From: an uncultured Selenomonadales bacterium
GTDB lineage: Bacteria; Bacillota; Negativicutes; Acidaminococcales; Acidaminococcaceae
Assembly (NCBI GenBank): GCA_900315805.1
Contig: ONAN01000002.1
Location: forward strand, 1-64,000
Direction of reading: 5' to 3'
Length of the DNA: 64,000 nt
Shown here: positions 1-64,000 of the stretch, one piece after another
Layout of the letters: each line of letters begins with the position of its first letter
How positions within the stretch are numbered: the first letter of the stretch is position 1
Translations under genes and position numbers: made by a program
The notes under the pieces: generated by a model
Database searches by the model: none
The model's input: the letters and a program-made list of their open reading frames with translations, nothing else
Told to the model about the DNA's origin: nothing

Positions 1-97
1 ATGGCTTTTTTGTCCGACTAGGATTGGCGATTATAATCCGACTGATATTGGCGTTTTTAGCCCGACGGTAATTGGCTATTTTAACCCGACTCTAACA
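1..97. repeat. 24-bp tandem repeat array
   Basis: CCGAC occurs at 14, 38, 62 and 86, exactly 24 bp apart, and ATTGGC follows nine bases after each of the first three. The array continues beyond the left edge, since bases 1-13 look like the tail of another copy. The period is a multiple of three and stays open in the frame of the downstream gene (PTxIGxxN). The complementary strand reads as VGLKxPIx-like units interrupted by stops. Confidence 0.8.
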
Positions 98-841
98 CCC
101 TTTGCGTCCCTCGACGAGAAAATGGTCCGCAAGTACTGCCTGTTGAAAGGTGGTACGTACGATAAGGTAACGACCTATCTGGCTTCCCTGGATCCGGCCA
201 AAACGGACCTGGACGCCCAACAGCGTCCCTACTATTTCCGGGTCTCCAAAAAATTGACGGACAAATATTTCCGGCACATCCGCGCGTATGACAAGGAAAC
301 GCAGGAGCAGATCGGCGATTATTACGTCGCCAAGGACGGACAGTCCGCCTGGCGCCTCGACGGCGACAAGGCGGGCCTGCTGGACGGCACGGCGAAAAAG
401 GTCATGGACAAGACGGTCATCCTCGTCTATCCCTACCTGGAGCTCGGCGAAACGACAACCGTACGCTTACGTACGCCGGGCAACGTGCCCTACAAAGTGA
501 CGGCGAAGAGCCTCGACGAAAATGTGGCCCGCGTGGACGAAACGAACCGCATCGTGCCCGTGAAACTGGGCAAGACGGTCCTCTTCGTGGAAGCGGAAAT
601 CGGCGATGTCAAGGATACGGGGTCCGTCAACCTGCGCGTCGTGACGAAAGAGGAGCTGCAGCAGATCGCCTACTCGAACTATATGCGGCGCCTCTATATG
701 CAGCGCATGATGGAGCAGTCCCTTTACTGGGATGACTGGGGACCCTGGGGCTGGGGCTACGGCCCCCGCTACTACGCGCACCGTCCGCCCCCGCCGCCCC
801 CGCGGCACGGACACCGGCCCCCGCCGCCGCCGAGACGCTGA
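2..841 (+). CDS. 5'-partial secreted/surface protein with N-terminal octapeptide repeats and Ig-like region
   Basis: The frame is open from the left window edge, so the gene is 5'-partial; the first internal ATG is at 122. Codons 14-97 encode about three and a half copies of an eight-residue unit, Pro-Thr-x-Ile-Gly-x-aromatic-Asn/Ser. The body from about 113 on is homologous to the protein at 53593-54432: shared blocks include FRH(I/V)RA, G(D)YYVAKDG, PGNVPYK and SLDE. The middle resembles a bacterial Ig-like (BIG2) fold. The tail is Trp/Gly-rich, then Pro/His/Arg-rich with runs of six prolines. The paralog has a signal peptide where this one has the repeats. Function unknown. A hairpin element shared with the paralog lies downstream at 1011-1084. 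Confidence 0.6.
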   Translation, partial: WLFCPTRIGDYNPTDIGVFSPTVIGYFNPTLTPFASLDEKMVRKYCLLKGGTYDKVTTYLASLDPAKTDLDAQQRPYYFRVSKKLTDKYFRHIRAYDKETQEQIGDYYVAKDGQSAWRLDGDKAGLLDGTAKKVMDKTVILVYPYLELGETTTVRLRTPGNVPYKVTAKSLDENVARVDETNRIVPVKLGKTVLFVEAEIGDVKDTGSVNLRVVTKEELQQIAYSNYMRRLYMQRMMEQSLYWDDWGPWGWGYGPRYYAHRPPPPPPRHGHRPPPPPRR

Positions 842-873
842 AGAAAATCCACAATGCACACCATACAGGCAAT

Positions 874-907
874 AAAAAATTCGTGCCCCTCCGGCACGAA
901 TTTTTTT
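874..907. terminator. Bidirectional intrinsic terminator
   Basis: A 14-bp perfect stem (874-887 with 893-906) has a five-base loop. It begins with an A run and ends with a T run, so it can work on both strands. It lies just after the partial gene ending at 841, between convergent genes. Confidence 0.85.
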
Positions 908-1010
908 ATTCCGATTTCCCTTTTTCCATTTTTCGGTTTAGACACCGAACCCCAATCCACGCCAAGGTATCATAGGAATTGTGTACGAACGGATAAAGCT
1001 GACATAAGAA

Positions 1011-1084
1011 GGCCCAGACGGCAATTTTTCGGCACATCGAGCGCTTTGCGCGAGCCAGTGCCGAAAAATTCTGCCGCCTGGGCC
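1011..1084. terminator. Long hairpin element, copy A
   Basis: Arms 1011-1022/1073-1084 (one mismatch) and 1023-1035/1058-1070 (13 bp perfect) enclose an apical GCGCTTTGCGC hairpin, with a two-base CT bulge on the 3' arm. A T-rich stretch follows on both strands. It is positioned to terminate the nitroreductase transcript from the minus strand. It is homologous to the hairpin at 54524-54595: core and bulge are conserved, but the basal stem sequence differs while remaining paired. Confidence 0.8.
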
Positions 1085-1099
1085 CCTTTTCTATCAACG

Positions 1100-1732
1100 T
1101 TATCTAAGGAACGTCACACAATCACTAAAATCCTTCCGTGCCCTTGCCTTCGGTGCCTCATCCGCATACCCCAGGCACAACGCCGCCACCAGCATGCCGT
1201 GCCCGCCGTCATGGGCTTCCGTCCAGTCGGCCAGTTCGGGATAGGAGAAAAAGATATCGCCGAGCCACAGCGTACCGAGGCCGCGTTCCTGGGCTTCGAG
1301 GATCATGTTTTCCACGGCGGCGCCGATGGACTCGATGTTGCACAGTTCCGCAATGCGGTCGTCCGTATCGAGGCCGGCCTTGAAATCCGTCGCGACAGCT
1401 CGCTCATTGGTGATGAGGATCAGGACGGGCGCGTCGCGCACAATCCGGGCCGATGTAAAGGCGCCGTTGATCAGCGTCATGCTCTTCGGCAGGAACGGCT
1501 GGTGCGCCTTCACTTCGAGGTTGAGGCCTTTTTCCATGGTGTCGGCAAAGTCGTCCTTGGCGCCGTCCTGCAGCACGATGAAATGCCAGGGCTGGCGGTT
1601 TTTCGACGAAGGAGCGAGCATGCCGGCCCGCAGAATTTCATGTAAATCCGTGTGGCTGACCGCGTCGGGCTTGAACTTGCGGATGCTGCGGCGGGCAGTG
1701 ATGACGGGGGTGATGGATCCATTCTCTTCCAT
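1100..1732 (-). CDS. Nitroreductase family protein
   Basis: A protein of about 210 residues with the FMN-binding start of the nitroreductase fold (ARRSIRKF near residue 15, then LAPSSKNRQPWHF) and a GLGTLWLG segment in the second half. Such proteins are FMN-dependent NAD(P)H oxidoreductases; the substrate cannot be told. The ATG at 1732 is preferred over the GTG at 1741 because AGGAAG then sits eight bases upstream. The gene follows tatD by 16 bases on the same strand, so the two are probably co-transcribed. Transcription would end at the hairpin 1011-1084. Confidence 0.88.
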   Translation of the reverse strand: MEENGSITPVITARRSIRKFKPDAVSHTDLHEILRAGMLAPSSKNRQPWHFIVLQDGAKDDFADTMEKGLNLEVKAHQPFLPKSMTLINGAFTSARIVRDAPVLILITNERAVATDFKAGLDTDDRIAELCNIESIGAAVENMILEAQERGLGTLWLGDIFFSYPELADWTEAHDGGHGMLVAALCLGYADEAPKARARKDFSDCVTFLR

Positions 1733-1748
1733 AAAAGACACTTCCTTT

Positions 1749-2552
1749 TTATTTGTTCGCAGACCGTTTCATGCGGCTGAAAAGCGTGAGGGCGTTCTGC
1801 GTGCTCTGTTCGGCGATGTGTTCCCACGTGGTGCCGCGCACGAGGGCGGCGTTTTTGGCGACGAATTCCGTGTAGGACGGGTCGTTGCGGCGGCCACGGT
1901 ACGGTTCCGGCGTCAGGTAGGGACAGTCCGTTTCGAGCAGGTACAGGTCTTCGGGGCAGGCGGCCAGGATTTCCCGCACCTTTTTGTTGCGCTTGTACGT
2001 GGAGGAACCGCCGAACCCGGTATAGATGCCGCGCTTCCACAGCTCTTTGGCCATTTCCAGGGACCCGGAAAAGCAGTGGAACACCATGCGCAGGCCCTTG
2101 GGCATCTCCTTCTGGACGAACTCCAGGCTGTCGCCGTGGGCTTCCCGGTCGTGGATGACGACGGGCAGGTCCAGGGACGCCGCCAGCTCGCACTGCTGGT
2201 GCAGGCGCAGAAGCTGTACCTCCCGCGGCAGGTTTTCCTTCCAGTAATAATCGAGGCCGATTTCGCCGATGGCGACAACCTTTTCGTGTTCCCGGGCCAG
2301 CCGCTCGATATCGGCCAGGTAGCTTTCGCTCCGGATGCCGGCCAGATCCTCGGGATGCCAGCCGACGGCGGCGTAAATGAAATCGTACTGTTCCGCCAGC
2401 TGAACGGACGCAACCGATGTATCGTACGTCGTGCCCTGGGTGATGACGGCCTCCATATCGCGGGACAGGCGGTCGATGACCTCGGCCCGGTCCGCGTCAA
2501 AGCGCGCGTCGTCCAGGTGGGCGTGTGTGTCGATGATTCCTAAACGGGACAT
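1749..2552 (-). CDS. tatD: TatD family metal-dependent hydrolase/DNase
   Basis: 267 residues with the TatD metal-site series in order: DTHAHLD at residue 8, GEIGLDYYW near 96, HDRE near 133, HCFSGS near 158 and ETDCPYL near 206. The family removes 3' nucleotides from DNA and uses a TIM-barrel metallohydrolase site. AAGGAAGG lies eight bases before the ATG. It is divergent from the yabE-like gene; tatD(yabD)-yabE-rnmV-rsmA is the Bacillus order, here with tatD inverted. Confidence 0.93.
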   Translation of the reverse strand: MSRLGIIDTHAHLDDARFDADRAEVIDRLSRDMEAVITQGTTYDTSVASVQLAEQYDFIYAAVGWHPEDLAGIRSESYLADIERLAREHEKVVAIGEIGLDYYWKENLPREVQLLRLHQQCELAASLDLPVVIHDREAHGDSLEFVQKEMPKGLRMVFHCFSGSLEMAKELWKRGIYTGFGGSSTYKRNKKVREILAACPEDLYLLETDCPYLTPEPYRGRRNDPSYTEFVAKNAALVRGTTWEHIAEQSTQNALTLFSRMKRSANK

Positions 2553-2586
2553 GTTCGCAACCCTTCCTTATGAAAAATACACTTTT

Positions 2587-2615
2587 ATGGTAAACCATTC
2601 GCGAAAGCAAGTCAA
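2587..2615 (-). promoter_or_regulatory. Candidate tatD promoter
   Basis: On the minus strand TTGACT (2615-2610) is followed after 17 bases by TACCAT (2592-2587), upstream of the tatD start at 2552. The -35 is good and the -10 is weak. Confidence 0.45.
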
Positions 2616-2665
2616 CATTTCCCTGCGTTCTTCGGCCGTACGATGTACCGGTCCGCCGGGCCGGA

Positions 2666-2710
2666 AATTAATACGTATTTTGTGAAAAATATATGTCATA
2701 CGTACTAATT
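2666..2710. promoter_or_regulatory. Inverted repeat in the tatD/yabE divergent region
   Basis: AATTAATACGTA (2666-2677) and TACGTACTAATT (2699-2710) are inverted copies matching at 11 of 12 positions around a 21-base spacer. The right arm ends 12 bases before a candidate yabE -35. This suggests an operator; no regulator can be named. Confidence 0.4.
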
Positions 2711-2722
2711 GGGCCGTTTTAT

Positions 2723-2751
2723 TTGCGGACAGGCCTGTTTTATGGTAAAAT
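2723..2751 (+). promoter_or_regulatory. Candidate yabE-like gene promoter
   Basis: TTGCGG (2723-2728) and TAAAAT (2746-2751) are separated by 17 bases, 24 bases before the ATG at 2775. Confidence 0.55.
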
Positions 2752-2774
2752 CAATCATTGTTGGAGGTTTTACC

Positions 2775-3623
2775 ATGATTTTACATGAAGGAAGACACAG
2801 GCCGGGTCTGCTGCTGCTGCAGCACTGGCTGCCGGTACTGGCCCTGTTCCTGTGCACCGTATATGGTTCCGCCGCCGAAGCTGTCGCAGACGCTTCCGCA
2901 CAGGCCGCGGACACGCAGCCTGCGAACATCCGTGTCGTGCGGATGGGCATGGAGCGCGTCTACAGCACGTCGGAAAAGACCGTGGACAAGGCCCTGGCCA
3001 AACTGAACATCAACCTGATGGGACACCAGGTCTATCCGCAGCTGGGCTCGAAGGTGGAAAACGGGATGATCATCCACGTCCTGGGCCGTCACTCCCATTT
3101 GTCGACGGAACAGGTGGAAGTCCCGTACAAACAGAAATTCATCGATGACCCGAAGATGAACTACGGCGAGACGAAAGTCGAGAAGCCGGGCGTCCCGGGA
3201 AAAGATGAGGTTACTTACGAAAATGTGACGCGCACGGGGTTCGAGCAGAAAATCGAACTGGAGCGCCGGCATTTGCAGGAACCCGTGGACGAAGTCGTGC
3301 GGCGGGGCATCGCCCAGGCCGTCTGGACGCCCCAGGGCTACGTACATTACCGGTACAAGATGACCGTGGAGGCTTCGGCCTACACGTGGGGTGCCGGCGC
3401 GTCGGGCAATACATCGCTGGGGCTCACACCCCGCGAAGGCATTGTCGCCGTGGATCCCCGCTACATCCCCTATTATACGAAGATGTACATTCCCGGCTAC
3501 GGGTTCGCCATGGCCGGTGACACGGGCGGTGCCATCGGCGGCCACCGCATCGACCTGTTCATGAACAGCCTGTGGCAGTGCTATGAATGGGGCCGCCGCG
3601 ACGTGGAAATCTATATCCTGTAA
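2775..3623 (+). CDS. YabE-like secreted protein, G5 and 3D domains
   Basis: 282 residues from the ATG at 2775, chosen because TTGGAGG lies seven bases upstream. A signal peptide occupies about residues 10-35. A G5-type region spans roughly 90-165 (KVEKPGVPGKDEVTYEN, TRTGFEQKIELERR). The C-terminal 3D domain (about 190-282) contains TVEASAYTWG, GIVAVDPRYIP and GDTGGAIGGHRIDLF with its conserved aspartates. This is the YabE/Rpf-like architecture, a cell-wall active, probably lytic-transglycosylase-related enzyme. It is followed after 14 bases by rnmV and then rsmA, as in Bacillus. Confidence 0.88.
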   Translation: MILHEGRHRPGLLLLQHWLPVLALFLCTVYGSAAEAVADASAQAADTQPANIRVVRMGMERVYSTSEKTVDKALAKLNINLMGHQVYPQLGSKVENGMIIHVLGRHSHLSTEQVEVPYKQKFIDDPKMNYGETKVEKPGVPGKDEVTYENVTRTGFEQKIELERRHLQEPVDEVVRRGIAQAVWTPQGYVHYRYKMTVEASAYTWGAGASGNTSLGLTPREGIVAVDPRYIPYYTKMYIPGYGFAMAGDTGGAIGGHRIDLFMNSLWQCYEWGRRDVEIYIL

Positions 3624-3637
3624 AAGGAGACCAACCA

Positions 3638-4186
3638 TTGCTGAAAGAAGTCCTGATTGTCGAAGGAAAAATGGACACGGTGGCGGTACACCGCGCCCTG
3701 GACTGTGAAACCATCGAAACGGGCGGGTTCGCCCTGCGCCCCGATACGCTGCGGCAGATTGAGGCGGCGTACCATAAGCGGGGCATCATCATCCTGACCG
3801 ACCCCGACGGGTCGGGGGAACGGATCCGCAAGTTCCTGACGAAAAAGTTTCCCAAGGCGGGACAGGCCTTTGTGCCGAAAAAGGATGCCTCCGTGCCGGA
3901 CGATGTCGGCATCGAGCAGGCCAAACCGGAAGCCATCCGGGAGGCGCTGCGCAAGGTGCGGCACGAATCGTTCACGCCGGCGGAGACCTTTACGGCGGCG
4001 GACCTGCGGGACAACGGCCTGGCCGGCAGTCCCGACGCCTCAAGCCGGCGCGCCCTTCTGGGAGCGGAACTGGGCATCGGGTACGGCACGGGCAAAACGT
4101 TCCTGCGGCGCCTCAACACGTACGGCGTGACGCGGGAAGAATTCACGGCCGCCCTGCGCAAACTGGACGAAGCGGCCGGGAAATAA
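3638..4186 (+). CDS. rnmV: Ribonuclease M5 (5S rRNA maturation)
   Basis: 182 residues from a TTG start at 3638, with AAGGAGA seven bases upstream. An upstream GTG-type frame start would run back into yabE and has no ribosome site. The N-terminal Toprim domain begins LKEVLIVEGK(M)D with its catalytic Glu, and ILTDPDGSGERIRK carries the DxD-type metal site. The family cleaves 5S rRNA precursor. The gene sits between yabE and rsmA, its usual Firmicutes place, nine bases before rsmA. Confidence 0.93.
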   Translation: MLKEVLIVEGKMDTVAVHRALDCETIETGGFALRPDTLRQIEAAYHKRGIIILTDPDGSGERIRKFLTKKFPKAGQAFVPKKDASVPDDVGIEQAKPEAIREALRKVRHESFTPAETFTAADLRDNGLAGSPDASSRRALLGAELGIGYGTGKTFLRRLNTYGVTREEFTAALRKLDEAAGK

Positions 4187-4195
4187 GGAGCATAC

Positions 4196-5065
4196 ATGGA
4201 AGATACCAAACTGGATGTGCAGCCGGTCATCGCCCGGCGCGAGGTGACGAACCGGATCCTGAAGGCGTTCCATCTGCGGGCGGACAAGAATCTGGGACAG
4301 AATTTCCTCGTGGAGGAGTCGGTGGTCAACCGGATCGCGGCGGCGGCGGAACTGACGCCGCAGGACAAGGTGCTGGAAATCGGCCCGGGCATCGGGACCC
4401 TGACCCAGGCCCTGGCGCGGACGGGGGCGCAGGTGACGAGCGTCGAGCTGGACAAGCGCCTGCTGCCGGTACTGGCCGAAACCGTCGGCTGCTACGAAAA
4501 CGTACGCATCGTGCAGGGGGATATCCTGAAGACGGATATTCCCGCCCTCATGGGCGACGGCCCCTTCAAGGTGGCGGCCAACCTGCCTTACTATATCACC
4601 ACGCCGATCATCATGAACCTGCTGGAGCGTAAACTGCCCCTGGAACGGCTCGTCGTGATGGTCCAGAAAGAAGTGGCGGAACGGATGACGGCCCCTCCCG
4701 GCGGACGGGAGTACGGCGCCATTTCCGTGGCCATGCAGTATTACACGGAACCGCAGACCGCCTTCCTCGTGAAGGCCGGTTCGTTCCTGCCCCCGCCCAA
4801 GGTGGACAGCGCCGTGCTGGTCTGCCGGCGGCGGATGGAGCCTCCGGTCGACGTGCCCGATGAAAAGACCTTTTTCCGCATTGTGGCGGCGGCCTTTTCC
4901 GTACGCCGCAAAATGCTGACGAATTCCCTGAAGCACATGGGCGGCCTCAGCGGGGACGATGTCCGGGCCTGGCTGGCGGCAGCCGGCATCGACGGGACGC
5001 GGCGGGCCGAAACGCTGTCCCTGGAGGAATTTGCGGCCCTCGCGCGGGCGTATGCAGCCCGGTAA
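4196..5065 (+). CDS. rsmA: 16S rRNA dimethyladenosine transferase (KsgA)
   Basis: 289 residues. The start of the SAM-binding fold (NLGQNFLVEE, VLEIGPGIGTLT) and the catalytic NLPYYITTPI motif are clear. RsmA dimethylates the two adjacent adenines in the 3' hairpin of 16S rRNA. The ATG follows the rnmV stop by nine bases with AAGGAG in front, so the genes form one transcript. Confidence 0.96.
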   Translation: MEDTKLDVQPVIARREVTNRILKAFHLRADKNLGQNFLVEESVVNRIAAAAELTPQDKVLEIGPGIGTLTQALARTGAQVTSVELDKRLLPVLAETVGCYENVRIVQGDILKTDIPALMGDGPFKVAANLPYYITTPIIMNLLERKLPLERLVVMVQKEVAERMTAPPGGREYGAISVAMQYYTEPQTAFLVKAGSFLPPPKVDSAVLVCRRRMEPPVDVPDEKTFFRIVAAAFSVRRKMLTNSLKHMGGLSGDDVRAWLAAAGIDGTRRAETLSLEEFAALARAYAAR

Positions 5066-5123
5066 CTGACACTGGTATTTCACAATACATCTTATAAATA
5101 ACAAACGAATGGAGTGTTGATTC

Positions 5124-5627
5124 ATGAACAAGAAAGATTCCTTGGGGTACTCGATTTGCACGACGGCACGCAAAATTCATCGCTGCCTGACGGCGCGGTT
5201 CGAACAGTACGACATTACGCCGGAGCAGTGGGTGATTCTGCGCGCTGTGTTTGACAACGAAGGAATCTCGCAGAAGAAGCTGGCCGAGCTGGTCGGCAAG
5301 GATCCGAACAATGTGAAGGTGCTCGTGGACAAGCTGGTCAAGAAGGCCCTGCTGGTGCGCCAGACCAATCCCGAAGACAAGCGTGCCTTCTCCCTGTTCG
5401 TGATGCCCAACGGCCGCGTGCTGAACTACAAGATCCAGATGGAAAACGAACATCTGCTGGATTACCTGGCCGAAGGACTGTCGGGCCGCGAACTGAACCG
5501 CTTCCTGCAGACGCTGGCCAAGATTAACGAGACCGTGGACGCGGACGAAGCACGGCTGGCGGCAGAAGCCAAGCAGGCTGCCGAAGCTGCCGCGGCGGAA
5601 AAGAAAAGCGCCAAAAAGGCAAAATAA
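5124..5627 (+). CDS. MarR family transcriptional regulator
   Basis: 167 residues with a winged-helix DNA-binding core: YDITPEQWVILRAVF near residue 30, SQKKLAELVGKDPNNVKVLVDKLVKKALLVRQ as helix-turn-helix, then the PEDKRAFSL wing. The last 25 or so residues are an Ala/Lys/Glu tail (ending KKSAKKAK) that is unusual for MarR and could add nonspecific DNA binding. Ligand and targets are unknown. It is separated from rsmA by 58 bases and ends before a strong terminator. Confidence 0.88.
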   Translation: MNKKDSLGYSICTTARKIHRCLTARFEQYDITPEQWVILRAVFDNEGISQKKLAELVGKDPNNVKVLVDKLVKKALLVRQTNPEDKRAFSLFVMPNGRVLNYKIQMENEHLLDYLAEGLSGRELNRFLQTLAKINETVDADEARLAAEAKQAAEAAAAEKKSAKKAK

Positions 5628-5650
5628 ACGCAAGCTAAGCATAAGAAAAA

Positions 5651-5692
5651 CAGGTACACACCATACGGTTTGGTGCGTACCTGTTCTTTTTT
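5651..5692. terminator. Bidirectional terminator
   Basis: A 13-bp stem with one mismatch (5651-5663 with 5671-5683) is followed by a T-rich run on the plus strand. It separates the MarR gene from the convergent minus-strand operon that ends at 5709. Confidence 0.85.
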
Positions 5693-5708
5693 GCCGTTTT
5701 TAGTGCTG

Positions 5709-6206
5709 TCAACCGTCCAGTCCGAACTGGGTGTTCAGCAGGGCGATGCCGCTCCGCGTGCGGAAGACCTTGTCCCGAAAGGTGCGGATGGCCTGTTCGG
5801 GCAGGCCGTCTTCGTAGGCGTTGACGAGGAAGTCCGCTTCGAGCAGAATCTGCCAGTCCCGGCCGTCCACATGATCGTACGTATGATGATGACCGATGAG
5901 GAAGCAGACGCGGTCGATGTAATCCGCCGGGAATTGGCCCGTTTCCTGCAGAAGCTGGCGCGCCGGGGCGGGGCCTTCCTGCTCCTGGAGCTTGCCGTTC
6001 TGGCGGCCGTATTTTTCCTCGGCGGGGTGGATGCCGATGTCATGCAGGATAGCCGCCGTTTCGAGGATGTCCTGTTCGCGGGCGGGCAGGTGTTCCATCG
6101 TCCCGATGAGGGAGGCGAAGGCGTAGACCTTCAGGAAATGCTGGATGCGGCGGGCGTCGCCCCGGTCGAAGGCAATCATTTTCTGCAATACAAGGTCCTG
6201 GTCCAT
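5709..6206 (-). CDS. HD-domain phosphohydrolase
   Basis: 165 residues. The HD signature is ILETAAILHDIG near residue 48, with an upstream His in RRIQHFLKVYAF and a downstream GHHHTYDH. This metal-dependent superfamily hydrolyses phosphate esters, often of nucleotides; the substrate is not evident. It is the last gene of the minus-strand run, ten bases after the secreted-protein gene, with GGAGGG before the ATG. Confidence 0.85.
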   Translation of the reverse strand: MDQDLVLQKMIAFDRGDARRIQHFLKVYAFASLIGTMEHLPAREQDILETAAILHDIGIHPAEEKYGRQNGKLQEQEGPAPARQLLQETGQFPADYIDRVCFLIGHHHTYDHVDGRDWQILLEADFLVNAYEDGLPEQAIRTFRDKVFRTRSGIALLNTQFGLDG

Positions 6207-6216
6207 GGTGCCCTCC

Positions 6217-7443
6217 TTACTCCGTCTGGGCGGCCTCTCTCTTCTTCTGCCGCTCCTTGAGCCACGAGCTGCTCCACAGGGAATCGCCGCTCTGGCTGGT
6301 CTGCTGCGGTGACCGGCGCACGGTGGCGATGGTGTGCATGTTCTCCACGGCGTAGAGCGCCTTGGGGAGATACGAGTAGAACCCGTTTTCGGGGAACAGC
6401 TGGAAGAGGCGGTAGGTCTTGCGGCCGGCCTTCATGCTGCTGTCCACGGCGAAGCATTCCGTGCCGGACACGTAGTACCGGAAGTAGGTGATGGCTGTAT
6501 CGTACCCTTCCCGGCTCTTGCGCGTTTCCGTGAAGACGGGCTTCACGTTGGGAATCTTCGGGAAGGTGTCGCTGTTCTTGTAATGATACGTATCATCGGG
6601 GTCGTCCACGGTGGCCGCCACAAAGGCAGCCTCGGAGGCGCTGCGCAGCATCATGGGGCCGGACTGGGGCAGGCCCTGCAGGGGGTCCGTACGGCAGGCC
6701 CAGACGACGGGTACGTTGTATCCGCCTTCGCTGTTGCTGATGTAATTGAAATCGCCAGTCGCAAAGGCATGGAAGGGCGACGGGGCCGGTACGTTGACCC
6801 AGCCCGTAACCGTTTTATAGCGTACGGCCGGGGCCGGTGCCTTGGCCGCGCCCTGGGCCTTTTCCACAACGGCCTTGTCCTGTCCTTCGGCAGCGGCCGC
6901 GGCGGCCTGCTGTGCCAGGGCCGCCTTTTCCGCTTCATAGGCCTTCAGTTTCTGTGCGTATTCCGGGCGCATGCCGTAGGTCCCGTCGGCGTTCAGCCGG
7001 TAGGTGCCCGTCACGGGTTTGGCGATGACATCCGGGAAAAAGAACGCCGGAATCTTGACATCGAGACTGCCCGGCGTGTAACCCGTGTCGGCCTGGCCGC
7101 CGGATACGGTGCGGTACTCCGGCAGCTTCTGCTGGTACTGTTTGTTCAGCTGGTCCTGGATTTCGGCCTCCGTGTAGCCTATGGGGCCCTGCGGGGCCGC
7201 AATGGCCGGGGCGGGGGTTTGAGCCTGAGTCGGGGTCGTTGCCGGGGTTTTCGTCGCCGCAGCCGCAGCCGTCTGGCCGGCCGCCGTATCCGGCGCCGTA
7301 ACGGTCTGGGACGTAGTTTTGACTGCCGATGTTCCGGCGGCCGCACCTGCCGCGGCGGGCAGTGCCAGGCCGGACAGGGCCAGCATACAAGCAAGGACGG
7401 CCGTCCCTTTGCAGACGGCCGGTCGCGTATTGTTCCACTTCAT
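6217..7443 (-). CDS. Secreted protein of unknown function, Ala/Thr-rich N-terminus
   Basis: 408 residues. A signal peptide (about 12-35, ending near AAAGAAAG) is followed by an Ala/Thr/Pro-rich stretch to about residue 85. Two regions with similar phrasing follow: VKIPAFFFPDVIAKPVTGTYR and YKTVTGWVNVPAPSPFHAF. The C-terminal half (from about 225) is globular, with VPVVWACRTDP and an ending of Gln/Lys/Glu-rich residues. I do not recognise the family. It starts six bases after mnmA, so it is translated from the mnmA transcript. The likely location is outside the cytoplasmic membrane. Confidence 0.7.
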   Translation of the reverse strand: MKWNNTRPAVCKGTAVLACMLALSGLALPAAAGAAAGTSAVKTTSQTVTAPDTAAGQTAAAAATKTPATTPTQAQTPAPAIAAPQGPIGYTEAEIQDQLNKQYQQKLPEYRTVSGGQADTGYTPGSLDVKIPAFFFPDVIAKPVTGTYRLNADGTYGMRPEYAQKLKAYEAEKAALAQQAAAAAAEGQDKAVVEKAQGAAKAPAPAVRYKTVTGWVNVPAPSPFHAFATGDFNYISNSEGGYNVPVVWACRTDPLQGLPQSGPMMLRSASEAAFVAATVDDPDDTYHYKNSDTFPKIPNVKPVFTETRKSREGYDTAITYFRYYVSGTECFAVDSSMKAGRKTYRLFQLFPENGFYSYLPKALYAVENMHTIATVRRSPQQTSQSGDSLWSSSWLKERQKKREAAQTE

Positions 7444-7449
7444 GATACT

Positions 7450-8544
7450 TTAATCCTCACGTTCAATGACATCGATGGTACCGCCGCCCACGACGTTCTT
7501 CCCATCGTAGAAGACGACCGCCTGGCCCGGTGTCAGGGCACGCTGCGGCTCGTCGAAGGTGACGCGGATCTTTCCGTCCCCCAGGTCGGAGATGACGGCG
7601 CCCACGTCTTTGGCATGATAGCGCGGCTTGGCCGTGACATGCAGGGGTTCGGGCAGGGACGGCACGGAAATCAGGTTGCAGTCCGTGGCGATCAGGGAAC
7701 GGGCGAACAGGGCTTCCTGGGGCCCCACGTAGACGATGTTCCGTTCCAGATCCTTGCGGATCACGAACAGGGGATAGGCGTAGGCGATGCCCAGCCCCTT
7801 GCGCTGGCCGATCGTGTAATGGAGCTGCCCCTTGTGGGTGCCCAGTACTTCGCCCGTGTCCACATGGACGAAAGGACCCGGTTCGGGGTCCTTGCCGGTG
7901 ATGGTGCGGATGACCCGCGCATAGTCCCCGTCCGGCACGAAACAGATGTCCTGGCTGTCGGGTTTGCGCGCCGTCCGCAGGCCTGCCTCCCCGGCCCGCG
8001 CGCGGATTTCGTCCTTGTGCAGATGGCCCAGGGGGAACAGGGTGTGTGCCAGCTGTTCCTGCGAGAGGGTGTAGAGCATGTAGCTCTGGTCCTTTTTCTC
8101 GTCGTCGCCGCGCTGCAGCAGCCACCGGCCCGACGCCTCGTCGAAGGCGACGTTGGCGTAGTGCCCCGTGGCGATGTAGTCGCAGCCCAGCAGCTCCGCC
8201 TTGGGGTAGAGGCGGCCGAGCTTGACATCGCGGTTGCAGTCGACGCAGGGGTTCGGCGTGCGGCCGCGGTTGTACTCGTCGATGAAATGGTCGATGACGC
8301 AGTGGCGGAAGGCATCGCAGAAATTGAACACATAGAAGGGAATGCCCAGGCGGTGCGCCACCAGGCGCGCGTCTTCCGTGTCGGACAGGCTGCAGCAGCG
8401 GCTGTCCCCTTCCAGGCCGATGTCCTCGTTGCGGAACATGCGGAGCGTCACGCCCGTCACGTCGTAGCCCGCTTCCTGCAGGAGCAGGGCCGCCGTACTG
8501 CTGTCCACGCCGCCGCTCATGGCCATTAAAACTTTTTTACTCAT
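7450..8544 (-). CDS. mnmA: tRNA-specific 2-thiouridylase MnmA
   Basis: 364 residues. The PP-loop near the N-terminus (AMSGGVDSSTAALLL), the catalytic NPCVDCN cysteine and the second DSQDICFV cysteine segment are all present. MnmA puts sulfur on U34 of Lys, Glu and Gln tRNAs using persulfide from a cysteine desulfurase. A desulfurase gene (nifS) and cysK are close by, so this stretch looks like a sulfur-transfer neighbourhood. It is part of the minus-strand run behind the Rrf2 regulator. Confidence 0.96.
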   Translation of the reverse strand: MSKKVLMAMSGGVDSSTAALLLQEAGYDVTGVTLRMFRNEDIGLEGDSRCCSLSDTEDARLVAHRLGIPFYVFNFCDAFRHCVIDHFIDEYNRGRTPNPCVDCNRDVKLGRLYPKAELLGCDYIATGHYANVAFDEASGRWLLQRGDDEKKDQSYMLYTLSQEQLAHTLFPLGHLHKDEIRARAGEAGLRTARKPDSQDICFVPDGDYARVIRTITGKDPEPGPFVHVDTGEVLGTHKGQLHYTIGQRKGLGIAYAYPLFVIRKDLERNIVYVGPQEALFARSLIATDCNLISVPSLPEPLHVTAKPRYHAKDVGAVISDLGDGKIRVTFDEPQRALTPGQAVVFYDGKNVVGGGTIDVIERED

Positions 8545-8575
8545 AAGATGTATCCTTTACGGGGTACCGCAACCC

Positions 8576-9157
8576 TTATTTCTCGAAGGCGGCACACTGT
8601 TCGTTGATGGCGGCCTCGTCGGGCTTCATGGCTTCCATGGTGCGGGTCATGAGGTCGTCCAGGGACCAGCCCAGCAGTTCCGCGCCCTGTTTGATGACAT
8701 CGCGGGAGCAGCCGGCGGCAAAGCGTTTGTCCTTGAACTTCTTTTTCAGGGATTTGAGTTCCATGTCCTGGATGCTCTTGGACGGACGCACGAGGGCGCA
8801 GGCCCCGATGAGGCCCGTCAGTTCGTCGCAGGCGAACAGGACCTTTTCCATTTCGTGTTCCGGCTTGATGTCGACGCAGATGCCGTAGCCATGGCAGGCG
8901 ACGGCGCGGATCAGGCGTTCGTCCAGGCCGCGTTCCTTCATGATTTCCTGGCATTTGACGCAATGCTGTTCCGGATATTTTTCAAAATCCAGGTCGTGCA
9001 GCAGGCCGACGATGCCCCAGAAGTCCTTTTCTCCGCCATAGCCGAGTTCGTCGGCAAAGCGCCGCATGACGGCCTCCACCGTCAGGGCGTGGCGCAGATG
9101 GAAGGGGTCCTGGTTGAATTCGGTCAGTAATTTCCAAGCTTCTTCGCGGGTGATCAT
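8576..9157 (-). CDS. HD-domain (HDIG-like) hydrolase
   Basis: 193 residues. The HD motif is GIVGLLHDLDFEKYPEQH near residue 48, with His in NQDPFHLRHALTVEAVM upstream and AVACHGYG downstream. It belongs to the compact HDIG proteins seen next to tRNA-modification and central genes; substrate unknown. It is different from the HD protein at 5709-6206. It lies between cysK and mnmA with gaps of 54 and 31 bases. Confidence 0.85.
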   Translation of the reverse strand: MITREEAWKLLTEFNQDPFHLRHALTVEAVMRRFADELGYGGEKDFWGIVGLLHDLDFEKYPEQHCVKCQEIMKERGLDERLIRAVACHGYGICVDIKPEHEMEKVLFACDELTGLIGACALVRPSKSIQDMELKSLKKKFKDKRFAAGCSRDVIKQGAELLGWSLDDLMTRTMEAMKPDEAAINEQCAAFEK

Positions 9158-9211
9158 TCTCTGTTTCCTACCTCTCTTTTGCGATGTACGGCAGCGCGCC
9201 GTCTTTCTTTA

Positions 9212-10144
9212 TTATTTTACGAAGCCCGGCGTGGACAGGTAGCGTTCGCCCGTATCGGGGAGCAGCGCCACGATGACTTTGCCGGCGTTCTCTTTGCGTT
9301 TGGACAGTTCGACGGCGGCATGGAGGGCCGCGCCGGAGGAGATGCCCGTGAGCAGGCCTTCGCATTTGGCCAGGGCCTGGGTCGTGGCAAAAGCGTCGTC
9401 GGACTTGATGGTCATGATTTCGTCGACCACGTCGCGGTGGAAGTTGCCCGGCACGAAGTTGGCGCCGATGCCCTGGATCTTATGCGGGCCGGCGTGTCCC
9501 TGGGAGAGCATGGGCGAATCGTAGGGTTCCACGGCGACGATCTGCACGGCCGGGTTCTGTTTCTTTAAATAAGCGCCGACACCGGACACGGTACCGCCGG
9601 AGCCCACGCCGGCGACGAAGATGTCCACCTTGCCGTCCGTGTCGCGCCAGATTTCGGGACCCGTCGTCGCTTCGTGCACGTTCGGGTTCGACGGGTTGTC
9701 GAACTGGCTCGGAATCCAGGAGCCGGGGATGGACTTGTGCAGTTCCGCCGCCTTGTCGAGGGCGCCCTTCATGCCCTGGGAGCCGGGGGTCAGGACGAGT
9801 TCCGCCCCGTAGGCCTTGGCCAGATTGCGCCGTTCCAGGGACATGGTTTCCGGCATGGTCAGGATCAGCTTGAAGCCCCAGGCCGCGGCCACGGCGGCGA
9901 GGCCGATACCCGTGTTGCCGCTGGTCGGCTCGATGAGCGTGGCGCCCGGTTTGATGATGCCCGCGTCCAGGGCATCTTTCACCATGGCTTTGGCGATGCG
10001 GTCCTTGGCGCTGCCGGCCGGGTTGAAGTATTCCAGCTTGGCCAGGATCTTCGCTCCGCCGGCATATAGTTTATTGAAGTTTTTCGTTTCCAACAGCGGC
10101 GTGTTGCCGATTAAGTCCGTAATGCTTGCTGCGATGTGTGCCAT
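9212..10144 (-). CDS. cysK: Cysteine synthase A
   Basis: 310 residues from the ATG at 10144; AAAGGAAG is eight bases away, and a second ATG at 10150 is too close to it. Motifs: TDLIGNTPLLE, the PLP lysine in NPAGSAKDRIA (about residue 43), the substrate loop EPTSGNTGIGLA and the PLP phosphate site GVGSGGTVSG. It makes cysteine from O-acetylserine and sulfide. It is directly behind the Rrf2-type regulator (32 bases), suggesting control of cysteine supply with Fe-S status. Confidence 0.95.
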   Translation of the reverse strand: MAHIAASITDLIGNTPLLETKNFNKLYAGGAKILAKLEYFNPAGSAKDRIAKAMVKDALDAGIIKPGATLIEPTSGNTGIGLAAVAAAWGFKLILTMPETMSLERRNLAKAYGAELVLTPGSQGMKGALDKAAELHKSIPGSWIPSQFDNPSNPNVHEATTGPEIWRDTDGKVDIFVAGVGSGGTVSGVGAYLKKQNPAVQIVAVEPYDSPMLSQGHAGPHKIQGIGANFVPGNFHRDVVDEIMTIKSDDAFATTQALAKCEGLLTGISSGAALHAAVELSKRKENAGKVIVALLPDTGERYLSTPGFVK

Positions 10145-10176
10145 ATCCATTCTTCCTTTCTGATGCGGTCCTACGG

Positions 10177-10611
10177 TCAGATGACGTAGTTGCCGCCGCC
10201 TTTTTCATTATACTTTTTCACCAGGTCGGCCAGCGTGATGTTGTCGACCACATTGTTGACGGCTTCTTCAATCTTGGCCCAGACTTCTACGGTGACGCAG
10301 GCCTTGGCCATGCTGCAGGGGCTGTTCTGGTCCAGACAGGCGACCGGCGCCAGGCTGCCTTCGGTCGTCCGCAGAATATCGCCTACGGTGTACTCTTCGG
10401 GCGGACGGGACAGATGGTAGCCGCCCTGGGCGCCGCGGGCGCTGGTCACGTAACCGGCGCGGCTGAGCTGGGTGATGATCTGCTCCAGGTACTTATCGGA
10501 AATGTTCTGACGTTGCGAAATGGCTTTCAGCGGCGTGAAGCCGCAGTCATAATGAAGCGCCAGGTCGAGCATGAGACGGGTGGCGTAACGGCCTTTTGTC
10601 GAAATCCTCAT
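10177..10611 (-). CDS. Rrf2/IscR-type regulator with cysteine cluster
   Basis: 144 residues with the Rrf2 winged helix (MRISTKGRYATRLMLDLA, ISDKYLEQIITQL, GAQGGYHLSR). Three cysteines near residues 93-106, spaced C-x6-C-x5-C, are in the place where IscR binds a [2Fe-2S] cluster, so an Fe-S sensor is likely. CymR-type cysteine control is an alternative given the cysK neighbour. It is divergent from nifS with a shared 144-base control region. Confidence 0.9.
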   Translation of the reverse strand: MRISTKGRYATRLMLDLALHYDCGFTPLKAISQRQNISDKYLEQIITQLSRAGYVTSARGAQGGYHLSRPPEEYTVGDILRTTEGSLAPVACLDQNSPCSMAKACVTVEVWAKIEEAVNNVVDNITLADLVKKYNEKGGGNYVI

Positions 10612-10672
10612 GGCGGGAACCTCCTTTTTGATGCTATGGAACCCCGCATGGAAAGCGGGTTTAGACTTGATT

Positions 10673-10703
10673 TTGACAATATCCCTTTCGATATACTATT
10701 ATA
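10673..10703. promoter_or_regulatory. Overlapping divergent promoters of nifS and the Rrf2 gene
   Basis: On the plus strand TTGACA (10673-10678) and TATTAT (10697-10702) are 18 bases apart, upstream of nifS. On the minus strand TATAAT (10703-10698) overlaps the same bases and could serve the Rrf2 gene, although its -35 is not clear. A regulator bound here would affect both directions. Confidence 0.6.
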
Positions 10704-10755
10704 TTACTATGAATACAGTGAATTAGCAAGAATTTTATTTCAAGGAGACCCGGTT

Positions 10756-11928
10756 ATGGAAGTATATCTCGATAATGCGGCCACGACGGCCGTCCTGCCG
10801 GAAATCGCCGCGGCCATGGCGGATATCATGATCCGGCGCTACGGCAACCCGTCGGGCGTCTATAAACAGAGCCGCGAGGCGGCAGAAATCGTGTTGGAAG
10901 CGCGCACGCAGGTGGCGGACCTGCTGGGCGCCGCCCCGCAGGAAATCTATTTCACGGGCGGCGGCAGCGAAGGGGACAACATGCTCCTGCGCGGCGCCGC
11001 GCACTGTTACCGGCACAAAGGGAAGCACATCATCACGACGCAGATCGAGCACCACGCCGTGCTCAACACCTGCAAGGCCCTGGAAAAAGAGGGCTTCGAG
11101 GTCACGTACCTGCCGGTGTCCGCCGGGGGCCGGATCGACCCGGCCGCGGTGGAACAGGCCATCCGCAAGGACACGGTTTTGATTTCCGTCATGTACGCGA
11201 ACAACGAGACCGGCGTCCTGCAGCCCGTCCGGGAGGTGGGGGACATCGCCCGCGCGAAGGGGATCCTGTTCCATACGGACGCCGTCCAGGCCGCGGGCCA
11301 CGTGCCCATCGACGTGGAGGCGGACCATATCGACCTGCTGACCCTGACGGCCCACAAATTCCACGGGCCGAAGGGCTGCGGCGCCGTCTATATCCGCCGC
11401 GGCACCGTCATGGAACCCCTCGTGTACGGCGGGCCCCAGGAACGGGGCTGGCGCGCCGGGACGGAAAATGTGCCCGGCATCTACGGCCTGGGCAGGGCGG
11501 CAGCGCACGCCCGGCAGGTCATGGCCACGGTGGCGGAACGGGTGCAGGGCCTGCGGGACCTGCTCATCCGGCGCGTCCTCACGGAAATCCCCGGCACGGA
11601 GCTCAACGGCAGCCGGACGGGGCGCCTGCCCAACAACGCCAACTTCCTCATCCGGGGCGTGAGCGGCGAAGAGATGCTGCTCCTCCTGGATTTCGCGGAT
11701 ATCGCGGCGTCGGTCGGCAGCGCCTGCGCCAGCGGCAGCCTCGACCCGTCCCACGTGCTGCTCGCCATGGGCCGTTCGCCCGAAGAGGCGGCGGGCAGCC
11801 TGCGCCTCACCCTGTCGGAATTCACGACGGAAACGGAAATCAACTACACCGTGGACAAGCTGAAAGAAGTCGTGGAACGGCTGCGCGCGGCCGAACGGGA
11901 CGGCGACCCCCGCGGGACGGTGCGTTGA
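10756..11928 (+). CDS. nifS: Cysteine desulfurase, NifS/IscS family
   Basis: 390 residues from the ATG at 10756 with CAAGGAGA in front. YLDNAATTAVLP opens the protein. The PLP lysine is in LTAHKFHGPKG and the catalytic cysteine in GSACASGSLDPSHVL near residue 325. The enzyme takes sulfur from cysteine for Fe-S clusters and tRNA thiolation. No iscU follows, so the scaffold must be elsewhere. The nearby partners are cysK and mnmA on the other strand. Confidence 0.95.
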   Translation: MEVYLDNAATTAVLPEIAAAMADIMIRRYGNPSGVYKQSREAAEIVLEARTQVADLLGAAPQEIYFTGGGSEGDNMLLRGAAHCYRHKGKHIITTQIEHHAVLNTCKALEKEGFEVTYLPVSAGGRIDPAAVEQAIRKDTVLISVMYANNETGVLQPVREVGDIARAKGILFHTDAVQAAGHVPIDVEADHIDLLTLTAHKFHGPKGCGAVYIRRGTVMEPLVYGGPQERGWRAGTENVPGIYGLGRAAAHARQVMATVAERVQGLRDLLIRRVLTEIPGTELNGSRTGRLPNNANFLIRGVSGEEMLLLLDFADIAASVGSACASGSLDPSHVLLAMGRSPEEAAGSLRLTLSEFTTETEINYTVDKLKEVVERLRAAERDGDPRGTVR

Positions 11929-11986
11929 TAGCGCCGCCTCAATGTGGTACAATGGTACAAGCATTTGATTTCAGGAGGATGGCACC

Positions 11987-12430
11987 ATGGTGGATGCAAA
12001 AGCACTGGACCGCGAATTCAAGCGGTATATGGATATGTACAAGGCGGACCCCGAACTGGGCAAGCTGATGATGAAGCTGTCGTACCAGGAACTGTTCAAC
12101 GACCAGTTCCTGCAGAAAAACAGCAAATTCAAGAACCTGGACGACATGTTGTTCCGCGGCGGCTTCGGCCTCACGAACGCCATGGAGATCGAACAGGTCA
12201 ACCAGGACAAGTGGAACGAGTATATCGCCGCCAACACGGACTGCAGAACGTGGCACCAGTTCGGCAAACTGGCCATGATCGACTGGATGAAGACGGTCAT
12301 CAAGCTCGTGGGCCAGGTCAAAAAGAAGGAAGCCGCCGAAGCGAAGGAAAAGGCCCGCGAGGCCAAAAAGGAAGCCAAGGCAGCCAACAAGGCCGAAGCG
12401 GAACAGGCCGGCGCTTCCGACAAGAAGTAA
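11987..12430 (+). CDS. Small charged protein of unknown function
   Basis: 147 residues. A helical, aromatic-containing N-terminal part (YMDMYKADPELGKLMMKLSYQ) is followed by a Lys/Glu/Ala tail from about residue 105 (KKKEAAEAKEKAREAKKEAK) that should be a charged helix or disordered. There is no signal peptide or membrane segment. GGAGGATGG lies before the ATG. It stands 58 bases after nifS and may be read through from it. I do not recognise a family. Confidence 0.7.
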   Translation: MVDAKALDREFKRYMDMYKADPELGKLMMKLSYQELFNDQFLQKNSKFKNLDDMLFRGGFGLTNAMEIEQVNQDKWNEYIAANTDCRTWHQFGKLAMIDWMKTVIKLVGQVKKKEAAEAKEKAREAKKEAKAANKAEAEQAGASDKK

Positions 12431-12525
12431 CGGATCCGGAGGCCGGAAAAGGAAACAGACAGGCGCCGCAGCCGCGTATTGGCAAACGGAAAACGGAATA
12501 AGCGAACATTCTTTCTAAAATTCTC

Positions 12526-12554
12526 TTGACAAACGAACACGTGCAAGCTACAAT
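12526..12554 (+). promoter_or_regulatory. Sigma-70 promoter of the YneA-like gene
   Basis: TTGACA (12526-12531) and TACAAT (12549-12554) are exactly 17 bases apart, with the expected start at about 12561, inside the LexA-type box. A CGAACA half-site at 12534 lies in the spacer. Confidence 0.8.
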
Positions 12555-12562
12555 ACAGATAG

Positions 12563-12576
12563 CGAACAGATGTTTT
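12563..12576 (+). promoter_or_regulatory. LexA (DinR)-type box
   Basis: CGAACAGATGTTTT matches the Firmicutes SOS consensus CGAACRNRYGTTYC at all but the last base. It overlaps the predicted transcription start of the LysM gene. Two further CGAACA half-sites are at 12503 and 12534, about 30 bases apart. Confidence 0.65.
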
Positions 12577-12592
12577 GAAAGGAGAGAGAAAG

Positions 12593-12907
12593 ATGAAAAA
12601 GAGTTTACTCGCTTTCCTGCTCGGTGCTATCCTGAGCGCCGGCTTCACATATATGAACGTTTCCGCTTCCCCCGTGGTCTATGAACAGCAGGCCGTGACG
12701 GTTCATGCCGGCGACACCCTGTGGACCATCGCCTCCCGGTGGAGCGGCAAGGACGAGGATGTCCGCGAAGTCGTGGAACGCATCCGTACGGCGAACCAGA
12801 TGGAAGGCACGAACATCCGTGCCGGCCAGCAGCTGGTCGTTCCGGTGCGCCGCCCCGCGGCAGACAATAAAAAGACCGCACAGCCGGTCAAGGTGGCTGT
12901 ACGGTAA
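12593..12907 (+). CDS. YneA-like LysM membrane protein, probable SOS cell-division inhibitor
   Basis: 104 residues from the ATG at 12593 (GGAGAG nine bases upstream). One N-terminal hydrophobic segment (about 4-25) is followed by a single LysM domain (VTVHAGDTLWTIASRW to AGQQLVVPV) and a short basic tail. Bacillus YneA is a protein of similar size and layout that is induced by DNA damage and delays division. A strong promoter overlapped by a LexA-type box supports the same role here. The alternative is a generic wall-binding LysM protein. Confidence 0.75.
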   Translation: MKKSLLAFLLGAILSAGFTYMNVSASPVVYEQQAVTVHAGDTLWTIASRWSGKDEDVREVVERIRTANQMEGTNIRAGQQLVVPVRRPAADNKKTAQPVKVAVR

Positions 12908-12919
12908 CAATTGAACCCG

Positions 12920-13924
12920 TTATTTCCTGGTAAGTTTCTCCCAGTAGTTCCCGGGTACGACGATGTCGTGCCCGGGGATTTTTTTTGCGTCGAAGAGGGG
13001 AATCAGGTCGGCGGCCTTCAGCGGTTCGTAATGGTCGATCTGGCCCAGCAAAAAGGCCAGGTACCCGATCAGCGGTTCCGGTTCGGGGCAGAGGGAGCGC
13101 AGAAAGCCCACGTCGGCTGCCTTTTCCCGTTTGGCCAGGCGTTCGCCGGCCGGCGAGACCAAAAGCGGCAGGTGCAGATAGGACGGCGCCGGAAACCCGA
13201 AGAGGCGGAACAGGTAGAGCTGCGGCGCGGCGGAACTCATCAGGTCCCAGCCGCGGACGACCTGGGTCACGCCCATGAGGCCGTCGTCGATGGTGACGGC
13301 CAGCTGGTAGGCGAAGACGCCGTCGCTGCGCCGCACAATGATGTCGCCCCAGTCGGTGGCGAGGCGGTACTGCTGCGGGCCGTAGTGGCCGTCCGTGAAG
13401 GCGATCGTTTCGTCCGGCAGGATCAGGCGGTACGCCGGGTGGCGGCGTTTGGCCCTGGCAGCTACTTGGTCCGGCGTCAGGCTGCGGCAGGTGCCCTTGT
13501 AGACGAACCGGCCGTCACTGGCGTGGGGCGCGTCCGCCACATGGAGCTGGGCACGGCTGCAGAAGCAGGGGTACAGGTGGCCGGCGCGGCGGAGTTCCTC
13601 AAAGTAATACGTATAGATATCGCTGCGTTCGCTCTGGTAGGGGACCACGTCGTTGTCCCATGTAAGGCCGAGCCATTCCAAATCTGCGCGGATCTTGTCC
13701 GCGAAGGGACGGGGGCAGCGCATGGGATCCAGGTCCTCCATGCGCAGCAGGAAATCACCGCCCCGGCTTTTGGCGCAGAGCCACGCAGCCAGCGCGGTAT
13801 AGATATTGCCCAGATGCATGCGTCCGCTGGGCGAAGGGGCGAAACGCCCGCAGGGCGGTGTATGCTGTTCCCGTTGCCATTTTGCCGCTTCCGTTTCGGT
13901 ACATCTCCTTTTTCCTACTATCAA
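12920..13924 (-). CDS. gluQ: Glutamyl-Q tRNA(Asp) synthetase
   Basis: About 334 residues with class I synthetase signatures (GRFAPSPSGRMHLGN, a KREKA form of KMSKS) and a CxC...C zinc site (PCFCSRA, KGTCR). It lacks the anticodon-binding domain of GltX, as expected for GluQ, which glutamylates queuosine 34 of tRNA-Asp. The start is uncertain: in this frame only a TTG at 13924 precedes the catalytic region. The good AAAAGGAG site lies inside the frame after it, with no ordinary start codon at the right distance. It is convergent with the LysM gene. Confidence 0.85.
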   Translation of the reverse strand: MIVGKRRCTETEAAKWQREQHTPPCGRFAPSPSGRMHLGNIYTALAAWLCAKSRGGDFLLRMEDLDPMRCPRPFADKIRADLEWLGLTWDNDVVPYQSERSDIYTYYFEELRRAGHLYPCFCSRAQLHVADAPHASDGRFVYKGTCRSLTPDQVAARAKRRHPAYRLILPDETIAFTDGHYGPQQYRLATDWGDIIVRRSDGVFAYQLAVTIDDGLMGVTQVVRGWDLMSSAAPQLYLFRLFGFPAPSYLHLPLLVSPAGERLAKREKAADVGFLRSLCPEPEPLIGYLAFLLGQIDHYEPLKAADLIPLFDAKKIPGHDIVVPGNYWEKLTRK

Positions 13925-14054
13925 TTAGTTCATAAATTTTTCGTTATTATTATAACACGGGGATAGTATAATAAAAGGGAAATGGACCGGCGCGACAGCC
14001 TCCCAAGGGGCGGCCGGACCGGTGGACAATACAGCGGAATGGGGTGTGGCGCAT

Positions 14055-15455
14055 ATGAGCGACGAAGAAAAGAAGAATTTGAACGAAGAGACGGCGGAAC
14101 AGGCCGAAACGGCGGACGAAGCCAAAGCGGAAGCAGCGGCGGAACAGGCCGAAACGGCGGAAGCCGCGGCGGACGCGGCGGAAGGAGCCGAAACCGAAGA
14201 AAAGACGGAGGAAACGGCCGAAGCCGCTGAGGAAACGGCGGAAGAAGACGAAGAAACGAAACCGGAAGAAGCGGAAGAAGCGGAACCGGAAACGAAGCCG
14301 GAGCCGCTGAAAGATATCGACACGGAATGGGAGGCAGAAAAGATCTGCCGCTGGGGCGCGGCCCGGGCGAGCGTCATCGTCGTGGCGCCGCTGCTGGGCA
14401 GCATGGCCCTCATCGCCAACGAGGTCTATATGATCACCCGCCTGGCGGACCTGCGGGGCATCACCCTGTCCGAGGGCGCGGCCATGGGCCTTTTGGGTTC
14501 CCTGGGTGCCACGTTCGTGGGCCAGTCCGTGGCGACGATCATCCCCATGCCGGCTTTGCAGATTCCCCTGGCCATCTCCATCACGTACGGCGTCGGCAAG
14601 GCTGCCAATGCCTGGCTGAAGGCCGGCCGTCCGGAAGATATCGCCGCCTTCCGCGAAGTCTATGAAAAGGCCCGCAAGGAAGGGGCCGACAATGCGGACA
14701 CGTTCAGCAAAATGGACTGCCGCAACAAACCGCTGGGCGACGAAACGAAGAAGTTCGACATCCACGAGTTGAAGGAACAGGTCAAGAACCTGAATTCCGA
14801 AGACATCTTCAATAATGTGAAGGCCAAGGCGGACAAGGCTGAAAGCAGCATTTCCGCCCGCCTGCGCGACATCAACGAGCGCATTGTGAATCCCCTGAAG
14901 AACAAGAGCGACCGCTGGCTGTCCGCCCAGAACTGGAAACAGCTGTCCCGGGGCGAACTGGTCATCCCCTATTCGGAAATCCGCTGGTACATGGTCCAGG
15001 CCCTGGCCGGCAGCGACTTCGCCCTCCTCGACATCGGGTACCAGGCGCCGGACTACATGACGATGGAGCTGCAGCATAATTCCTACGGCACGTTGTCGCT
15101 GAAGCTGTCGATCCTGGATTTCTTCGTGGACCAGAGCGAAGCGACGGCCCATATCAAGGTGGAAGGCTTCGATATCTTCAACAACGAGTTTGCCTCCCTC
15201 ATCGTCAACACGATCGGGGACAAGCTGATCCTGGGTATCCTGGACCTGGCGTTTGACAAGGTGACCATCGAGAACAAGGATGTCGTCACGACCTACGAGG
15301 ACGGCGTCATCGGCCTCGACTTCACGAAGACCCTGCAGGAAAGCAAGCTGGGCAAGACGCGCTTCCTGGAAAAGTCCGTGCTCGACGTGCTGCATTTCAC
15401 GGATCTGAGCGTCGTGGCGGAAGGCCTGAAGCTGAAGGCGACGGTCAAACTGTAA
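14055..15455 (+). CDS. Membrane protein with acidic N-terminus and DUF697-like helical hairpin
   Basis: 466 residues from the ATG at 14055; a GTG at 14022 is possible. Residues 1-90 are almost only Glu, Ala and Thr, low complexity and strongly acidic. A hydrophobic block (about 105-180) with ASVIVVAPLLGSMALIANE and GLLGSLGATFVGQ resembles the DUF697/YcjF helical hairpin. A basic stretch follows. The C-terminal 180 residues (from SRGELVIPYSEIRWYMVQAL) look like a soluble beta-rich domain I do not recognise. It is expressed alone and followed by a terminator. Function unknown. Confidence 0.7.
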   Translation: MSDEEKKNLNEETAEQAETADEAKAEAAAEQAETAEAAADAAEGAETEEKTEETAEAAEETAEEDEETKPEEAEEAEPETKPEPLKDIDTEWEAEKICRWGAARASVIVVAPLLGSMALIANEVYMITRLADLRGITLSEGAAMGLLGSLGATFVGQSVATIIPMPALQIPLAISITYGVGKAANAWLKAGRPEDIAAFREVYEKARKEGADNADTFSKMDCRNKPLGDETKKFDIHELKEQVKNLNSEDIFNNVKAKADKAESSISARLRDINERIVNPLKNKSDRWLSAQNWKQLSRGELVIPYSEIRWYMVQALAGSDFALLDIGYQAPDYMTMELQHNSYGTLSLKLSILDFFVDQSEATAHIKVEGFDIFNNEFASLIVNTIGDKLILGILDLAFDKVTIENKDVVTTYEDGVIGLDFTKTLQESKLGKTRFLEKSVLDVLHFTDLSVVAEGLKLKATVKL

Positions 15456-15519
15456 GGGCTTCTGTCAGGATGGGCTTTTGCGGAGGGGCGGCTTGTACCT
15501 CTCTCCGAAACCGGAATCC

Positions 15520-15556
15520 AACGGCGGACATTGCAACAGCGGCGTCTGCCGTTTTT
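15520..15556 (+). terminator. Intrinsic terminator
   Basis: A ten-pair stem (15520-15529 with 15544-15553, one G-T pair) runs into five Ts. It ends the 14055-15455 transcript. Confidence 0.7.
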
Positions 15557-15590
15557 CCGTTCCGGAACCGGTTTGTTTTGGCGGGCAATT

Positions 15591-15619
15591 TTGCCAAATT
15601 CCTTTAGATGTAGTAAAAT
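15591..15619 (+). promoter_or_regulatory. Promoter of the yybS-gdpP-rplI-dnaB operon
   Basis: TTGCCA (15591-15596) and TAAAAT (15614-15619) are 17 bases apart. The yybS-like start is 66 bases further on. Confidence 0.6.
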
Positions 15620-15684
15620 ATATAGGCCTAATGTCTGCCCGGAGTGTTTCAGTCCCGGGCTTTGTTGTTCAACCGGAGGAAATC

Positions 15685-16677
15685 GTGGCCTTAACCAATC
15701 GGAAAAGACGGGGCAGCACGACTGCCATGGTGGAGGGCGCCATTTTTGCGGCCATCGCCATCGTCTTCAATCTACTGTTTTATTACGTGCCGTTCATCGG
15801 CATCTTCATCAACCTGGTCATGCCGCTGCCGATCGTGATCTGCGGCATCCGCAATGGCCTGCGTTACAGCATTCTGTCGACGGTGGTCGCCACGGCGATC
15901 ATCGCCATGGTCATTAACCCGATCCACGCCTTGTTCTTCATCGCCGTCTTCGGCATCATGGGCGTCGTGCTCGGCGAGTGCGTGCACCGGGACCTGCCGA
16001 CGAAGAAGCTGTTCTGGTATTCGACGTTCGGCGGACTCGTCAGCATCGGCCTGAACCTGGTGCTGGCCCTCTATGTGATGGGCATCAACCCTGTGGAAAT
16101 GATGTTCAGCCAGCTCGACGCGGCCGTCCCCCAGATGACCCAGAGCGTGGGCGGTTTCATGGGGGCGGACCAGGCTGCCACGTTCAGCCAGCAGATGACG
16201 GAGAACATCCGGCTCATGAAGCTGATCCTGCCGGGCGCCATGATCCTCGTGGCTCCCTGCCTGGTGCTCCTGAACTACTGGCTGGCCCGCAAGGTCATGG
16301 CCCGGACGGGCGTGCAGCTGCACGGGTTCCCGCCGGCGGAGCGCTGGGGCCTGCCGTTCGGCACGGCCATCCTTTACATTGTCAGCCTCATCGGGCTGCA
16401 GTACTGCACCAGTTCGGGCATCCGCAACTGGATGTATACGGCCAGCGCGAACGTGTGGGCCATCTGCAGCATGCTGCTCGTGGTGCAGGGACTGGTCGGC
16501 GTGTACTGGTGGATGAAGAAACACAACAAGCCCATGTTCTGGTTCCGCATCATCTTTATCGTGGCCCTGTTTGTGCCGATCTGTTCGCTGGCATTGACCT
16601 ACGTCGGCGGCTACGACATCTTATTTGACCCGCGGGGAGTGCGGAAACACAAAAATAGGAGTGAGCAAGATGAATAG
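15685..16677 (+). CDS. YybS-like (DUF2232) membrane protein
   Basis: 330 residues from a GTG at 15685 with GGAGG in front; upstream in-frame residues are not coding-like. About eight hydrophobic segments cover most of the protein: N-terminal MVEGAIFAAIAIVFNLLF, then a series of ABC-importer-like S-component-type helices. The role is not established. The gene overlaps gdpP by eight bases, matching the yybS-yybT(gdpP)-rplI-dnaC order of Bacillus. Confidence 0.88.
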   Translation: MALTNRKRRGSTTAMVEGAIFAAIAIVFNLLFYYVPFIGIFINLVMPLPIVICGIRNGLRYSILSTVVATAIIAMVINPIHALFFIAVFGIMGVVLGECVHRDLPTKKLFWYSTFGGLVSIGLNLVLALYVMGINPVEMMFSQLDAAVPQMTQSVGGFMGADQAATFSQQMTENIRLMKLILPGAMILVAPCLVLLNYWLARKVMARTGVQLHGFPPAERWGLPFGTAILYIVSLIGLQYCTSSGIRNWMYTASANVWAICSMLLVVQGLVGVYWWMKKHNKPMFWFRIIFIVALFVPICSLALTYVGGYDILFDPRGVRKHKNRSEQDE

Positions 16678-18742
16678 AGGAGTTTTTGCCGGCTGGAAGG
16701 ATGTCACGCTTTACGTGACGATCATTTTCCTGCTGCTGATCCTGCTGTGCGTGGAAACGCCGGTCCTCATCCCGCTGGCGATCGTCATCGCCATCGCCGT
16801 GTTCTGGTTCGCCCGCCGCAGCATGCGCAACAAGCGGCTGACCATGTCGGGGTATCTGGATGACATCATCCGGAACATCGAACGGGCCAACCACTATGCC
16901 GTGCGCAACCTGGACGTGGGCATCGCCGTGTTCGCGTCCGACGGGAAGCTGCAGTGGAAGAACGCGCGCTTCGAGGACATGGTGGGCCAGCGCCACGTGG
17001 AAGGCAAACGGCCGGAAGAGATCATGCCTCTCGAAGAGAATGCCTTCGAAACGATGTGCGTCAAGGACGACGAAAAGGTCCTCCACATCAAGAAGCGCTG
17101 GTACCGCATGCGCTATTTCAGCATCCAGACCAAGCCGGAGGAGCGGGCGCGGGACAACGCCGTCCACAGCAGCCTCATGGTCTACCTGACCGATGAGACG
17201 GAGCTGGAGGAACTGAAACAGCAGTACCATGACGACCGGCTCAACATCGCCTTTGTCCGCTTCGACAACTACGAGGACGTGGCCAAGGGCATGAGCGAGG
17301 CGGCCCGGGCCAACCTGACGGGCGAGGTCAGCGAGCGCGTGTCCCAGTGGGCGGTTTCGCTCAACGGCTTCGTGTGGCGGTCGGGCAAGGAAAACTGCAT
17401 GGTCGGGTTCACGAATGTAGGCCTCCAGAAGGCCGTGGAGGACAAGTTCTCCATTCTGGACCGCGTGCGGGAAATCAAATTGGAAAACAAGCTGGCGCCG
17501 ACCCTGTCCATCGGTATTTCCGGGGAAGGGGAGACGCTGGCCGATATCAGCATGAACGCGTCCAAGGCGCTGGATCTGGCCCTGGGCCGCGGCGGCGACC
17601 AGGTCGTGCTGCAGACCGGCAAGGAACTGCAGTATTTCGGCGGCACCAGCACGGTCAGCGCCAAGAGCACCCGCGTGCGCGTCCGCATCGTGGCGCATTC
17701 CATCCACGAGCAGATGCTGGCGGCGGACCGCGTCTTCGTCATGGGCCACGAGAATGAGGACTTCGATGCCATCGGCAGTGCCGTGGGCGTCGCCAAGATG
17801 GCCCTGGACCTGAAGAAACCGACCTACATCGTTTCCAGCGGCAACAGCATGGCCTTTGAAAAGGTCAAGGAATACATGTTCCACGAAAAGGCGAACCTCA
17901 AGTCCGACGACCCGAACTACAGCGACCTGATGGTGACCGAGGAAGAGGCCCTGAAGGAGATTACGCCGCGGAGCCTGCTCATGCTGGTGGACCACCACCG
18001 GGCCGTGCTCTGCGCCAGCCGCAAGGTCCTCGAAGCCATTCCGCGCAACCGCATCATCATCGACCATCACCGCCGCGCGGAAGATGTCATTGAAAACACC
18101 ATCCTGCAATATATGGAACCGTCGTCGTCCTCGACGAGCGAGCTGGTGACGGAGCTCGTCGGCTACTTCGACGAAAAACTGGAATTCGACAAGGAAGAAG
18201 CGACCCTGCTGTACTGCGGCATCGTGGTCGACACGAAGAACTTCAACGTCCAGACGGGCGAGCGTACTTTCGAGGCGGCCGCCCTGCTGCGCCGCAGCGG
18301 CGCCGACCCGGTCCTGGTACGGCAGCTCTTCAAGGACGACCTCGTTTCGTTCCGCGAACGGTACCGCATCATCGCCACGGCCGAAATGCCGATTCCCCAT
18401 ATGGCCATCGCCGTCAACACGGTGGCGGAGCGGACCAGTGAAAGCAACATCATCGCCGCCCAGGCGGCTGACAGCCTCATCAACATCACTGATATCGCCG
18501 TCGGTGTCGTCATCACCGATTACGGCGACGGCCAGGTGTCTGTCAGCGCCCGCAGCGACGGCAGCATCAACGTCCAGATCATCATGGAGGAACTGGGCGG
18601 CGGCGGACACCAGACGGTGGCCGGCGTGCAGCTCCACGACGTGGATGTCGACGCGGTGAAACAACAGATCATCGAGCTGACCAGACAGCAGATGGAAGAA
18701 GCAAAGGAGAAAGCGAAGGATGAAAGTAATCTTACTGAGTGA
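16670..18742 (+). CDS. gdpP: Cyclic-di-AMP phosphodiesterase GdpP
   Basis: 690 residues. Two N-terminal membrane helices (about 10-55) are followed by a PAS-like domain (about 75-165) and a degenerate GGDEF domain (about 170-320, SGKEN in place of GGDEF). A DHH phosphodiesterase domain has GHENEDFDAIGSAVG and LVDHHR, and the DHHA1 domain ends with GGGGHQTVAG. It hydrolyses c-di-AMP to pApA. The ATG at 16670 has AGGAG in front. The 3' end overlaps rplI by 23 bases. Confidence 0.95.
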   Translation: MNRGVFAGWKDVTLYVTIIFLLLILLCVETPVLIPLAIVIAIAVFWFARRSMRNKRLTMSGYLDDIIRNIERANHYAVRNLDVGIAVFASDGKLQWKNARFEDMVGQRHVEGKRPEEIMPLEENAFETMCVKDDEKVLHIKKRWYRMRYFSIQTKPEERARDNAVHSSLMVYLTDETELEELKQQYHDDRLNIAFVRFDNYEDVAKGMSEAARANLTGEVSERVSQWAVSLNGFVWRSGKENCMVGFTNVGLQKAVEDKFSILDRVREIKLENKLAPTLSIGISGEGETLADISMNASKALDLALGRGGDQVVLQTGKELQYFGGTSTVSAKSTRVRVRIVAHSIHEQMLAADRVFVMGHENEDFDAIGSAVGVAKMALDLKKPTYIVSSGNSMAFEKVKEYMFHEKANLKSDDPNYSDLMVTEEEALKEITPRSLLMLVDHHRAVLCASRKVLEAIPRNRIIIDHHRRAEDVIENTILQYMEPSSSSTSELVTELVGYFDEKLEFDKEEATLLYCGIVVDTKNFNVQTGERTFEAAALLRRSGADPVLVRQLFKDDLVSFRERYRIIATAEMPIPHMAIAVNTVAERTSESNIIAAQAADSLINITDIAVGVVITDYGDGQVSVSARSDGSINVQIIMEELGGGGHQTVAGVQLHDVDVDAVKQQIIELTRQQMEEAKEKAKDESNLTE

Positions 18743-19172
18743 CGTCAAGAAATTAGGGAAGAAAGGGGATATCGTGGAAACGGCCGAAGGCTATGGCCGC
18801 AACTACCTGATTCCCCATAAACTGGCCAAGGAAGCGACGACGGTCAACCTGAACCAGGCCGTGCAGGACAAAAAGGTGGCGGCCCACCGCGCGGCGCAGC
18901 GCCACGACGAAGCCGTCGTGCTGGCGGCCCAGATCGAGAAGGTGACGGTGCACATGAGCCTCAAGGTCGGTGCCAACGGCAAGCTCTTCGGCGCCATCAC
19001 GTCCAAGGACGTGGCCGAAGCCCTCATCAAGCAGACGGGCCTGGATATCGACCGCCGCAAAATCGAACTGAAACACAAGGTGACGGCCCCGGGCTTATAT
19101 CCGGCCGTGGCCAAGCTGCATCCGGAAATTTCCGCGCAGTTCAATGTCGAAGTTACCGTCGATCCGGCCTGA
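18720..19172 (+). CDS. rplI: 50S ribosomal protein L9
   Basis: 150 residues. The conserved N-terminal domain (MKVILLSDVKKLGKKGDIVE, GYGRNYLIP) binds 23S rRNA, a long connecting helix follows, and the C-terminal domain includes LFGAITSKDVAEAL. It begins inside the end of gdpP with AAGGAGAAAG upstream, so translational coupling is likely. Confidence 0.97.
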   Translation: MKVILLSDVKKLGKKGDIVETAEGYGRNYLIPHKLAKEATTVNLNQAVQDKKVAAHRAAQRHDEAVVLAAQIEKVTVHMSLKVGANGKLFGAITSKDVAEALIKQTGLDIDRRKIELKHKVTAPGLYPAVAKLHPEISAQFNVEVTVDPA

Positions 19173-19214
19173 GGGCCCGGACCGACGCGTCCTACAGAAG
19201 GATAGGGATTGATC

Positions 19215-20594
19215 ATGGTTCAGGATAAAAAGCCGGACCCTTCGGCCATCCGCGAAATACCGCAGGACATCCAGGCGGAGCAGTCCGTCCTGGGGGCCAT
19301 GCTGATCAGCCGGGAGGCGGTCAGCGAAGTGGCGGAAATGCTGGTGCCGCAGGATTTTTACCGGCAGTCGAACCGCGTCATCTTCAATGCCATGATGACG
19401 CTGTACAGCCGCAACGACGCCGTGGACCTGGTAACGGTCACGAACGAGCTGCAGAAGGAAGGCAAACTCGGGGACGCCGAAGGCGTCGCGTACCTGACCC
19501 TGCTGGGCAACATGGTGCCGACGGCGGCGAACGTCAAGTACCACGCCAAGATCGTGGAAGAAAAGTCCACCCTGCGGCAGCTGGTCGACGGGGGCACGGA
19601 AATCGCCCGCATGGGCTATGACGGGTCCGAAGATGTGCCGGTCATTCTGGACCGGGCGGAACGATGCATTCTGCAGATTTCCAACCGCAAAGGCGGCCGG
19701 GATTTCGAACCGATCAGCACCATCGTCGGGAACACCATCAACCGCATTTCCGAACTGGCCGGGAACACCAGCGGCATTACGGGCCTCAAGACGGGATTCG
19801 TCGATTTCGACCGCCTCACGGCGGGTCTGCATCCGTCGGATTTCATCATCCTGGCGGCGCGCCCGTCCATGGGCAAGACCGCCCTGGCCCTGAACATCGC
19901 GCAAAACGTGGCCATCCGCGGGAACGGCGACGGCGAGCCGAAGAAGGTCGCCTTCTTCAGCCTGGAAATGAGCCGGGAACAGCTGGTACAGCGCATGCTC
20001 TGCTCCGAAGCCGAGGTGGACGCGCAGAAACTGCGGGTCGGCCAGCTGAGCGCCGACGATTGGACCCGCCTGTGGCAGGCGGCGGACAGCCTGGGCAATG
20101 CGAAGATCTTCATCGACGACACGCCGGGCCTGCGGATCATGGAGATGCGCAGCAAGGCGCGGCGCCTGCAGGCCCAGGAAGGCCTGGACATGATCGTCGT
20201 CGACTACCTGCAGCTGATGCAGGGCAGCGCGACGAAGGCGAACCAGGACAACCGCCAGCAGGAAGTCTCCGAGATTTCCCGCGGCCTGAAGGCCCTGGCC
20301 CGCGAACTGAACGTGCCGGTCCTGGCCCTGTCCCAGTTAAGCCGCGGCGTCGAAAGCCGCCAGGTCAAAAAGCCCATGCTGTCGGACCTGCGTGAATCCG
20401 GTTCTCTGGAGCAGGACGCGGACATCGTCTGCTTCCTGTACCGCGACGACTATTACAAGGCCGAGGACGAGGAACCGACGCACATTACGGAACTGATCGT
20501 GGCCAAGCACCGCAACGGCCCCGTAGGGCACATCAACCTGTTCTTCCGGGAACAGTTCACCAAGTTCGCCGACCTTGCGCGGCGCGAATCGTGA
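19215..20594 (+). CDS. dnaB: Replicative DNA helicase DnaB
   Basis: 459 residues. The N-terminal domain begins IPQDIQAEQSVLGAMLIS. The RecA-like domain has the Walker A in LAARPSMGKTALALN, then FFSLEMSREQL, Walker B in MIVVDYLQLM and QLSRGVESR. The ATG at 19215 is preferred to the TTG six bases earlier. It unwinds the fork ahead of the replisome. No intein is present. Confidence 0.96.
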   Translation: MVQDKKPDPSAIREIPQDIQAEQSVLGAMLISREAVSEVAEMLVPQDFYRQSNRVIFNAMMTLYSRNDAVDLVTVTNELQKEGKLGDAEGVAYLTLLGNMVPTAANVKYHAKIVEEKSTLRQLVDGGTEIARMGYDGSEDVPVILDRAERCILQISNRKGGRDFEPISTIVGNTINRISELAGNTSGITGLKTGFVDFDRLTAGLHPSDFIILAARPSMGKTALALNIAQNVAIRGNGDGEPKKVAFFSLEMSREQLVQRMLCSEAEVDAQKLRVGQLSADDWTRLWQAADSLGNAKIFIDDTPGLRIMEMRSKARRLQAQEGLDMIVVDYLQLMQGSATKANQDNRQQEVSEISRGLKALARELNVPVLALSQLSRGVESRQVKKPMLSDLRESGSLEQDADIVCFLYRDDYYKAEDEEPTHITELIVAKHRNGPVGHINLFFREQFTKFADLARRES

Positions 20595-20603
20595 CGGTAT
20601 AAT
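20575..20603 (+). promoter_or_regulatory. Candidate purB promoter
   Basis: TTGCGC (20575-20580) within the end of dnaB and TATAAT (20598-20603) just after it are 17 bases apart; purB starts 73 bases downstream. Confidence 0.55.
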
Positions 20604-20675
20604 AACAATGTGGAGAACTGTGCCGTAACAAGATAAGATGCAGCGGAATGTTGTTTCAGGAAAGGAGACCTGCAC

Positions 20676-21968
20676 ATGATTCCAAGATATACGCGCCCCG
20701 AGATGGGAAAGATCTGGGACGAACGCAATGAATGGCAGACTATGCTCGATGTCGAAATCGCGGCCTGCGAGGCCAATGCCGAACTGGGACGGATCCCGAA
20801 AGAGGCCGTCCGGGTCATCAAGGAGAAGGCGGACTTCGATGTGGACCGCATCCACGAGATCGACCGGGAAATCAACCACGACATCATCGCCTTCCTCACC
20901 TGCGTGGGGGAACATGTGGGCGATGAAGCCAAATACATCCATATGGGCCTGACCTCTACCGACGTGAAGGACACGGGCCTGAACGTGCAGATCAAGCAGG
21001 CTTCGGAAGTCCTGATCGACGACCTGGAAAAACTGGCAGAGGTGCTCAAGCGCCGTGCCGTGGAATTCAAACATACGCCGACCATCGGCCGTACGCACGG
21101 CGTGCATGCGGAACCGACGACTTTCGGCCTGAAGCTGCTGCTCTGGTACAGCGAGACCCTGCGCAACATCGAGCGCATGAAACGGGCAGCGGACAATATG
21201 TGCGTCGGCAAGCTGTCCGGCGCCGTCGGCACCTATGCCGACATCGACCCTTACGTCGAAGAATATGTGTGCAAAAAGATGGGCCTGAAACGGGAAATCG
21301 TGGCGACCCAGGTCGTGCAGCGCGACCATCATGCCGAGTACATCACGACCCTCGGCGTCATCGCCGGCACCCTGTCCCAGATGGCGCTGGAAATCCGCCA
21401 CCTGCAGCGTACGGAAGTGCGCGAGGCCGAGGAATATTTCAGCCCGAAGCAGAAGGGTTCCTCCGCCATGCCCCACAAGCGCAACCCCGTCCGCAGCGAA
21501 CGCATATGCGGCATGGCGCGCGTCATTCAGGGCTACGCCCTGCCGGCCTTTGAGGACATTCCCCTGTGGCACGAGCGCGACATTTCCCATTCGTCGGTGG
21601 AACGCGTCATTTTCCCCGATGCCACCATCGCCCTGGACTATATCCTGAACGAAACGACGAAACTGATCGATAAACTGCTGGTCTATCCGGACAAGATGCT
21701 GGCCGACCTGAACCTGACGGGCGGCCTGATCTACAGCCCGCGCGTCCTGCTGGCCCTCGTCGCCAAGGGAGCGTACCGCGACACGGCGTACCGCTGGGTA
21801 CAGCGCAACGCCATGAAGCGCTGGCTGCAGGGGGAGGACTTCTACGAGAACCTGTGCAAGGACGAAGATGTCCGCAAGTACCTGAACCCGGACGAAATCA
21901 AGGCCTGCTTCGACTACAAGCCCATGCTGGTCCACGTGGACGAAATCTTTGCCCGCTTCGGCCTGTAA
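20676..21968 (+). CDS. purB: Adenylosuccinate lyase
   Basis: 430 residues. The fumarase/aspartase-superfamily signature GSSAMPHKRNPVRSE (about residue 263) carries the catalytic serine loop; MGLTSTDVKDTG and TIGRTHGVHAEP form the rest of the site. It acts twice in purine synthesis, on SAICAR and adenylosuccinate. AGGAAAGGAG lies before the ATG. It is followed after 69 bases by purA, so both AMP-branch enzymes are together. Confidence 0.96.
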   Translation: MIPRYTRPEMGKIWDERNEWQTMLDVEIAACEANAELGRIPKEAVRVIKEKADFDVDRIHEIDREINHDIIAFLTCVGEHVGDEAKYIHMGLTSTDVKDTGLNVQIKQASEVLIDDLEKLAEVLKRRAVEFKHTPTIGRTHGVHAEPTTFGLKLLLWYSETLRNIERMKRAADNMCVGKLSGAVGTYADIDPYVEEYVCKKMGLKREIVATQVVQRDHHAEYITTLGVIAGTLSQMALEIRHLQRTEVREAEEYFSPKQKGSSAMPHKRNPVRSERICGMARVIQGYALPAFEDIPLWHERDISHSSVERVIFPDATIALDYILNETTKLIDKLLVYPDKMLADLNLTGGLIYSPRVLLALVAKGAYRDTAYRWVQRNAMKRWLQGEDFYENLCKDEDVRKYLNPDEIKACFDYKPMLVHVDEIFARFGL

Positions 21969-22037
21969 TTGGCGGAAGGGCAAGGGGTTACATCATCTGT
22001 TGCAAGTTGAATTTGAGGGAATCGAGGAGAGCTGAAC

Positions 22038-23327
22038 ATGTCATCTATCGTAGTAATCGGCGCCCAGTGGGGCGATGAAGGAAAAGGCAAAGTCGTGGAT
22101 TATCTGGCCCAGAAGGCCGACGCGGTGGTCCGTTATTCCGGCGGCTCCAACGCGGGCCATACGGTCGTCGTCAACGATGTTCCGTACAAACTGCGCCTGC
22201 TGCCGTCGGGCATCCTGTACCACGGCAAGATCTGCATCCTCGGCAACGGCGTCGTCATCAACCCCGGCGTCGTGCTGCAGGAAATCAAGGAAATGCATGA
22301 CAAGGGCGTCGACATCAGCCGCATCGCCATCAGCGACCGCGCCCATGTCGTACTGCCGTACCACCAGCTCCTGGACGAGCTGCAGGAAGAAGCCCTGGGC
22401 AAAGCCAAGATCGGCACCACCAAGGGCGGCATCGGCCCCTGCTACATGGACAAGGTGGCCCGTGTGGGCATCCGCGTCTGCGACCTGATGGACAAGGAAG
22501 TCTTTGCGGAAAAGCTGGCCATCAATGTGAAGGCCAAGAACGAGATCATCACGAAGATTTACGGCGGCAAGCCTTTTGATTACGACGCCATGCTCCAGGA
22601 ATACCTGGGCTACGCGGACCAGCTGCGTCCGTACGTGACTGATACGGGCGTCATCCTGGACGAGCTGTGCAACGACAACAAGAAGATCCTCTTCGAAGGC
22701 GCCCAGGCTACGTTCCTCGATATCGACCACGGCACGTATCCTTACGTCACCAGCTCCAACCCGACGGCAGGCAACGCCTGCACGGGCAGCGGCATCGGCC
22801 CGCGCTTCATCAACCATGTCGTGGGCGTCGTGAAAGCCTACACGACCCGTGTCGGCGCCGGCCCCTTCGTAACGGAACTGCTCGATACGGACGGCCCTGG
22901 CAACCAGATCCGGGAAACGGGCCACGAATACGGCACCGTCACCGGTCGTCCGCGCCGCTGCGGCTGGCTGGACGCCTTCATGCTGAAGTACTCCGCCCGC
23001 CTGAACAGCCTGGATTCCCTGGCCATTACGCGCCTGGATATCCTGGACCAGATGAAGAAGATCAAGATGTGCGTCGGCTACAAGATCGACGGCGTGGAAA
23101 TCAAACAGATTCCGGCCAGCCTGAAGACCCTGTCCAAGGTGGAACCGGTTTACGAAGAATTCAACGGCTGGATGACGGACACGAGCAAGTGCCGTTCCTT
23201 CGACGAGCTGCCTGCCGGCGCCCAGAAATACCTGAACCGCATCAGCGAAGTCGCCGGCGTGCCCCTGGGCATCGTCTCCGTCGGCCCGAACCGTGACCAG
23301 ACCATCGTCATGAAGGAATACTTCTGA
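22038..23327 (+). CDS. purA: Adenylosuccinate synthetase
   Basis: 429 residues. The GTP-binding start IGAQWGDEGKGKVVDYL, GSNAGHTVV, TTKGGIGPCY and the switch region VGAGPFVTEL are all present. It joins aspartate to IMP with GTP. GAGGAGAG lies before the ATG. Together with purB it converts IMP to AMP; the placement near dnaB matches Bacillus. Confidence 0.96.
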   Translation: MSSIVVIGAQWGDEGKGKVVDYLAQKADAVVRYSGGSNAGHTVVVNDVPYKLRLLPSGILYHGKICILGNGVVINPGVVLQEIKEMHDKGVDISRIAISDRAHVVLPYHQLLDELQEEALGKAKIGTTKGGIGPCYMDKVARVGIRVCDLMDKEVFAEKLAINVKAKNEIITKIYGGKPFDYDAMLQEYLGYADQLRPYVTDTGVILDELCNDNKKILFEGAQATFLDIDHGTYPYVTSSNPTAGNACTGSGIGPRFINHVVGVVKAYTTRVGAGPFVTELLDTDGPGNQIRETGHEYGTVTGRPRRCGWLDAFMLKYSARLNSLDSLAITRLDILDQMKKIKMCVGYKIDGVEIKQIPASLKTLSKVEPVYEEFNGWMTDTSKCRSFDELPAGAQKYLNRISEVAGVPLGIVSVGPNRDQTIVMKEYF

Positions 23328-23353
23328 GTTTTGGAGGAACAGGTACCCGCTTT

Positions 23354-23860
23354 ATGCTGAAGACCGTATTAGCCTTTAATTTCCATCCGGACCGCCTGCA
23401 GGCCCTGCGCCGCGTGTGCATGATCCTGAAGGTCAACTGCCGCGAAGTGCCCCTGGAGTCGTTCAACGACTCCATCGGGTTCCTGGCCGGCGCGAAGGAC
23501 TGCCCCCAGGAAGCCGTCAACCCGGCGGAAAACGCCGAAGACAAACTGACGGCCGCCCTCGAAGAGGCAGCCGCCAAGGCAGGGGAGGATCCGGAAAGCG
23601 TAAAAAAAGCCGCCATGCAGCTCCTGCTGGATGCGGCACAAAAAGAAATGACCGTCCTCTGCGGATTCGACATGCACCTGCTGAACCGTTTCCTGGCAGC
23701 CGTCAAGAAGAGCCCCTTGAAGGACATCGAGCTCAAAGCCATGCTGACGCCCACCAACAGCCGGTGGAGCGCCCGGCACCTGCTGCAGGAACTGGCAGCG
23801 GAACACGTCTATATGCACCAGAAGAAGAACGGGGCAGCCAAAGGACTGCACAACAAGTAA
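23354..23860 (+). CDS. DUF3783-type small protein
   Basis: 168 residues. The layout matches short Firmicutes proteins carrying DUF3783: an N-terminal segment VLAFNFHPDRLQALRRVCMIL, an acidic variable insert (about 55-90), then VLCGFDMHLLNRFLAAVKKS and the conserved ending KAMLTPTNSRWSARHLLQEL. It is cytoplasmic by sequence and its function is unknown. It starts 26 bases after purA, so it probably shares that transcript. Its last bases are the U-run of a terminator that faces the other strand. Confidence 0.75.
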   Translation: MLKTVLAFNFHPDRLQALRRVCMILKVNCREVPLESFNDSIGFLAGAKDCPQEAVNPAENAEDKLTAALEEAAAKAGEDPESVKKAAMQLLLDAAQKEMTVLCGFDMHLLNRFLAAVKKSPLKDIELKAMLTPTNSRWSARHLLQELAAEHVYMHQKKNGAAKGLHNK

Positions 23861-24319
23861 AAAAAGACAAAACGAAAGCCCGCGCCATCAACCTTCAATG
23901 TCGCGGGCTTCCTAATGACTTGCCTCTAACTTCTGCATTGGACTGTACCCCATTTCTTTAATATTCTTCTAAGAACATCACTTTCATGAGGATCAACCTT
24001 CTTTTCGTAGATCTACTACTCATTACTTGATTTGCAGTACCATATTCAGTTTTTGAGGTGCTTCGTTGGTGCTTCGTTAACTTGCTAACTGCGAATACTC
24101 ACTGCTAACTTACTACTTCGTTAACTTACTGCTTACAACTACTTTCAACTACCTCTTCCAAACTGCTTCAAGGATTTCTGAAGTCTTGCTTACGTTTTCG
24201 GCGGAACCACTTCCTTTCCTGTTTCCCGAGAAATATCGTCCCTTCCTTCACCAGGCTTTTCCGGGTGATGGGCTTGCGCCCTGTCTCCGGAACTTTCTTT
24301 AGGCGACCTCTCTCTTTTC
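23859..24319 (-). ncRNA. Candidate structured noncoding RNA, about 460 nt
   Basis: This gene-free stretch has no convincing ORF on either strand. On the minus strand it has a promoter (24354-24326) at one end and a terminator hairpin plus T-rich tail (23910-23859) at the other. Near the 5' end TTCCGG and CCGGAA close a stem around GGGC-GCAA-GCCC, a GNRA-type tetraloop hairpin (about 24293-24260). A CTTCA/TGAAG hairpin follows near 24180. The centre holds a GAGGT...ACCTC-bounded block with repeated GTTAACGAAG. It is not an evident RNase P, tmRNA, SRP RNA or T-box. Confidence 0.4.
23865..23910 (-). terminator. Minus-strand terminator
   Basis: A nine-bp stem (23876-23884 with 23902-23910) is followed by a T-rich run only in the minus-strand direction. 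No minus-strand protein gene lies upstream within 10 kb, so it must end another transcript. Confidence 0.6.
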
Positions 24320-24325
24320 ATCTTT

Positions 24326-24354
24326 ATAGTACAATAGATTTACAAATAAATCAA
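24326..24354 (-). promoter_or_regulatory. Promoter of the candidate ncRNA
   Basis: On the minus strand TTGATT (24354-24349) and TACTAT (24331-24326) are 17 bases apart. The surrounding DNA is A+T-rich and holds repeated TGTAAAC-like words at 24362-24400. Confidence 0.45.
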
Positions 24355-24544
24355 GTGAAATATGTGTAAACTTTGTAACATGTAAACTTTTATAAACAAA
24401 TTGTACGGGAATAGTGGACAATAAGAAGGACAGTTTGGCCGGAAACGGCCCGGATTGACAGGCAACGCCGCCGCGCATATCGCGCCTTTGGCCGGAAAGG
24501 ACGGCAGCAGGCCCGGCAAAACGTTAACAGTCCACGGAACATGG

Positions 24545-24616
24545 TTGACATAAACCCCCGGCCGGTCGTATAATAGGGATTGCAGGTTAACTGTCAAATC
24601 AACATGGTTAATGCAA
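24545..24616 (+). promoter_or_regulatory. bioY promoter with BirA-type operator
   Basis: TTGACA (24545-24550) and TATAAT (24569-24574) are 18 bases apart. Just downstream, TTGCAGGTTAAC (24580-24591) and GGTTAATGCAA (24606-24616) form an imperfect inverted repeat around a 14-base spacer. This is the arrangement of Firmicutes biotin-repressor (BirA) sites upstream of biotin genes. It is the only promoter seen before the bioY-thiolase-ligase set. Confidence 0.6.
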
Positions 24617-24689
24617 CCGTAACCGGCCCTGCAAGGCCGCATACGACGGCCCCACGGGGCCGCATAGTTTGGATTAGGAGATGTTTTTC

Positions 24690-25256
24690 ATGGAACAGAC
24701 GTCGCGCATGCCGAGAGAAGAAGGCACTCTGACGAAAACCCGTACCTTGACGAAAATGGCCCTGTGTGTGGCCCTGCTGGCGATTTCCGCCTATATCTCG
24801 TTCCCGCTGCCGTTCACCCCGGCCATGGTGACGGCCCTGACCATCGTGGTCAACCTGGTGGCCTTCATCCTGAAGCCGCACGAAGCCTTTCTGGTCCTGC
24901 TGGCCTGGATGATCCTCGGCGCCGTGGGCGTGCCCGTCTTCGTCGGCGGCACGGCGGGCCTGGGCAAACTGGTCGGCCCCACGGGCGGCTTCGTCGTCTC
25001 CTTCCTGGTGGCAGGCTGGCTCATGAGCAAGCTGCGCGGCAACGCGAACTCCTTCAAACGCTTCGTGTTCCTCGGCATCGTTGTCGGCATGCCGGTCATC
25101 TACATCGGCGGCTGCATCTCCATGTACCTGGTGGCGCACATGAGCGTCTGGGCGACCCTGGTGGCGGCCGTGTTCCCCTTCATCGTCGGCGATGTCGTGA
25201 AAGTGCTGATTGCCGCCTTCCTGGCCACGCGCATCAACAAGCTGGTCAAGGACTGA
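24690..25256 (+). CDS. bioY: Biotin transporter BioY
   Basis: 188 residues with five or six hydrophobic segments and the BioY phrases FPLPFTPAMVTALT, GAVGVPVF and GPTGGFVVSFLVAGWL. It is the S-component for biotin uptake, alone or with an ECF module encoded elsewhere. The ATG at 24690 is chosen because AGGAG at 24676-24680 touches the earlier ATG at 24681 but is nine bases from this one. A BirA-type operator lies upstream. Biotin is relevant to the decarboxylase subunit at 38948-40498. Confidence 0.93.
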   Translation: MEQTSRMPREEGTLTKTRTLTKMALCVALLAISAYISFPLPFTPAMVTALTIVVNLVAFILKPHEAFLVLLAWMILGAVGVPVFVGGTAGLGKLVGPTGGFVVSFLVAGWLMSKLRGNANSFKRFVFLGIVVGMPVIYIGGCISMYLVAHMSVWATLVAAVFPFIVGDVVKVLIAAFLATRINKLVKD

Positions 25257-25275
25257 CGGATTGCGGAATGCCAAC

Positions 25276-25309
25276 CCCGGTTCCTTTACAAAAGGGACCG
25301 GGATTTTTT
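25276..25309 (+). terminator. Terminator or attenuating hairpin after bioY
   Basis: An eight-bp stem with CCCGGTTCC and GGACCGGG arms (25276-25284/25295-25302) and six Ts. The thiolase gene starts 40 bases later without a clear promoter of its own, so partial read-through is likely. Confidence 0.65.
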
Positions 25310-25348
25310 ATAATGGATGTTGTGAAACTACCTGTGAGGGGGAACGAC

Positions 25349-26533
25349 ATGAAAAAGACCTATATGCTCGGCGGCCTGCGCAGCCACATCGGCGTCCGCA
25401 ACGGCATCTTCAAGGATGTTCCGGCGGAAAAGCTGGCGGCGGCGGTGCTGACAGCCCTTAAGGAAAAATACCCTGCCGTGGAAGATGTCGAGGAATTCTT
25501 CGCCGGCAATGCCGTCGGAACGGGCGGCAACATCGCCCGTCTGGCAGGGCTGACGGCGGGATTCGCCGACACGGTGCCGGCCCTGACCATCGACATGCAG
25601 TGCGCGTCGGCGGCAGCGGCCATCGAAGCGGGCATGCTGAAGATCGCCTGCGGCCTGGCGGACGTCGTCGTGGCCGGCGGCTTCGAATCGAGCTCCATGC
25701 AGCCGCTGAAACACTACGCGAAACACGATCCGCGCTACACGCCGGAAGGGTTCAAGGTGTCCCAGTTCTCGCCCAACACGACGAGCGCCAAAGCCATGCT
25801 CGAAGGGGCGGAACGGACGGCCCACGTCTACGGCGTGAGCCGGGCCGAACTGGACCGGGCGGCCATCGCCAGCCACGCCAAGGCCAAAGCGGCCCGTGAA
25901 GCGGGGTATCTGAAGGATGTCATCGTCCCGGTCTTCGGCAGCACGAAGGACGAATGCATCCGCGACCGCATGGGCGAAAAGCTGGCGTCCCGCATGCCGA
26001 CGCTGTTCACGGCGGAAGAGACGGCGGCCCTGCTGCAGTCGGACCAGCCGGTGCAGCCCGTATTGACGGCGGCCAACGCGTGCCTCACGAACGACGGCGC
26101 GTCCTTCGTCGTCCTCGCCTCGGAAGACTATTGCCGGGCCCACGGCATCCGGCCCGCCCTGGAGATGCTCAGCGCCTGCGACGTGGGCGTGACGCCCCTC
26201 ATGTGCCCCACGGGCACGCTGGCGGCAGGGGAGCGGCTCCTGCGCCAGACCGGCCTGGCCGCGCGGGACATCGATTTCTTCGAATACAACGAGGCCTTTG
26301 CGGTCATCACCGTCCTGTTCCAGCGCAAATACCCGGAACTGGCGGACCGCTACTGCCCCTGGGGCGGCGCCCTGGCCTACGGCCATCCCTTCGGGACTTC
26401 GGGCGCGACGCTGCTGCTGCACCTGTGGCAGGAACTGAAGCAGAAGGGCGGCCATCTGGGCCTGCTCAGCATCGCCGGCGCCGGCGGCACGGGCGCGGCC
26501 CTTCTGGTGGCGCGCACGCCCCAGTGTGAATAA
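25349..26533 (+). CDS. Thiolase-family enzyme (YhfS-like), atypical C-terminal site
   Basis: 394 residues from the ATG at 25349 (GAGGGGG upstream). The nucleophilic cysteine is Cys85 in DMQCASAAAA, the NEAF motif and His346 (YGHPFGTSG) are present. The usual C-terminal Cys in CxGGGxG is Ser374 in LSIAGAGGTG, so the second catalytic cysteine is missing. With bioY before it and an AMP-forming ligase after it, the set matches Bacillus yhfU-yhfT-yhfS, which belongs to the BirA regulon. A biotin- or acyl-related role is inferred; the substrate is unknown. Confidence 0.82.
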   Translation: MKKTYMLGGLRSHIGVRNGIFKDVPAEKLAAAVLTALKEKYPAVEDVEEFFAGNAVGTGGNIARLAGLTAGFADTVPALTIDMQCASAAAAIEAGMLKIACGLADVVVAGGFESSSMQPLKHYAKHDPRYTPEGFKVSQFSPNTTSAKAMLEGAERTAHVYGVSRAELDRAAIASHAKAKAAREAGYLKDVIVPVFGSTKDECIRDRMGEKLASRMPTLFTAEETAALLQSDQPVQPVLTAANACLTNDGASFVVLASEDYCRAHGIRPALEMLSACDVGVTPLMCPTGTLAAGERLLRQTGLAARDIDFFEYNEAFAVITVLFQRKYPELADRYCPWGGALAYGHPFGTSGATLLLHLWQELKQKGGHLGLLSIAGAGGTGAALLVARTPQCE

Positions 26534-26558
26534 GATGTACCAATAAGAAGGGTGGACC

Positions 26559-27929
26559 ATGGATTATTACGATTTGCTGGAACAACACGCCGCATCCCAC
26601 GGCGATTCGCTGTATATCGCGGCCCACGGCCGGGAATACACCTATGCCAGGGCGTTTCAGGAAGCCCGCGGCTTCGTGCGGCCCGCCTGGGCGGCGCGGT
26701 TCCCGAAGGAGTACAAGGCGACGGTCCTCATCGTGACGAGCGACCTGTACCACCAGCTCCTGGCCTTTACGGCCCTCATGAAGGCCGGCCAGGTGCCGGT
26801 CATCGGCCATTACGACCTGCCCAGGGCCGCCGAGGCGCAGATGGTGGAGCGGAACCGGATCGCCTTCGTCCTGTCCGAGGAAAACGGGACGTGGACGCTG
26901 CGGGACGGGTGCGCCCCTGCAGCGGACGGGAAACCGGCGCCCGCCCCGTACCAGGATGTGTGCATGGGCGTCCTGAGCTCCGGCTCGACCGATGTCCCGA
27001 AGGTCATGTACCGCACGTACGAAAGCTGGGCGGGGTTCTTCCCCGTGCAGAACGAGCGCTTTTTAATTGACCGGCAGGCCGTGGTCCTCGTCGAGGGCAG
27101 CTTCGGCTTCACGGGCAACCTGAGCGTGTGGGCGTCGGTCATCTACGCCGGCGCGTGCCTCGTCGTGAGCGACGCCCTCAACTGCCGCCAGTGGCTGCGG
27201 CTCATCGACCAGTACGGCGTCACGGTGCTCTACCTGGTGCCGACGAAGCTGAAACTGCTGACGCAGTACCTGGACGCGCCCCATGACACGATGCGCATGA
27301 TCCTCGCCGGGTCGCAGCTGTTGGGCGCGAAGACGGCCGAACGGCTCCATGCCGGCTTCCCGAAGACGGACATCATTCTCTATTACGGGGCCAGCGAGCT
27401 GGACTACATTACGTGGCTCAGCTACGACGAAGTGCTGCGGTACCCCGACAGCGTGGGCAAGCCTGTGCCGGGCGTGCGCGTGTGGAGCGAGAAGGGACTC
27501 ATCTACATCGACACGCCGTACCACGTGGCCGGCCTGGCGCAGCCCTGCACGCTCAACGACGCGGGGTATTTCAACGACGACGGCTACCTGATCTTCGAAG
27601 GCCGCGTGACGAACATCATCAACAAGGGCGGCTTTAAGATCAACTGCACCAAGGTTCAGAACGCCATCGAGGACCTGGACGGCGTCGTCGAGACCGTCGT
27701 CTTGCCCTACGACGACCAGGGCCGCGGCCAGGAAGCGGCCGCCTTCATCGTCGTGGAAAAGGACCCGGCCGTGCAGGCCCGCTTCACGAAGCAGTCCGTG
27801 CGCAAGGCCCTGCAAAAGACCCTGATGCGCCAGGAAATCCCCAAAAAGATCCGCTTCGTCGACGCCATTCCCCTGAACAGCCGCGGGAAAACGGACAAGG
27901 CGGCCCTGCTGCGGCAGCTCGAAGTATAA
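26559..27929 (+). CDS. AMP-forming acyl-CoA ligase (YhfT/MenE-like)
   Basis: 456 residues, short for the ANL family. The phosphate loop is LSSGSTDVPKV near residue 140, YYGASELDYIT is the A5 motif, and the hinge and C-terminal domain include GYLIFEGRVTNIINKGGFKI and the lysine in NSRGKTDKAAL. It activates a carboxylic acid via an acyl-adenylate to the CoA ester. It is 25 bases after the thiolase and probably uses or supplies the same acyl-CoA. Confidence 0.88.
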   Translation: MDYYDLLEQHAASHGDSLYIAAHGREYTYARAFQEARGFVRPAWAARFPKEYKATVLIVTSDLYHQLLAFTALMKAGQVPVIGHYDLPRAAEAQMVERNRIAFVLSEENGTWTLRDGCAPAADGKPAPAPYQDVCMGVLSSGSTDVPKVMYRTYESWAGFFPVQNERFLIDRQAVVLVEGSFGFTGNLSVWASVIYAGACLVVSDALNCRQWLRLIDQYGVTVLYLVPTKLKLLTQYLDAPHDTMRMILAGSQLLGAKTAERLHAGFPKTDIILYYGASELDYITWLSYDEVLRYPDSVGKPVPGVRVWSEKGLIYIDTPYHVAGLAQPCTLNDAGYFNDDGYLIFEGRVTNIINKGGFKINCTKVQNAIEDLDGVVETVVLPYDDQGRGQEAAAFIVVEKDPAVQARFTKQSVRKALQKTLMRQEIPKKIRFVDAIPLNSRGKTDKAALLRQLEV

Positions 27930-27935
27930 AAGGAC

Positions 27936-27964
27936 TTGACAATCCATACCCATAAGTATAAAAT
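27936..27964 (+). promoter_or_regulatory. tRNA-Lys promoter
   Basis: TTGACA (27936-27941) and TAAAAT (27959-27964) have 17 bases between them and lie about 50 bases before the tRNA. Confidence 0.7.
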
Positions 27965-28016
27965 ATTTTTGTTGTGAAACTGACAGTCCGCCGATGCGGA
28001 ACGTCAGACACCACGC

Positions 28017-28092
28017 GGTCCATTAGCTCAGTTGGCAGAGCACCTGACTTTTAATCAGGGTGTCCCCAGTTCGAGTCTGGGATGGATCACCA
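28017..28092 (+). tRNA. tRNA-Lys (anticodon UUU)
   Basis: The cloverleaf is complete: acceptor 28017-28023 with 28082-28088 (one G-T pair), D arm TAGCTCAGTTGGCAGAGC, anticodon stem CCTGA/TCAGG around CTTTTAA, T arm CCCAG-TTCGAGT-CTGGG, and an encoded CCA. The UUU anticodon is an MnmA thiolation substrate. Confidence 0.96.
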
Positions 28093-28101
28093 GCAAGTCC
28101 A

Positions 28102-28136
28102 GGCAGCAAGCCGGTTTCCGGCCTGCTGCCTTTTTT
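28102..28136 (+). terminator. tRNA-Lys terminator
   Basis: A GGCAGCA...TGCTGCC stem with inner GCCGG/CCGGC pairs (28102-28130) is followed by six Ts. Confidence 0.85.
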
Positions 28137-28242
28137 CTTTGCGCGGCCGGGAAAAAAGTTCGGAATTCCGCCTATCTTTTTTTCCCCGGTGACGGTACAA
28201 TGTAGCTGTAACAACCAAACCAAGGAAAGGCAGGTGCAGGCC

Positions 28243-28815
28243 ATGGACAAGGAAAAGCGGGACGACGCGCCCGTCACGCAGGGCAACCCCGTCACGCGCG
28301 AAGTGGAGCGCAAGGTGGCCCAGTCCCTCAAAAAAGACTGCAAACCGTTGGGTATCCTCTACGAAGCGCTGCTCAACGCCGAAGACAGCATCGACAACGT
28401 GGGCACGGCGACGGACCCCGACAAGGACCATACGGGCATGCGGCCCTCCGAAGCACGGTACAAGCTGCACAAAGGCGACCATATCCTGGCCCACCGCGGC
28501 TGCTTCAGCCACCACGGCATCTACGACGGCGACGGCCGCGTCTACCAGTACGACTGCTTTTTGCCGGACCTGCTGCCGAAAGTCATGCACGTGTCCCTGG
28601 AGTGCTTCGCTTCCGGCGACCCCATCCAGGTCTTCGACGAAGGCACCTTCTACAGCCCCGACGAAATCATCGAGCGGGCCAAGTCGCGCCTGGGCGAGAC
28701 CCGGTACGACCTGATTTGCAACAACTGCGAAAACTTCGCCACCTGGTGCCGCCTGGGCGGTGCCGTGGAGGAAAAACCGGAAGAGGCGGACACGCTGATT
28801 CCCATCAATCCCTGA
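28243..28815 (+). CDS. LRAT-domain (NlpC/P60-superfamily) protein
   Basis: 190 residues from the ATG at 28243. The first 70 residues are charged and unmatched. Then GDHILAHRGCFSHHGIYDGDGRVYQY gives the catalytic histidines of the permuted papain-like LRAT fold. DLICNNCENFATWCRLG holds the active-site cysteine (NCEHF-type motif, here NCENF). Such proteins are acyltransferases or hydrolases; the bacterial substrates are mostly unknown. No signal peptide, so it is cytoplasmic. It is monocistronic, with a terminator on each side. Confidence 0.85.
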   Translation: MDKEKRDDAPVTQGNPVTREVERKVAQSLKKDCKPLGILYEALLNAEDSIDNVGTATDPDKDHTGMRPSEARYKLHKGDHILAHRGCFSHHGIYDGDGRVYQYDCFLPDLLPKVMHVSLECFASGDPIQVFDEGTFYSPDEIIERAKSRLGETRYDLICNNCENFATWCRLGGAVEEKPEEADTLIPINP

Positions 28816-28834
28816 ATTATGGTACGATGTCCTG

Positions 28835-28859
28835 GCCGGCCCAAACGGGCCGGCTTTTT
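28835..28859 (+). terminator. Terminator after the LRAT gene
   Basis: An eight-bp G+C stem (28835-28842/28847-28854) with an AAAC loop and five Ts. Confidence 0.85.
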
Positions 28860-28995
28860 GCTGCAAACCATAATCGAATTTTTAGATTATCATCATTTGT
28901 TTAATCAATATTTTTGCAAATTCGTTTAATATGTGACACTTTTCCCCGAAAATCGGCGGGCGGATTTGCCACGCCGTGAAAATTTCCGAAAAAAG

Positions 28996-29024
28996 TTTAC
29001 AGGGACATCTTTTCCCGATACAAT
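28996..29024 (+). promoter_or_regulatory. Promoter of the ABC importer operon
   Basis: TTTACA (28996-29001) and TACAAT (29019-29024) are 17 bases apart. The 28866-28940 stretch upstream is A+T-rich. The short leader contains CTGAGAG, but not the rest of a TPP riboswitch. Confidence 0.6.
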
Positions 29025-29087
29025 TATTTTAATATGAGCCGGCCTGCGCGGCGGGCTGAGAGAGTTTAGGAAAGGGTAGTGAAGGAT

Positions 29088-30098
29088 ATGTTGTTTTCGG
29101 GTAAAAAAATGAAGGCAGTGGCAGCGGCGGCGATGCTGGCGCTGGCCATGGGAATCGTCGGCTGCGGCGGCGGTGACAAGAAGGCCGCTTCCGGCACGTC
29201 GGGCAAAACGTATAAGGTAGGCATTGTGCAGCTCGTGGAGCATGCGGCCCTCGACGCGGCCAACAAGGGCTTTGTCGACGGCATGGCCAAGAAGGGCTTC
29301 AAGGAAGGCCAGAACGTGACCTATGACCGCCAGAACGCGCAGGCCGACCAGTCGAACCTGCAGAACATCGCCCAGCGGTTCGTCAACAACAAGGTGGACC
29401 TGATCTGCGCCATTGCGACGCCGGCGGCCCAGACCGTGGCGAACGCCACGAAGGACATCCCCATCGTGGGCACGGCCATTACGGACTACAAGCAGGCCAA
29501 ACTGGTTCAGGATCCGGCCAAACCGGGCACCAACGTGACGGGCACGACGGATATGAACCCCATTAAGGAACAGATGGACCTGCTGCATAAAGTGTTCCCC
29601 AATGCCAAGAAAGTCGGCGTCATTTACAGTTCCAGCGAAGTGAACTCCCAGACGCAGGTGGAAATCATGAAGAAGGAAGCCAAGGCGCTGGGCCTGGAAG
29701 TGGCCGAAGCGACGGTTTCCAACGTCAATGATATTCAGCAGGCCGCGAGCAGCCTCGTCGGCAAGGTCGATGTCCTGTACATTCCGACGGACAATGTCAT
29801 GGCGTCCGCCGTTCCGACGCTGTGCAAAGTGACGAACGAGGCCAAGCTGCCCGTCGTCTGCGGCGAACCGAACGAAGTCAAGGCCGGCGGCATGATCACC
29901 CTGGGCATCGATTACTACCAGCTGGGCGTCATGACCGGCGAAATGGCGGCGGATATCCTGAATGGCAAAGCCAAACCGCAGGATATGGCCATCCAGTCCC
30001 AGAAGCAGTTCAAAGTCGTCGTCAACCAGAAGAATGCCGACCTGCTCGACGTCAAGATTCCGGACGATGTGCTCAAGGGTGCGGAAATCCTGAAATAA
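29088..30098 (+). CDS. ABC transporter substrate-binding lipoprotein (COG2984, TrpX-type)
   Basis: 336 residues from the ATG at 29088; a GTG at 29079 is possible. The signal peptide ends with a lipobox GIVGC. The mature part is the type I periplasmic-binding fold typical of COG2984 (VGIVQLVEHAALDAANKGFVDGMAKKGF near the start, VKIPDDVLKGA at the end). Relatives bind aromatic amino acids or other small organic molecules; the ligand cannot be told here. It is followed by a terminator-like hairpin, then permease and ATPase genes. Confidence 0.88.
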   Translation: MLFSGKKMKAVAAAAMLALAMGIVGCGGGDKKAASGTSGKTYKVGIVQLVEHAALDAANKGFVDGMAKKGFKEGQNVTYDRQNAQADQSNLQNIAQRFVNNKVDLICAIATPAAQTVANATKDIPIVGTAITDYKQAKLVQDPAKPGTNVTGTTDMNPIKEQMDLLHKVFPNAKKVGVIYSSSEVNSQTQVEIMKKEAKALGLEVAEATVSNVNDIQQAASSLVGKVDVLYIPTDNVMASAVPTLCKVTNEAKLPVVCGEPNEVKAGGMITLGIDYYQLGVMTGEMAADILNGKAKPQDMAIQSQKQFKVVVNQKNADLLDVKIPDDVLKGAEILK

Positions 30099-30114
30099 CC
30101 CTGTCAAACGCGGA

Positions 30115-30149
30115 GAGGGAAGTTCGACTGAACTTCCCTCGCCGTTTTT
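30115..30149 (+). terminator. Intercistronic terminator between binding protein and permease
   Basis: An 11-bp perfect stem (30115-30125/30130-30140) with a four-base loop and five Ts. Leaky termination here would give more binding protein than permease, as is common for importers. Confidence 0.8.
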
Positions 30150-30197
30150 CTGCCGCTTTGCGGCGTGCAAAACCAACGTGAAAGAAGGAACTCCGAT

Positions 30198-31082
30198 ATG
30201 CTCAATCTTGCAGTGTCCACGGTGGCGCAGGGCCTGCTCTGGGCCATTCTGGCCCTGGGCGTCTACGTGACCTTCCGGGTGCTGGATCTGGCCGACCTGA
30301 CCTGTGAAGGCAGCTTCCCCCTGGGAGCCGCTACGGCCGCCGCCTTCCTGGCCGGCGGGCACAGCATCGCCACGGCCGTCCTGGCAGCCGCCATCGCCGG
30401 CATGCTGGCCGGCGCCGTGACCGGCCTGCTGACCACCAAAATGAAGATTCCCGCCCTCCTGGCAGGAATCCTGACCATGATCGCCCTCTATTCGGTCAAC
30501 CTGCGCATCATGGGCAAAGCCAACCTGTCCCTGCTGGGCGTCCCCACGATTTTCGCGAACATGCAGAGCCTGACCGGCTTGAACCACACTTACACGACGC
30601 TCGTCGTCGGCCTGGTCGTGGTCCTCGTCGTGGGCTTTCTGATGTACTGGTTCTTCGGTACGGAAATCGGCGCGGCCATCCGCGCGACGGGCTTCAACCA
30701 GCAGATGATCCGCGCCCAGGGCGTGAATACGGATATGACCATCATCCTGGGCCTGGTCATCAGTAACTGCCTCATCGCCCTGTCGGGCGCCATGATCGCC
30801 CAGAACAACGGCTTCGCCGATGTCGGCATGGGCGTCGGCACCATCGTCATCGGCCTGGCTTCGGTCATCATCGGCGAGGTCCTTTTCGGCACGCGGTCCT
30901 TTTCGAACTGCATGATTTCCGTCGTCCTCGGCTCCGTGGTGTACCGTATCGTCATCGCCGTGGTGCTGCAGCTCGGCATGCCGCCCAATGACCTGAAACT
31001 GTTCACGTCCATCCTGGTGGCGCTGGCCCTGGCCATGCCCATGATCCAGGCGAAGTTCAAGGGAAGGAAGGTGAGCCGCTGA
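30198..31082 (+). CDS. ABC transporter permease (COG4120)
   Basis: 294 residues from the ATG at 30198. It is very hydrophobic, with about eight or nine membrane segments, and has the BPD_transp_2-type stretch TEIGAAIRATGFNQQMIRAQGVNTD that contacts the ATPase. The last codon overlaps the ATPase start (TGATG). It forms the channel for the ligand of the 29088-30098 lipoprotein. Confidence 0.9.
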   Translation: MLNLAVSTVAQGLLWAILALGVYVTFRVLDLADLTCEGSFPLGAATAAAFLAGGHSIATAVLAAAIAGMLAGAVTGLLTTKMKIPALLAGILTMIALYSVNLRIMGKANLSLLGVPTIFANMQSLTGLNHTYTTLVVGLVVVLVVGFLMYWFFGTEIGAAIRATGFNQQMIRAQGVNTDMTIILGLVISNCLIALSGAMIAQNNGFADVGMGVGTIVIGLASVIIGEVLFGTRSFSNCMISVVLGSVVYRIVIAVVLQLGMPPNDLKLFTSILVALALAMPMIQAKFKGRKVSR

Positions 31083-31879
31083 TGTTGAAGATGGAACATG
31101 TCTACAAGACATTCTTTCCCGGCACGATCAACGAGAAGAAGGCCCTCATCGACCTGAACCTGGAACTGGAAGACGGGGACTTCGTCACCATGATCGGCGG
31201 CAACGGCGCCGGCAAATCGACGACCCTGAACGCCGTCGCAGGCGTCTGGCCCATCGACAAGGGCAAGATCCTCATTGACGGCATCGATGTGACGCACAAA
31301 CCGGAACACAAGCGGGCCAAGTACATCGGCCGCGTGTTCCAGGACCCCATGCTCGGCACGGCCGGCGGCATGATGATCGAGGAAAACCTCGATATCGCGT
31401 CCCGCCGCGGGGAATTCCCGGGCCTGCGATGGAGCATGAGCGAAGAAAAACACGAAAAGTTCTACCGCATGCTGAAGGAACTGGACCTGGGCCTGGAAGA
31501 CCGCATGACCTCGAAGGTAGGCGTCCTGTCCGGCGGCCAGCGCCAGGCGCTGACGCTGCTCATGGCCACGCTCAAGAAGCCCAAGCTGCTCCTGCTGGAC
31601 GAACACACGGCGGCCCTGGACCCCAAGACGGCGGAAAAGGTGCTCGGCCTGACGAAGACCATCGTCGAGCGCGACGCCCTGACGACCCTCATGATCACCC
31701 ACAACATGCGCGACGCCCTGCGCTTCGGCAACCGCCTCATCATGATGCACGAAGGCCGCATCCTCATCGACGTGCGCGGCGCGGAAAAGCAGAAGCTGAC
31801 CATCCGCGACCTGCTGGAAATGTTCGAAAAGGCCAGCGGCGGCGAAGGCGACGTGAGCGACAAGCTGCTGTTGGGTTGA
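31082..31879 (+). CDS. ABC transporter ATPase (COG1101)
   Basis: 265 residues. Walker A GGNGAGKST, signature LSGGQRQALTLL, Walker B KLLLLDEHTAALD and the switch histidine in MITHNMRDAL are all intact. It drives the importer of the two previous genes. After the stop, a different frame stays open and coding-like (31875-31949, to VSAALADE), as if one extra G in the GGG at 31874-31876 had shortened the C-terminus. The catalytic core is unaffected. Confidence 0.92.
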   Translation: MLKMEHVYKTFFPGTINEKKALIDLNLELEDGDFVTMIGGNGAGKSTTLNAVAGVWPIDKGKILIDGIDVTHKPEHKRAKYIGRVFQDPMLGTAGGMMIEENLDIASRRGEFPGLRWSMSEEKHEKFYRMLKELDLGLEDRMTSKVGVLSGGQRQALTLLMATLKKPKLLLLDEHTAALDPKTAEKVLGLTKTIVERDALTTLMITHNMRDALRFGNRLIMMHEGRILIDVRGAEKQKLTIRDLLEMFEKASGGEGDVSDKLLLG

Positions 31880-31960
31880 GGAAGGCGCGTCCACGGAATG
31901 GCTCGAACCGGTGGACCAGAAGGTGTCCGCCGCATTGGCAGACGAGTGAAGCCTGTCCTG

Positions 31961-32003
31961 AAAAAAGCCCTTGTATCCGTTACGATACAAGGGCTTTGTT
32001 TTA
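31961..32003. terminator. Bidirectional terminator
   Basis: A 14-bp perfect stem (31964-31977/31984-31997) flanked by A and T runs. It closes the ABC operon and the convergent MocR-type gene. Confidence 0.88.
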
Positions 32004-32014
32004 TGATGTTTGTA

Positions 32015-33403
32015 TTACGGCACCATCCACGCCTTGGCCAGCCGGGCGACGGCGGGGTCGATGTCCGTTTCGCTGATGCCGGCGAAGGACAACAGGATTT
32101 CCGCCCCGATGCGGTTTCCGGAACGGGCGGAGGGGACATCCTGCCCCGTGGGGACAGGCAATACGCGCACGCCGGCCGCTTCCGCGCGCCGCGCCAGTTC
32201 CTGCGCATCCCAGGGGCTGTCGACGGCGATGCGCATATGGAGGCCCGATTCGTAGGCCCGCACCTGCACGCGGCTGCCGCAGTGCTGTGCCAGGGCCTGC
32301 TGGAGCAGGTCCGCTTTGCGGCGGTAGAGGCGGCGCAGTTTCTTCACGTGGCGCCGCAGGCTGCCTTCGCGGATGAACGAGGCCAGGGCGAGCTGCTCGA
32401 TGGTGCTCGAGGTCTGGTTGTAGAGGCGGCCGATGCGCCGGTAGTCGGGCAGCAGCCCCGGCGGCAGCACCATATAGCTGATGCGCAGGCTGGGGAAGAG
32501 GAGCCGCGAAAAGGACCCCAGGTAGACGATGTGCTCGCCGTCGCCCATGCCCTGCAGGGACGACACGGGCGTCGTAAAGTAGCGGAACTCGCCGTTGTAA
32601 TCGTCTTCCAGAATGCAGCCGTCCCGCTCCTGCGTCCAGCGCAGCAGGCGGCGCCGCAGGTCCGGCGTCAGGGAGCGCCCCTTGTAGGGGTTGGACGGGC
32701 TGACATAGAGGAGCCGCGCCGGGACCTTGTCCAGGGCTTCCGTATCAAAGTGGACGATGTCCCAGCCCTGGCGGCGGAAAATTTCTTCGCCCTGGGGAAA
32801 GCCCGGCCGTTCCCAGGCAATCTGCGGGGCCGCGCGGAAGAGGCGGTCCTGCAGGAGGGCCGCCAGAATCACGAAAAGGCTCTGCACGCCGGCGCTGATG
32901 ACGATCTGGTCCGCCGCGCAGACGACGCCCCGGGCCCGGTGGCTGTAGTCCGCCAGGGCCTCGCGCAGGGCCGGTTCCCCCTGGGGCTCGCCGTAGCCGG
33001 TCAGGGCGGCCTTTTCCTTGAGCGCCTGGCCGATATGGCGGCGCCAGATGACGGACGGGAAGGTCGTCCCGTCGACGTAGTTGTTGGCGAAATCGTAGCG
33101 CGCGGCCGGCCGCGTGCTGCCCGAAGGGAGCTCGCGCGGCAGCTGTTTCGGCAGCTGCAGGTCCGCCACGAAATAGCCGCTCTGGGGCTTGCTGACCAGG
33201 TATCCTTCGGCCGTCAGCTTGCTGTAACAGGTTTCCGTCGTCGTGCGGCTCAGGTGCAGGGCCGCCGACAGGTCGCGCACGGAAGGCAGGCGCATGCCCG
33301 GCGTCACCTGGCCGAGGCGGATCTGTTCCTTGATGAAGTCCGCGACCTGCAGGTAGAGCGGCTTCTTCCCGGCGCGGTCCGGCTTGAAATTGGTCAGCAG
33401 CAT
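32015..33403 (-). CDS. MocR/PdxR-type GntR regulator lacking the PLP lysine
   Basis: 462 residues. An N-terminal GntR winged helix (PLYLQVADFIKEQIRLGQ, LPSVRDLSAALHLSRTT) is joined to an aminotransferase fold I domain (SAGVQSLFVILAALL, LEDDYNGEFRY). Where MocR proteins have the PLP-binding lysine (FSKxLFP), this one has Arg300 in SFSRLLFPSLR (CGG codon). The aspartate that contacts the pyridine nitrogen is kept. It may therefore bind PLP non-covalently or another ligand. It follows xpt by 29 bases. Confidence 0.9.
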   Translation of the reverse strand: MLLTNFKPDRAGKKPLYLQVADFIKEQIRLGQVTPGMRLPSVRDLSAALHLSRTTTETCYSKLTAEGYLVSKPQSGYFVADLQLPKQLPRELPSGSTRPAARYDFANNYVDGTTFPSVIWRRHIGQALKEKAALTGYGEPQGEPALREALADYSHRARGVVCAADQIVISAGVQSLFVILAALLQDRLFRAAPQIAWERPGFPQGEEIFRRQGWDIVHFDTEALDKVPARLLYVSPSNPYKGRSLTPDLRRRLLRWTQERDGCILEDDYNGEFRYFTTPVSSLQGMGDGEHIVYLGSFSRLLFPSLRISYMVLPPGLLPDYRRIGRLYNQTSSTIEQLALASFIREGSLRRHVKKLRRLYRRKADLLQQALAQHCGSRVQVRAYESGLHMRIAVDSPWDAQELARRAEAAGVRVLPVPTGQDVPSARSGNRIGAEILLSFAGISETDIDPAVARLAKAWMVP

Positions 33404-33432
33404 GGTATCCTTCCTTTCGACAATTTCAACAA

Positions 33433-34005
33433 TCAGCGGAGGAAGACCGGTTTCCCGTCCTCGAACCGCTCGATGCGGGTCAGGGCGGTGACATCGTACC
33501 CTTCCTGGCGGATCTTTTCGCGGCCCGGGCGGAAGGTCTTTTCAATGGCGACGCCGATGCCGGCCACAATGGCGCCGGCCTGGCGGCACATTTTGATGAG
33601 GCCGAGGATGGTTTCGCCGTTGGACAGGATATCGTCCACGATGAGGACCCGTTCGCCTTCGGGCAGCAGGTGTTTGAGCAGGTAGATGTAATACTGCAGG
33701 TCCTGGCTGCGGGAGTACACCGAGATGGACAGGTTGCTGCCCTGGACGATGGGGATGGCCTGTTTGCGGGCGTACACGAAGGGCACGTGCAGAAAGGACG
33801 CCGTCGTCATGGCGATGGGGATGCCCGCCGTTTCCACGGTCAGGATGCGGTCGATGTTCTTGTGGGCGAAGCGGCTTTCGAACTCCTTGCCGATTTCGAC
33901 GAGGAGGCCCGTGTCCACCTGCTGGCTGAAGATGCGGTCCACGTTCAGCACTTCGTTGTTGATGACGCAGCCGTCTTCGAGGATCCGCTTTTCCAATAAA
34001 CGCAT
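33433..34005 (-). CDS. xpt: Xanthine phosphoribosyltransferase
   Basis: 190 residues. The PRPP-binding motif VLIVDDILSNGETILGLI and the Xpt-type N-terminus (LLEKRILEDGCVINNEVLNVD) are clear. It salvages xanthine to XMP. AAAGGAG precedes the ATG. No purine riboswitch is visible upstream; the space to the tRNA-Gly is filled by the tRNA terminator. It is the first gene of a pair with the MocR-type regulator. Confidence 0.93.
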   Translation of the reverse strand: MRLLEKRILEDGCVINNEVLNVDRIFSQQVDTGLLVEIGKEFESRFAHKNIDRILTVETAGIPIAMTTASFLHVPFVYARKQAIPIVQGSNLSISVYSRSQDLQYYIYLLKHLLPEGERVLIVDDILSNGETILGLIKMCRQAGAIVAGIGVAIEKTFRPGREKIRQEGYDVTALTRIERFEDGKPVFLR

Positions 34006-34045
34006 GTTGATAACTCCTTTGCGGGAAGATTTTGCTGTACAGCCT

Positions 34046-34088
34046 GAAAAGAAAAACGCCTCTCATCGGTTTTGGCGGTGGAGGCGTT
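34046..34088 (-). terminator. tRNA-Gly terminator
   Basis: On the minus strand an eight-bp stem (34088-34081/34062-34055) is followed by a T-rich run. It lies between tRNA-Gly and xpt, so it could also limit xpt transcription. Confidence 0.7.
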
Positions 34089-34096
34089 GTTTACTA

Positions 34097-34170
34097 TGGA
34101 GCGGATGATGGGAATCGAACCCACGTAACTTGCTTGGGAAGCAAGGGCTTTACCATTAAGCTACACCCGC
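34097..34170 (-). tRNA. tRNA-Gly (anticodon CCC)
   Basis: 74 nt including CCA. Acceptor GCGGGTG pairs with CATCCGC, the D arm is GCTTAATGGTAAAGC, and the anticodon arm CTTGC-TTCCCAA-GCAAG gives CCC at 34-36. The T arm is GTGGG-TTCGATT-CCCAT. It stands at the edge of the A+T-rich island. Confidence 0.93.
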
Positions 34171-34183
34171 GAATTACTAACAA

Positions 34184-34212
34184 ATCATACCATGTTTGGG
34201 CATAATTTGCAA
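34184..34212 (-). promoter_or_regulatory. tRNA-Gly promoter
   Basis: On the minus strand TTGCAA (34212-34207) and TATGAT (34189-34184) have 17 bases between them, 13 bases before the tRNA. Confidence 0.6.
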
Positions 34213-34236
34213 CTGGAATTACGGTTCTGCCGCGAG

Positions 34237-35193
34237 TCATAAAACGCCCAGAATTTGGAATAGGACAATCCAAAAGAAGAGTGTAAAACAGGACAGGGCT
34301 GACGATACGACGACGGCGTTGCCAGCCAGTTCCGCGTTGCTGCCGAGCTCTTGCGCCATGGTAAACGAAGCGACTGCGCAAGGGGTGGCGAAGATGCTGA
34401 CGAGAGTAATGAACTCTACGCCCCGGAAGCCTAAAAACATGGCAATCGGTAAAACGATTCCCGGTACGATCAGCAGACGTCCCGCTACGGTGATTACCAA
34501 ATCCCTGATATCGTTTCCTAATGTCCCTAATTTAAAGGATGCGCCCAGAATCAATAAGGCGACAGGTGATGTGCATTTAGCCAGCTGCCCTATCGGTTTG
34601 ATGATTACGGGTGGAAGTTTCCATCCGGTTATAAGGAAGAAAAATCCGAAAATCGCACCAATGATCATGGGGTTCTTTAAAATGTTGAGTAACATTGCAG
34701 AGAGGGAAAATTTTCCTTCTCCACGAAATAATTCCAGAATAAAGACGCTGAGGATGTTATAAAGCGGAACAATCACAGCGATGATCATGGTAGGAACGGC
34801 CAAACTCTCTTCACCAAAGAGGTTTTCCACCATCGGGACGCCAAGAAGCACGAGGTTGCTTCTATATATGGCCTGTATCATGGCTCCGCGGGTCTTGGTG
34901 TCGGTGACCATATTACAGACGACGAAAAAGGCTGCGGCAATTACCAGTAATACAGCGATGATGGCAAAAATTATCAATTTTGGCCGAAAGGCAATGCTAA
35001 AAGTGGTGTTGTATAGATTATAAAACATCATACAGAAAAAGAAGATTTCGAACACCATGCGGTTGACATGTCGGATCTCCGTATCTGTCAGCAGTTTGCC
35101 AATCCGTATAAATGTGCCGATGACAATTAACATGAACATCGGAACAATCGCATTGAATGCGATGACAAAATATTTAAGATATTGTTCCATCAT
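34237..35193 (-). CDS. AEC family permease (auxin efflux carrier type)
   Basis: About 318 residues with nine or ten hydrophobic segments in two similar halves, as in AEC carriers (malate, malonate and other carboxylate permeases). Segments such as IVPMFMLIVIGTFIRIGKL at the start and VSIFATPCAVASFTMAQELG near the end are typical. The start is uncertain (ATG at 35193 or 35190, or GTG at 35199) because the ribosome site is weak. It follows the LysR gene by about 40 bases. Context suggests uptake of the acid or export of its product. Confidence 0.85.
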   Translation of the reverse strand: MMEQYLKYFVIAFNAIVPMFMLIVIGTFIRIGKLLTDTEIRHVNRMVFEIFFFCMMFYNLYNTTFSIAFRPKLIIFAIIAVLLVIAAAFFVVCNMVTDTKTRGAMIQAIYRSNLVLLGVPMVENLFGEESLAVPTMIIAVIVPLYNILSVFILELFRGEGKFSLSAMLLNILKNPMIIGAIFGFFFLITGWKLPPVIIKPIGQLAKCTSPVALLILGASFKLGTLGNDIRDLVITVAGRLLIVPGIVLPIAMFLGFRGVEFITLVSIFATPCAVASFTMAQELGSNAELAGNAVVVSSALSCFTLFFWIVLFQILGVL

Positions 35194-35234
35194 TTTCACT
35201 CATTTTTACTAGAAATTGGGCAGAGATTGTCAGC

Positions 35235-36116
35235 TTAAGGAATCTGCTTAATCCCGCTTTGTTCGCAGGTTATTTCTATAAATTTTTTTACTGTCAAAAT
35301 TTGGGCAGATTGTTTTCTGTACATCAAAGAGGTCGATCTCATTAATGGCTTTTTATTTCTGTGGGTTAAAGGCCGAATATATAAGTTCGGGTAATTTTTG
35401 TTCAAGAGACTTATGCTGGGCAAAATGGAAAATCCCAGTCCTTTTGATACGAACAAACGACAGGTATCTGAATCATTGATTGTCATGATAGTGTGGGGTG
35501 GTCTGGAAAAGAATTCATACCACCAGTCATCGATTTCCTGTTTGAGTTTTTGATCGGTGTCATAGAGGATATAAGGCAAACTGGGAAGAGACCTTAAGTT
35601 GGTTTCTTTATTCGCTATCAGAACAATGGGTTCCTGCCCAAGCGAAATTTTTTCTTCAATCCAATTGTGGTTACCACGGACAATGGCGATTTGTACTTCG
35701 TCATGTTTCAACAATTCTACACTGTGTGTGCTGTTATGCGTCCTGATGTAGATATCGACGTTGGGATATTTTTTCCGAAATGCTGCCAAGATATCTGGCA
35801 ACTTGTATTTTGAAAAGGCCGGTGAAACTGCGATGTGTAGCGTCCCACGCAAATCGGAATCTATAGATGCCAGTTCGTTAGTCACTTCTCTGTAATCCTT
35901 CAGCATCTCTTTTGCGTAGTTAATGATGATTTCTCCCTGGTTCGTGAGAACTAATCCTTTGCTCGTTCTTAAAAAGAACTGGCAGGAAAATTCCTTTTCA
36001 AGATTCTTAATACGGTAGGTTAATGCGGCCTGGGTCATATGTAATTCTTGAGCCGCGTTCGTTACGTTCCTGTCAAGTGATAATGTTTGAAGAATCAACC
36101 AATCCCTAGTGTCCAT
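35235..36116 (-). CDS. LysR family transcriptional regulator
   Basis: 293 residues from the ATG at 36116, with GGTGG ten bases upstream; the GTG at 36128 is less likely. The N-terminal helix-turn-helix reads NVTNAAQELHMTQAALTYRIKNLE. The effector domain begins LRGTLHIAVSPAFSKYKLPDIL. It probably controls the neighbouring transporter/CoA-transferase/decarboxylase operon in response to its acid. Codon use is A+T-rich, as in the rest of the island. Confidence 0.92.
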   Translation of the reverse strand: MDTRDWLILQTLSLDRNVTNAAQELHMTQAALTYRIKNLEKEFSCQFFLRTSKGLVLTNQGEIIINYAKEMLKDYREVTNELASIDSDLRGTLHIAVSPAFSKYKLPDILAAFRKKYPNVDIYIRTHNSTHSVELLKHDEVQIAIVRGNHNWIEEKISLGQEPIVLIANKETNLRSLPSLPYILYDTDQKLKQEIDDWWYEFFSRPPHTIMTINDSDTCRLFVSKGLGFSILPSISLLNKNYPNLYIRPLTHRNKKPLMRSTSLMYRKQSAQILTVKKFIEITCEQSGIKQIP

Positions 36117-36147
36117 AAAATTCACCACCTATGAGAATACAATTGAC

Positions 36148-36242
36148 CCTTGGCTATCTAATCTTAACATTTTTATCATTCTTCTACAAATGTTAAAACA
36201 GATAAATTGCTTTTTGTATTTGTAAAGATAATACAGCCAAGG
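36148..36242. promoter_or_regulatory. LysR upstream region with inverted CCTTGGCT/AGCCAAGG
   Basis: CCTTGGCT at 36148-36155 and AGCCAAGG at 36235-36242 are exact inverted copies about 80 bases apart, in the A+T-rich gap before the LysR start. They could be paired regulator sites; nothing else is visible in the 36129-36299 gap. Confidence 0.3.
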
Positions 36243-36299
36243 CTTGAATCTGTTTTTCACAAGAAAAATCGAATGTCAGATATGTTGAAGAAGAAAGAA

Positions 36300-36341
36300 G
36301 GGCTGTATAAAATGTAGCAGAACTACATTTTGTTACAGCCC
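36300..36341 (-). terminator. Terminator of the decarboxylase operon
   Basis: GGGCTGTA and TACAGCCC (36300-36307/36334-36341) close an extended stem with inner AATGTAG/CTACATT pairs; a T-rich stretch follows on the minus strand, after the transporter gene ending at 36390. Confidence 0.75.
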
Positions 36342-36389
36342 AGAATAGTATGGCAAACTACAAGCGTCTACTTTATAAAATCTCTCAAA

Positions 36390-37691
36390 TCATGGGAAGA
36401 ATGGCCAAACTAACGGAATTACAATCAGGCAAGTGATGCAGGATAAGATACAGAGCGGAATGCCGCATCTCAGATAGTCATTGAACTTAATGTGTCCAGG
36501 TCCCATAAAGAGCATATTCGGCGGACATGCCATCGGGGTAGCGAACGAAGAGGCTGCTGCCATAGCGATGGTCATCAGCAATGCGTGCGGATCACAACCG
36601 ATTGCCTGGGCGATGGAAATGCCGATAGGGGCGATTACGGCAGCGGTAGCCGTATTGGACATAAACTGCGTCAGGAAGCTGGTCGCAATAAACATTGCAG
36701 CGCAAATCAGGTAGGGGCTGGGGTTAGAACCAATGATATTGACGAAGAATTTCGCCATAATGGTTCCGGCCCCGGTTTTCTGCATAGCTTTTGCTACACC
36801 AAGCATTCCGGCGAACATAAACAGAGTTGCCCAGTCGACACTGAGGTACGCATCTTTTTCACTGATGCAGCCGGTTACGATACAGAGAATAGCACCTGCA
36901 ACAGCAGCCATTGACATGGAAATACCTTTGAATCCGGCGAACAGCAGGATTACAACTACAATCATGATAAGGCTGGAAATGTACATTTTGGATTTGTCCT
37001 TCTGTACACCGGTTGCACCGTTTTCTGCCTTGATTTTGTCAATGGCAGCCTGAGTCTTGGCATCAATCATGCCGGTTCCTGTAGTTGTTGGTAAAAGTTT
37101 ACGGCCGATGGTTATCATGTAAATGATAGCCACGATGGTGACAGGAATTGCTGCATAGGCGTATTCGAAAAATCCAAACCCGGATAAGCCGGCAGCAGTC
37201 AATGCACCGAGGACAAGGGCATTAGGCGGAGTGCCAGCCAACGTGATGGAACCGCCGGCGTGAGCCGAATAGGTTACGGGCACAAGCAAGCGGGCAGGCG
37301 GAAGGTTGCCAGCCTCGGCAATGCCAAGGACAACAGGCATCAGGGTGACGCAAGTCGCCGTATTGGAACAAACGGAGGAAAGAATAGCCGTTACAACCAT
37401 GATAGCCAAAATCAGCTTCCGTTCGCTGGTTCCGGCTTTTTTGATGATGGACGTGCCCACTGCCTGAGCCACTCCCGTTTTAAAGAGAGATGCGCCAATG
37501 ATGAACATGCCACCGAACAATACAACCGTGTTGTTAGCAATACTCGAATATACTTCTTTCGGAGTTAACACTCCGCAAAATCCTAAAATGGTACATGCGG
37601 CCATTGAGGTAACTGCCAGAGGGAGTAAACCGCTGATGAAAAAGAAAGCCGCAAGTGCAAGGACGATTAATGTGATTGTTGCAGGATCCAT
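36390..37691 (-). CDS. SLC13/DASS family dicarboxylate transporter
   Basis: 433 residues, about eleven membrane segments. The two SNT motifs that bind sodium and the carboxylates in this family are present: SSVCSNTATCVTLMP and QFMSNTATAAVIAPI. The family imports succinate, malate, citrate or similar with sodium. AAAGGAGGGTGA precedes the ATG. It is 13 bases after the CoA-transferase gene and ends before a terminator. Confidence 0.9.
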   Translation of the reverse strand: MDPATITLIVLALAAFFFISGLLPLAVTSMAACTILGFCGVLTPKEVYSSIANNTVVLFGGMFIIGASLFKTGVAQAVGTSIIKKAGTSERKLILAIMVVTAILSSVCSNTATCVTLMPVVLGIAEAGNLPPARLLVPVTYSAHAGGSITLAGTPPNALVLGALTAAGLSGFGFFEYAYAAIPVTIVAIIYMITIGRKLLPTTTGTGMIDAKTQAAIDKIKAENGATGVQKDKSKMYISSLIMIVVVILLFAGFKGISMSMAAVAGAILCIVTGCISEKDAYLSVDWATLFMFAGMLGVAKAMQKTGAGTIMAKFFVNIIGSNPSPYLICAAMFIATSFLTQFMSNTATAAVIAPIGISIAQAIGCDPHALLMTIAMAAASSFATPMACPPNMLFMGPGHIKFNDYLRCGIPLCILSCITCLIVIPLVWPFFP

Positions 37692-37704
37692 AATTCACCC
37701 TCCT

Positions 37705-38910
37705 TTAGTCCATAGCGTATTCAGGGAAGAAAGTCCTAACTTTCTTTTGTTTTTCAAGTAAGGCGTCAATCTCCTCTTTTGTCATTCCGATGGAAGCAAA
37801 GACCTCTCTGTTGTTCTCACCAAGTATAGGCGTACCCTTTGTCAGATGCGGTGCATCATGTTCAAATTTAAGGGGAGAACCAGGTGCCTGATAGGTGCCT
37901 GCCGTTTTATGAGTCAGGGTAACGATCATGTTGCGTGCTATCAGACTTTCGTCTTTGCAGGCTTCGTCAATTGTGTTTACCGTAGCACAAGGAATACCGC
38001 CCTTATTCAGGGCATCAATCAAGTCTGCTGTCTTCCACTTTGAAGTATAACTTGCTACCATCTCATGGCAGGCTTGTTTGTTGATTAACCGTACTTCATC
38101 GTTGCAAAATCTTGGATCATCAATGTACTGCTCGCAATGCAGCACTTTGCACAGATCCCTGTAAGTATTCGTCCGGCCGACCGCTAAAATGAAGGAACCG
38201 TCGGCGGTGGGGAAGTCACCCCAGGGCACATCCTGAGGATGCTCGTTTCCGATGCGCGTGGCAACTTTTCCAGAGCAAAGATACTGCGTAACGGGGTTAT
38301 TGCAAGTGGCAAACAGAGTATCCAGCATGGCAAGATCCAGATGGTTGCCCCTGCCGGTTTTTTCCCTGTCCAGCAACATGCATGCCGTACCAAAGGCGGC
38401 TTCGATGCCGGAGCAGATGTCAGCTACAGAAATACCAGCCCTTACGGGTTTGCGCCCGCGTTCTCCCGTGACGCTCATGAACCCGCTCATGGCCTGAATG
38501 ATGATATCGAAAGCGCCTCTTCCCTTGTAGGGGCTCGTTTGACCGAAGCCCGAGATGGAAGTGTAAATGATGTCCGGCTTGATTTTGGCAATCGTTTCGT
38601 AATCAATGCCCATCCGTTTGGTAACGCCGGGACGGAAGTTTTCCACTATTACATCGGCACTTTTGATCAGCTTCATGAGGATTTCATGCTCTTCAGAATC
38701 TTTGGCATTTAATGTTACGCTTTTCTTTCCCCTCATAAGGCCCAGGTCTACGGTCCTTTCACCACCCAGGTACGGGCCGCTGCCCTTCTTTTTATCAGGA
38801 CGTTCGATGCGGATTACTTCTGCTCCCATATCGGCTAACAGTCTGGTGCAGGTAGGTCCGGATACGAAGTTTGTGAAATCGATGACTCTATAATTACTTA
38901 ACATGCCCAT
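37705..38910 (-). CDS. Family III (CaiB/BaiF, formyl-CoA transferase-like) CoA-transferase
   Basis: 401 residues from the ATG at 38910; GGGG is nine bases upstream. Motifs include VIDFTNFVSGPTCTRLLADMGAEVIRIE, SISGFGQTSPYKGR and the catalytic aspartate in HLDLAMLDTLFA near residue 170. These enzymes move CoA between carboxylic acids by an aspartyl-CoA path. With a dicarboxylate transporter and a decarboxylase subunit beside it, it probably activates the imported acid using the decarboxylation product's CoA ester. Confidence 0.9.
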   Translation of the reverse strand: MGMLSNYRVIDFTNFVSGPTCTRLLADMGAEVIRIERPDKKKGSGPYLGGERTVDLGLMRGKKSVTLNAKDSEEHEILMKLIKSADVIVENFRPGVTKRMGIDYETIAKIKPDIIYTSISGFGQTSPYKGRGAFDIIIQAMSGFMSVTGERGRKPVRAGISVADICSGIEAAFGTACMLLDREKTGRGNHLDLAMLDTLFATCNNPVTQYLCSGKVATRIGNEHPQDVPWGDFPTADGSFILAVGRTNTYRDLCKVLHCEQYIDDPRFCNDEVRLINKQACHEMVASYTSKWKTADLIDALNKGGIPCATVNTIDEACKDESLIARNMIVTLTHKTAGTYQAPGSPLKFEHDAPHLTKGTPILGENNREVFASIGMTKEEIDALLEKQKKVRTFFPEYAMD

Positions 38911-38947
38911 TTTCAATTGCCCCCTTTACATCAATGAGCGGAATGCT

Positions 38948-40498
38948 TTAGAGAGGAAGGTTGCAGTGTTTCTTCCAAGGATGAACAACCTTCTTGTTTT
39001 TCAATGTTTCTAATGCGGAAATCAATTCCTTACGCGTGTTTTCCGGTCTGATGATGCGGTCTGCGTAACCGCGGCGCGCTGCAGCAAGCGGGGTAGAGAA
39101 CTTCTTCTCGTAATCGGCAATCAATTTTGCCTTCATCGCTTCTTTGTCTGCTGCTTCCTTCATTTCTTTTCGGAAAATGATGGGAACTGCTCCTTCGGCA
39201 CCCATTACTGCAATTTCCGCAGTAGGCCACAACATCAGGTAATCGGCGTGCAATTCTTTGGAGCACATCGCGTTTTGCGCACCGCCGTATGCCTTCCGCA
39301 ATACCAAAGTGATTTTCGGGACTGTTGCTTCTGAGTAAGCGTAAAGCAATTTTGCACCATGGCGGATGATGCCGTTCTTTTCCTGGTTCGTGCCAGGTAA
39401 ATATCCGGGAACATCAACCAGCGAAATGATGGGGATGTTGAAGCAATCGCAAAACCGTACAAAGCGGGCCGCCTTATCCGAGGCATTGATGTCAATGCAG
39501 CCTGCCAGGAACTGGGGCTGGTTCGCTACAATCCCTACAGGAACTCCCTTGAGCCTTGCGAATCCGACGACGATGTTCTGGGCGAACATGGGCTGCATTT
39601 CAAAAAACGAGTCTGTATCGAAAATTTCATTGATGACATGCTTCATGTCGTAACCCATCTGTGTGTTTGCCGGAACGATATTCAACAGGTTATCCAGTGG
39701 TTCATTTTTTTCATTATTTTCGCGGATAGGCAATGGTGCCGTGTTGGAATCAGGCAGATAGCTCAACAGGGTTCTCAATTTCTGGTAGCAATCGTCCTCG
39801 TCCCTGGCAAGCAGGTGAGCGGAACCGCTGAGACAATTCTGCGTTTTCGCACCGCCCAATTCTTCTTCTGTGACGACCTCTCCGAGGGCTGTCTTGCATA
39901 CTTTCGGACCCGTTACGAACATGTGGCTCGTCTTGTCAACCATCACAATCCAGTCCGTCAGGGCGGGTCCGTAAACGGCGCCGCCTGCACAAGGACCGGT
40001 AATGGCTGATAGCTGGGGAACTACACCGGACATGATGGAATTTCTGTAGAAGATTTCACCATACCCGTGTTTTGCATCGACACCTTCCTGGATGCGCCCG
40101 CCGCCAGAGTCATGAATACCGATGACAGGACACTTGTTTTCCAAGGCCAAATCCAGTACCTTGCATACCTTTCGGGAGTGCATGGCGCCAACTGTACCAC
40201 CGAAGGTGGTAAAGTCATCGGCGTAGATATAGACCGTCCGGCCGTCGATTTTTCCGTAACCGGTTACGATGCCGTCACCAATGCCCTTCTTTTTCTCCAT
40301 GCCGAAATTGATGCAGTTATGCTCAACGTACCTGTCAATCTCGACAAAAGTTCCCGGATCTACCAGTTTGTTGATTCTTTCGCGGACATAGAGCCGCCCT
40401 TTTTGATGCTGTTTTTCAATCTTGTCTTGACCACCACCAAATTCTACTTTCTTATCCTCTTCAAAAAACTCATCTGACAGTTCTCTTAAGGATTTCAT
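38948..40498 (-). CDS. Biotin-dependent decarboxylase/carboxylase carboxyltransferase subunit (MmdA/PccB-like)
   Basis: 516 residues, the usual MmdA length (GcdA is longer). Two crotonase-like halves: IGIHDSGGGRIQEG and GPCAGGAVYGPALTDW in the first, GIVANQPQFLAGCIDINASDK, PGYLPGTNQEKNGIIRHGAK and YGGAQNAMCSKEL in the second. In Na+-pumping decarboxylases this subunit moves the carboxyl group from acyl-CoA to biotin. No biotin carrier or membrane beta subunit is in the window, so these must be supplied elsewhere. GGAGG precedes the ATG. First gene of the island operon. Confidence 0.9.
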   Translation of the reverse strand: MKSLRELSDEFFEEDKKVEFGGGQDKIEKQHQKGRLYVRERINKLVDPGTFVEIDRYVEHNCINFGMEKKKGIGDGIVTGYGKIDGRTVYIYADDFTTFGGTVGAMHSRKVCKVLDLALENKCPVIGIHDSGGGRIQEGVDAKHGYGEIFYRNSIMSGVVPQLSAITGPCAGGAVYGPALTDWIVMVDKTSHMFVTGPKVCKTALGEVVTEEELGGAKTQNCLSGSAHLLARDEDDCYQKLRTLLSYLPDSNTAPLPIRENNEKNEPLDNLLNIVPANTQMGYDMKHVINEIFDTDSFFEMQPMFAQNIVVGFARLKGVPVGIVANQPQFLAGCIDINASDKAARFVRFCDCFNIPIISLVDVPGYLPGTNQEKNGIIRHGAKLLYAYSEATVPKITLVLRKAYGGAQNAMCSKELHADYLMLWPTAEIAVMGAEGAVPIIFRKEMKEAADKEAMKAKLIADYEKKFSTPLAAARRGYADRIIRPENTRKELISALETLKNKKVVHPWKKHCNLPL

Positions 40499-40787
40499 GC
40501 AACCGCCTCCAAAATGTTACTCTTGGATGCATCCGTATTAAAAAACCATGGTTTTACAGACAAATTAAAATTAATAAATATATAAAATTTATAGATAAAT
40601 AAATAAATGATTGGAATAATGAGAAATTTTTAATTGCTAAAATCCCTGTTTTTTTCTTCAGTTTTATTGTACTGCCCTGTGTTGAAAAAATGAAATTGAG
40701 GTTTTTTGCTGCTGGCCATAAAAATTTTTTATTCTATGGACTGAACTGCGATGGTTCCTGAGATGGCGAGGATTGAAAAGACGTAAA
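40499..40787. other. A+T-rich upstream region of the decarboxylase operon
   Basis: About 290 bases without a gene. 40555-40640 is almost only A and T with AATAAATA-like repeats. On the minus strand a TACAAT near 40668 with a weak TTCATT 17 bases before it could be the operon promoter. No riboswitch is recognised. Confidence 0.4.
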
Positions 40788-40813
40788 AAAACCGCTCCTT
40801 TCAGAGCGGTTTT
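40788..40813 (-). terminator. Terminator of the adaptor lipoprotein gene
   Basis: A ten-bp stem AAAACCGCTC/GAGCGGTTTT with a six-base loop, bordered by T runs on the minus strand; ends the gene at 40841. Confidence 0.8.
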
Positions 40814-40840
40814 CATAATTTTCATGTGTACCCGTATGTT

Positions 40841-41773
40841 TTATACCGTGGTCTCGATGTCGACGGTGGCGCCGTCCGGCAGATCTTCCGGCTTCTGGTC
40901 ACTGAAGATGACGAGTTCCTTGTCCGTGTTTTCTTTGATGATGCCGATGAACGGCTTCTGCAGGCCCGGCGCGGACAGGGTCACCGTGCGGCCCGCTTCG
41001 AGGCGCGTGTCCTTGGAGCTGTGGGGAATGCGGATGTAGCATTCCGTCGTGGCGGTAAGGGTCAGGACGGTCTGGCCTGCCTGGACGGCGGTGCCGTTCT
41101 TGAGGGCTGCGGCGTCGATGAGCCCCGTGAAGGGCGCCTTGACTTCGTTGCCGGAGCGCTCGGCCTCGGCTTCGTAGGCTTCCTTCAGTTTGGCCACCTT
41201 TTCCTGCAGGGCGGCCGGGTCTTGTTTCGGCGCCGACTGGGCCTGGGCAAGCCGGGCCTGGGCGGCGGCCAGATTGTTCTGCGCGGCGGCCTGGTTCTGG
41301 GCCGCCATGTCGAGCTGGCGCTTGGAAACGCCGCCGATGCCGTAGAGGCGGCTCATTTTCTGGTAGTTGTTGTTCGCGGCCTGCAGGCTGGCCAGGGCGC
41401 TCTGCACGGCCGCTGCGGCAGCGGCCCGGTCCGCGGCGCTGTTGCCGCTCTGGGCGCGGTGCAGTTCCGCCTGGGCTTTCGCCAGTTCCTTTGCCTTGGG
41501 CCCCGGATCCGTTTTTCCGTCCGCGGACGCGATGCCGAATAAGGGCTCGCCTTTGCGGATGCGCTCGCCCTTTTCCACGATCAGGCCCTGGACTTTGCCG
41601 GCCGCCGGTGCCTTGACTTCGGTCCGGACGAGCTGTACCTTGCCGGTCAGGCGCACGGTCTGCTTCGCCGGCTTGCCGCAGCCCGCCGTCAGGCAGGCAA
41701 AGAGCAGGAACAGCGCAAGTACGCCGAGATAGATACGTTTGTGTGTTCGAAAAAGTAACGTAGACAATGTCAT
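40841..41773 (-). CDS. HlyD/RND-type periplasmic adaptor lipoprotein
   Basis: 310 residues. The signal peptide has a lipobox (LTAGC). A biotinyl-lipoyl-like half (VKAPAAGKVQGLIVEKGERIRKGEPL) is followed by a long Ala/Gln coiled-coil hairpin (about 95-205), the second lipoyl half (VKAPFTGLIDAAALKNG) and a beta-barrel. It is the adaptor subunit of a tripartite or ABC exporter, but no pump or outer-membrane gene is next to it, so it is an orphan here. Confidence 0.87.
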   Translation of the reverse strand: MTLSTLLFRTHKRIYLGVLALFLLFACLTAGCGKPAKQTVRLTGKVQLVRTEVKAPAAGKVQGLIVEKGERIRKGEPLFGIASADGKTDPGPKAKELAKAQAELHRAQSGNSAADRAAAAAAVQSALASLQAANNNYQKMSRLYGIGGVSKRQLDMAAQNQAAAQNNLAAAQARLAQAQSAPKQDPAALQEKVAKLKEAYEAEAERSGNEVKAPFTGLIDAAALKNGTAVQAGQTVLTLTATTECYIRIPHSSKDTRLEAGRTVTLSAPGLQKPFIGIIKENTDKELVIFSDQKPEDLPDGATVDIETTV

Positions 41774-41870
41774 ATTACAGATTTTCCTTTCTTATAAAAA
41801 ATATCTTATCACATCAGACCGTGCCATTTGTGAATTTTTACAGGGAATTTGTGAAAATATGATGCAGATG

Positions 41871-41899
41871 TTACAATTCCGCCCAAAATGTATTATAAT
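41871..41899 (+). promoter_or_regulatory. Promoter of the radical SAM gene
   Basis: TTACAA (41871-41876) and TATAAT (41894-41899) have 17 bases between them. The leader to 42035 holds a short GTAAAGTTTAC palindrome near 41955. Confidence 0.6.
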
Positions 41900-42035
41900 A
41901 TTAGCGTAAAACTGTTTTATATGTTGCTTTATCTCACGGACGCATATAAAAAGTGTAAAGTTTACAGCAAGGGGCCAGTGCGCCCTTTTGCACCAATTCC
42001 AGTCTGCAATGACTTTGAACGACGGAGGAAACCCT

Positions 42036-42929
42036 ATGTTTTTTGACGATTACGATACCCCTGTATTCCGCCCGCCCAGTGAAGCCAACAGTTTTATACT
42101 GAGAGTGACGCGCGGGTGTGCCCACAACAAGTGCACCTATTGCAATATGTACCGCGGCGTGCCGTTCCAGGTCCTCACGAACGAGGAAATCGCGCGGCAG
42201 ATCGCCATGGCCTATACCTATAACAAAGACGGCGTGCGCCGGGTCTTTCTGGCCGACGGCGACGCCCTGTGCCTCGCCACGCCCCGCCTGCTGGGCATCC
42301 TGGAAGCACTGCACCGTGCCTTCCCGAACCTGCAGCGCGTTTCGTCCTACGCGGCACCGAAAGATATCCTGCGCAAGTCGCCGGAGGAAATGAAACAACT
42401 TTACGACGCCGGCCTGAAGCTGCTCTACTACGGCATGGAAAGCGGCGATTCCGAGACCCTGAAAGCCGTCAACAAAGGCGTGGACGGCCCCCAGTCCATC
42501 GAGGCAGGCCAGCGGGTCATTGCCTCGGGCATGAAGCTGTCCATCATGGTGATCCTGGGCATTGCCGGCAAAGAAGGCTCCGAACGCCATGCCCTGGCAA
42601 CGGCGAAAGCCATCAGCGAAATCCGGCCCACCATGCTCAGCGCCCTGTGCCTCATGCTCTACCGTGGCAGCGAACTGAAAGACCAGTTCGAACGCGGGGA
42701 ATTCCATCCCCTGCCGCCGGGCGGCCTGATGCACGAACTGCACACCATGCTCGAGCATATCCATCTGCCGGAAGACTGCCACACGCTCTTCCGCAGCAAT
42801 CACGTTTCCAACTACGTCAACTTTGCCGGCACCCTGCCGAAAGACCAGGAGCGCCTGATCCGCGAAGTGGCCATGGCGGCCGCGGAGCTCGACAAGCTGA
42901 AGACGTGGGATGTCTATAATTACGGTTGA
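42036..42929 (+). CDS. Radical SAM protein (CX4CX2C)
   Basis: 297 residues from the ATG at 42036 (GGAGG upstream). The cluster motif near residue 25 is RGCAHNKCTYCNMY, spaced C-x4-C-x2-C, a known variant of the radical SAM cysteines in B12-type COG1032-like proteins. The barrel includes RRVFLADGDAL and KLLYYGMESGDSETL. It lacks a B12 domain. The C-terminal part has HVSNYVNFAGTLPKD. Substrate unknown. It stands alone, convergent with nothing nearby. Confidence 0.87.
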   Translation: MFFDDYDTPVFRPPSEANSFILRVTRGCAHNKCTYCNMYRGVPFQVLTNEEIARQIAMAYTYNKDGVRRVFLADGDALCLATPRLLGILEALHRAFPNLQRVSSYAAPKDILRKSPEEMKQLYDAGLKLLYYGMESGDSETLKAVNKGVDGPQSIEAGQRVIASGMKLSIMVILGIAGKEGSERHALATAKAISEIRPTMLSALCLMLYRGSELKDQFERGEFHPLPPGGLMHELHTMLEHIHLPEDCHTLFRSNHVSNYVNFAGTLPKDQERLIREVAMAAAELDKLKTWDVYNYG

Positions 42930-43010
42930 TTCCAAATGACTGAATACTGACTTCAAGCCAGTTCAACGCGTTTCAAGCACCCCTTGAAACGGTATGTCGG
43001 AGGGATGACG

Positions 43011-44402
43011 ATGATTCAGAAAAAACTCCTTCCTCTGCTGCTGATGGCAGGATTGGCAGGACTGGGTTTCTGGCCCGGTTCCGGCCAGGCGGCCCCCATC
43101 GTGGGGAACGCGCCTCATCGCGCCGACGGCACGGTGATCACGGCCCATCAGCGTACGCCGAAACGGCAGCCCGCCAGCGCTCCCACGCCGGCCCGCCAGC
43201 CCGTGTCGGTGAAGACAACGCCGGCGAAACCGGCAACTACGGCGGCTAAGCCGGCTGTAACGAAGACAAAGCCGGCGGTTGCGGAAGCGAAACCGGCGAC
43301 TACGGTTGCCAAACCCGCGGCTACAACCGCCAAGCCGGCAACTACGACGGCCACGCCTGCTAAACCCGCGACTACGGCCGCCAAACCGGCAACTACGACC
43401 GCGAAACCAGCGGTTACACCGACTAAGCCGGCAACTCCTGTTGCGAAACCCGCGGCTACAACCGCCAAGCCCGCAACTACGGTTGCGAAACCGGCGGCTA
43501 CAACCGCCAAGCCCGCAACCACGGCGGCGAAACCTGCTGCTATACCCGCAAAACCCGCAACTCCGGTTGCCAAACCTGCAGCCACGGCATCCAAACCCGC
43601 AGCTGCACCCGCCAAGCCCGCAACTACGGCGGCAAAACCCGCGGCTACGCCCGCGAAACCGGCGGCCACGCCTGCCAAACCCACAACCACAGCTGCCAAA
43701 CCCGCCGCGAAACCGGCCCGTCCGGTCCGGTGGGAAAAGCAGCAGCAGGCCAAGCCGCAGCAAAAAAAGGCCGTCCTCAAGGACCTGTATCAGGTCGGCG
43801 ACCACGCCTGGATGGTGAAGATGGCCCAGAGCTATCTGGAGGACCTGGGGTATGATCCGGGTACCACCAACGGCGATTTCACCAAGGCCACGCGCAAGGC
43901 GCTGAAAAAGTTCCAGAAAAAGGAAAATGGCGAAGGACTGCGGCGCGACGGCAAGCTGGATATGGAAACGTACCAGTGCCTGAAGCGCAAGTCGGCGGAG
44001 AAAAAGTACGGCAAGGAATACGGTTCGGCCGACAGCCGCGCCATCCTGGCGACGGCGGCCCGGTACCGCGGCACGCGCTATGTCTTCGGCGGCACGTCGC
44101 CGAGCGGTTTTGACTGCTCCGGCTATGTGCAGTATGTCTTCGCCAGACACGGCATCCAGCTGACCCGTACGGCGGACACGCAGGCCAAAGAAGGCGTCTT
44201 CGTGCCCCGGGCGAAATTACAGCCCGGCGACCTGGTCTTCTTCACGACCTACGCCAAAGGCGCGTCGCACGACGGCATCTACGCCGGCAACGGCAAGTTC
44301 TGGAATGCCACGAGCCACGGCGTCATGTTGAGCGATATGAATGATTCCTACTGGTCTCCCCGGTATTACACGGCCCGCCGCATCCTGGGGAAACACAAAT
44401 AA
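43011..44402 (+). CDS. NlpC/P60 peptidoglycan hydrolase with long Lys-Pro-Ala linker
   Basis: 463 residues from the ATG at 43011 (GGAGGG six bases upstream). After a signal peptide (to about residue 30) comes a 165-residue linker of near-perfect AKPATTx heptads. Then a PG_binding_1 domain (DHAWMVKMAQSYLEDLGYDPG to YQCLKRKS) and an NlpC/P60 domain: catalytic Cys in GFDCSGYVQYVF, His in GASHDGIYAGNG and a following polar residue. It probably cuts the wall peptide. The linker should span the cell wall as an extended, positively charged stalk. Confidence 0.9.
   Translation: MIQKKLLPLLLMAGLAGLGFWPGSGQAAPIVGNAPHRADGTVITAHQRTPKRQPASAPTPARQPVSVKTTPAKPATTAAKPAVTKTKPAVAEAKPATTVAKPAATTAKPATTTATPAKPATTAAKPATTTAKPAVTPTKPATPVAKPAATTAKPATTVAKPAATTAKPATTAAKPAAIPAKPATPVAKPAATASKPAAAPAKPATTAAKPAATPAKPAATPAKPTTTAAKPAAKPARPVRWEKQQQAKPQQKKAVLKDLYQVGDHAWMVKMAQSYLEDLGYDPGTTNGDFTKATRKALKKFQKKENGEGLRRDGKLDMETYQCLKRKSAEKKYGKEYGSADSRAILATAARYRGTRYVFGGTSPSGFDCSGYVQYVFARHGIQLTRTADTQAKEGVFVPRAKLQPGDLVFFTTYAKGASHDGIYAGNGKFWNATSHGVMLSDMNDSYWSPRYYTARRILGKHK
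43215..43715 (+). repeat. 21-bp/heptapeptide repeat region (AKPATTx)
   Basis: About 22 tandem seven-codon units, each with a Lys-Pro-Ala core, with one shortened copy near 43350. Units vary at the third codon positions and in the last residues, so the array is old rather than freshly expanded, but it remains a likely site of length change. Confidence 0.85.
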
Positions 44403-44486
44403 GGAACCGCAGATACAAACAACCCATTAACCAATCCGAATACAGAATTCCAGCGGAAAATTCAGATGAAAGAGGGATAAGTTGAA

Positions 44487-46394
44487 ATGATTCGTGAGAA
44501 GCGGAATAAGGAAAAACTGGCCGCATACTACAACAAGTTCATGGAAGACGGCATTGTCGATCCCAATGTCCATCCCTGGGTGGCGGAGTCGTGGCAGCGC
44601 TGCCGCGCCATGCACCTGCCCCACGAGACGATGCCGAAAATCCACAAACTGAGCCGCGAGCAGATTGAGGAACACCAGAAGACGCACGAGTTCATCGTGC
44701 GCTATGTGGACGGCCTGTACGAGCAGAGCAAGCAGAACTTCAACGTGCACAACCTGAGCATGCTCCTCATCGACGACCAGGGCTATGTCATCAAGAACTA
44801 TGCCATGCCTTTCTTCCAGCGGGTCATTGAAGATATCGTGGGCATGCGCGTCCTCGAAGAAGATGTCGGCACGAGCAGCATTTCCATCGCCCGGGAACAC
44901 AATGTGCCGTTCCTCATGTTCGGACCGGAAATGTGGATCCGCGAGAGCCATAACGGCGACGCCTGCAGCGCGCCCATTTGCGTGGACGGAAAATTACGCT
45001 ACATCCTGTCCTTCTGCTCCGTGGACCAGGAAGACCTGCCGTACGACCTGCTGTTATCCCTGCTTCTGACCATGAAGTATTCCATCGAGAAGCATCTGGA
45101 AACGCTGGAATACTGGAATATCTACAAAATGATGACGGAAGAGCTGCCGGTCAGCGTGTACTGGCTCGACCGCGGCGAGAACATCAAATACGCCAACGGG
45201 AATGGCCTCAAGCGCCTCGAAGGCAAGGAAAAGCTCTCCGACATGTTCCTGAATTACGAGCATATCCCCATCCGGCGCGCGTTGAACGGCGTGCCGACGC
45301 ACCGCCGCGAAATCACGTGGATCACCCAGGACCGCACGTACGAAGACATTACGACCGTCCTGCCCGTGAAGGTGGCGAACGAGGTGGAAAGCGCCCTGGT
45401 GCTCTCCATGTCCATCGAAGACCTGAAGACCACCATCGCCCATGCGACGGGCTACAGCTCCCGCTACAGCCTGTACAGCATGGTCGGCGAGACGGCGGAA
45501 TTCCTGGCGTTGCAGCATAAGGCCTCCCGCGTGGCCCGCAGCGACAACAACATCCTGCTGCAGGGCGAACCGGGCACGGGCAAACAGCGCCTGGCCCACG
45601 GCATCCACCAGGCTTCGTCCCGCGCCGCGGCGCCCCTCATCGTCGTCAAGTGCTACAACGGCCCGGCGGCGGACCTGCAGGAAGAATTCTTCGGCAGCGT
45701 CGACGGGGACAACCAGCCGACGGCGGGCAAACTGGAACTGGCCATGGGCGGCACCCTGTTCCTGGACGAAGTGGAAAAACTGCCCGTGGATTTCGGCGAC
45801 AAACTGGCCGATGTCCTGCAGAACGGCCTGCCTGCCGGTGAGAACGGCGCCCGCAAGAAGCTGAACATCCGCGTCATTGCGGCCTGCGACTCGAACCTGA
45901 AGCGCCTGGCCGACAAGGGCCTGTTCAGCCGCAAACTCTACGAACTGGTCATCGATACGGTGATGCGGATTCCGCCCCTGCGCGAACGCGTCAAGGATAT
46001 CGAAGTGCTGGCCAACCATATCCTGGCCGAAATGTCCGCCCAGCACAATATGCCGGCCAAACACCTGACGCCCCAGGCCCTCCACATGCTGACGGAATGC
46101 AGCTGGCCGGGCAACATCAAGCAATTGCAGGGCGTCATCGAACAGGCCTTCTTCCACACCTCGGGCAGCACCATCGAAGCCGAAAACATCAAGCTGCCGG
46201 GCAACAAGACCCTGGAAAAATCCTGGAAATACGATAAAGAAGCTTTCATCGCGGCCTGGAAGGCGGCGGGTGGCAACATCTCCAAGCTTGCCACCATGCT
46301 CGACGTCAGCCGCGTGACGCTGTACCGCTACCTGAAGAAATACGACCTGGGTCCGTCCAAGACGGCGAAGACCCGCAAAAAGGAAAGCAAATAA
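44487..46394 (+). CDS. DhaR/AcoR-like AAA+ regulator lacking the GAFTGA loop
   Basis: 635 residues. A GAF-like sensor (about 75-205), a PAS-like segment (about 215-310), an AAA+ domain with Walker A GEPGTGKQ near 362 and Walker B GGTLFLDEVEKLP, and a C-terminal Fis-type helix-turn-helix (NISKLATMLDVSRVTLYRYLKK). The loop that should carry GAFTGA reads FGSVDGDNQPTAGKLE, so contact with sigma-54 is not expected. E. coli DhaR and TyrR are precedents that work with sigma-70. The target operon is not evident. TrmB starts 18 bases later. Confidence 0.88.
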   Translation: MIREKRNKEKLAAYYNKFMEDGIVDPNVHPWVAESWQRCRAMHLPHETMPKIHKLSREQIEEHQKTHEFIVRYVDGLYEQSKQNFNVHNLSMLLIDDQGYVIKNYAMPFFQRVIEDIVGMRVLEEDVGTSSISIAREHNVPFLMFGPEMWIRESHNGDACSAPICVDGKLRYILSFCSVDQEDLPYDLLLSLLLTMKYSIEKHLETLEYWNIYKMMTEELPVSVYWLDRGENIKYANGNGLKRLEGKEKLSDMFLNYEHIPIRRALNGVPTHRREITWITQDRTYEDITTVLPVKVANEVESALVLSMSIEDLKTTIAHATGYSSRYSLYSMVGETAEFLALQHKASRVARSDNNILLQGEPGTGKQRLAHGIHQASSRAAAPLIVVKCYNGPAADLQEEFFGSVDGDNQPTAGKLELAMGGTLFLDEVEKLPVDFGDKLADVLQNGLPAGENGARKKLNIRVIAACDSNLKRLADKGLFSRKLYELVIDTVMRIPPLRERVKDIEVLANHILAEMSAQHNMPAKHLTPQALHMLTECSWPGNIKQLQGVIEQAFFHTSGSTIEAENIKLPGNKTLEKSWKYDKEAFIAAWKAAGGNISKLATMLDVSRVTLYRYLKKYDLGPSKTAKTRKKESK

Positions 46395-46411
46395 GCGAAA
46401 GGACCATACCC

Positions 46412-47119
46412 ATGCGCTTACGTAGAAAACCCTGGATCGACGAGGCATTGCCGGAAGTCCGGGACGAATACATCTATCTGGACAGGCTGGACCGCTTCAA
46501 AGGGCACTGGCAGTCCCTGTTCCCCGGCAAGGAGCTCTGCATGGAGATCGGCTGCGGGAAGGGCGCCTTCATCACGGGCATGGCGGCCCTCCATCCGGAA
46601 AAGGCGTTCATCGGCATCGAAAGCCAGATCGGCGTGGCCTACTATCCGGCCAAAAAGGCGAAGGACGAGGGCCTGACGAACATGAAGATGCTCTGCGGCG
46701 ATGCGGCGAAACTCGACGACTGGTTCGCCACGGGCGAAGTCCGCACGCTGTACCTCAACTTCAGCGACCCCTGGCCCAAGGCGCGCCATGCCAAGCGCCG
46801 CCTGACCCACGTCAACTTTCTGGCCCTGTATTTTAAGCTGATGGGGCCCGGCGGGCAGCTCTTCTTCAAGACGGACAACCGCCCCCTCTTTGACTTTTCC
46901 GTGGAACAGTTCCGCCTTTTCGGCATGGAAATCCGCGAACTGTCCTACGACCTGCACCACAGCGCCTTCCGCAACGAGGTGCAGACCGAGTACGAAATGA
47001 AATTCAGCGGCCGCGGTACGCCTATCAACTACTGCTATGCCGTTTTCACGGCCGATTCGGGGAAAGATGTCGTGACCCGGCCGCCCCGCAACATCCGGCC
47101 GGAAGTTCCCAAGGACTGA
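46412..47119 (+). CDS. trmB: tRNA (guanine-N7-)-methyltransferase TrmB
   Basis: 235 residues. The SAM site is MEIGCGKGAFITGMA near residue 45 and the family-specific catalytic segment is FSDPWPKARHAKRRL. It methylates G46 of tRNAs. GAAAGGAC lies before the ATG. It is seven bases before the SEDS gene, so one transcript probably covers trmB and the two cell-wall genes. Confidence 0.95.
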   Translation: MRLRRKPWIDEALPEVRDEYIYLDRLDRFKGHWQSLFPGKELCMEIGCGKGAFITGMAALHPEKAFIGIESQIGVAYYPAKKAKDEGLTNMKMLCGDAAKLDDWFATGEVRTLYLNFSDPWPKARHAKRRLTHVNFLALYFKLMGPGGQLFFKTDNRPLFDFSVEQFRLFGMEIRELSYDLHHSAFRNEVQTEYEMKFSGRGTPINYCYAVFTADSGKDVVTRPPRNIRPEVPKD

Positions 47120-47125
47120 CGGATC

Positions 47126-48346
47126 ATGCGTGACAAATTCCTGATTTTTGAAAATGTACGGCAGGCCATCATCATCTGCGTCGTGCTGCTGCTGGGCTTC
47201 GGCCTGGGCAACGACCTGAGCGCCAGCTACGCCCGGTCCGAGATGATGACGGGCAGCCAGTATTTCTTTACCCTCCGCTATGTCATTTACTCCGTGGTGG
47301 GTTTTCTTTGCATGCTCCTCGTCGGCAGCAAGTTCGACTATCACCGGCTCCTGTCGCCCCGCTTCCTGAAGCTGAGCGGCACGGGCACCATTGTGCTCCT
47401 GCTGCTGGTCAAAGTGGCAGGCCGCGTCGTCAACGGCTCCCGCCGCTGGCTCGGCGCCGGCCCTGTCTCCTTCCAGCCTTCGGAACTGGCCAAAGTGGTG
47501 GCCATCCTGATTGCCGCCGGTATCCTGGGGGAATACCTGCGGCGCGGACAACGGGTGTCCCTGCTGCAGTGGCCCAAGGCGGCGCCCCTGGCCTTTGCGC
47601 TCATTGCGGGCGGCCTGGTCCTGATCCAGCCCGATATGGGCACGGCGGCCATCATCGTGGGCCTCATGCTCTACATGTATATCATCGCCGGCATCCCGAA
47701 ACAGCAGATCTGGGGCATTGCCATCGTCGGACTCGCCGGTGCCGCCGGCATCGCGGTCCTGGCGCCGTACCGCCTGAACCGCCTCAAAGTCTGGCTGAAT
47801 CCCTTCATCGATCCCCAGGGCGCCGGCTACCAGATGGTGCAGGCCAAGCTGGCCATCGGTTCCGGCGGCCTGTTCGGCATGCACTGGGGGCAGGGCAGCA
47901 GCAAGTTCTTCTACCTGCCCGAAGCCCATACGGACTTCGCCTTCGCCGTGTTCTGCCAGGAATGGGGCTTTTTGGGCGCCCTGCTGCTCATCGCCCTGTT
48001 CACCCTGCTGGCCTACGCGTTCTACCGCGTCGCCATCCGCACCAAGGACCGGAAGGGCTTCCTCCTGACCTGCGGCTGCTCTTTTTTGATCATCGGGCAG
48101 TCCGTGGCGAACATGGCCATGGTGACGGGCCTTCTGCCGGTCATCGGCGTGCCCCTCATGTTCATCAGCTACGGCGGGACATCGCTGGTCATCAACTTTT
48201 TCTGTATCGGCCTCATCCTCTCGGTCTACCGCCTCGAAGCGGCGCGGGAGATCCGGGAAGAACGCCTGGCCGCCGGCCTGCCTCCGGAAGACCGGAAAGG
48301 ACTGCGCGTGGTACACCGCAGTGAAGACGGGAGGCGGCGCAGATGA
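47126..48346 (+). CDS. SEDS-family peptidoglycan glycosyltransferase (RodA/FtsW)
   Basis: 406 residues, about ten membrane segments. SEDS signatures: RRWLGAGPVSFQPSELAKV, VLIQPDMGTAAII, a catalytic aspartate in PEAHTDFAFAVFCQEWGF and LLPVIGVPLMFISYGGTS. It polymerises lipid II together with the class B PBP whose gene overlaps it by four bases (ATGA). Whether it serves division or elongation cannot be decided; the PASTA-bearing partner favours a division (SpoVD/FtsI) type pair. Confidence 0.92.
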   Translation: MRDKFLIFENVRQAIIICVVLLLGFGLGNDLSASYARSEMMTGSQYFFTLRYVIYSVVGFLCMLLVGSKFDYHRLLSPRFLKLSGTGTIVLLLLVKVAGRVVNGSRRWLGAGPVSFQPSELAKVVAILIAAGILGEYLRRGQRVSLLQWPKAAPLAFALIAGGLVLIQPDMGTAAIIVGLMLYMYIIAGIPKQQIWGIAIVGLAGAAGIAVLAPYRLNRLKVWLNPFIDPQGAGYQMVQAKLAIGSGGLFGMHWGQGSSKFFYLPEAHTDFAFAVFCQEWGFLGALLLIALFTLLAYAFYRVAIRTKDRKGFLLTCGCSFLIIGQSVANMAMVTGLLPVIGVPLMFISYGGTSLVINFFCIGLILSVYRLEAAREIREERLAAGLPPEDRKGLRVVHRSEDGRRRR

Positions 48347-50349
48347 AACGACCTAAATTCCGGTTCTCCGATGCCCGCAGACGGTATCATATCTTTTATC
48401 TCCTGACCCTGGTCCTCATCCTCGTCGTGGTGGGGCGCCTTTTCCTGTTGCAGGTCCTCCAGGGGGCGAAATGGGCCCGGATCACGGAAGACCAGATGAC
48501 GAACAGCATCCGCCGCAACACGCCCCGCGGCCGCATTGTGGACCGCAACGGGGAAGAGCTGGCCGTCAGCATCATGGTCCATTCCCTTTACGTCAACCCC
48601 AAGGAAATGAACGAAACACCGGCGGCCCTCAAGGGGAAGAAAGAGGTCCGCGACACGGCGAAAGTGGCCGCGGAAAAACTGGCGCCGGTCCTCAAAATGA
48701 AGCAGGACGAGCTCTACAGCGACTTCAAGCTGAAAGGGCAGTTCCTGTGGATCAAGCGCATGCTCGAACCGCCGGAATACGAAGCGGTCAAACAGGTCAT
48801 CAAGGAAAACGACCTGCCGGGCCTGCATTTCATCGAAGAAAGCAAACGCTATTATACCAAGAAATCCATGGCCGCCCAGGTCCTGGGCTTCGTCGGCACG
48901 GATGACAGCGGCCTGTCGGGCCTGGAACTGGCCCTCGACAGCGTCCTGAAAGGCGCTGAAACCCGCCAGGTGAAGCGCGTCGACGCCATGGGACGCACCC
49001 TGGCCGGCGGCGAGGGCGATCCTTCCGATACGAAGGAAAAGCCCATGGTGGCAACGGTCTACCTGACCATCGACAGCAAGATGCAGTTCGTCATCGAAGA
49101 CGCGCTGGATGACGCCATGAAGCGCACCCACGCGCAGGGCGCCGCCATCATCATCATGGATCCCCACACGGGGGCCGTGCTGGCCATGGGCAGCCGTCCC
49201 ACCTTCGACCCGAACAACTTCGGCAAATTCCCGGCGAAGAACTGGCTGAACCGGGCCATCTCCATGATTTACGAACCGGGCTCGGTCTTCAAGCCCATCG
49301 TCGGCTGCATGGGCCTGTCGGAAGGCATCATCACCCCGACGACGCCTATTTACGACGGCGGCCGCATCCAGATCGCCGACCGCGTCATCCAGAACTGGGA
49401 CGGCACGGGCATGGGCACCGTACCCTTCGAAGATGTCATCAAATATTCCATCAACACGGGCATGGTCCAGGTCGGCATGAAGCTCGGCGCCCAGCGCGAA
49501 ATCGACTGGGCCAAAAAGTTCGGCTTCGGCAAGGCGACGGGCATCGAGCTGCCCAGTGAGGAAGACGGCATCCTGTACAATCCGAAAGACATGTACAAGC
49601 CGGATATCGCCACCTTCGCCATCGGCCAGGGCATCGCCGTGACGCCCCTGCAGGAGCTGCGCGCCATCTGCGCCATCGCCAACGGCGGCGAACTGCTGCA
49701 GCCCTATATCATCGACCGCATCGTCGCGCCCAACGGCGAAGTCATCCGCAAGGGCGAAAAGAAGGTCGTGCGCAACGTCATCACGCCCGAAGTGGCTTCC
49801 CAGATGCGCGGCATGATGGAAAAGGTAGTCAGCGAGGGCGGCGGCAAGACCGCCCGCATCAAGGGCTACCGCATCGCCGGCAAGACCGGCACGGCCCAGA
49901 AAATTTCCGAATACGGCGGCTACGCCGCGGGCCAGTACATCGCGTCCTTCGTCGGCTTTGTGCCGGCGGACAAGCCGCAGTACGCCATGCTCGTCGTCCT
50001 CGACAACCCGCGGGGCGCCTTCTACGGCTCCCAGGTTTCGGCCCCTATCTTCCGCGACACGCTGCAGCAGATCCTGGTCGCCAAGGGCATCCAGCCGTCG
50101 AGCAGCGAAGGCCTGCCTTCCTTTGAAGGCGGCGCGAACCGTGACAGGGACCTGCCTTCCCTCATGCCGCGGGACGGAAATTGGATCCTGCCGGAATTCA
50201 AGGGCCTCGACGCCCGCACCATCGCCAAAATCCTGGCCACGGGCCAGCTGACCCTGGAACCCTACGGCAGCGGCGCGGCGTACGAGCAGAAACCGGCGGC
50301 CGGCACCGCCGTCAAACCGGGCTCGAAAGTGGAAGTCTGGTTCCGCTAG
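48343..50349 (+). CDS. Class B penicillin-binding protein with PASTA domain
   Basis: 668 residues. An N-terminal membrane anchor (about 15-40), dimerisation domain (NTPRGRIVDRNGEELA) and transpeptidase domain: active Ser314 in EPGSVFKP, SxN in SINTG, KTG in AGKTGTAQ. One PASTA domain closes the protein (LPEFKGLDARTIAKIL to SKVEVWFR). It cross-links peptidoglycan with the overlapping SEDS partner. Architecture and length fit SpoVD/FtsI of Firmicutes. Confidence 0.94.
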   Translation: MKRPKFRFSDARRRYHIFYLLTLVLILVVVGRLFLLQVLQGAKWARITEDQMTNSIRRNTPRGRIVDRNGEELAVSIMVHSLYVNPKEMNETPAALKGKKEVRDTAKVAAEKLAPVLKMKQDELYSDFKLKGQFLWIKRMLEPPEYEAVKQVIKENDLPGLHFIEESKRYYTKKSMAAQVLGFVGTDDSGLSGLELALDSVLKGAETRQVKRVDAMGRTLAGGEGDPSDTKEKPMVATVYLTIDSKMQFVIEDALDDAMKRTHAQGAAIIIMDPHTGAVLAMGSRPTFDPNNFGKFPAKNWLNRAISMIYEPGSVFKPIVGCMGLSEGIITPTTPIYDGGRIQIADRVIQNWDGTGMGTVPFEDVIKYSINTGMVQVGMKLGAQREIDWAKKFGFGKATGIELPSEEDGILYNPKDMYKPDIATFAIGQGIAVTPLQELRAICAIANGGELLQPYIIDRIVAPNGEVIRKGEKKVVRNVITPEVASQMRGMMEKVVSEGGGKTARIKGYRIAGKTGTAQKISEYGGYAAGQYIASFVGFVPADKPQYAMLVVLDNPRGAFYGSQVSAPIFRDTLQQILVAKGIQPSSSEGLPSFEGGANRDRDLPSLMPRDGNWILPEFKGLDARTIAKILATGQLTLEPYGSGAAYEQKPAAGTAVKPGSKVEVWFR

Positions 50350-50442
50350 CAACGAACCGTAAATATTGCTATAATAGGGAAAAACAGGACCGGTTCCTGT
50401 TCCCGGAAAAGATAAGGTAACAAGGAGAGATGGAGGATCACC

Positions 50443-52113
50443 ATGCTTACGGACATCGAAATCGCGCAGCAGTGCAACATGCTTCCCATTACGGATATCG
50501 CGGCCAAACTGGGCATCGCGCCGGATGAACTCGAAATGTACGGGCAGTACAAGGCCAAATTGTCCTACGGCCTGCTCGACAAAATCAGTCAGCGGAAACC
50601 GGGCAAACTGGTCCTGGTGACGGCCATTACGCCGACCCCCGCCGGCGAAGGCAAATCCACGACCACCGTCGGCCTGGCCCAGGGCCTCGCCAAAATCGGT
50701 AAGAAGGCCATCGTCGCCCTGCGCGAACCTTCCCTGGGACCCTGCTTCGGCGTCAAAGGCGGCGCTGCAGGCGGCGGCTACTCCCAGGTCGTCCCCATGG
50801 AAGACATCAACCTGCACTTTACCGGCGATTTCCACGCCATCACGTCGGCCCATATGCTGCTCGCGGCCATGACCGACAACTCCATCCAGCAGGGGAATCC
50901 CCTGAACATCGACCCGCGCCGCGTCGTCTGGAAACGCGTCGTCGACATGAACGACCGCCAGCTGCGGCACATCATTTCCGGCCTCGGCGGCAAAGCCTCG
51001 GGCGTGCCCCGCGAAGACGGCTTCGACATCACCGTCGCTTCCGAAGTCATGGCTATCCTGTGCCTGTGCACGAGCCTCCATGACCTCAAGGAACGGCTGA
51101 AACGCATCGTCGTGGCCTACACCTACGACGGCAAGCCCGTCACGGCCGACGATGTCCACGCCGCAGGCGCCATGGCGGCCCTGCTCAAGGACGCCATCAA
51201 GCCGAACCTGGTCCAGACCCTGGAACACGTTCCGGCCCTCGTACACGGCGGCCCCTTCGCCAACATCGCCCACGGCTGCAACAGCGTCATGGCCACGCAG
51301 GCAGCCCTCCGCCTCGCCGATTACACCATCACGGAGGCAGGCTTCGGTGCCGACCTGGGCGCGGAAAAATTCTTCGACATCAAGAGCCGCTTCGCCGGCC
51401 TTCATCCGGACGCCTGCGTCATCGTCGCCACGGTCCGTGCCCTCAAGATGCACGGCGGCGTGCCGAAAGACCAGCTGAAGGAACCCAACGTGGCCGCCGT
51501 CCAGGCAGGCCTCTGCAACCTGGGCAAACACATCGAGAACGTCTTCAAATTCGGGGTTCCGGCCGTGGTGGCCATCAACATCTTCGCCCAGGACACCAAA
51601 GAAGAACTGCAGGCCGTCTATGACTACTGCCAGGGCATGGGCGTCGAAGTCGCCCTCAGCGATGTCTTCGCCAAAGGCGGCGAAGGCGGCGTGGCACTGG
51701 CCAAGGAAGTCGTCAAACTGGCCGAAGGCGGCACCAGCCACTTCGCACCGATTTATCCGCTCGACATGCCCCTGAAGCAGAAAGTGGAAACCATCGCCAA
51801 GGAAATCTACGGCGCCGGCAAAGTCCAGTTCGAAAAGAAGGCGGAGCAGATGCTCGACCAGTACGAAAAGGAAGGCTACGGCAACATGCCCGTCTGCATG
51901 GCCAAAACGCAGAACTCCCTGTCCGACAATCCGAACCTCAAAGGCGCCCCCACGGACTTCACGCTCCACGTCAGCGATGCCAAAGTCAGCGCCGGCGCGG
52001 GCTTCGTGGTCGTCTACACAGGCAGCATCCTGACGATGCCCGGCCTGCCCAGACATCCGGCTGCCGAAAACATCGACGTGACCGATGACGGAAAGATCAC
52101 CGGTCTGTTCTGA
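50443..52113 (+). CDS. fhs: Formate-tetrahydrofolate ligase
   Basis: 556 residues, normal for the family. The ATP loop is [16 protein letters not shown] near residue 65; [27 protein letters not shown] and [13 protein letters not shown] follow. It makes 10-formyl-THF from formate with ATP. AAGGAGAGATGG lies before the ATG. It is followed by a hairpin and then folD, which handles the next one-carbon step. Confidence 0.97.
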
Positions 52114-52126
52114 GAAGTAAAAATCA

Positions 52127-52161
52127 CGGGTGAGGCCGCCTTTCGTGCTTCACCCGTTTTT
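52127..52161 (+). terminator. Terminator/attenuator between fhs and folD
   Basis: A seven-bp stem CGGGTGA/TCACCCG (52127-52133/52150-52156) with five Ts, 14 bases after fhs. folD has no clear promoter, so leak-through is likely. Confidence 0.6.
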
Positions 52162-52179
52162 CCGTAAGGAGGTATTTCA

Positions 52180-53010
52180 GTGGAACCCATCCGCATGGCA
52201 GGAAAACCGGTCGCCGACGCGTACCGGGCGCAGATCGCCGCCAAAGTCGCGGCCGCGAAACAAAAAGGCATCACCGTGACCCTCGCCATCGTCACCGTCG
52301 GTCACGACCCGGCCTCGTTCGTCTACCGCAACCGTCTCCTGAAGACGACCGAAAGCATCGGCGCCGCCCACCGCTGCGTCGAATTGCCGGAAACAGCATC
52401 GACGGACGATGTCCTGGCCGCCATCGGCAAATTGAATGACGATGCGTCCGTCACCGGCATCCTTCCCATGATGCCCATGCCCCGTCACATCGACAGCCAG
52501 GCCGTCGGCGCAGCCCTCGCGCCCGCCAAGGACATGGACTGCCTGAACCCCGTCAACATGGGCGCCCTGCTCATGGGCGACGGCCGCCGCGCCGCCTGCA
52601 CGCCCCGCGCCTGCCTCGCCACCCTCAAGCACTACGGCATCGCCATGGACGGGAAAAAGGCCGTCGTCCTCGGCCGCAGCAACGTCGTCGGCAAACCCGC
52701 CGCCCTGCTCCTGCTGCAGGAAAACTGCACCGTCACCATCTGCCACTCCCACACGGCAGACCTGCCCGCCATCCTGCAGGACGCCGACATCATCGTCGCC
52801 GCCATGGGCAAAGCCCGCTTCGTCAAAGCGGACATGGTCCGGCCCGGCGCCGTCCTCGTCGACGTCGGCATCAACGTAACGGAACAGGGTATCTGCGGGG
52901 ACATCGACCCCGCCGCGTATGCCAAATCCCGGGCCTACACCCCCGTTCCCGGCGGCATCGGCACGGTCAGCAACATGATGATGATGGACGCCCTCACGCG
53001 CGGCCTGTAA
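52180..53010 (+). CDS. folD: FolD-family methylene-THF dehydrogenase, atypical active site
   Basis: 276 residues from a GTG at 52180 (AAGGAGG seven bases upstream). The Rossmann part is normal (VVLGRSNVVGKPAALLLL, ADIIVAAMGKARF, VPGGIGTVSNMMM). In the active site the YxxxK motif reads Tyr49-Arg-Asn-Arg-Leu53, so the lysine equivalent to E. coli Lys54, needed for cyclohydrolase activity, is Leu. The KDxDG motif ends in Cys121 (KDMDC). It may be a dehydrogenase only. Located with fhs. Confidence 0.93.
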   Translation: MEPIRMAGKPVADAYRAQIAAKVAAAKQKGITVTLAIVTVGHDPASFVYRNRLLKTTESIGAAHRCVELPETASTDDVLAAIGKLNDDASVTGILPMMPMPRHIDSQAVGAALAPAKDMDCLNPVNMGALLMGDGRRAACTPRACLATLKHYGIAMDGKKAVVLGRSNVVGKPAALLLLQENCTVTICHSHTADLPAILQDADIIVAAMGKARFVKADMVRPGAVLVDVGINVTEQGICGDIDPAAYAKSRAYTPVPGGIGTVSNMMMMDALTRGL

Positions 53011-53037
53011 CGGTCCCGGTAAGCAAAGGAAACCAAC

Positions 53038-53466
53038 ATGCGTAAATTCACATGGACGGCCGTGTACATCGTCTTCACGGTCCTGATCTTCTATAACTCC
53101 AGCCTGCCCGGCGCCCAGTCGCACCAGACCAGCTGGCTCCTCGCCGAACTCACCGAACGCCTCAGTGCCATTTTCACCGGCCTGCCGCCGGTCGATGTAC
53201 TGGAACACGTGCTCCGCAAACTGGCTCATTTCTTCGAGTACTTCGTCCAGACCCTGCTCTGCTGCCGGATGTTCGCCGTGAACGGTTACTCCCGGAACGC
53301 GTCCCGCGGCTACATCCTCTTTTTGAGCCTCCTGACCGGCGTCCTCGACGAATACCTGCAGCTCACCGTTCCCGCCCGCAACGGCGCCATCGGCGATATC
53401 CTGCTCGACTTTACGGGCGGCCTGACCGCCTGGGCGACTTGGGAAGTGCTGCACTGGAAACGGTGA
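53038..53466 (+). CDS. VanZ-like membrane protein
   Basis: 142 residues with about four membrane segments. VanZ-like features are the early YNSSLPG, the basic-aromatic RKLAHFFEYFVQTLL, GVLDEYLQLTVPARNGAIGDILLDFTGG and a short C-terminus. The biochemical role of the family is unclear, although VanZ lowers glycopeptide sensitivity. AAAGGAAACC lies before the ATG, 27 bases after folD. Confidence 0.88.
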   Translation: MRKFTWTAVYIVFTVLIFYNSSLPGAQSHQTSWLLAELTERLSAIFTGLPPVDVLEHVLRKLAHFFEYFVQTLLCCRMFAVNGYSRNASRGYILFLSLLTGVLDEYLQLTVPARNGAIGDILLDFTGGLTAWATWEVLHWKR

Positions 53467-53592
53467 ATGCCGGGAAGCGGTGCTGAAGCGGCGGAAGTCT
53501 CTGCCATGAATCTGCCTTAATTGTGCGGTATACTATAAAGTGAATGTGATAGTGAATCGAATCCGTGGAAAGGATCTTTGGAGGTGAGCGAC

Positions 53593-54432
53593 ATGTTCTT
53601 CCCATCGCAGAACAGGAAAAACAAGTGGCTGGCCGGTCTCCTGCTGGCAGCCATCGTAACAACCGGCGCCCTGGCCGCCGCCCCGTCCGTGCAGGCTGCG
53701 GAGGCCAGCGTCAAGGAAGGCGTCACCACGGCCGCGGAAGCCCAGAAAGCCCGCCAGGCCGTCAAAAAGCAGGCCATGTCGGAATACTATATCACGGAAG
53801 GCCGGAAACTGGACGAGACCGTCGCCCGGCTGACCGCCGTGGACAGCGCCAAGACCGGCCTGGCAGCAGGCCAGGATTACGCGTACCGCATGGACAAGAA
53901 CCTGACCGGCGATTTCTTCCGCCATGTGCGGGCCTTCCGGAAAGGGACGAACGAAACCGTCGGCGACTACCTCGTCGCCAAGGACGGCAGCTGCGTCTAC
54001 CGCCGGTATCCCGAAGACGGGAACCGCGTGGAACTGCTCGACGGCACCACGGAAAGCCTCGTCGGGAAAACCGAAATCTACAACCTCTACCGGAAAGTGC
54101 CCATCAAAGGCGCCGGCAAAGTCTTTGTCCGCGTGCCCGGCAACGTGCCCTATAAACTGACCCTGACCAGCCTCGACGAAAGCATCGCCAAGGTCGATTC
54201 CGAAAAGGGCCACGTGCTCGGCGTATCCCGCGGCAAAGTCGACATCATCGCCGAAGCGGAAATCGGCGGCTATGTGAAGACCCAGAAACTGAAATTCCAG
54301 GTCGTGGATGAACAGGACGTCGCCCGGGAAGAACGCTCCGGCGGCGGCATCCCCATCAGCATCGGCATCGGCTGGGGCTGGGGTTGGGACTGGGACCATG
54401 ACCACGGCGGTGGAATCGTGATTGGGACCTGA
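53593..54432 (+). CDS. Secreted Ig-like protein, paralog of the 2-841 gene product
   Basis: 279 residues from the ATG at 53593 (GGAGGTGA upstream). A signal peptide ends near residue 35 (VQAAEA), then a helical segment to about 65. The homologous core has FFRHVRAFRKG, GDYLVAKDG, VRVPGNVPYKLTLTSLDESIAKVD and a BIG2-like domain (VLGVSRGKVDIIAEAEI). The tail is Trp/Gly/Asp/His-rich (GWGWGWDWDHDHGGG). Its paralog at the window start shares this order but has octapeptide repeats at the N-terminus. Function unknown; the His/Asp tail might bind metal (inference). Confidence 0.75.
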   Translation: MFFPSQNRKNKWLAGLLLAAIVTTGALAAAPSVQAAEASVKEGVTTAAEAQKARQAVKKQAMSEYYITEGRKLDETVARLTAVDSAKTGLAAGQDYAYRMDKNLTGDFFRHVRAFRKGTNETVGDYLVAKDGSCVYRRYPEDGNRVELLDGTTESLVGKTEIYNLYRKVPIKGAGKVFVRVPGNVPYKLTLTSLDESIAKVDSEKGHVLGVSRGKVDIIAEAEIGGYVKTQKLKFQVVDEQDVAREERSGGGIPISIGIGWGWGWDWDHDHGGGIVIGT

Positions 54433-54523
54433 TGAGTAAGCCCCTTGGGACAAAGATTTTCCTGCCACGCATGCGCTCACCGGCTTCGAGGCTGGCGTGA
54501 AAGCCGAAACAGGACATAAAGAA

Positions 54524-54595
54524 AGTCCCGCAACAAATTTTCCGAACAATAGGAGCGCTTGCGCGACGTAGTGAGGAAAATTCTGTTGCGGGACT
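54524..54595. terminator. Long hairpin element, copy B
   Basis: Arms 54524-54535/54584-54595 (12 bp perfect) and 54536-54543/54575-54582 with one bulged C, around an apical GCGCTTGCGC. On the minus strand TTTCTTTATG follows, so it can terminate the response-regulator transcript. It shares core, bulge position and the GACATAA(A)GAA flank with copy A at 1011-1084, while the basal stem is different but still fully paired. Confidence 0.8.
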
Positions 54596-54614
54596 CGTGT
54601 TATCTTTTCCGGCT

Positions 54615-55307
54615 TTACGCCTCCGTCACCTCGAACCGGTATCCAACACCCCAGATGGTCTTAATCGCCCACCCCGGATGCGGATACGCTTCCAGCTTGG
54701 CGCGGAGCCGCTTGATGTGGGAATCGACGGTGCGGCTGTCGTCGTAGTAGTCGTAGCCCCAGAGGCTGTCGAGCAGGTTGTCCCGGGAGAAGACTTTCGT
54801 CGGGTTCGAGGCCAGGAGCCACAGCAGTTCCTTTTCGCGCTTCGTGAGGGCGACTTCTTTCCCGTCGATGCGGACCAGGTAGTTGTCGATGTCGACGAAA
54901 AGGTTGGAAATTTCCACCGTGCGGTCCTCTTTTTCCTCCTGGGGGATGCGGCGCAGGATGGCGCGGGCGCGGGCCATGACTTCGGCCGGGCTGAAGGGCT
55001 TGACGATGTAGTCGTCGGCGCCGGTGTCGAGTCCGAGGATTTTGTCGGCGTCTTCGCCGCGGGCCGTGATCATGATGATGGGGACCATGGATTTGGCGCG
55101 GATGGCGCGGCAAACCTCGAAACCGTCCTTCTTGGGCATCATCACGTCGAGGAAGACCATGATGATTTCCTTTTCGTAGCGGGAGAAGAGCTGCAGGGCC
55201 TCTTCGCCGTCGTGGGCGACATAGCACTGCCAACCTTCTTTTTTGATGTATTCGGTCAATACCTGCGTGATTTGAAGATTGTCATCCGCAATTAAAATCC
55301 TTGCCAT
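54615..55307 (-). CDS. OmpR/PhoB-type response regulator
   Basis: 230 residues. The receiver domain has ADDN, the phosphoacceptor Asp54 in VFLDVMMPKKDG, Thr81 and Lys103 (DDYIVKPFS). The C-terminal winged helix includes LTKREKELLWLLASNP and SRTVDSHIKRLRAKLE. GAGGAGA precedes the ATG. No kinase is adjacent on the strand; the kinase at 56785-58428, across hup, is the likely partner. Confidence 0.94.
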   Translation of the reverse strand: MARILIADDNLQITQVLTEYIKKEGWQCYVAHDGEEALQLFSRYEKEIIMVFLDVMMPKKDGFEVCRAIRAKSMVPIIMITARGEDADKILGLDTGADDYIVKPFSPAEVMARARAILRRIPQEEKEDRTVEISNLFVDIDNYLVRIDGKEVALTKREKELLWLLASNPTKVFSRDNLLDSLWGYDYYDDSRTVDSHIKRLRAKLEAYPHPGWAIKTIWGVGYRFEVTEA

Positions 55308-55462
55308 AATACGTTATCTCCTCTGCCGCCGGTGTACTTTGTTTTTCTGATCCGGGGCATTTTTTCATACTCTCATTATACCTTGAAAACACAAAATTGA
55401 CAAAAAGCCCATGAAATCGTGCTTTTTTTTAATAATTTTTCTAAAAAATCTTGAAAACCCGC

Positions 55463-55491
55463 TTGTAAAGCGGAAAACAAGGTTGTATAAT
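55463..55491 (+). promoter_or_regulatory. hup promoter
   Basis: TTGTAA (55463-55468) and TATAAT (55486-55491) have 17 bases between them in an A+T-rich divergent region; hup starts about 55 bases after the predicted transcript start. Confidence 0.7.
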
Positions 55492-55554
55492 AAGCGTAAG
55501 CAAGGCCAGTGCTACATTTCCGGGCCTTAAATAATTTTTTTGGAGGATTGCACT

Positions 55555-55866
55555 ATGAACAAAAAGGAATTAATCGATGTTGCTGCAAAAGAAGCTGAAC
55601 TGTCCAAAAAAGACGTCGAAAAAGCTCTGAAAGCTCTGACCGGCGCCATCGTAGCTGAAGTTGCCAAGAAGGGCAAAGTACAGCTGATCGGTTTCGGTAC
55701 CTTCGAAGCTCGTCAGCGCGCTGCTCGCAAGGGCAAGAATCCTCGCACCAAGAAAGAAATCACGATTCCGGCAGCTACCGTTCCTGCTTTCAAGGCAGGC
55801 AAGGCTTTCAAGGATGCCGTTAACGCTAAGAAGCCCGCTAAAAAAGCTAAGAAATCCAAGAAATAA
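55555..55866 (+). CDS. hup: DNA-binding protein HU
   Basis: 103 residues. The HU fold is intact: MNKKELIDVAAKEAELSKKDVEKAL, the saddle GFGTFEARQRAARKGKNPRT and the arm region with TIPAATVPAFKAGKAF. A Lys/Ala tail of about 13 residues extends the usual length. Codons are shifted to GCT/CGT forms, unlike neighbouring genes, as in highly expressed genes. TTGGAGG precedes the ATG, and a strong promoter and terminator enclose it. Confidence 0.96.
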   Translation: MNKKELIDVAAKEAELSKKDVEKALKALTGAIVAEVAKKGKVQLIGFGTFEARQRAARKGKNPRTKKEITIPAATVPAFKAGKAFKDAVNAKKPAKKAKKSKK

Positions 55867-55888
55867 TCAACGCTGAATAGCCAGCAAG

Positions 55889-55918
55889 GCCCGGATTCTT
55901 TGAATCCGGGCTTTTTTT
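55889..55918 (+). terminator. hup terminator
   Basis: A ten-bp perfect G+C-rich stem (55889-55898/55902-55911) with a three-base loop and seven Ts. Confidence 0.92.
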
Positions 55919-55954
55919 CAAAGCGTTGAAAGAGTGTGATTTGCAGGAGACGCT

Positions 55955-56758
55955 ATGAATACGTTGCAGAAGAACCAGGGAACCGGACGAAGGGAACCGG
56001 GGAGACGGGGAAGAGGACGGCGTGCCGCGGGGGCGGCGGGCGTTCTCAGCGGTATTACGGCGGGCATCGTGACGGGGGCCGTGGCCGGCCTGTTCGTGCT
56101 GCTGCCGGGCGTATGGCCCGGGGCGGATGCACTGCCGCGGGCCGAGGCGGGCATCATCGCCTACCGCACCTATCTGGACCTGCATCTGCCGCGGCCGGGT
56201 GAACCGGGGTTCCGCGAGCCGTCTGCTGCAAATGACACGACGGACAATACTGCAAATGGAACGACAAGTGGTGCCGGAAGCAAGGACAAGGCGAACGGCA
56301 AAAAGCAGGCGCCCCGTCCGGGAAAACTGACCCTGGACCAGCGGGAGAAGCTGGCGGACGAACGGAACCGCATCCTGCAGCAGTGGGACACCATGTCCGA
56401 CGAGGAGCTGCGGCAGGCCATGACGACGTTCCAGGAACATGTGCGTGCGGAACGCATGAAGAATATGACGCCGGAGGAGCAGAAGGCCTACCGGAAGCGG
56501 GTGGAGGCCCGGGAAAAGGAACGGGAGCAGGTCAGCCGCATGACGGAGGAGCAGCGCCATGCCTATTTCCAGAAGAAGCGCGCGGCCCTGGTGAAGCAGA
56601 AGCTGAAGACCATGTCGAAAGAGGAGCGCAAGGTCTATCTGGAGCGTGAAAAGCGGCGCGAAGCCCGCATGGATGCTTTCCGGGAACAGTGGAAGAACAT
56701 GACGCCGGAAGAGCAGAAGGCCTGGCGCCGGGACCATCCTATGCCCGGCGGCATTTGA
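55955..56758 (+). CDS. Membrane-anchored LTxxQ-motif protein, possible CpxP/Spy-like sensor partner
   Basis: 267 residues. A basic N-terminus (RRGRGRR) and one membrane segment (about 30-55) are followed by a Thr/Asn/Gly-rich linker to about 125 and a long charged helical region. This region has KLTLDQREKLADERN, an LTxxQ motif, and four or five repeats of the type xMTPEEQKAYRKR (at MSDEEL, MTPEEQ, MTEEQR, MSKEER, MTPEEQ). LTxxQ helical proteins such as CpxP and Spy act at the envelope. It precedes the sensor kinase by 26 bases. I infer a link; the family is not certain. Confidence 0.65.
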   Translation: MNTLQKNQGTGRREPGRRGRGRRAAGAAGVLSGITAGIVTGAVAGLFVLLPGVWPGADALPRAEAGIIAYRTYLDLHLPRPGEPGFREPSAANDTTDNTANGTTSGAGSKDKANGKKQAPRPGKLTLDQREKLADERNRILQQWDTMSDEELRQAMTTFQEHVRAERMKNMTPEEQKAYRKRVEAREKEREQVSRMTEEQRHAYFQKKRAALVKQKLKTMSKEERKVYLEREKRREARMDAFREQWKNMTPEEQKAWRRDHPMPGGI

Positions 56759-56784
56759 GGCCGTAGGAAAGCAAGGTGTCAACT

Positions 56785-58428
56785 ATGCTGGAAAAAATCC
56801 GAGCCCTGAAGGACAGCCGGCTGGTCCGCACGCTGGCGGGCCGTTTTGACAGCAACCGCATCGGCATGCGCCTGCTGAAGTATTTCGGCATGGCCCTCCT
56901 GGTGCTGGCGGCAATCATGACGCTGACCTTCAACCATTTCTTTGAAGAAAACTACGTGGAACGCACGCAGCTGCAAATGTACCGCCGCGCCCTGAGCGTG
57001 GCCGACATTGTGCGGGAAAAGGACATCGTGTCGCATGACGAGGCGGAAATGGCCCGCATCATGCGCAATGTCAACAAGGTGACGGACGATGATATCTGGA
57101 TCGCCTACCGGGACGGCACGGTGGTGTTCTGCAACCATATGCCGCCTCCGAAGGAGGATATGGAACATATGCGCCGCGTGGCGGCCCGCATGGGTCGCAG
57201 CCTGCACTCGGAGCTGGAATCCATCCAGTCGGGGCAGGAGCAGCGCATGAGCCGCATCCGCCGCAGCCCCAACATCGTGTTCTCCCGCAAAAGCGTCTCC
57301 GAATTGCCCCATGACTACCAGGACATCATACGCCGGGGGCTGAAAGGCGAAACGGTCATCCGCGAAGGCTACGACAGCCATATCGAGGAGACGACGAGCT
57401 ACGTGACGGCCCCGGTCTACGGCGCGGACGGCGGCATCCAGGCCGTCGTGGTGCTGCGGCAGCCCGTGTTCGGCCTGAACCAGTCGCTCCACGAAATCGC
57501 GAAAATCTACGCGTTCTGCCTGATTGCGGCCATCATTACGGCCTTCGTCATCGCGGCGGCCCTGTCCCTCAAGTTCACGGACCCGCTGCGGCGCATGAAG
57601 TCCGTGGCGTCGGAAATCGCGTCGGGCAATTACAAGGCGCGCAGCTATATCACGCAGAAGGACGAAATCGGCCAGCTGGCCCAGACCATCGACGGCATGG
57701 CGGCGAAGCTGGAAAAGGCCGACAACGAGACGAAGCAGATGGAGAAGAGCCGCAAGATCTTCATCTCGAACATTTCCCACGAGCTGCGGACGCCGGTCAC
57801 GGTGGTGCGCGGCAGCCTGGAGGCCCTGCGCGACAAGGTCGTGACGGACCCGGCCGAAGTGGAGCATTATTACGATACCATGTACAACGAGGTGCTCTTC
57901 CAGCAGCGGCTCATCAATGACCTGCTCGAGCTGACGCGCCTCCAGAATCCGGAGTTCTCCATCGAGAAGAAGCCGCTGAACTTCTGCAGCGTCATCCGCG
58001 ACGCCGTGCGGAGCAGCCGCCATATCGCCCGCAGCAGGCAGGTGACGGTGTCGGCGGACCTGGACACGGATATGTACAAACTGACCGGCGATTACGGCCG
58101 GCTGAACCAGATGCTGCTCATCTTCCTGGACAACGCCATCAAGTTCTCCCGGGAAGGCGGTTCCATCGAGGTCTCCCTCAAGGATCGCGTGCTGCGCATC
58201 ACGGACCACGGGACGGGCATCCGGCCGGAGGACCTGGACCATATCTTCGAGCGTTTCTACCACACGTGGGACGCGCAGAACAAGAGCGGCTCGGGCCTGG
58301 GCCTGACCATCGCCCGCAGCATCTGCGAACGGCATAACATCGTCTGCAACGTCATGAGCGAGTACGGCAAGGGCACCACGATCATTCTGAGCCTGCCCGC
58401 GCCGGAGCCGCTGGACGGTGCGATGTAA
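56785..58428 (+). CDS. Sensor histidine kinase
   Basis: 547 residues from the ATG at 56785 (AAGG six bases upstream; a GTG at 56776 is less likely). First membrane helix about 30-55, an extracytoplasmic PAS/dCache-like region to about 240, second helix about 240-265, HAMP (PLRRMKSVASEIASGNY), HisKA with His332 in ISHELRTP, and HATPase_c (LDNAIKFSREGG, ITDHGTGI, GSGLGLTIA). The regulator at 54615-55307 is probably its partner. It follows the LTxxQ protein gene directly. Confidence 0.93.
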   Translation: MLEKIRALKDSRLVRTLAGRFDSNRIGMRLLKYFGMALLVLAAIMTLTFNHFFEENYVERTQLQMYRRALSVADIVREKDIVSHDEAEMARIMRNVNKVTDDDIWIAYRDGTVVFCNHMPPPKEDMEHMRRVAARMGRSLHSELESIQSGQEQRMSRIRRSPNIVFSRKSVSELPHDYQDIIRRGLKGETVIREGYDSHIEETTSYVTAPVYGADGGIQAVVVLRQPVFGLNQSLHEIAKIYAFCLIAAIITAFVIAAALSLKFTDPLRRMKSVASEIASGNYKARSYITQKDEIGQLAQTIDGMAAKLEKADNETKQMEKSRKIFISNISHELRTPVTVVRGSLEALRDKVVTDPAEVEHYYDTMYNEVLFQQRLINDLLELTRLQNPEFSIEKKPLNFCSVIRDAVRSSRHIARSRQVTVSADLDTDMYKLTGDYGRLNQMLLIFLDNAIKFSREGGSIEVSLKDRVLRITDHGTGIRPEDLDHIFERFYHTWDAQNKSGSGLGLTIARSICERHNIVCNVMSEYGKGTTIILSLPAPEPLDGAM

Positions 58429-58496
58429 CGGTCCGTCCGGACCGCAAACCGGACGGGCGGCAGTCGCAGCCGAAACGAATGGGGAAGGGGATTGCC

Positions 58497-59276
58497 ATGG
58501 AGTACGGTTGTAAAGGAAAAATCGTCGTCCTGTCGGGCGGCACGAGCGGCATCGGCCTGGCGGCGGCGAAACGCTTCCGCGAGGACGGCGCCATGGTCTT
58601 TTTGCTGGGACGCTCGACGGACCGCGGCATGGCGGCCCTGCAGGAGCTGCCCGGCGGCGCGCCGGCTGCGGAACAGGAACGGCCGGGCGCCCTGTTCGTC
58701 CGCTGCGATGTGCGGGACCCCGAAGCCTGCCGGTTCGCGGCGGCCGTGATCCAGGCCTACGCACCGCAGGTGGATATCCTGGTCAACTGTGCCGGCGTCT
58801 ATCGGGAAGCTTCCCTGGAAGACACGACGCCCGAGCTGTACGGGGACATCATGGACACGAATGTGAAAGGGGCGTTTTTCCTGACCCAGGCGTGCCGTCC
58901 CCTGATGCACGACGGCTCCTGCATCGTCAACATTTCTTCGGACGCGGGCATCGCCGGCAACACGGGCTGCGCCGCCTACTGTGCCTCCAAAGGGGCCCTG
59001 GTGGCCCTGACGAAGGCCCTGGCCCTCGATTTGGCACCCCAGATCCGGGTCAACTGCGTCTGCCCGGGCGACGTGGACACGCCGCTGCTGGACCGGCAGA
59101 TCGAGGCGGCCGGCGGCAGCTACACGAAGGACGACCTGGCGCGGGCTTATCCGCTGGCACGCATCGCCACGGCGGACGAAGTGGCCCATGTCATCGCGTC
59201 CGTCGCCTCACCGGCCAATTCCTTCATGACCGGGGCCGTGATTCCCGTGGACGGCGGCATCACGGCGCAGGGATAA
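58497..59276 (+). CDS. Short-chain dehydrogenase/reductase
   Basis: 259 residues from the ATG at 58497 (GGGAAGGGG seven bases upstream). The NAD(P) loop is LSGGTSGIGLAAAKRF, then VNCAGVYRE. The catalytic triad Ser in NISSDAGIAG and Tyr-x3-Lys in AAYCASKGAL is complete, and the ending is VIPVDGGI. The oxidoreductase substrate is not evident. It is 68 bases after the kinase and ends before a terminator. Confidence 0.9.
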   Translation: MEYGCKGKIVVLSGGTSGIGLAAAKRFREDGAMVFLLGRSTDRGMAALQELPGGAPAAEQERPGALFVRCDVRDPEACRFAAAVIQAYAPQVDILVNCAGVYREASLEDTTPELYGDIMDTNVKGAFFLTQACRPLMHDGSCIVNISSDAGIAGNTGCAAYCASKGALVALTKALALDLAPQIRVNCVCPGDVDTPLLDRQIEAAGGSYTKDDLARAYPLARIATADEVAHVIASVASPANSFMTGAVIPVDGGITAQG

Positions 59277-59348
59277 AAAAGTTCACGAAATCGCCATATT
59301 TTGCAGGAAAAACCCCTGCTATTGTCGAATACTCCCAGAGCGAAATTG

Positions 59349-59367
59349 GGCAAGGCTTGCCTTTTTT
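59349..59367 (+). terminator. Terminator after the dehydrogenase gene
   Basis: GGCAAG/CTTGCC with a one-base loop runs into six Ts. It sits inside a weaker outer CTCCC...GGGAG hairpin (59332-59378) that has its own T7 run. The rest of the 59277-59563 gap is A+T-rich near its end and holds no gene. Confidence 0.55.
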
Positions 59368-59563
59368 CGGACCGGGAGTTTTTTTATTTGCCGAAATGCC
59401 GCATTTCATGCGGGTTTGCGGTGGTTCCCACCAAATATCGGCATATAAGGGAAGTGAATAGAACGTATATTCAGCAATTATAAGCTCCCCGGCGTACTGA
59501 AAAAGTCCTTTATATATAATCAAAAAATATATATAAAAAATATTATAAAGAAAGGTGGTTCAA

Positions 59564-60142
59564 GTGACAAACTCAAGCGTATTGCGTGACAAAAGCATCG
59601 TAGGCGCGCCGATCGTCCACATGGTCTGCATGGCTGTGCTGCTGTTCGCGTTCTGGATGCTCTTGTCCGGGAACACCCAAATCAAGTTCATCACCTATGG
59701 CGTCCTGACATCCGTCATCGCTTCCTGGGTTTGCTACCCGCTGCTCCTCGTGAGCAACCTGGCCGGAACGAAAAAGTACTTCATTTTCGGGATCAATCCC
59801 TTCAAACTGATTTACTATTTCTTCTGGCTCATGTGGCAGTTGATCCTGGCGAACATCGACGTCATCAAGGCGACGGTGCGTCCGGAACTGAAGATCAACC
59901 CGTGCGTCGTGCGCTTCCGCTACACGGCGGACAATCCGATGGCGAAGGTCATCCTGGCCAACTCCATCACCCTGACGCCCGGCACGGTCACCATGAACGT
60001 GACGCCCGAGGGCGTCTTCGAAGTCCATGCCCTGACGGACGGCGCCGCCGCGGGCCTGGAAGACCCTTCCGGCATGCCCGGTAAAATTGCCTGGCTGCTG
60101 GGCCAGGACTTCACCTTTGAAAAGATGGGGAGGGATTATTGA
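59564..60142 (+). CDS. mnhE: Mrp-type antiporter subunit E
   Basis: 192 residues from a GTG at 59564 (AAGGTGG five bases upstream). Two or three N-terminal membrane helices are followed by the MnhE soluble domain (WQLILANIDVIKATVRPELKINP, LANSITLTPGTVTMNVTPEG). First gene of an overlapping series, coupled to mnhF through TGATG. Confidence 0.9.
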   Translation: MTNSSVLRDKSIVGAPIVHMVCMAVLLFAFWMLLSGNTQIKFITYGVLTSVIASWVCYPLLLVSNLAGTKKYFIFGINPFKLIYYFFWLMWQLILANIDVIKATVRPELKINPCVVRFRYTADNPMAKVILANSITLTPGTVTMNVTPEGVFEVHALTDGAAAGLEDPSGMPGKIAWLLGQDFTFEKMGRDY

Positions 60143-60405
60143 TGCATACTTTTTTGCTGATCCTCACGGCAGTCCTGCTGCTGACCATCTTTTTGATGCT
60201 GCAGCGGCTCTTCCGCGGCCCCACGATCTTTGACCGCATGAATGGACTGGGCGTCATCACGGCGGATACGATCCTGCTGATCGTGATTTACGGATTCCTG
60301 GACGGACAGCCCGGCATGTATGTCGACCTGGCGCTGGCATACGCCATGATGGGCTGCCTCGGCTCGGTAATCCTGGCGAAATATCTGGGAGGGAAGAAAT
60401 TATGA
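60142..60405 (+). CDS. mnhF: Mrp-type antiporter subunit F
   Basis: 87 residues with three membrane helices and the MnhF phrases RLFRGPTIFDRMNGLGVITAD and DLALAYAMMGCLGSVILAKYL. The start overlaps the mnhE stop by one base and the end overlaps mnhG by four. Confidence 0.92.
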   Translation: MHTFLLILTAVLLLTIFLMLQRLFRGPTIFDRMNGLGVITADTILLIVIYGFLDGQPGMYVDLALAYAMMGCLGSVILAKYLGGKKL

Positions 60406-60767
60406 TTTTCGGCATCCCTGTGCGGGAATTCATCGCCTTCGTGCTGATGGGCCTGGGTCTGATCTTCCTCGTCGGTTCCGCCATCGGCATGCTGCGCCTG
60501 CCTGATTTTTACAGCCGGGTGCATGCTTCGGGCAACAGCGAGACCCTGGGAACGGCGCTGGTCTTCCTGGGTCTGGCGATTTACAACGGTTTCACCGATG
60601 CATCGTTCAAGATCATCGTCATCTTCCTCTTCGTGTTCCTTGGCAACCCCATCGGGTCGCACATCCTCTCCAAGGCAGCCTATAAGACGGGCCACCCGGT
60701 CTGGACGCTGAAGCACGCGGACGAAGTGGAGGAATTTGAGAAAAAGGCCGGGGAGGAGGAGAACTAA
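60402..60767 (+). CDS. mnhG: Mrp-type antiporter subunit G
   Basis: 121 residues with three membrane helices; GSAIGMLRLPDFYSRVHASGNSETLG is the MnhG signature. A charged tail (EVEEFEKKAGEEEN) ends at the start of the next gene with a one-base overlap. Confidence 0.92.
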   Translation: MIFGIPVREFIAFVLMGLGLIFLVGSAIGMLRLPDFYSRVHASGNSETLGTALVFLGLAIYNGFTDASFKIIVIFLFVFLGNPIGSHILSKAAYKTGHPVWTLKHADEVEEFEKKAGEEEN

Positions 60768-61009
60768 TGCAGATATATACGATTGAAGCAGTGCTCCTCG
60801 TCTTCCTGATCTTCATTACGGCCAGCATCATCTACTGCCGCGACATCCTGAGCGCCGTCTACATTTACAGCGCTTTCAGCTTCTGTGCCGTTCTGCTGTA
60901 TCTGATGATGGGCTCGCCGGACGTGGCCTTTACGGAAGTCGTGGTAGGCACCGTATCTACCATCTTCTATGTCATCTCGTTGAAGAAAATCGATAGGTGG
61001 TGTAAGTAA
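60767..61009 (+). CDS. MbhD-like subunit (DUF4040, split MrpA C-terminal part)
   Basis: 80 residues, two or three membrane helices. ILSAVYIYSAFSFCAVLLYLMMGSPDVAFTEVVVG is the segment found in the C-terminal part of MrpA and in MbhD of membrane-bound hydrogenases. It is a separate gene here, as in Mbh operons. One-base overlaps on both sides. Confidence 0.82.
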   Translation: MQIYTIEAVLLVFLIFITASIIYCRDILSAVYIYSAFSFCAVLLYLMMGSPDVAFTEVVVGTVSTIFYVISLKKIDRWCK

Positions 61010-61314
61010 TGCGAGGCTTTGTTATCACTGTACTGGCGCTGCTGACGGGCCTGTTCTGCAGCAGCGTGACCTATCTGCCCGTCATCGGCAGTCCCTATTC
61101 CGTACCGAACCAGCATATTACACCGGTCTATATCGCCCAGAGTGAGGTCGATACGGGTTCCCCGAACATCGTAACGGGTACCCTGGCCGACTACAGAGGT
61201 TTCGATACCATGTGGGAAACGACGGTCATGTTCCTGTCAGGATTGACGGCGACGCTGATCCTGAGCAAATCGACGATGGGACGCCGTCCGGAGAAGGAGG
61301 ATGATTACGAATGA
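61009..61314 (+). CDS. MbhE-like subunit (split MrpA/B part)
   Basis: 101 residues. A signal-anchor helix, a periplasmic loop (GSPNIVTGTLADYRGFDTMWETTVMF, the conserved ADYRGFDT motif of MrpA/MbhE) and a second helix. It overlaps mnhB by four bases. Separate MbhD and MbhE genes mark this as the Mbh-like, not the usual Mrp, arrangement. Confidence 0.8.
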   Translation: MRGFVITVLALLTGLFCSSVTYLPVIGSPYSVPNQHITPVYIAQSEVDTGSPNIVTGTLADYRGFDTMWETTVMFLSGLTATLILSKSTMGRRPEKEDDYE

Positions 61315-61766
61315 TGAAAGATCCTTTCGGGGGCATCATCCTGAACATCGCCTTCCGGATGCTGGTCCCGTTCTCCGTGGTCTACGCCGTGTACGTACTG
61401 CTGCTCGGCGAATCGAGCCCCGGCGGCGGCTTCCAGGCCGGCGTCGTCATGGGCTTCGGTATCGTCCTGGCGCGGCTGATCCTCGGGGAAGATTCGATCC
61501 TGTTTAACATCAAGGCGAAGAACAGCCTGGCCCTGGCGGGCTTCGGCACGTTCATCTACGCCCTGGCCGGCTGGCTGACCCTGTTCGGCGGCGGCAAGTT
61601 CCTCGATTACAGCTTCCTGCCGTTTACGGCGGAACATGCGAACGAGCTGCACGCCCTGGGCATCCTGATGATTGAAACCGGCGTAACGATCTGCGTCATG
61701 ATGACCATCCTGAACATCATGGATGCACTGGTGAAAAGGAGTGAAGACGATGGAAGCGTTGAATGA
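61311..61766 (+). CDS. mnhB: Mrp-type antiporter subunit B
   Basis: 151 residues, four membrane helices. The MnhB phrase LLGESSPGGGFQAGVVMGFG is clear, and ELHALGILMIETGVTICVMMT closes the domain. It overlaps mnhC by 17 bases. Confidence 0.92.
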   Translation: MMKDPFGGIILNIAFRMLVPFSVVYAVYVLLLGESSPGGGFQAGVVMGFGIVLARLILGEDSILFNIKAKNSLALAGFGTFIYALAGWLTLFGGGKFLDYSFLPFTAEHANELHALGILMIETGVTICVMMTILNIMDALVKRSEDDGSVE

Positions 61767-62124
61767 GTTTCTGGCCCGCCGCGGCATCTACACCCTCGTC
61801 ATGATCCTCTTTTTCCTGGGTGTCTACGGTATGGTCCTGAGCAAGAACTATTTCAAGAAACTGATGGCGATGAACGTCATGCAGGTCGCCGTCATCTTCT
61901 TCTACCTCTGCTTCGCGCAGAAGGAAGGCGGCATGATCCCTATCCTGGTTCCGGGCAATGTGGATCCTGCCTCCTACATCAACCCCCTCCCGCACGCCCT
62001 GATGCTGACGGCCATCGTAGTCAGCATGGGTACCAGCGGCGTGGCAATCGCCCTGCTGATGCGGATCAAGGAAAGCTATGGATCCGTGGAGGAGCCGGAG
62101 GTACTAAGGAGGGCTAGCAAATGA
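61750..62124 (+). CDS. mnhC: Mrp-type antiporter subunit C (NuoK-like)
   Basis: 124 residues from the ATG at 61750, with AAAGGAG eight bases upstream; the GTG at 61741 is too close to it. Three helices with LFFLGVYGMVLSKNYFKKLMAMNVMQ and PHALMLTAIVVSMGTSGVAIALLMRI, the NuoK fold including the membrane glutamate neighbourhood. It overlaps mnhD by four bases. Confidence 0.9.
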   Translation: MEALNEFLARRGIYTLVMILFFLGVYGMVLSKNYFKKLMAMNVMQVAVIFFYLCFAQKEGGMIPILVPGNVDPASYINPLPHALMLTAIVVSMGTSGVAIALLMRIKESYGSVEEPEVLRRASK

Positions 62125-63620
62125 GCATTAGTACGCATGCTCCCGTGTTCATCGTGCTGCTGCCCCTGACAGCGTCCCTGCTGTGCCTGTGCTTCAGCCG
62201 TCTGAACCGCAAGCTGGGCGCCTGGATTGTGCAGGCCGCCATCGCCGGTTCGTTCGTGGCATCGCTCTCCACGATGTACCAGGTACTCAACAGCGGCAGC
62301 CACAATCTGCACTATTGGATGGGCAACTGGGAGCCCCCTATCGGCATTGAGTTCGCCGTGGATCCCCTCAATGCGGCCGTGTTGTGCATGATCACCTTCC
62401 TTTCGCTGGTCATCAGCTTCTACGGCAAGCCGTTCCTCGTCAACGAGGACTGGCTGCACTACGGCGGTTACTACACGTTGTACGGCCTTCTGACCGTCGG
62501 CCTTTGCGGCATGGTGGTCACGGGCGACGTGTTCAACATGTACGTGTATCTCGAAATCATGTCCCTGTCCGGTTACGGCCTCATCGCCCTGGGCGGGAAA
62601 AAGTCCATGATTGCGGCGTTCCGCTATCTGCTCGTCGGAACGATTGCCGCGTCGTTATATCTGATCGGCATCGGTTATGTCTACAGCATGACCGGTTCCC
62701 TGAACATGGCGGACATCAGCGTCCGCATCCAGCCGTTCGTGCACACGCCGCTCTTCGCATTCGCCGTGGCGTGCTTCCTGATCGCCTTCGGCATCAAGAT
62801 GGCCCTGTTCCCGCTGCACGGCTGGCAGCCTGACGCCTACACCTACGCCCATCCCGGCGCCGCGGGCCTCATTTCGGGCTGCATGTCCAAAGTACCGGCT
62901 TACGCCATGCTGCGTTTCTTCTTCTACATCTTCGGTGTCACCAGTCCTGTCATGTCGGCCCTGCTCGACGTGCTCGGCATCATGGGTATCGGCGGTATCC
63001 TCATCGGGTCCGTCATGGCCCTGGCCCAGTACGACTTCCGCCGCATGCTCGCGTACTCTTCCGTGGCCCAGCTCGGCTACATCGCCGTCGGCATGGCCAT
63101 GGGCAACATGTACGGCTTCATCGGTGCTGTACTGCACCTCATCAACCACGCCTTCATGAAGAGCTGCCTGTTCCTTGTGGTAGGCGGCATCTCCTACCGG
63201 TTCGGCGAAGTCAACCTGTACCGCCTGGGCGGCCTGAACAAAAAGATGACCGTTTCCTCCGTGGCGCTGTGCTTTGCCGTCCTGTCCATGGTCGGCATCC
63301 CGCCCACCTGCGGATTCTTCTCCAAGTGGTACCTGATGCTCGGCGCCTACGAAGGCAAAGAGTACATCTTTATCGCCATCCTCGTCATCAGTTCGCTGCT
63401 GAACGCGATTTACTACTTCCGCATCATTGAGCAGATGTTCGTCCAGCGCGAAGCGTCCCTGACGGAACTCCACAAACCGGCCACGAAGTTCGGCCTGCCC
63501 ATGAGCATGGTACTGCCGATCGGCATTACGGGCCTGGGCATCCTGGTGCTCGGCATCTACAGCTACGACATCGTGGTAGGAGTGCTTAAACTAGGGTTAC
63601 CGGAGGTGTTCCTGAGATGA
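62121..63620 (+). CDS. mnhD: Mrp-type antiporter subunit D (NuoN/NuoM-like)
   Basis: 499 residues, about 14 membrane helices. Proton_antipo_M features: MYVYLEIMSLSGYGLIA with the key glutamate, KMALFPLHGWQPDAYTYAHP with the broken-helix lysine, and RRMLAYSSVAQLGYI. It moves ions in the antiporter or in a redox-driven complex. It overlaps the next gene by four bases (ATGA). Confidence 0.93.
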   Translation: MSISTHAPVFIVLLPLTASLLCLCFSRLNRKLGAWIVQAAIAGSFVASLSTMYQVLNSGSHNLHYWMGNWEPPIGIEFAVDPLNAAVLCMITFLSLVISFYGKPFLVNEDWLHYGGYYTLYGLLTVGLCGMVVTGDVFNMYVYLEIMSLSGYGLIALGGKKSMIAAFRYLLVGTIAASLYLIGIGYVYSMTGSLNMADISVRIQPFVHTPLFAFAVACFLIAFGIKMALFPLHGWQPDAYTYAHPGAAGLISGCMSKVPAYAMLRFFFYIFGVTSPVMSALLDVLGIMGIGGILIGSVMALAQYDFRRMLAYSSVAQLGYIAVGMAMGNMYGFIGAVLHLINHAFMKSCLFLVVGGISYRFGEVNLYRLGGLNKKMTVSSVALCFAVLSMVGIPPTCGFFSKWYLMLGAYEGKEYIFIAILVISSLLNAIYYFRIIEQMFVQREASLTELHKPATKFGLPMSMVLPIGITGLGILVLGIYSYDIVVGVLKLGLPEVFLR

Positions 63621-64000
63621 TAGTGAATGATCCGAGACCTTTCCTTGCTGTCGGGACCGCGTTCCTGGCGGCGCTGCTCGTGTCGTGCAGCCGCAAGCAT
63701 CCCAATATCCGCGAAACGTGGAGCACCGTTGCCTCGTTCCTCATGTTCGGCCTGATCATCAGTATGGTCGGCGGCGTGCTGAACGGCAATGTGTACCAGT
63801 GGACCTTGTTCCAGCTGACCGATACGGTCGGACTCACACTGCGCACCGATACGGCGGGCATGATCTTCGCCTGCCTGTCGTCCCTGCTGTGGATCCCCAT
63901 CAACTTCTATTCCATCGGCTATATGCGGAATAACCACGAAGCGGAACAGACCGGTTACTTCGCGTCCTTCGCCGTCTGCCTGGGCGCGACCGTGGGCGTT
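63617..64000 (+). CDS. 3'-partial second antiporter-like (NuoL/MrpD-type) subunit
   Basis: At least 128 residues from the ATG at 63617, overlapping the mnhD stop; the frame is open to the window end. N-terminal helices with AVGTAFLAALLVSC, FLMFGLIISMVGGVLNGNVYQW and TDTAGMIFACLSSLLWIPINFYSIGYMRNN match the beginning of complex I-like antiporter subunits. A second antiporter subunit after MrpD is expected in Mbh/Mbx-like clusters rather than plain Mrp. What follows is not visible. Confidence 0.82.
   Translation, partial: MIVNDPRPFLAVGTAFLAALLVSCSRKHPNIRETWSTVASFLMFGLIISMVGGVLNGNVYQWTLFQLTDTVGLTLRTDTAGMIFACLSSLLWIPINFYSIGYMRNNHEAEQTGYFASFAVCLGATVGV

Follow-up and report, generated by a model that had tools for sequence, protein, structure and literature searches.

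Sequence conservation strongly supports a stand-alone transcription unit in Succiniclasticum that lies on the minus strand of the DNA analysed here, has its own promoter and terminator and is conserved in the genus. We propose, with a probability of about 0.5, that it encodes an orphan, ribosome-engaging and possibly dual-function small RNA that is specific to this genus and divergent from the biotin transporter gene bioY.

The RNA gene and its distribution

In the window (the whole 64,000-nucleotide stretch that was analysed), a protein-free gap of 820 bp at 23861-24680, put at 830 bp in an earlier note on this DNA, separates a DUF3783 gene (23354-23860, plus strand) from bioY (24681-25256, plus strand). 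The RNA gene (23859..24322, minus strand; 464 nt) is convergent with the former and divergent from the latter, and runs from a predicted 5′ end at about 24322-24320 to the T-tract of the terminator. Both signals named in the earlier note are present: a minus-strand promoter with 17-base spacing (TTGATT-17-TACTAT, 24326..24354), and an intrinsic terminator (23859..23910, minus strand; arms 23910-23898/23888-23876) with a minus-strand T-tract, which is conserved. The window promoter was not listed by a consensus scanner, yet it lines up with a promoter that 13/13 homologous sequences share; shorter forms of the RNA, described below, have an extended -10. Upstream of it lies a palindrome, TGTnA-N6-TnACA (24365..24380, minus strand; TGTTACAAAGTTTACA in the window), which recurs in all 13 aligned promoters and may be the binding site of a regulator that would switch the RNA gene. 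Eight further sites with one mismatch were found elsewhere in the genome, most of them between genes, and a palindrome regulon was rejected, as the neighbours (among them EF-G-like, IMPDH-like and MetQ-like genes and an aminotransferase) had no common theme. The promoter of bioY (TTGACA-18-TATAAT, 24545-24574, plus strand) is flanked by GTTAAC-type inverted half-sites within 24525-24612; these look like BirA boxes and were read as ordinary biotin repression.

In a bioY search, the nearest relatives of the window gene lay on contigs of Succiniclasticum and Acidaminococcaceae, and the window genome was placed in Succiniclasticum. BLAST with the window RNA revealed homologues, either full-length or in two parts, in two more genomes, and reading upstream of bioY in relatives, together with a pattern search, located the gene in most of the genus. 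When a covariance model was trained on nine short-form copies only, with the window copy left out, it identified the gene in 12 of the 14 Succiniclasticum genomes and recovered the window copy with E values of 6e-11 (3′ part) and 1.7e-4 (5′ part). Among 45 other genomes of the Acidaminococcaceae the same search yielded no credible copy; its hits beyond the genus (L091, L093-L096) were dismissed, either as the end of a gene with an unrelated terminator beside it or as low-scoring, mostly coding sequence. Sequence searches of phages, plasmids and viral contigs gave no match. Wherever the contig extends far enough to show it, bioY is the constant and always divergent neighbour, whereas the genes on the terminator side vary from species to species and are often convergent. 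As for the two genus genomes without the RNA, one (G013) has bioY, with another gene where the RNA would be, and the other (G010) is without a close bioY. One assembly (G006) holds two different RNA copies on separate contigs (L071, L079), either paralogues or a strain mixture.

Among eight short-form species, mean identity was 0.78 for the RNA and 0.76 for the 70-bp promoter, whereas adjacent intergenic DNA reached 0.43 and third codon positions of bioY 0.57. Identity this far above both comparisons indicates a gene-like unit under selection rather than a chance gap. The locus thus has what is generally expected of an intergenic small-RNA gene, namely its own promoter, an intrinsic terminator and conservation beyond the species. 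No Rfam family was matched, either by cmscan at the gathering threshold over the window or permissively over 23800-24680, where the sole output was a eukaryotic snoRNA model far under its cut-off. This bears out the earlier view that the RNA is not RNase P, tmRNA, SRP, 6S or T-box RNA; the 6S and RNase P RNAs were located elsewhere in the window genome, so the gap RNA is neither. A literature search returned no bacterial small-RNA study for Succiniclasticum.

Short and long forms and their structure

The RNA occurs in two forms, a short one of about 220 nt in nine genomes and a long one of about 390-464 nt in three related species (the window, G004 and G009), so that the 464-nt length of the window copy is atypical for the family. 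The short form comprises, in order, the promoter, a helix around a hairpin, two sequence modules, an NTG codon, an ORF of 8-9 codons and the terminator; its helix (GAAGUACC/GGaUACUUC) encloses a C/G-rich hairpin. The long form has the same two ends, a variable repeat-bearing middle and a 3′ block that is near-identical in the three species. What lengthens the window copy is that one conserved block and a rapidly changing, repeat-rich spacer, the purine-rich middle at 24030..24185 (minus strand), which carries tandem repeats spaced by 11 and 16 nt and is found in the long form only. The repeated GUUAACGAAG to which the earlier note had drawn attention lies in this fast-changing region, which owes part of its sequence to local tandem duplications; the one-mismatch copies of GUUAACGAAG in the window (4 vs 2.2 expected) are at chance level, and we regard it as chance or fast spacer. 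The GAGGU/ACCUC helix said to enclose it is lost in the nearest relative.

The proposed 5′ hairpin UUCCGG-GGGC(GCAA)GCCC-CCGGAA (24259..24292, minus strand) fared better. Two long-form relatives have a UUCUGG/CCAGAA stem, in which a compensatory change from C-G to U-A keeps the pairing, and all three long forms keep a GNRA loop (GCAA, GAAA and GAAA). The equivalent short-form hairpin covaries at 3/5 pairs, and the terminator has covarying pairs in the short forms. Both-side changes in the 5′ hairpin and terminator amounted to 6 pairs and 13 cells, with means of 3.0 and 4.8 for the controls (shuffled and slid). Aligning relatives for covariation, as the earlier note had suggested, thus gave covarying pairs in these two elements and conservation beyond the species; the remaining helices are nearly invariant and so uninformative. 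The minus strand of the window copy folds better than dinucleotide shuffles (z -4.5). Overall, this is a modest structure, in which the 5′ hairpin and the terminator covary and the other helices are mostly invariant. With only about 10 independent sequences available for the covariation and coding comparisons, both lines of evidence are thin.

Shine-Dalgarno-like modules and tiny reading frames

The best-conserved parts of the RNA appear to be extended Shine-Dalgarno-like modules whose sequence, with the consensus AAAGGAGUG[G/A]UUCC, complements the 3′ tail of 16S rRNA. Each RNA was scanned against the tail GGAUCACCUCCUUUCU, for which perfect pairing gives -28.4 kcal/mol; the sequence of this tail, GGATCACCTCCTTTCT, was taken from G013, the only genus genome in which the pattern was found, the 16S end not being found in the assembly of the window. 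Module 1 (AGGAAAGGAAGUGGUUCC, 24203..24220, minus strand; AGAAAGGAGUGGUUCC in the short form) pairs at about -19 kcal/mol and is the best 16S-tail site in 12/12 sequences (-18.8 to -19.4 kcal/mol), despite one-base length changes. Shuffle means were near -13 kcal/mol, dinucleotide shuffles equalled module 1 in 1-5% per sequence, and the module ranked third among all 16S-tail sites on both strands of the 64-kb window. No start codon follows it at normal distance. Two weaker modules lie downstream in the window: GAAAAGAAGGUUGAUCCU (23989..24006, minus strand; -15.1 kcal/mol), found in the long form only and identical in the three long-form species, and GAAAUGGGGUACAGUCCA (23939..23956, minus strand; -14.3 kcal/mol), the counterpart of short-form module 2. 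Short-form module 2, AAAGGAGUGAUUCCA, pairs at -12.8 to -15.7 kcal/mol and has an NTG codon downstream; the last module of the window is a poorer Shine-Dalgarno match than that of most short forms. The second-best 16S-tail site of each RNA surpassed 93-100% of shuffles. Alternatively, the GGA...UCC elements may owe their conservation to a role as short hairpins (GGAA/UUCC). Two NlpC/P60-type genes from two other genomes (L005 1501-1530 and L007 430-451) carry, in codons for YVFGGTTP, 22-30 nt of near-perfect antisense to the core of the window RNA; this pairing was put down to chance, as the RNA of G002 lacks the matching bases and G038 has no other trace of the RNA.

At the 3′ end, a tiny ORF (MQKLEASH-stop, 23912..23938, minus strand) has an NTG start and an in-frame stop in 12/12 sequences. 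In the short forms it reads MQRLSDFES and variants. Over the 12 sequences the ORF has 8-9 codons, starts with ATG, TTG or GTG and ends at the terminator. A change from AGU-CGA to UCG-AGA keeps Ser-Arg, UUA/UUG and GAU/GAC replacements are likewise synonymous, and one sequence (L049) has a three-base in-frame deletion. These patterns support, but do not prove, translation of the ORF; a peptide of 8-9 residues is far below the size of most functional bacterial peptides. The earlier proposal of a minus-strand non-coding RNA of about 460 nt therefore holds as to a stand-alone RNA gene with a genus-wide promoter, core and terminator, gives a length that is not shared by most of the family, and is uncertain as to purely non-coding status, given that the ORF and its Shine-Dalgarno-like site are kept in all sequences.

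Other frames were also noted. A possible ORF, MKVMFLEEY (23958..23987, minus strand; MKVMFLKEY in relatives), is weak and confined to the three long-form sequences. A VVPPK(T)-stop frame with an NTG start crosses module 1 (24185-24216, minus strand) in 12/12 sequences with variable Pro wobble bases; its Pro-Pro ahead of the stop would suit a ribosome-stalling peptide if it were translated. It has no evident initiation site, and its start, which abuts the Shine-Dalgarno-like core of module 1, is for that reason unlikely to initiate. A 43-aa ORF (24321-24190) was rejected: in L073 it ends after six codons, its frames are lost in the short forms and it has no Pfam hit.

Proposed role and relation to known systems

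We suggest that the RNA engages 30S subunits through pairing between its repeated modules and the 16S rRNA tail, a step that is supported, not proven. The last module would start translation of the 8-9-codon ORF, whose stop abuts the terminator. Module 1, the strongest and with no start codon in reach, may serve ribosomes as a standby or docking site, or act as a decoy. The RNA may thus be dual-function, combining a tiny peptide with an RNA activity. Rather unlikely, in our estimate, is the further-reaching reading of a natural Shine-Dalgarno mimic, in which repeated loops hold, park or titrate 30S subunits by pairing with the 16S tail, conditions are sensed through the palindrome and the tiny ORF is a by-product or else reports on ribosome loading.

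Several other explanations were weighed against a ribosome-engaging RNA. An ordinary trans-acting small RNA that pairs with target mRNAs, its Shine-Dalgarno resemblance and tiny ORF being incidental, is possible if on balance unlikely. The intergenic position, own promoter and Rho-independent terminator, restriction to one genus and conservation of unpaired segments all suit it. Small RNAs that block mRNAs usually carry the complement of the Shine-Dalgarno sequence, however, whereas the most conserved segment here resembles that sequence itself, and the only striking complementarity, to the NlpC/P60 genes, was judged to be chance. We doubt still more that the transcript is a small mRNA whose 5′ leader is structured and whose only product is the 8-9-residue peptide: the peptide differs strongly between the long (MQKLEASH) and short (MQRLSDFES) forms and the RNA core far upstream is more conserved than the ORF, even though the Shine-Dalgarno-like site, the NTG start and the stop in 12/12 sequences, the synonymous changes and the in-frame deletion would all fit.

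The constancy of bioY, and its absence at close range from a genome that also lacks the RNA, could point to a biotin-linked cis element or an attenuator on a neighbouring gene. This is very unlikely, since the RNA is divergent from bioY and has its own terminator, and G013 keeps bioY without it. Nor does a same-strand gene that an attenuator or leader peptide could regulate follow the RNA, its neighbour being convergent in the window and the downstream genes variable among species. Least probable is a large ornate RNA of the ROOL, GOLLD, OLE or raiA kind. The earlier likeness to ROOL or raiA-type RNAs, drawn from size and isolation, has in its favour some features of the window copy (464 nt, a fold z-score of -4.5, an isolated gene and a GNRA loop), but it falls with a common form of about 220 nt, a simple structure of few helices and little covariation, occurrence in one genus, and the absence of an Rfam hit at a permissive threshold and of any phage or viral-contig match. 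A CsrA sponge was rejected, as PF02599 was detected in 0/14 genus genomes while control genomes were positive.

With these findings, Succiniclasticum, a common rumen genus of succinate-to-propionate fermenters, gains an undescribed, well-delimited RNA gene. If the ribosome-engaging reading is true, it would be an unusual small RNA that works through the anti-Shine-Dalgarno tail and not through mRNA targets.

Among known systems, and with no claim of kinship, the RNA seems closest to dual-function small RNAs of ordinary size, such as the 219-nt Pos19 of Rhodobacter sphaeroides (PMC5036791) or SR1/SR1P of Bacillus subtilis (PMC8152036). It shares with them a stand-alone intergenic gene of about 220 nt that has a promoter and a terminator of its own, as well as a small ORF with a ribosome-binding site (predicted here), but its ORF runs for just 8-9 codons, right up to the terminator. 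Experiments have established extended SD-anti-SD helices in Staphylococcus aureus, a Firmicute (PMC13009471); as at such starts, complementarity to the 16S tail reaches past the GGAGG core and, in the last module, lies upstream of an NTG codon, whereas here the strongest module has no start codon and modules are repeated within one small RNA. Several GGA motifs, some in predicted loops, recall the GGA-repeat sponges of the CsrB/RsmY type, from which the RNA differs in that the 14 genus genomes have no CsrA gene. With the ornate ROOL, GOLLD and OLE RNAs (PMC12286853) it has in common an isolated non-coding gene of several hundred nucleotides in the window species; unlike them, it matches no Rfam model, has a simple structure and no phage link was seen, and its relatives are short.
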